Positions 1 through 10,714 of a stretch of DNA of 10,714 bases are shown here, in pieces. The number at the start of each line of letters is the position of its first letter. Position 1 is the first letter of the stretch. Under the pieces are notes generated by a model. The model was not told the origin of the DNA. It saw only the letters and a list, made by a program, of their open reading frames with translations, and ran no database searches. Both the position numbers and the translations under genes were made by a program. The stretch spans positions 1 through 10,714 of the forward strand of contig JAHACW010000067.1 of assembly GCA_018375675.1 (NCBI GenBank), given 5' to 3'. Origin of the DNA: Actinomyces sp. (GTDB lineage Bacteria; Actinomycetota; Actinomycetes; Actinomycetales; Actinomycetaceae).

Positions 1-38
1 AGGATCTCGCGTGCACCAATGCCTTCAATAACTGCCAC
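1..38 (-). CDS. eno: Enolase, N-terminal fragment (gene runs off the left edge)
   Basis: Reading the minus strand from a GTG at 38-36 gives VAVIEGIGAREI, then a Leu codon cut by the edge. This is the characteristic enolase N-terminus (usual form M-A-x-I-x-x-x-x-A-R-E-I-L-D-S-R-G-N-P). Enolase converts 2-phosphoglycerate to phosphoenolpyruvate in glycolysis and acts in the cytoplasm. A GGAG Shine-Dalgarno (45-48 on the plus strand) sits six bases before the GTG and decides the start; a nearby ATG at 43-41 is in another frame. The gene follows mfd and a lipoprotein gene in the same direction, as in other actinobacteria (mfd-mazG-lpqU-eno in mycobacteria), which supports the call despite only 12 visible residues. 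No catalytic residues fall inside the window. Confidence 0.85.
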   Translation of the reverse strand, partial: MAVIEGIGAREI

Positions 39-81
39 GTCATTCTCCAATCGATGTTGTTGCGTGGAAGCGGTCAGTACA

Positions 82-111
82 ACGGTAATACGGACCGCCA
101 TATGTGGTCAC
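82..111 (-). promoter_or_regulatory. Candidate eno promoter
   Basis: On the minus strand GTGACC (111-106; four of six matches to TTGACA), an 18-base spacer and TACCGT (87-82; fits the loose actinobacterial TAnnnT) precede the eno GTG. Transcription would begin near 75, leaving a leader of roughly 40 bases. The 182-base gap after the lipoprotein gene makes a separate eno promoter likely, but these hexamers are weak and were picked by eye. Confidence 0.33.
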
Positions 112-139
112 CCCCGGCGAGGGGGACGTTGTGGTTTTT

Positions 140-154
140 GGGGCTATCAGCCCC
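140..154 (-). terminator. Small hairpin between lipoprotein gene and eno
   Basis: GGGGCT-GAT-AGCCCC on the minus strand forms a six-pair stem with a three-base loop, 67 bases past the lipoprotein stop. It is followed by AAAAACC rather than a T-run, so it is not a classic intrinsic terminator. A second small inverted repeat, CCCCC-GGCGA-GGGGG, lies at 111-125. Either could be transcription-end or leader structure; neither is convincing alone. Confidence 0.25.
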
Positions 155-198
155 GGTTGTGCGCCCGGACAAGCGACATTAGTCCCTGCCAGAGGCGC

Positions 199-216
199 TG
201 TGAGCGAATACTCACA
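199..216. repeat. Palindrome TGTGAG-N6-CTCACA just after the lipoprotein stop
   Basis: A perfect six-base inverted repeat with a six-base spacer, starting four bases after the lipoprotein stop codon. Two readings are possible: a short hairpin at the transcript end, or an operator upstream of eno. TGTGA...TCACA resembles the half-sites of the CRP/GlxR family, but the half-sites are eight bases apart here whereas that family's sites normally have six. Confidence 0.4.
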
Positions 217-220
217 ACCC

Positions 221-811
221 TCAGTGGCCGCCGCCACCCAGGAGCGCGGCCGCGGGATCGTCCTTGGCTCCGGACACGGCGTCACCGAAGAGGGGCATAG
301 TCGGCGCCTGGCCTCCACCCAGGGAGGGCTGAGCGAAACGCGGATTAATCTGCGCGTTCGCTGCACCGCGGGCCTGCTCGAGGGTCGCGTTCATGGCTGA
401 CACGGCCGCCGGGTTAGCCTGAGCGAACTGGCTGAGCTGCTGATTCAGGAGCAGGGAACGCACGGTCGCGCGCGTGCCGCGCCCGATCACGGGTACCTGA
501 GCGCCGGTCTGCGTCGCAGCCTGCTCAAGAGCCTGGTCGATCTGCTCGTCGGTCACACCGAGACCTACTGAATCGGCCACGGCCGCGAGCTGAGGCTCGT
601 TGATCAGGCGAACGCGCACCTCATACGCATCAATGGTGGACTTTCCAGCCGTCACTGCGGCGATCTGGCTCACCGCCTCGTTAACTTCCGCGATGCTGTA
701 GTTGCCGTTGTTGGTGCTGACGGCAGCGCCGGGATGGGCGGAACACGCCCCCATTCCCAGTCCTGCGGCCACAATCAGGGCGGCGGTGGCGAGCTGGCGT
801 GTGTAGCGCAC
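221..811 (-). CDS. Secreted SurA-N-like lipoprotein
   Basis: A 196-residue protein with a lipoprotein signal: VRYTRQ, a hydrophobic stretch at residues 7-22 and a lipobox GMGAC with Cys23 as the probable lipidated residue, so it should be anchored on the outer face of the membrane. The mature part is alanine- and glutamine-rich and helical, opening with SIAEVNEAV, as in SurA N-terminal domains of actinobacterial lipoproteins. An NPRF motif near the end recalls the C-terminus of those proteins, and a Gly-rich tail follows. No peptidyl-prolyl isomerase domain is visible, so a chaperone role is only inference. The GTG at 811 is chosen because AGGAAGG (825-819) lies seven bases upstream; an upstream start at 844 would put 11 extra polar residues before the signal peptide. 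It lies between mfd and eno, the position of lpqU in mycobacteria. Confidence 0.75.
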   Translation of the reverse strand: MRYTRQLATAALIVAAGLGMGACSAHPGAAVSTNNGNYSIAEVNEAVSQIAAVTAGKSTIDAYEVRVRLINEPQLAAVADSVGLGVTDEQIDQALEQAATQTGAQVPVIGRGTRATVRSLLLNQQLSQFAQANPAAVSAMNATLEQARGAANAQINPRFAQPSLGGGQAPTMPLFGDAVSGAKDDPAAALLGGGGH

Positions 812-851
812 GAGCGTTCCTTCCTCAGATGTGTTGCGACGCAATAGGACC

Positions 852-882
852 AGTGTATTCCACCACAGGCACTACTCGCCAA
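852..882 (-). promoter_or_regulatory. Weak candidate promoter of the lipoprotein gene
   Basis: TTGGCG (882-877), a 19-base spacer and TACACT (857-852) on the minus strand overlap the mfd stop codon, 41 bases before the lipoprotein GTG. The -10 fits TAnnnT, but the spacer is long. Read-through from mfd is equally possible, as no terminator lies between the two genes. Confidence 0.28.
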
Positions 883-3800
883 AAGGCACAAGAATCTTGG
901 TCACCAAAGTCTCCACCCACTCCAGGAGCGGACCGTCGGTGAGCGGGGAACCGCCGACTCGCGAGGTGAGCGGCAGGGGCACGAGGACCTGGCGAACCGC
1001 GGCCTTGATGACGGTTCCAGGATGCAGGCGCTTGAGGCGCATGACCTGGGAATCGCGCAGCTCGACGGGCGAGACACGCAGGTACTTGCCCTGCGTGACA
1101 ATCTCGGCGATCCCGGCGCGGCGCACAACTTCGCGCAGCCGTGCGACGGCGAAGAGCAGGTCGACCTGGGGCGGGATCGGACCGTATCGGTCGACGAGTT
1201 CCTCGCGCACATCGGCCTCCTGCTCAGGCGTGGAGATGGCCGCGATCTTGGCGTAGACCTCCAGGCGCAGGCGCTCGCCGCGCACGTAGCCGTCGGGAAT
1301 GTGCGCATCGACCTGCAGGTCCATGCGCACGTCCGTCTTTTCGGTGGGGGCGTCGCCTCGGTAGGCGGCGACAGCGTCGGAGACCATGCGCACGTACAGG
1401 TCGAAGCCAACTCCCTCGACATGGCCGGACTGGGCCCCTCCCAGGAGGTTACCGGCGCCTCGGATCTCGAGGTCGCGCTGAGCGACGGCCAGGCCGGCTC
1501 CCAGCTCGGTGTTGGCGGCGATCGTCTTGAGGCGCTCGTGGGCGGTCTCGGTGAGCGCCTTGTCGCCCGGGTAGAAGAAGTACGCGTAGGCGCGTTCGCG
1601 GCCTCGCCCGACGCGCCCACGCAGCTGGTGGAGCTGAGACAGGCCGAAGATGTCGGCACGGTCCACAATGAGCGTATTCGCGTTGGAGATATCCAGGCCG
1701 GTTTCGACGATAGTCGTGCACACGAGCACGTCGAACTCGTGGTTCCAAAAATCCTGAATGACGGCCTCGAGCTGATGCTCGTTCATCTTGCCGTGCGCGG
1801 TTCGCACGCGCGCCTCGGGCACCAGCTCGGTGATGTGGGCGGCGACCGAAGAGATCGAGTCGACGCGGTTGTGCACGTAGAAGACCTGGCCGTCGCGCAG
1901 GAGCTCGCGTCGGATCGCGGCGCTAACCTGGGCGTCCGTGTAGGCGCCGACGAAGGTGAGGACCGGCTGGCGTTCCTCGGGCGGGGTCTGGAGGATCGAC
2001 ATCTCGCGAATGCCGGAGATCGCCATCTCGAGGGTACGCGGGATCGGTGTGGCGGACATCGACAGGACGTCCACGTCGGTGCGCAGGGCCTTGAGCGTCT
2101 CCTTGTGCTCGACGCCGAAGCGCTGCTCCTCGTCGATGATGACGAGGCCGAGCTTCTTGAACGAAACCGTGCCGGTCAGCAGCGAGTGGGTGCCGATGAC
2201 CAGGTCAACCTCGCCCGAGGCCAGCCCCGCCTTGACCTCCTCGGTTTCCTTCGGGGTCGAGAAGCGCGAGAGCGTACCGATGCGCACGGGGAAGCCGGCG
2301 TAGCGCTCGGCGAAGGTCTCTGCATGCTGGGTGACCAGCAGGGTCGTGGGCACAAGGACGGCGGCCTGGTAGCCGTCCTGGATGGCCTTGAAGGCAGCGC
2401 GCACGGCGATTTCGGTCTTGCCGTAGCCGACGTCGCCCGTGAGCAGGCGATCCATGGGCACGGGCTTTTCCATGTCGGCCTTGACCTCGTCGATGGTGAC
2501 GAGCTGGTCGGGGGTCTCGACGTAGGGGAAGGCGTCCTCGAGTTCGCGCTGCCAGGGGGTGTCGGGGCCGAAGGCGTGGCCCTTGGTCTGCTGGCGCACG
2601 GCGTACAGGCGGATGAGTTCCTTGGCGACCTCGTTGACGGCTTTCTTGGCGCGGGCTTTGGTCTTGGCCCAGTCGGCGCCACCCATCTTCGTCAGCGAGG
2701 GCTCGTCGGATCCGGTGTACTTCGAGATCTGGTCCAGCGCGTCGGTAGGCACGAAGAGGCGGTCGGCGGGCTGGCCACGCTTGGAGGGCGCGTATTCGAT
2801 GACCAGGTAGTCGCGCGTCGAGGCGGCGTCTCCGCGGCCGATCGACCGGGAGACCAGCTCGATGAAGCGTCCGATGCCGTGCTGGTCGTGGACGATATAG
2901 TCCCCGGGGTGCAGGGTCAGCGGGTCGACGCCCTTGCGCCTGCGCGAGGGCATGCGCCGCATGTCGCGCGTGGATGCGCCCGCTCGCCCGGTGAGGTCGC
3001 CTTCGGTGAGGATCGCGACCTTGAGGTGGGGCGCGACGAAACCGACGCCGGCCTGCGCGGTCGTAATGGTCACGAGGCCGGGGTCGGGGCGCGCTTCCAC
3101 GTTGTCCGCGAGCGCGGCCGGGCACGAGGCGTCGGTGAGGATGGAGCGGATACGTCGGCCCGGGCCGGGGCCTTCGGTGGTGACGACGATGCGCCAGCCG
3201 TCGCGGGCCAGGTCGGTGAGGTCGGCGGCGGCTCGGGCGAAGTCTCCGCGGTAGGGGTGCACGTCGCGGGCACCCACGCGCATGAGGGTGGGTGAGACGA
3301 CGACGGGCGTGGGGCCGTCCGCTGAGGGTGAGTCGGCCTCGTCGATCGCGGAGGCTAGGTCGGCGGGCGGCAGGTCGGTGAGCTCCCACCAGGGGCGCGT
3401 CCCACTCCCCCACAGGTCGGACAGGTCGAGGAACGAGGCCTTGGAGGCCTCGAGCGGGGTGTCTGCTCCCCCGGCGGCGGCGCTCCACGCGGCGGCGAGG
3501 AACTCCTCGGTCGTGGCGACGAGGTCGGCGGCGCGGGCGCGGATGCGTTCGGGGTCGGAGGCGAGGATCGGCGAGCCCGCGGGCAGCAGGTCGAGGAGTG
3601 ATTCCATGCCGCCCACGAGGATGGGTGCGAGGGATTCGATGCCGGGTGCGGCGATTCCTTCGGCGGCGAGGCTGAGCATCTCGGCGGCGCCGGGAAGGCG
3701 GTCGGCGGCCTCGCGGGCTCGGGCACGTACGGCCTGGGTGAGGAGAAGCTCACGGCAGGGGACGGCCCACAGGCCGTCGGCGGCCTCGCCGAGGGTTCGC

Positions 3801-4450
3801 TGGTCGGAGACGGAGAAGGCGCGGATGTCGTCGACCTCGTCCCCCCACAGCTCCACGCGCAGGGGGTGGGGTTCCTGGGGCGGGAAGACGTCGAGGATGC
3901 CACCGCGCACACTCATCTGGCCGCGGCCTTCGACCATGTCGACGCGCTCGTAGCCGAGCTCGGCCAGGCGATTCGTGGTCTCGGTCAGGTCCAGGATGTC
4001 GCCGGTGCGCACGCGCACGGGTTCGAGGTCCGCCAGGCCGGAGATGATCGGCTGGAGGAAGGCGCGGATGGGGACGACGAGGACCGACATCGGACCGGCG
4101 CTGTCGTCTCCCTTGATCGGGTGGACGAGGCGGCGCAGGACGGCGATGCGACGCGCCATCGTGTCGACCTGGGGCGAGAGTCGCTCGTGGGGCAGGGTCT
4201 CCCACGCGGGCAGCATGGCCACGCCCGGGATCCACGAGGCCAGGGCGTTGGTCAGCGATTCGGCGTCACGCCCGGTGGCCGTCAGGACGACGAGGGGCGT
4301 GGCCGCGCGCGAGGCGACGGCCGCAAGGAGTGGCGGCCGGATGCCGACGGGCGCGACGATCGTGCCGGAACGGCCGGCTTCGACGGAGTCGATGGCCGTC
4401 TCGATCGCGGGATCGGTGGTGATGTCCGGGAGGAGTCCGGTGAGTAGCAC
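872..4450 (-). CDS. mfd: Transcription-repair coupling factor Mfd
   Basis: A full-length 1192-residue Mfd (family usually about 1150-1250). It displaces RNA polymerase stalled at DNA damage and recruits the UvrA nucleotide excision repair machinery. Residues 1 to about 380 are the UvrB-like part, with no working Walker A (IVAPVGIRPP at 31-40), as expected for Mfd. The RNA polymerase-interacting CarD-like domain starts near 508 (HPGDYIVHDQHGIGRF at 514-529). The translocase follows: Walker A GDVGYGKTE (672-680), DEEQ (773-776), SAT (799-801), and QLRGRVGRGR (942-951) as motif VI. TEL...AQRDLEIRGAGNLLG around 981-1004 is the TRG region. The C-terminal D7 domain covers roughly 1040-1150. All motifs are intact. 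The start is GTG, with GAAAGG six bases upstream. The gene follows pth in the same direction after 53 bases and is probably co-transcribed with it. Confidence 0.97.
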   Translation of the reverse strand: MLLTGLLPDITTDPAIETAIDSVEAGRSGTIVAPVGIRPPLLAAVASRAATPLVVLTATGRDAESLTNALASWIPGVAMLPAWETLPHERLSPQVDTMARRIAVLRRLVHPIKGDDSAGPMSVLVVPIRAFLQPIISGLADLEPVRVRTGDILDLTETTNRLAELGYERVDMVEGRGQMSVRGGILDVFPPQEPHPLRVELWGDEVDDIRAFSVSDQRTLGEAADGLWAVPCRELLLTQAVRARAREAADRLPGAAEMLSLAAEGIAAPGIESLAPILVGGMESLLDLLPAGSPILASDPERIRARAADLVATTEEFLAAAWSAAAGGADTPLEASKASFLDLSDLWGSGTRPWWELTDLPPADLASAIDEADSPSADGPTPVVVSPTLMRVGARDVHPYRGDFARAAADLTDLARDGWRIVVTTEGPGPGRRIRSILTDASCPAALADNVEARPDPGLVTITTAQAGVGFVAPHLKVAILTEGDLTGRAGASTRDMRRMPSRRRKGVDPLTLHPGDYIVHDQHGIGRFIELVSRSIGRGDAASTRDYLVIEYAPSKRGQPADRLFVPTDALDQISKYTGSDEPSLTKMGGADWAKTKARAKKAVNEVAKELIRLYAVRQQTKGHAFGPDTPWQRELEDAFPYVETPDQLVTIDEVKADMEKPVPMDRLLTGDVGYGKTEIAVRAAFKAIQDGYQAAVLVPTTLLVTQHAETFAERYAGFPVRIGTLSRFSTPKETEEVKAGLASGEVDLVIGTHSLLTGTVSFKKLGLVIIDEEQRFGVEHKETLKALRTDVDVLSMSATPIPRTLEMAISGIREMSILQTPPEERQPVLTFVGAYTDAQVSAAIRRELLRDGQVFYVHNRVDSISSVAAHITELVPEARVRTAHGKMNEHQLEAVIQDFWNHEFDVLVCTTIVETGLDISNANTLIVDRADIFGLSQLHQLRGRVGRGRERAYAYFFYPGDKALTETAHERLKTIAANTELGAGLAVAQRDLEIRGAGNLLGGAQSGHVEGVGFDLYVRMVSDAVAAYRGDAPTEKTDVRMDLQVDAHIPDGYVRGERLRLEVYAKIAAISTPEQEADVREELVDRYGPIPPQVDLLFAVARLREVVRRAGIAEIVTQGKYLRVSPVELRDSQVMRLKRLHPGTVIKAAVRQVLVPLPLTSRVGGSPLTDGPLLEWVETLVTKILVPFGE

Positions 4451-4477
4451 GCGCTGCCTTTCGCGGTGAGGGTGCGC

Positions 4478-4499
4478 GGCGACGCCCAGGGGCGCCGCC
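4478..4499 (-). other. Hairpin in the pth-mfd gap
   Basis: Minus-strand GGCGGCGCC, a CCTG loop and GGCGTCGCC form nine pairs including one G-U, beginning four bases after the pth stop. No T-run follows. It could stabilise the upstream message end or attenuate read-through into mfd; in such GC-rich DNA it may also be chance. Confidence 0.35.
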
Positions 4500-4503
4500 T
4501 CGA

Positions 4504-5106
4504 TCAGGACCCGGTGTGCAGGGCCATCTGGGTGGGGGCGAATCCCTTGGTCACGATATCTTCGACGACGTCGGCGGCCTGCTCGAAGGTGACGTCCCAG
4601 TCGGGGCGTTCCTTAGCGGGCAGGGTGGCGAGCACGTAGTCGGCGGGGTCCATGCGCCCCGGCGGGCGGCCCACGCCGATGCGCAGGCGAGCGTAATCGC
4701 GCGTGCCCAAGTGCTGGCTGAGGGACTTCAGGCCGTTATGGCCGCCCTCTCCCCCGCCGATCTTGAGGCGCAGCGTGTGCGCGGGCAGGTCCATGTCGTC
4801 GTGGATGACGAGGATGCGCGAGGGCTCAATCTTGTGGAAGGCGGCGAGCGCGCTGATCGGACCGCCGGAGGTGTTCATGTAGCTGTCGGAGCGCGCGAGA
4901 ATCACGCGGGGTCCGGGCACGCCGCCGGGGCCGATCCCTAAGCGAACGTCGGCCGTGTGCGTGCGCGAGCGGTGCGAGGTGAGGGTCGCGCCGCCGCGCG
5001 AGGCGAGCACGTCGAGGGTCAAGTACCCGACGTTGTGTCGGGTGGAGGCATACTGCGCGCCGGGGTTACCTAACCCGACGACGAGCCACGGTCCGTCAGT
5101 CGTCAT
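4504..5106 (-). CDS. pth: Peptidyl-tRNA hydrolase
   Basis: A 200-residue protein of the bacterial Pth family (usually about 180-205). It cleaves the ester bond of peptidyl-tRNAs that drop off the ribosome, in the cytoplasm. Key residues are all present: Asn14 in VVGLGNPG, catalytic His24 in TRHNVG, Asn78 in SYMNTSGG, Asp103 in IHDDMDLP, and Asn124 in GGGEGGHNGLKS. The frame is open for 91 more codons upstream, but that extension lies antiparallel to nothing conserved and covers the SGNH hydrolase gene in another frame; the family consistently starts just before the WLVVGLGNPG strand, so ATG 5106 is chosen. This ATG lies inside the last codons of the SGNH gene (ATGACGACTGA, an 11-base overlap). 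The only Shine-Dalgarno-like GGAG is one base from the ATG, which suggests translational coupling. Confidence 0.96.
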   Translation of the reverse strand: MTTDGPWLVVGLGNPGAQYASTRHNVGYLTLDVLASRGGATLTSHRSRTHTADVRLGIGPGGVPGPRVILARSDSYMNTSGGPISALAAFHKIEPSRILVIHDDMDLPAHTLRLKIGGGEGGHNGLKSLSQHLGTRDYARLRIGVGRPPGRMDPADYVLATLPAKERPDWDVTFEQAADVVEDIVTKGFAPTQMALHTGS

Positions 5107-5959
5107 ACTCCGATTGTGCCACCCGCGCCGAGAGCATGTCCCACTGGGGGGCGTCCTCGACGACGGGGGCTGCCTCACGTCGAGATGTGGCCCACGCGTC
5201 TGCGAAGAGCTGTGCCCACTTGGTGTAGGCCGCCGAATTCGGGTGGAAGAAGTCCGCCGCGTGGTACGCGAACGTGTAGGTCGGCAGGGAGTATTCCTGG
5301 GTGAGGGAGCGCAGATCGACGACGTTCGCGTCGCTCTCGGAGACGGCGGCCGCGATGCGGTCGGACATGTCTTGCGCACGGCTTTCCTGAGGCATGATGC
5401 CGAAGGACGGGATCGTGGAGACGAGGGCGTTCGCGGGCAGGGCGGCGAGGACTCGACGCAGGCGCTCTTCGAACTGACCGGGGGCCATGTCCTCGGTCAT
5501 GACGTCGTTGCCGCCGATGGTGAGCGTCACCAGGTCGGGGCTGTAGGGGCCGTCCAGCAGGCCCAGGCCGCGCATCTGCGGGATCTGGGTGAGTTCGACA
5601 GACTCGATGGTCGCGCCCGACAGGGAGAGGTTGAGCAGGAGAACCTCGCGGTCCAGCTGGGCGTTGATGGCCGAGGCGAGGCGTGCCGGGTAGGACTCGG
5701 TGACGCGCGATGCGCCCACGCCCTGCACGGAGGAGTCGCCGAGGGAGACGATCAGGTAGGGACGCTCACCTTCGGGATGCTCGTCGAGCTCGCGCAGGCG
5801 GTCCAGGGTCGCCAGATTGTGGTTCTCCCACGCCTTGCGGTAGTCACCGCGCTGGGAATCCAGCCGCAGGAGGCGTCCAATGGCCAAGCCGCCGCCGAAG
5901 AGGCTCGCGCCGCCGGCTGCCGCGCCCGCTACCTGCCATGCTCGTTTGCTGATCCCCAT
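5096..5959 (-). CDS. Membrane-anchored SGNH/GDSL-family hydrolase
   Basis: A 287-residue protein with a basic N-terminus (KR at 5-6) and a Gly/Ala-rich hydrophobic segment at about 9-30, probably a signal anchor or uncleaved signal peptide. The rest is an SGNH esterase domain: block I LGDSS with nucleophile Ser76, block II Gly115 in LSLSGAT, block III IGGND with Asn151, and block V DFFHPN with Asp236 and His239 as the other triad residues. It should hydrolyse an ester (lipid, acetyl or similar) at the outside of the membrane; the substrate cannot be told. AGGGAAGGA ends seven bases before the ATG, fixing the start. It is separated from galK by a strong hairpin and overlaps pth by 11 bases, so it is probably the first gene of an SGNH-pth-mfd unit. 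Its link to tRNA rescue and repair is likely positional only. Confidence 0.88.
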   Translation of the reverse strand: MGISKRAWQVAGAAAGGASLFGGGLAIGRLLRLDSQRGDYRKAWENHNLATLDRLRELDEHPEGERPYLIVSLGDSSVQGVGASRVTESYPARLASAINAQLDREVLLLNLSLSGATIESVELTQIPQMRGLGLLDGPYSPDLVTLTIGGNDVMTEDMAPGQFEERLRRVLAALPANALVSTIPSFGIMPQESRAQDMSDRIAAAVSESDANVVDLRSLTQEYSLPTYTFAYHAADFFHPNSAAYTKWAQLFADAWATSRREAAPVVEDAPQWDMLSARVAQSEYDD

Positions 5960-6006
5960 CGGAATGTCCTTCCCTCGTATCTACTGATGCTCAGTGTAAC
6001 GAGGCC

Positions 6007-6041
6007 GGGGCCGGTGCTTCAAATGCTGAAGCACCGGCCCC
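6007..6041 (-). terminator. Terminator hairpin after galK
   Basis: A perfect 14-pair stem (GGGGCCGGTGCTTC at 6007-6020 with its reverse complement at 6028-6041) and a seven-base loop, 19 bases past the galK stop. On the minus strand it is followed by GGCCTC then GTTAC, so there is no T-run; many actinobacterial terminators lack one. It separates galK from the SGNH-pth-mfd unit. Confidence 0.75.
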
Positions 6042-6060
6042 TCGGATTGTCTCAGATCGC

Positions 6061-7308
6061 TCAGTCCAGGCGTCCGGCGGGAGCGCCCGGGAGGGATCGG
6101 ATGAAGTGGGGAGGCTCCCAGCCGCGCTCCGCGTAGGCGGCCGCGACGGCTCGCGCAACCCCCTCCACGGCGTGCGCGTCGACGAGTGCGATCGCGCTTC
6201 CGCCGAAGCCACCGCCCGTCATGCGCGCGCCATGCGCGCCCGCAGCGCGGGCAGCCTCCACGGCCACATCCAGCTCCTCACAGGAGACCTCGTAGTCGTC
6301 GCGCAGCGAGTCGTGCGAATCGTTCAAGAGAGCGCCCGCGACCGCCAGGCGCACGCCCTCCAGCGGCCCCTCGTCGAGAAGCTCAATGAAGGCGCGCGTG
6401 CGCGCGATTTCGGAGACGACGTGGCGCGTGCGGGCGGCCAGGCGCTCGTTGCCCAGCGCAGCCGTGGCCTCGTCCAGATCCTCAACGTCCACGAGCTGGC
6501 CCACTCCCAGGATGCGCGCCGACTCCTCGCAGTCCGCACGGCGCGACCCGTACTGGCCGTCCGCCAGCGAATGCTTGGCACGCGTATCGATGACGAGAAG
6601 CTCGAGGCCGACCGCGCTCAGGTCGAAGGGAACCTGGCGCGTCGACATGTCGCGGCAGTCGAGGGCCAGCGCATGGCCCTCGCGGCAGCGCAGGGAAGCG
6701 GTCTGATCCAGGCCACCCGTGTTCGCGCCCGCCACCTGGTTTTCCGCGGCGCGCGCGGCATCCACGAGCACCTTGCGCCCCTCGTCGTTGGGGGCCTCGA
6801 TCGTGCCCGCCAGGCCGAGGGCGCATACCTCGTCGAGGGCGACCGCGGTAGCACACTCGAGCGCGGCGCTCGACGAGAGGCCACCTCCCAAGGGCACGCA
6901 CGACCACAGGGCCGCGTCAAAACCGGGCAGCGGCCCAAATCCAGCCTGCTCGAGAGCCCACGCGACGCCCGCGAGATACGCGGTCCAATGGTTCGTCACC
7001 TCGCCGGGGGTCCCCTTCGGGCCAATCACGTCGAGATCGAGGACGTCGATCGCCTCGCGGGTCTGCGGCGAAATCAGGCGAATCGTCCGATCCTCGCGCG
7101 GCGACAGCGCCACGTAGGCGCGGTGCGGCAGAGCGATCGGAACGCACGGACCGCCGTTGTAGTCCACGTGCTCGCCAATGATATTGACGCGCCCGGGCGC
7201 GCTCCACACGCCCCGAGGCTCGTAGCCAAACGCGTCACGGAACAGGTCTGCGGCCTGCGCGGCCCCTTCATCGGGAGTAGCCGCGTCGGCCCACACGAGA
7301 TCAGTCAC
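6061..7308 (-). CDS. galK: Galactokinase
   Basis: A 415-residue GHMP kinase that phosphorylates galactose at C1 with ATP, the first committed step of the Leloir pathway, in the cytoplasm. The galactokinase signature is GRVNIIGEHVDYN (39-51), including catalytic Arg40, Glu46, His47 and Asp49. The ATP-binding GHMP motif is PLGGGLSSSAAL (139-150); the catalytic base should be Asp201 in TGGLDQT; motif 3 is GARMTGGGFGG (360-370). Nothing is missing; the length is slightly above the usual 380-400. The start is GTG with a near-perfect AAGGAGG five bases upstream (7314-7320). No galT or galE is in the window, so it stands alone here, between its own promoter and its own terminator. Confidence 0.95.
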   Translation of the reverse strand: MTDLVWADAATPDEGAAQAADLFRDAFGYEPRGVWSAPGRVNIIGEHVDYNGGPCVPIALPHRAYVALSPREDRTIRLISPQTREAIDVLDLDVIGPKGTPGEVTNHWTAYLAGVAWALEQAGFGPLPGFDAALWSCVPLGGGLSSSAALECATAVALDEVCALGLAGTIEAPNDEGRKVLVDAARAAENQVAGANTGGLDQTASLRCREGHALALDCRDMSTRQVPFDLSAVGLELLVIDTRAKHSLADGQYGSRRADCEESARILGVGQLVDVEDLDEATAALGNERLAARTRHVVSEIARTRAFIELLDEGPLEGVRLAVAGALLNDSHDSLRDDYEVSCEELDVAVEAARAAGAHGARMTGGGFGGSAIALVDAHAVEGVARAVAAAYAERGWEPPHFIRSLPGAPAGRLD

Positions 7309-7335
7309 AAGTTCCTCCTTGGTCTCACTTCCTCA

Positions 7336-7365
7336 AGGCTACGTGAACGCCCTCACACCCTTCAA
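7336..7365 (-). promoter_or_regulatory. Candidate galK promoter
   Basis: On the minus strand TTGAAG (7365-7360), an 18-base spacer and TAGCCT (7341-7336, TAnnnT) lie 27 bases before the galK GTG, giving a leader of about 20 bases that carries the Shine-Dalgarno. The position is right and the -35 is good (TTGA core). No clear operator is seen. Confidence 0.5.
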
Positions 7366-7401
7366 GCGCTACGGCCTCATCGCTGGCACGCCGACACCCG
7401 G

Positions 7402-7407
7402 TACAGT
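7402..7407 (+). promoter_or_regulatory. Candidate -10 box for the LigT-like gene
   Basis: TACAGT lies 33 bases before the ATG at 7441, a suitable place for a -10 hexamer. No convincing -35 is found 16-19 bases upstream, so this is tentative. It would run divergently to the galK promoter within a 132-base shared region. Confidence 0.3.
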
Positions 7408-7440
7408 GGAGCCACCACAACCGCGACACAGGCAGGCCCC

Positions 7441-7989
7441 ATGTTCCTCCCCCAACGACTCCCCGGCCAGGACTGGCTCGGCGTCGTCGTCGCAATTCCC
7501 GAACCGTGGGTCACACAGCTCACCAACCTGCGCCTTCGCCTGGGAGACCTTGCGGGATCGCGCATCCCCGCGCACATCACGCTCATGCCGCCGACCCCCG
7601 TCGCACGCGAGGCTCGCGCCGAAGTCATCGATCACCTGCGCTCCATCGCCTCGAGACACTCCCCCTTCCGCGTCACCCTGTCGGGCACCGATTCCTTCCG
7701 CCCCGTCTCCAACGTCGCCTTCATGACGCTGGCCGAAGGCGCCTCCGACTGCACGGACCTCGCCGAGGAGATCCGCTCCGGCCCCCTCGACCACGAGACG
7801 CGCTTTCCGTATCACCCTCACGTGACTCTGGCACAGGACGTGGACGACATCGCCCTCGATCTTGCGCTCGATATCGGCGCAACCGTCGAGGCCTCCTGGA
7901 TCGTTCCTGGATTCCGCCTGGACCGCATCGACCCCTCGGGCATCTACTCCTCGATGGCACTGTTCGACTTCGACGCCTCCGGGCACTGA
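7441..7989 (+). CDS. 2'-5' RNA ligase/LigT-like 2H phosphoesterase
   Basis: A 182-residue protein with the two diagnostic HxTx motifs of the 2H phosphoesterase superfamily: HITL (45-48, in RIPAHITLMPP) and HVTL (127-130, in FPYHPHVTLAQD). These histidines and threonines form the active site in the LigT/cyclic phosphodiesterase fold. Members act on 2',3'-cyclic or 2'-5' phosphate linkages of RNA or small nucleotides; the true substrate here is unknown, and the 'ligase' name comes from the family. The frame stays open far upstream as antisense to galK, but the ATG at 7441 is chosen because the domain starts directly after it (GVVVAIPEPW strand) and it lies past the galK promoter. The Shine-Dalgarno is weak (GGCAGG). 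It is the only supported plus-strand gene in the window. Confidence 0.88.
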   Translation: MFLPQRLPGQDWLGVVVAIPEPWVTQLTNLRLRLGDLAGSRIPAHITLMPPTPVAREARAEVIDHLRSIASRHSPFRVTLSGTDSFRPVSNVAFMTLAEGASDCTDLAEEIRSGPLDHETRFPYHPHVTLAQDVDDIALDLALDIGATVEASWIVPGFRLDRIDPSGIYSSMALFDFDASGH

Positions 7990-8091
7990 CTTCCTGCCAG
8001 GCTGTCGCCCGCTCTTTTCACCGCCCGCTTTCCGCGCGGCAGGATCCCTGTCTGCCCGCTTATCGCGCGCTGCCGTTCCGGGCACCGAATG

Positions 8092-8111
8092 GCCCGGCCG
8101 TGGGGCCGGGC
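8092..8111 (+). terminator. Possible terminator hairpin of the LigT-like gene
   Basis: GCCCGGCC, a GTGG loop and GGCCGGGC form an eight-pair perfect stem 103 bases beyond the stop codon at 7989. There is no T-run behind it and the distance is long, so it is only the best available candidate. Confidence 0.35.
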
Positions 8112-8224
8112 TGCGCCGTGGGCGGCGGCCCGCCTCATTGATGGTGTTGCTTGTGGCTCCGCTGGTGTTCCGGGCGCCGGCGGGCCCGGCCGCCCACGAG
8201 ATCGCCACACGCGAGCTTCGCTCG

Positions 8225-8399
8225 GAGTGGTCGATCTCGAAGCCCGCCCGTGCCCTCCGGGCCCTCCGGCGCCCTCCACACCAGTGGGACCTGGTGTGCT
8301 GACGCGTGCTTGTGCGTCGTCTCGAAGCCCGGCCAGGCCCCGCCACCGCCCACGGGCACCGCAGCCAGGCCTTCCGGTCCCTCCGGCGCCCTCCACACC
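8225..8399. repeat. Diverged tandem duplication, two copies
   Basis: Two stretches share sequence in the same orientation and order. CTCGAAGCCCG occurs at 8236-8246 and 8321-8331, and a 21-base identical block occurs at 8262-8282 and 8379-8399. The copies begin 85 bases apart at one block and 117 at the other, so the copy at about 8310-8399 carries some 32 extra bases. On the minus strand one frame repeats the peptide VWRAPEGPEG twice because of this. It looks like an old local duplication with an indel, not a coding repeat. Confidence 0.7.
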
Positions 8400-8482
8400 G
8401 GCGCTCTCCTTACTGCGAGTAGCCAGCCCAAGCCACACCACAATCTGCAAGCACCGCCAGGACCCACAGCCCCATCTTCGGG

Positions 8483-8635
8483 GCATTATCCGGATAGGTT
8501 GCGCGCACGCGGATAGGTTATGCACATCCGGATAGGTTATTAAGCTATCCGGATGTTCATTACCTATCCAGATGTTCGTTACCTATCCGGATGTTCGTTA
8601 CCTATCCGGATGTTCGTTACCTATCCGGATGTGTA
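8483..8635. repeat. Eight-unit mirrored array of a 19-base repeat
   Basis: Five head-to-tail units with consensus TTACCTATCCGGATGTTCG occupy 8541-8559, 8560-8578, 8579-8597, 8598-8616 and 8617-8635; the third and fourth are identical and the others differ at one to three positions. Three units in reverse orientation occupy 8483-8501, 8502-8520 and 8521-8539, with the same 19-base period, six, five and three differences, and only T8540 between the two sets. CTATCC/GGATAG is kept in all eight, and most contain the palindrome ATCCGGAT. There are no unique spacers, so it is not a CRISPR array. It lies between two convergent gene ends, with no gene start nearby. It may be a protein-binding array or an extragenic repeat; function unknown. 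Confidence 0.92.
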
Positions 8636-8647
8636 TTGACCCCGGGA

Positions 8648-8779
8648 CCGCCCCACCAATTTCGCATGCAATTCCCCCACGACTATTTCAAATTATGAAT
8701 TCAGATCGTTGGAATTGCAACGTTTTCAGACTTTGTTGAACCTTCACACAATTGAATTGCATGCGAAAGTTTGGGGCGG
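8648..8779. mobile_element. AT-rich element with imperfect terminal inverted repeats (MITE-like)
   Basis: The left end (8648-8674) and right end (8754-8779) are inverted copies: outer CCGCCCC/GGGGCGG, a short mismatched joint, then a perfect 15-base match TTTCGCATGCAATTC (8660-8674) to GAATTGCATGCGAAA (8754-8768). The 79 bases between are about 37% GC, against high-GC surroundings. About 132 bases with no gene fits a miniature inverted-repeat element or the remains of a larger insertion. No clear target-site duplication flanks it, and the ends match no insertion sequence family I can name, so mobility is inference. Confidence 0.5.
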
Positions 8780-8799
8780 GCGACGATGATGACTACGGG

Positions 8800-8833
8800 T
8801 GCGCCACAGACGACGGCTGCGCCACAGACGACG
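8800..8833. repeat. Two 16-base direct repeats
   Basis: TGCGCCACAGACGACG occurs at 8800-8815 and 8818-8833, a period of 18 bases with only two bases between. It lies between the inverted-repeat element and the xthA terminator. The 18-base period keeps frame, but no coding gene is supported here. Confidence 0.8.
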
Positions 8834-8852
8834 AACACACCGCATACACGAA

Positions 8853-8889
8853 AGGCCGCGGCCCGGGAAGGACTCCCAGGCCGCGGCCT
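8853..8889 (-). terminator. xthA terminator
   Basis: AGGCCGCGGCC (8853-8863) pairs with GGCCGCGGCCT (8879-8889), and an inner GGGA/TCCC stem (8865-8868, 8874-8877) continues the fold. On the minus strand it begins 13 bases after the xthA stop and is followed by TTCGTGT, a weak T-rich run. Position and stem strength make a terminator likely. Confidence 0.75.
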
Positions 8890-8902
8890 CGTCGTTACAA
8901 CG

Positions 8903-9730
8903 TCAGATCTCGTAGGTTACCGAGACCGGCGCATGATCCGAGAAGCGCTCCGCGTACTCGTCGGCACGGCCGATCTCGAAGGAACGCGCGCGCTCGCCCA
9001 GGGCGGGCGTCGCGTACTGGTAGTCGATGCGCCAGCCTGCATTGTTGACGAAGGCTTGCCCGCGCCACGACCACCACGAGTAGGGTCCCTGCACGTCGCC
9101 GGCCAGGTCGCGCACCGTGTCGCGCCAGCCTTCCTCCACCCACTGATTGAGGAAGGCGATCTCCTCGTCGAGGACACCGGCGCGCTTGTTGTGGTTCGGC
9201 TTCCAGTTCTTGATGTCGGCCTCCGAGCGCACAACGTTGAAGTCGCCGCACACGAGGGAGGAGATGCCGCCGGCGGCCTCTTCGGCAATCAGCTCTGCCA
9301 TCCGCGCACCGATGCGGGGCAGGTGCGCCATCTTGGCCTCCTGCTTGGGGGTATCCTTCTCGCCCGAATGGAAGTACGCAGAGACGACGCGCACGGGGGT
9401 GTCACCACCCTCGGGACGCACGACGGCCTCGAGCCAACGGCCCGAATCCACGTCCGTCTCAGCATCGTCGAGGATCAGCCGGGGCTCACCCTCCAGGACC
9501 GCACGCCCGCGTCGCACGGCTACGCCCACGCCCGCACGACCCTTGATACGGCAGGGAACCCACACGCTCTCCCAGGCCTCGCCCATGATCTCGCGGGAGA
9601 TCTCCTCGGGCGCACGCACCTCCTGCATGAGCAGCACGTCCGTATCGGACCCCTCCAGCCAGTCGAGGAAGCCGCGCTTGTGGGCGGCGCGGATGCCGTT
9701 CAGGTTCACGGTGGTCACCGTCAGAGTCAT
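8903..9730 (-). CDS. xthA: Exodeoxyribonuclease III (AP endonuclease)
   Basis: A 275-residue member of the exonuclease III/endonuclease-exonuclease-phosphatase family (usually about 260-280). It nicks DNA at abasic sites and removes 3' blocks in base excision repair. Active-site residues are in place: Asn11 in NLNGIRAA, metal-binding Glu37 in LMQEVRAPE, Tyr119 in SAYFHSG, Asp163 and Asn165 in CGDFNV, Asp236 in WRIDYQYAT, and Asp265-His266 in the terminal SDHAPV. The ATG is preceded by AAGGAG five bases upstream (9736-9741). A possible -10 (TAGACT at 9763-9758, minus strand) lacks a clear -35. The gene follows folD but a terminator lies between, so it probably has its own promoter. Its stop faces the repeat-rich gap. 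Confidence 0.94.
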   Translation of the reverse strand: MTLTVTTVNLNGIRAAHKRGFLDWLEGSDTDVLLMQEVRAPEEISREIMGEAWESVWVPCRIKGRAGVGVAVRRGRAVLEGEPRLILDDAETDVDSGRWLEAVVRPEGGDTPVRVVSAYFHSGEKDTPKQEAKMAHLPRIGARMAELIAEEAAGGISSLVCGDFNVVRSEADIKNWKPNHNKRAGVLDEEIAFLNQWVEEGWRDTVRDLAGDVQGPYSWWSWRGQAFVNNAGWRIDYQYATPALGERARSFEIGRADEYAERFSDHAPVSVTYEI

Positions 9731-9774
9731 CGTTTCTCCTTAACAAGAGTTTTCTTCAGTCTAGAGGAACAAGA

Positions 9775-9809
9775 AGGCGCGGCGAGGAATGGACATCCTC
9801 ACCGCGCCT
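9775..9809 (-). terminator. folD terminator
   Basis: On the minus strand AGGCGCGG-T-GAGGA, a seven-base loop and TCCTC-G-CCGCGCCT form a 14-pair stem with one U-G pair, followed at once by TCTTGTTCCTCT, which is T-rich. It lies 50 bases after the folD stop and is the most classical terminator in the window. Confidence 0.8.
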
Positions 9810-9859
9810 CCGCTGCGTTCGCGCGCGACCTCCACGTTTGCCAAGGCCACACGCGCCTG

Positions 9860-10714
9860 TCAGTTCGCGCTGATTCCCGCCTGGCGTTCGGCAGCCTCGA
9901 CGACGTTCGTTACGAGGAGCGCCCGGGTCATCGGGCCAACACCGCCGGGGTTGGGGCTGAGCCAGCTGGCCACCTCATCCACGCCGTCTGCAACGTCACC
10001 CATCAGGCGAGCCTTGCCATCCTCACCCTGCACGCGGCTCACGCCGACGTCGAGGACGATAGCGCCGGGGGCCACCATGTCGCGAGTGATGATCCCCGCG
10101 GATCCCGCCGCCGCCACGATGACGTCGGCACGGCGCACGTGATCAGCCAGGTCAGTCGTGCCCGTGTGGCACACGTCGACCGTCGCGTTGACCTCCTTGC
10201 GCATGAGCAGCAGGCCAATCGAACGACCCACGGTCACACCTCGACCGATGACGCACACGTTCTTGCCGGCCAGGTCGATCCCATGGCGTTCCATGAGCTC
10301 GATGACCGCACGCGGCGTGCACGGCAGAGGCGAATCGATGGGACCCGAGCCTCGCAGCACGAGACGCCCGAGGTTCATCGGATGCAGGCCGTCCGCATCC
10401 TTCGCGGGGTCGATACGCTCCAGGACGGCGTTCGTATCGATTCCGCGCGGCAAGGGCAGCTGCACGATGTAGCCCGTGCAGGCAGGGTCCGCGTTGAGCT
10501 GATCGATCGCGGCCTCCACCTGCTCCTGCGTCGCGTCGGCGGGCAGGTCCACGCGGATCGACTCGGCGCCGATCTGCGCGCAATCGCGGTGCTTGCCAGC
10601 AACGTAGGCGACGGACCCGGGGTCCTCGCCGACGAGGATCGTGCCGAGGCCCGGGACGACCCCGGCCTCGCGCAGACGATCAACACGCTCCTTCAGCTCC
10701 GCCTTAATAGCGGC
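9860..10714 (-). CDS. folD: FolD: methylene-THF dehydrogenase/cyclohydrolase (N-terminus outside the window)
   Basis: The frame is open to the right edge. Codons 10714-10553 encode [11 protein letters not shown]...[13 protein letters not shown], clearly the FolD N-terminal region, so the gene begins beyond the window; an internal GTG at 10552 is not its start. 284 residues are visible, probably lacking about 8-12. FolD interconverts 5,10-methylene-THF and 10-formyl-THF with NADP in the cytoplasm. Visible residues: Tyr37 and catalytic Lys41 in YVAGK, Gln85 in VQLPLP, Asp108 in KDADGLHP, the dinucleotide-binding turn GRGVTVGRS (157-165), and the signature PGGVGPMT (256-263). The GRGVTVG form replaces the more common GRSxxVG and is usual in actinobacteria. 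A terminator follows before xthA. Confidence 0.96.

Follow-up and report, generated by a model that had tools for sequence, protein, structure and literature searches.

Clade-bound extragenic arrays of a 19-bp unit in the Schaalia odontolytica group, a family of putative protein-binding sites

The array and the gap that holds it

The window is a stretch of 10,714 nucleotides from Actinomyces sp. (GenBank assembly GCA_018375675.1, contig JAHACW010000067.1). Its gap between a 2'-5' RNA ligase family gene and an Exo_endo_phos gene, termed the exonuclease below and which we take to be XthA, holds a repeat array (Table 1). The initial annotation had described this gap as convergent and the array as eight units, three reverse and five forward, all keeping CTATCC/GGATAG, and the sequence bore out each of these points. 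The eight hexamers span 8492-8626. The accompanying claim of a single 19-base period without spacers held within each half and failed at the orientation switch, a near-palindrome where hexamer starts lie 15 bp apart as opposed to 19 bp elsewhere and one odd base (8540) keeps the halves in register. TRF called the array as two 19-bp blocks, 8488-8540 and 8545-8632. CTATCC occurs exactly 8 times on both strands of the whole window (expected 2.33; 0 of 200 shuffles attained 8), and every occurrence falls inside 8492-8626. Several units of the forward half (8541..8635) are nearly identical and presumably stem from local expansion. The window contained no tRNA and no Rfam match at the gathering score, and positions 8440-8800 had no blastn match in the phage and plasmid collections.

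Table 1. Features of the window at and around the array
Feature	Coordinates	Strand	Remark
2'-5' RNA ligase family gene (Pfam)	7441-7989	+	Left neighbour of the gap
Convergent intergenic gap, 913 bp	7990..8902	.	Array and two further dispersed repeat families
Three reverse units	8483-8501, 8502-8520, 8521-8539	-	GGATAG at 8492, 8511, 8530
Counterpart of the conserved 3+3 element	8488..8592	.	Spans dyad offsets -52 to +52; profile from 35 non-redundant arrays out of 90
Central dyad GGATAGGTTATTAAGCTATCC	8530..8550	.	Centre base 8540; family form used in searches GGATAGSTTAWTAASCTATCC
Five forward units	8541-8559, 8560-8578, 8579-8597, 8598-8616, 8617-8635	+	CTATCC at 8545, 8564, 8583, 8602, 8621
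Exo_endo_phos gene (Pfam), termed exonuclease	8903-9730	-	Right neighbour of the gap

When positions 7950-9000 were compared with the 38 nearest-relative genomes, nine gave matches, mostly at many places and in three separate intervals, which we read from these alignments as three repeat families. Besides the array, a GC-rich dispersed family covers the left part of the gap (8141-8404) and has many matches in G001, G011, G012, G013, G021, and G024. The third family (8651-8779) is about 130 bp long, has 15-bp perfect inverted ends (8660-8674 and 8754-8768), and is multicopy in relatives. It also lies in the window's gap of G045 and, twice, of G011, both without the array there. By eye, the same gap (loci L186 and L184) carries a tandem repeat with a unit of about 18 bp in G011 and one of about 32 bp in G041. 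With these other short tandem repeats in the same place, the gap seems to be a spot where repeats accumulate.

Distribution, placement, and build of the family

We scanned one genome per species, 84,980 species in all, for the exact junction and obtained 85 stretches, 84 of which were in records of the S. odontolytica group. These 84 comprise records named Schaalia or Actinomyces together with Sanguibacter keddieii 250_SKED and Xylanimonas cellulosilytica 352_XCEL. The latter two (records L079 and L094) appear to be misnamed Schaalia-group genomes, because their exonucleases share 97% and 99% identity with that of the window. The 85th stretch (L105), from a Bacillales bin, was a lone 1+1 palindrome and was dismissed as an array.

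Among 35 genomes of the genus, the junction with at most one mismatch was found in 12, with 8 to 42 copies in each of ten genomes and one each in G018 and G044; at two mismatches or fewer, G012 had 46. A triple CTATCC on the 19-bp step occurred in 10 of the 35 (13-52 per strand) and was absent from 25. The backward control for this pattern gave 6-39 matches per strand in the same ten genomes and zero in the 25, and it matches because CCTATCC contains the hexamer in both reading directions. Exonuclease identity to the window's sets the same ten genomes, at 87-99%, apart from the remainder, of which the best reaches 76% (34 of the 35 genomes gave a match). Viral contigs contained no exact junction, and their four triple-CTATCC matches were simple repeats without a junction.

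The family is real and clade-bound. By these searches it is confined, within the genomes covered, to the S. odontolytica group, bar two distant species with a single array each, and the window array is by the same matches one copy of a dispersed extragenic repeat family and not a dedicated site. An extragenic repeat family had been among the options offered by the initial annotation, and the many copies per genome in relatives confirm that option. A dedicated single site did not survive the search of relatives, which returned arrays at many places; a single centromere-like or plasmid-iteron site is likewise unsupported, given many chromosome-wide copies and the lack of a match in the phage and plasmid collections. 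Titles and opening parts of abstracts in the open-licence literature held no description of the family, and among the matches listed, array strings appeared only in papers whose titles point to unrelated subjects.

We could place 70 of 98 arrays relative to genes called by a simple caller; the other 28, the Bacillales one included, were too close to a locus edge. For these 70, overlap with a called gene never exceeded 20 bp. Gaps with an array were convergent in 31 cases, tandem in 30, and divergent in 4, compared to 14, 85, and 38 for the array-free gaps (minimum 150 bp) of the same loci. Arrays sit between genes, prefer convergent gaps, and shun divergent ones. Of the 140 flanking gene sides, 99 were 3' sides and 41 lay upstream of a start, only 10 of these within 300 bp, which supports the earlier view that an ordinary operator is unlikely. 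Within tandem gaps, arrays showed no bias toward the stop as against the start (18 of 33).

The build of the arrays was scored on 98 junctions, representing 97 distinct arrays with the Bacillales match included, under a rule that permits one mismatch and one skipped unit. The commonest build was 3+3 (40 of 97), followed by 3+4 and 2+3 (17 each). Most copies switch from reversed to forward units around GGATAGSTTAWTAASCTATCC, the central 21 bp being fixed by the search pattern both here and in the exact scan, and one-direction half arrays also exist (L052; G001 221646-221746). For the conservation profile, we used the 90 arrays with enough flank, merged at 85% identity or more to 35. The hexamers at offsets 24-29 were highly conserved and those at 43-48 less so, neither set being fixed by the search pattern, and conservation dropped to about background past offset 52 on both sides. 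The typical element, as read from this profile, is about 105 bp and has a near-palindromic centre with three units of about TAACCTATCCGGATG on each side, reversed on one and forward on the other, at a 19-bp period. A helical turn is 10.5 bp, and the 19-bp period is not a whole number of turns.

Conservation, turnover, and pairing of the arrays

The core of the unit had been said to stay conserved while the units diverge. We examined this at locus L139, recovered in other genomes through its flanks, where the array aligned in 8 of the 10 group genomes (G043 falls outside these; G011 has a 95% array match beside one flank). Across seven of the eight aligned genomes at this one locus, G024 being dropped for an inserted unit, only 1 of 36 core columns was variable, against 25 of the 69 remaining array columns (Fisher p 8e-5), which supports the claim. 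In six of the eight genomes, array identity was 0.85-0.99 versus 0.55-0.82 for the left adjacent 60 bp, the side compared, against a shuffled 0.53-0.58. These left flanks were mostly near shuffled identity, with some above it (0.82, 0.70) and one same-species pair at 0.97.

A wider set of array pairs with matching gene flanks gave the same picture, although many pairs come from multi-array gaps and are not strict orthologues. Core identity exceeded noncore identity in 58 of 68 pairs; among the 57 with diverged near flanks, it did so in 49 and did not in 8. Mean identity over these 57 pairs was 0.90 for the core (computed without the central pair), 0.68 for the rest of the array, 0.58 for the flank, and 0.54 for the null. 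The window's own locus offers no such contrast between array and flank, since its left flank seems no less conserved than the array. The 69/69 array identity between G018 and G044 was considered as a sign of selection and set aside, since neighboring windows are likewise 96-100% identical. Taken together, core conservation and the recurring dyad, period, and 3+3 build support the earlier judgment that a row of sites is a better account of the array than random tandem expansion.

The main rival explanation is that the arrays are mobile or exchangeable DNA. They would then be nonautonomous and REPIN- or MITE-like, with units that serve as recognition sites of a transposition or recombination enzyme and cores kept for copying and not for host function. 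We rate this as a possible but improbable account of the family, and both it and protein binding can be true. Copies certainly turn over. G011 has about 166 bp with an array, near an assembly N at a join, where seven of the nine other group genomes read straight across (six by alignment, G012 by coordinates); the same site holds about 35 bp in G045 and several hundred bp in G043. The G011 array was scored 1+3 by the counting rule; by eye, it shows three reversed hexamers, with a 20-bp step at one of them. Similarly, G039 has 257 unaligned bp with an array versus 4 bp in G001 of the same species. At L314/L315, these two genomes differ in the array and about 170 bp beside it while the outer flanks match, as if arrays had been exchanged. 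In the window's gap, the array is present in four of the ten group genomes (one with two copies) and missing from six; in two of these six, the gap measures only about 131 bp. Because the same gap lacks the array in six genomes, the window's copy is dispensable. Forward units at this locus vary from 2 to 6 in relatives. The outcome that the initial annotation had named for a neutral repeat was therefore seen in unit number and not otherwise, as relatives have the array and its core is conserved.

Unit dialects that differ by species also fit mobile DNA. GGAT follows CTATCC in 72% of the units of 250_SKED and in 10% of those of S. odontolytica FDAARGOS_732, in which the commonest follower is AGAA (32%). 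Upstream of one hydrolase gene, we found an array in all 12 loci examined, with different alleles and up to three junction mismatches; these are 12 of 15 matches, with G007, G023, and a partial second G018 copy left out. In the distant species G018 and G044 (L064/L067), which account for two of these twelve loci, the hydrolase gene and the single array seem to have arrived together from the S. odontolytica group. An ancestral copy is the weaker reading of this array: the hydrolase of G018 shares 77-91% identity with the ten group copies, whereas the exonucleases of both species share 70% with the window's. The array was probably transferred with the neighboring hydrolase, as judged from these identities, and its having remained single is a further point for mobile DNA.

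Several observations weigh against mobile DNA. No target-site duplication or common ends were obvious in the filled and empty alignments of the G011 and G039 cases read by eye; at the window's locus, a possible GCCCCA(T/C) repeat is a candidate duplication. Flanks past offset 52 are unconserved, so the defined terminal inverted repeats of a MITE are not seen outside the unit array. The search for PF01797 (Y1, the RAYT-type transposase), which covered that transposase family alone, had no match in the 35 genus genomes, all of them relatives of the window's own genome, at E 0.001, while the control was positive in 5 of 14. Finally, locus-specific linkers at L139 stay in place over diverged left flanks.

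We also considered whether the inverted halves act as an RNA hairpin or cruciform, such as a two-way terminator or mRNA stabilizer between convergent genes, and find this quite unlikely. On either strand, the window array does give a very stable fold (-81.7 and -76.7 kcal/mol; z -10.7 and -11.9), which is inevitable when like units stand in inverted arrangement. The enrichment in convergent gaps also fits, as does pairing of the inner arms above expectation at offsets 11, 12, and 14 (0.71/0.57, 0.71/0.53, and 0.89/0.71), where direct neighbors are alike too. However, opposing arms in the 35 arrays showed no average excess of complementarity (-0.017 and -0.013 over offsets 11-19 and 30-38), and inner arms paired below expectation at offsets 15-19. 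The kept pairing of inverted units that marks REP, BIME, and REPIN elements was therefore limited to offsets such as 11, 12, and 14. Adjacent direct units resembled each other above expectation (+0.135 and +0.103), and the innermost variable base (+/-4) was mismatched like-with-like in 68 of 97 junctions. Unequal arms are common. Between 7900 and 9000, there was no terminator-like site with a GC stem and T run (shuffle mean 0.7), and at L139, conserved terminator-like hairpins, seen by eye, already flank the array on both sides. The missing average arm pairing, the likeness of direct neighbors, and the +/-4 mismatches favor duplex sites, presumably spread by local tandem unit duplication, over a hairpin, although the case against structure is not closed.

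A replication or segregation site (a DnaA-box cluster, iterons, or a parS- or matS-like site) is very unlikely. Direct and inverted 19-bp sites do resemble initiator arrays, and on four genome maps, with the terminus taken opposite dnaA and one genome's list holding 21 of its 22 places, only 6 of 65 collapsed positions fell in the quarter farthest from dnaA. The remainder are dispersed over the other three quarters, and single-genome KS tests of position gave p values of 0.035, 0.065, 0.25, and 0.97, which is weak and comes from related genomes. DnaA boxes were rejected: five dnaA-region loci have one or two TTATCCACA each and one CTATCC in total. Iteron arrays share the rows of direct sites of about 19 bp; the initiator gene in a replicon origin is a different matter, as the seven window proteins scanned contain no initiator domain and copies are dispersed on chromosomes. 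Least credible of all is a neutral tandem repeat (VNTR) with a chance orientation switch, which would suit the varying unit number and the similarity of units within one arm but is largely contradicted by the same dyad, period, and 3+3 build at dozens of places and by the contrast between core and other array columns at L139.

A proposed role and its relation to known repeats

We think it reasonably probable that the family is an extragenic repeat specific to its clade and that selection acts on a dyad-symmetric row of putative protein-binding sites; protein binding is what we infer from the conservation pattern. Counting against this reading are the dispensability of the window's copy, the one-direction half arrays, and the misfit between the 19-bp period and whole helical turns. 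In this model, a clade-specific putative DNA-binding protein would occupy the central inverted pair, probably in dimeric form, and from there would spread in head-to-tail fashion over the direct units on either side. The resulting nucleoprotein patch, in quiet DNA behind genes, may organize or insulate the chromosome. Extra units would arise by local tandem duplication, and array copies would be gained, lost, and exchanged between gaps. A more speculative step, which we offer tentatively, is that one actinobacterial clade has a chromosome-organizing or insulating system of its own, with about 8-46 dyad arrays per genome, each of which would load a putative sequence-specific protein that spreads outward in 19-bp steps, the dialect drifting by species alongside the protein.

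The family is confined to one clade, which includes S. odontolytica, and at one locus its sites persist while neighboring DNA is lost. Identifying the putative binding protein would tell whether one clade can evolve a whole chromosomal protein-array set and what role that set has. S. odontolytica XH001 is a host of the epibiont TM7x, and a saturated transposon library of it exists (PMC12369343); the passages of that paper on repeats or intergenic DNA make no mention of the array.

Three known kinds of repeats invite comparison. Initiator-binding iterons are mostly direct repeats in plasmids, and the lambda origin has nearly perfect 19-bp inverted repeats (PMC5043065). The arrays are likewise rows of sites; unlike iterons, they are chromosomal, have many dispersed copies, and have no match in the phage and plasmid collections. 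REP, BIME, and REPIN elements are short, extragenic, multicopy, inverted, and species specific (PMC2817692, PMC3116915, PMC3733652) and are linked to hairpins and RAYT transposases (PMC2817692, PMC3116915). The 19-bp arrays share the shortness, the inverted arrangement, the species specificity, and the extragenic, many-copy habit (ten genomes have 8-42 junctions each, and all 70 placed arrays lie outside called genes). They differ in the absence of PF01797 from all 35 genomes and of an average excess of arm pairing, and their unit is a direct 19-bp site where that of REP, BIME, and REPIN is a palindrome of 20-40 bp. Thus, unlike the best known bacterial extragenic repeats, the family gave no hairpin or RAYT sign in the tests made. 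BOX, RUP, and SPRITE of Streptococcus pneumoniae, described as structured and probably parasitic, are also interspersed repeats nearly confined to one species group with slow turnover (PMC3049150). In contrast to these, the family described here consists of one uniform site repeated in two directions around a dyad.
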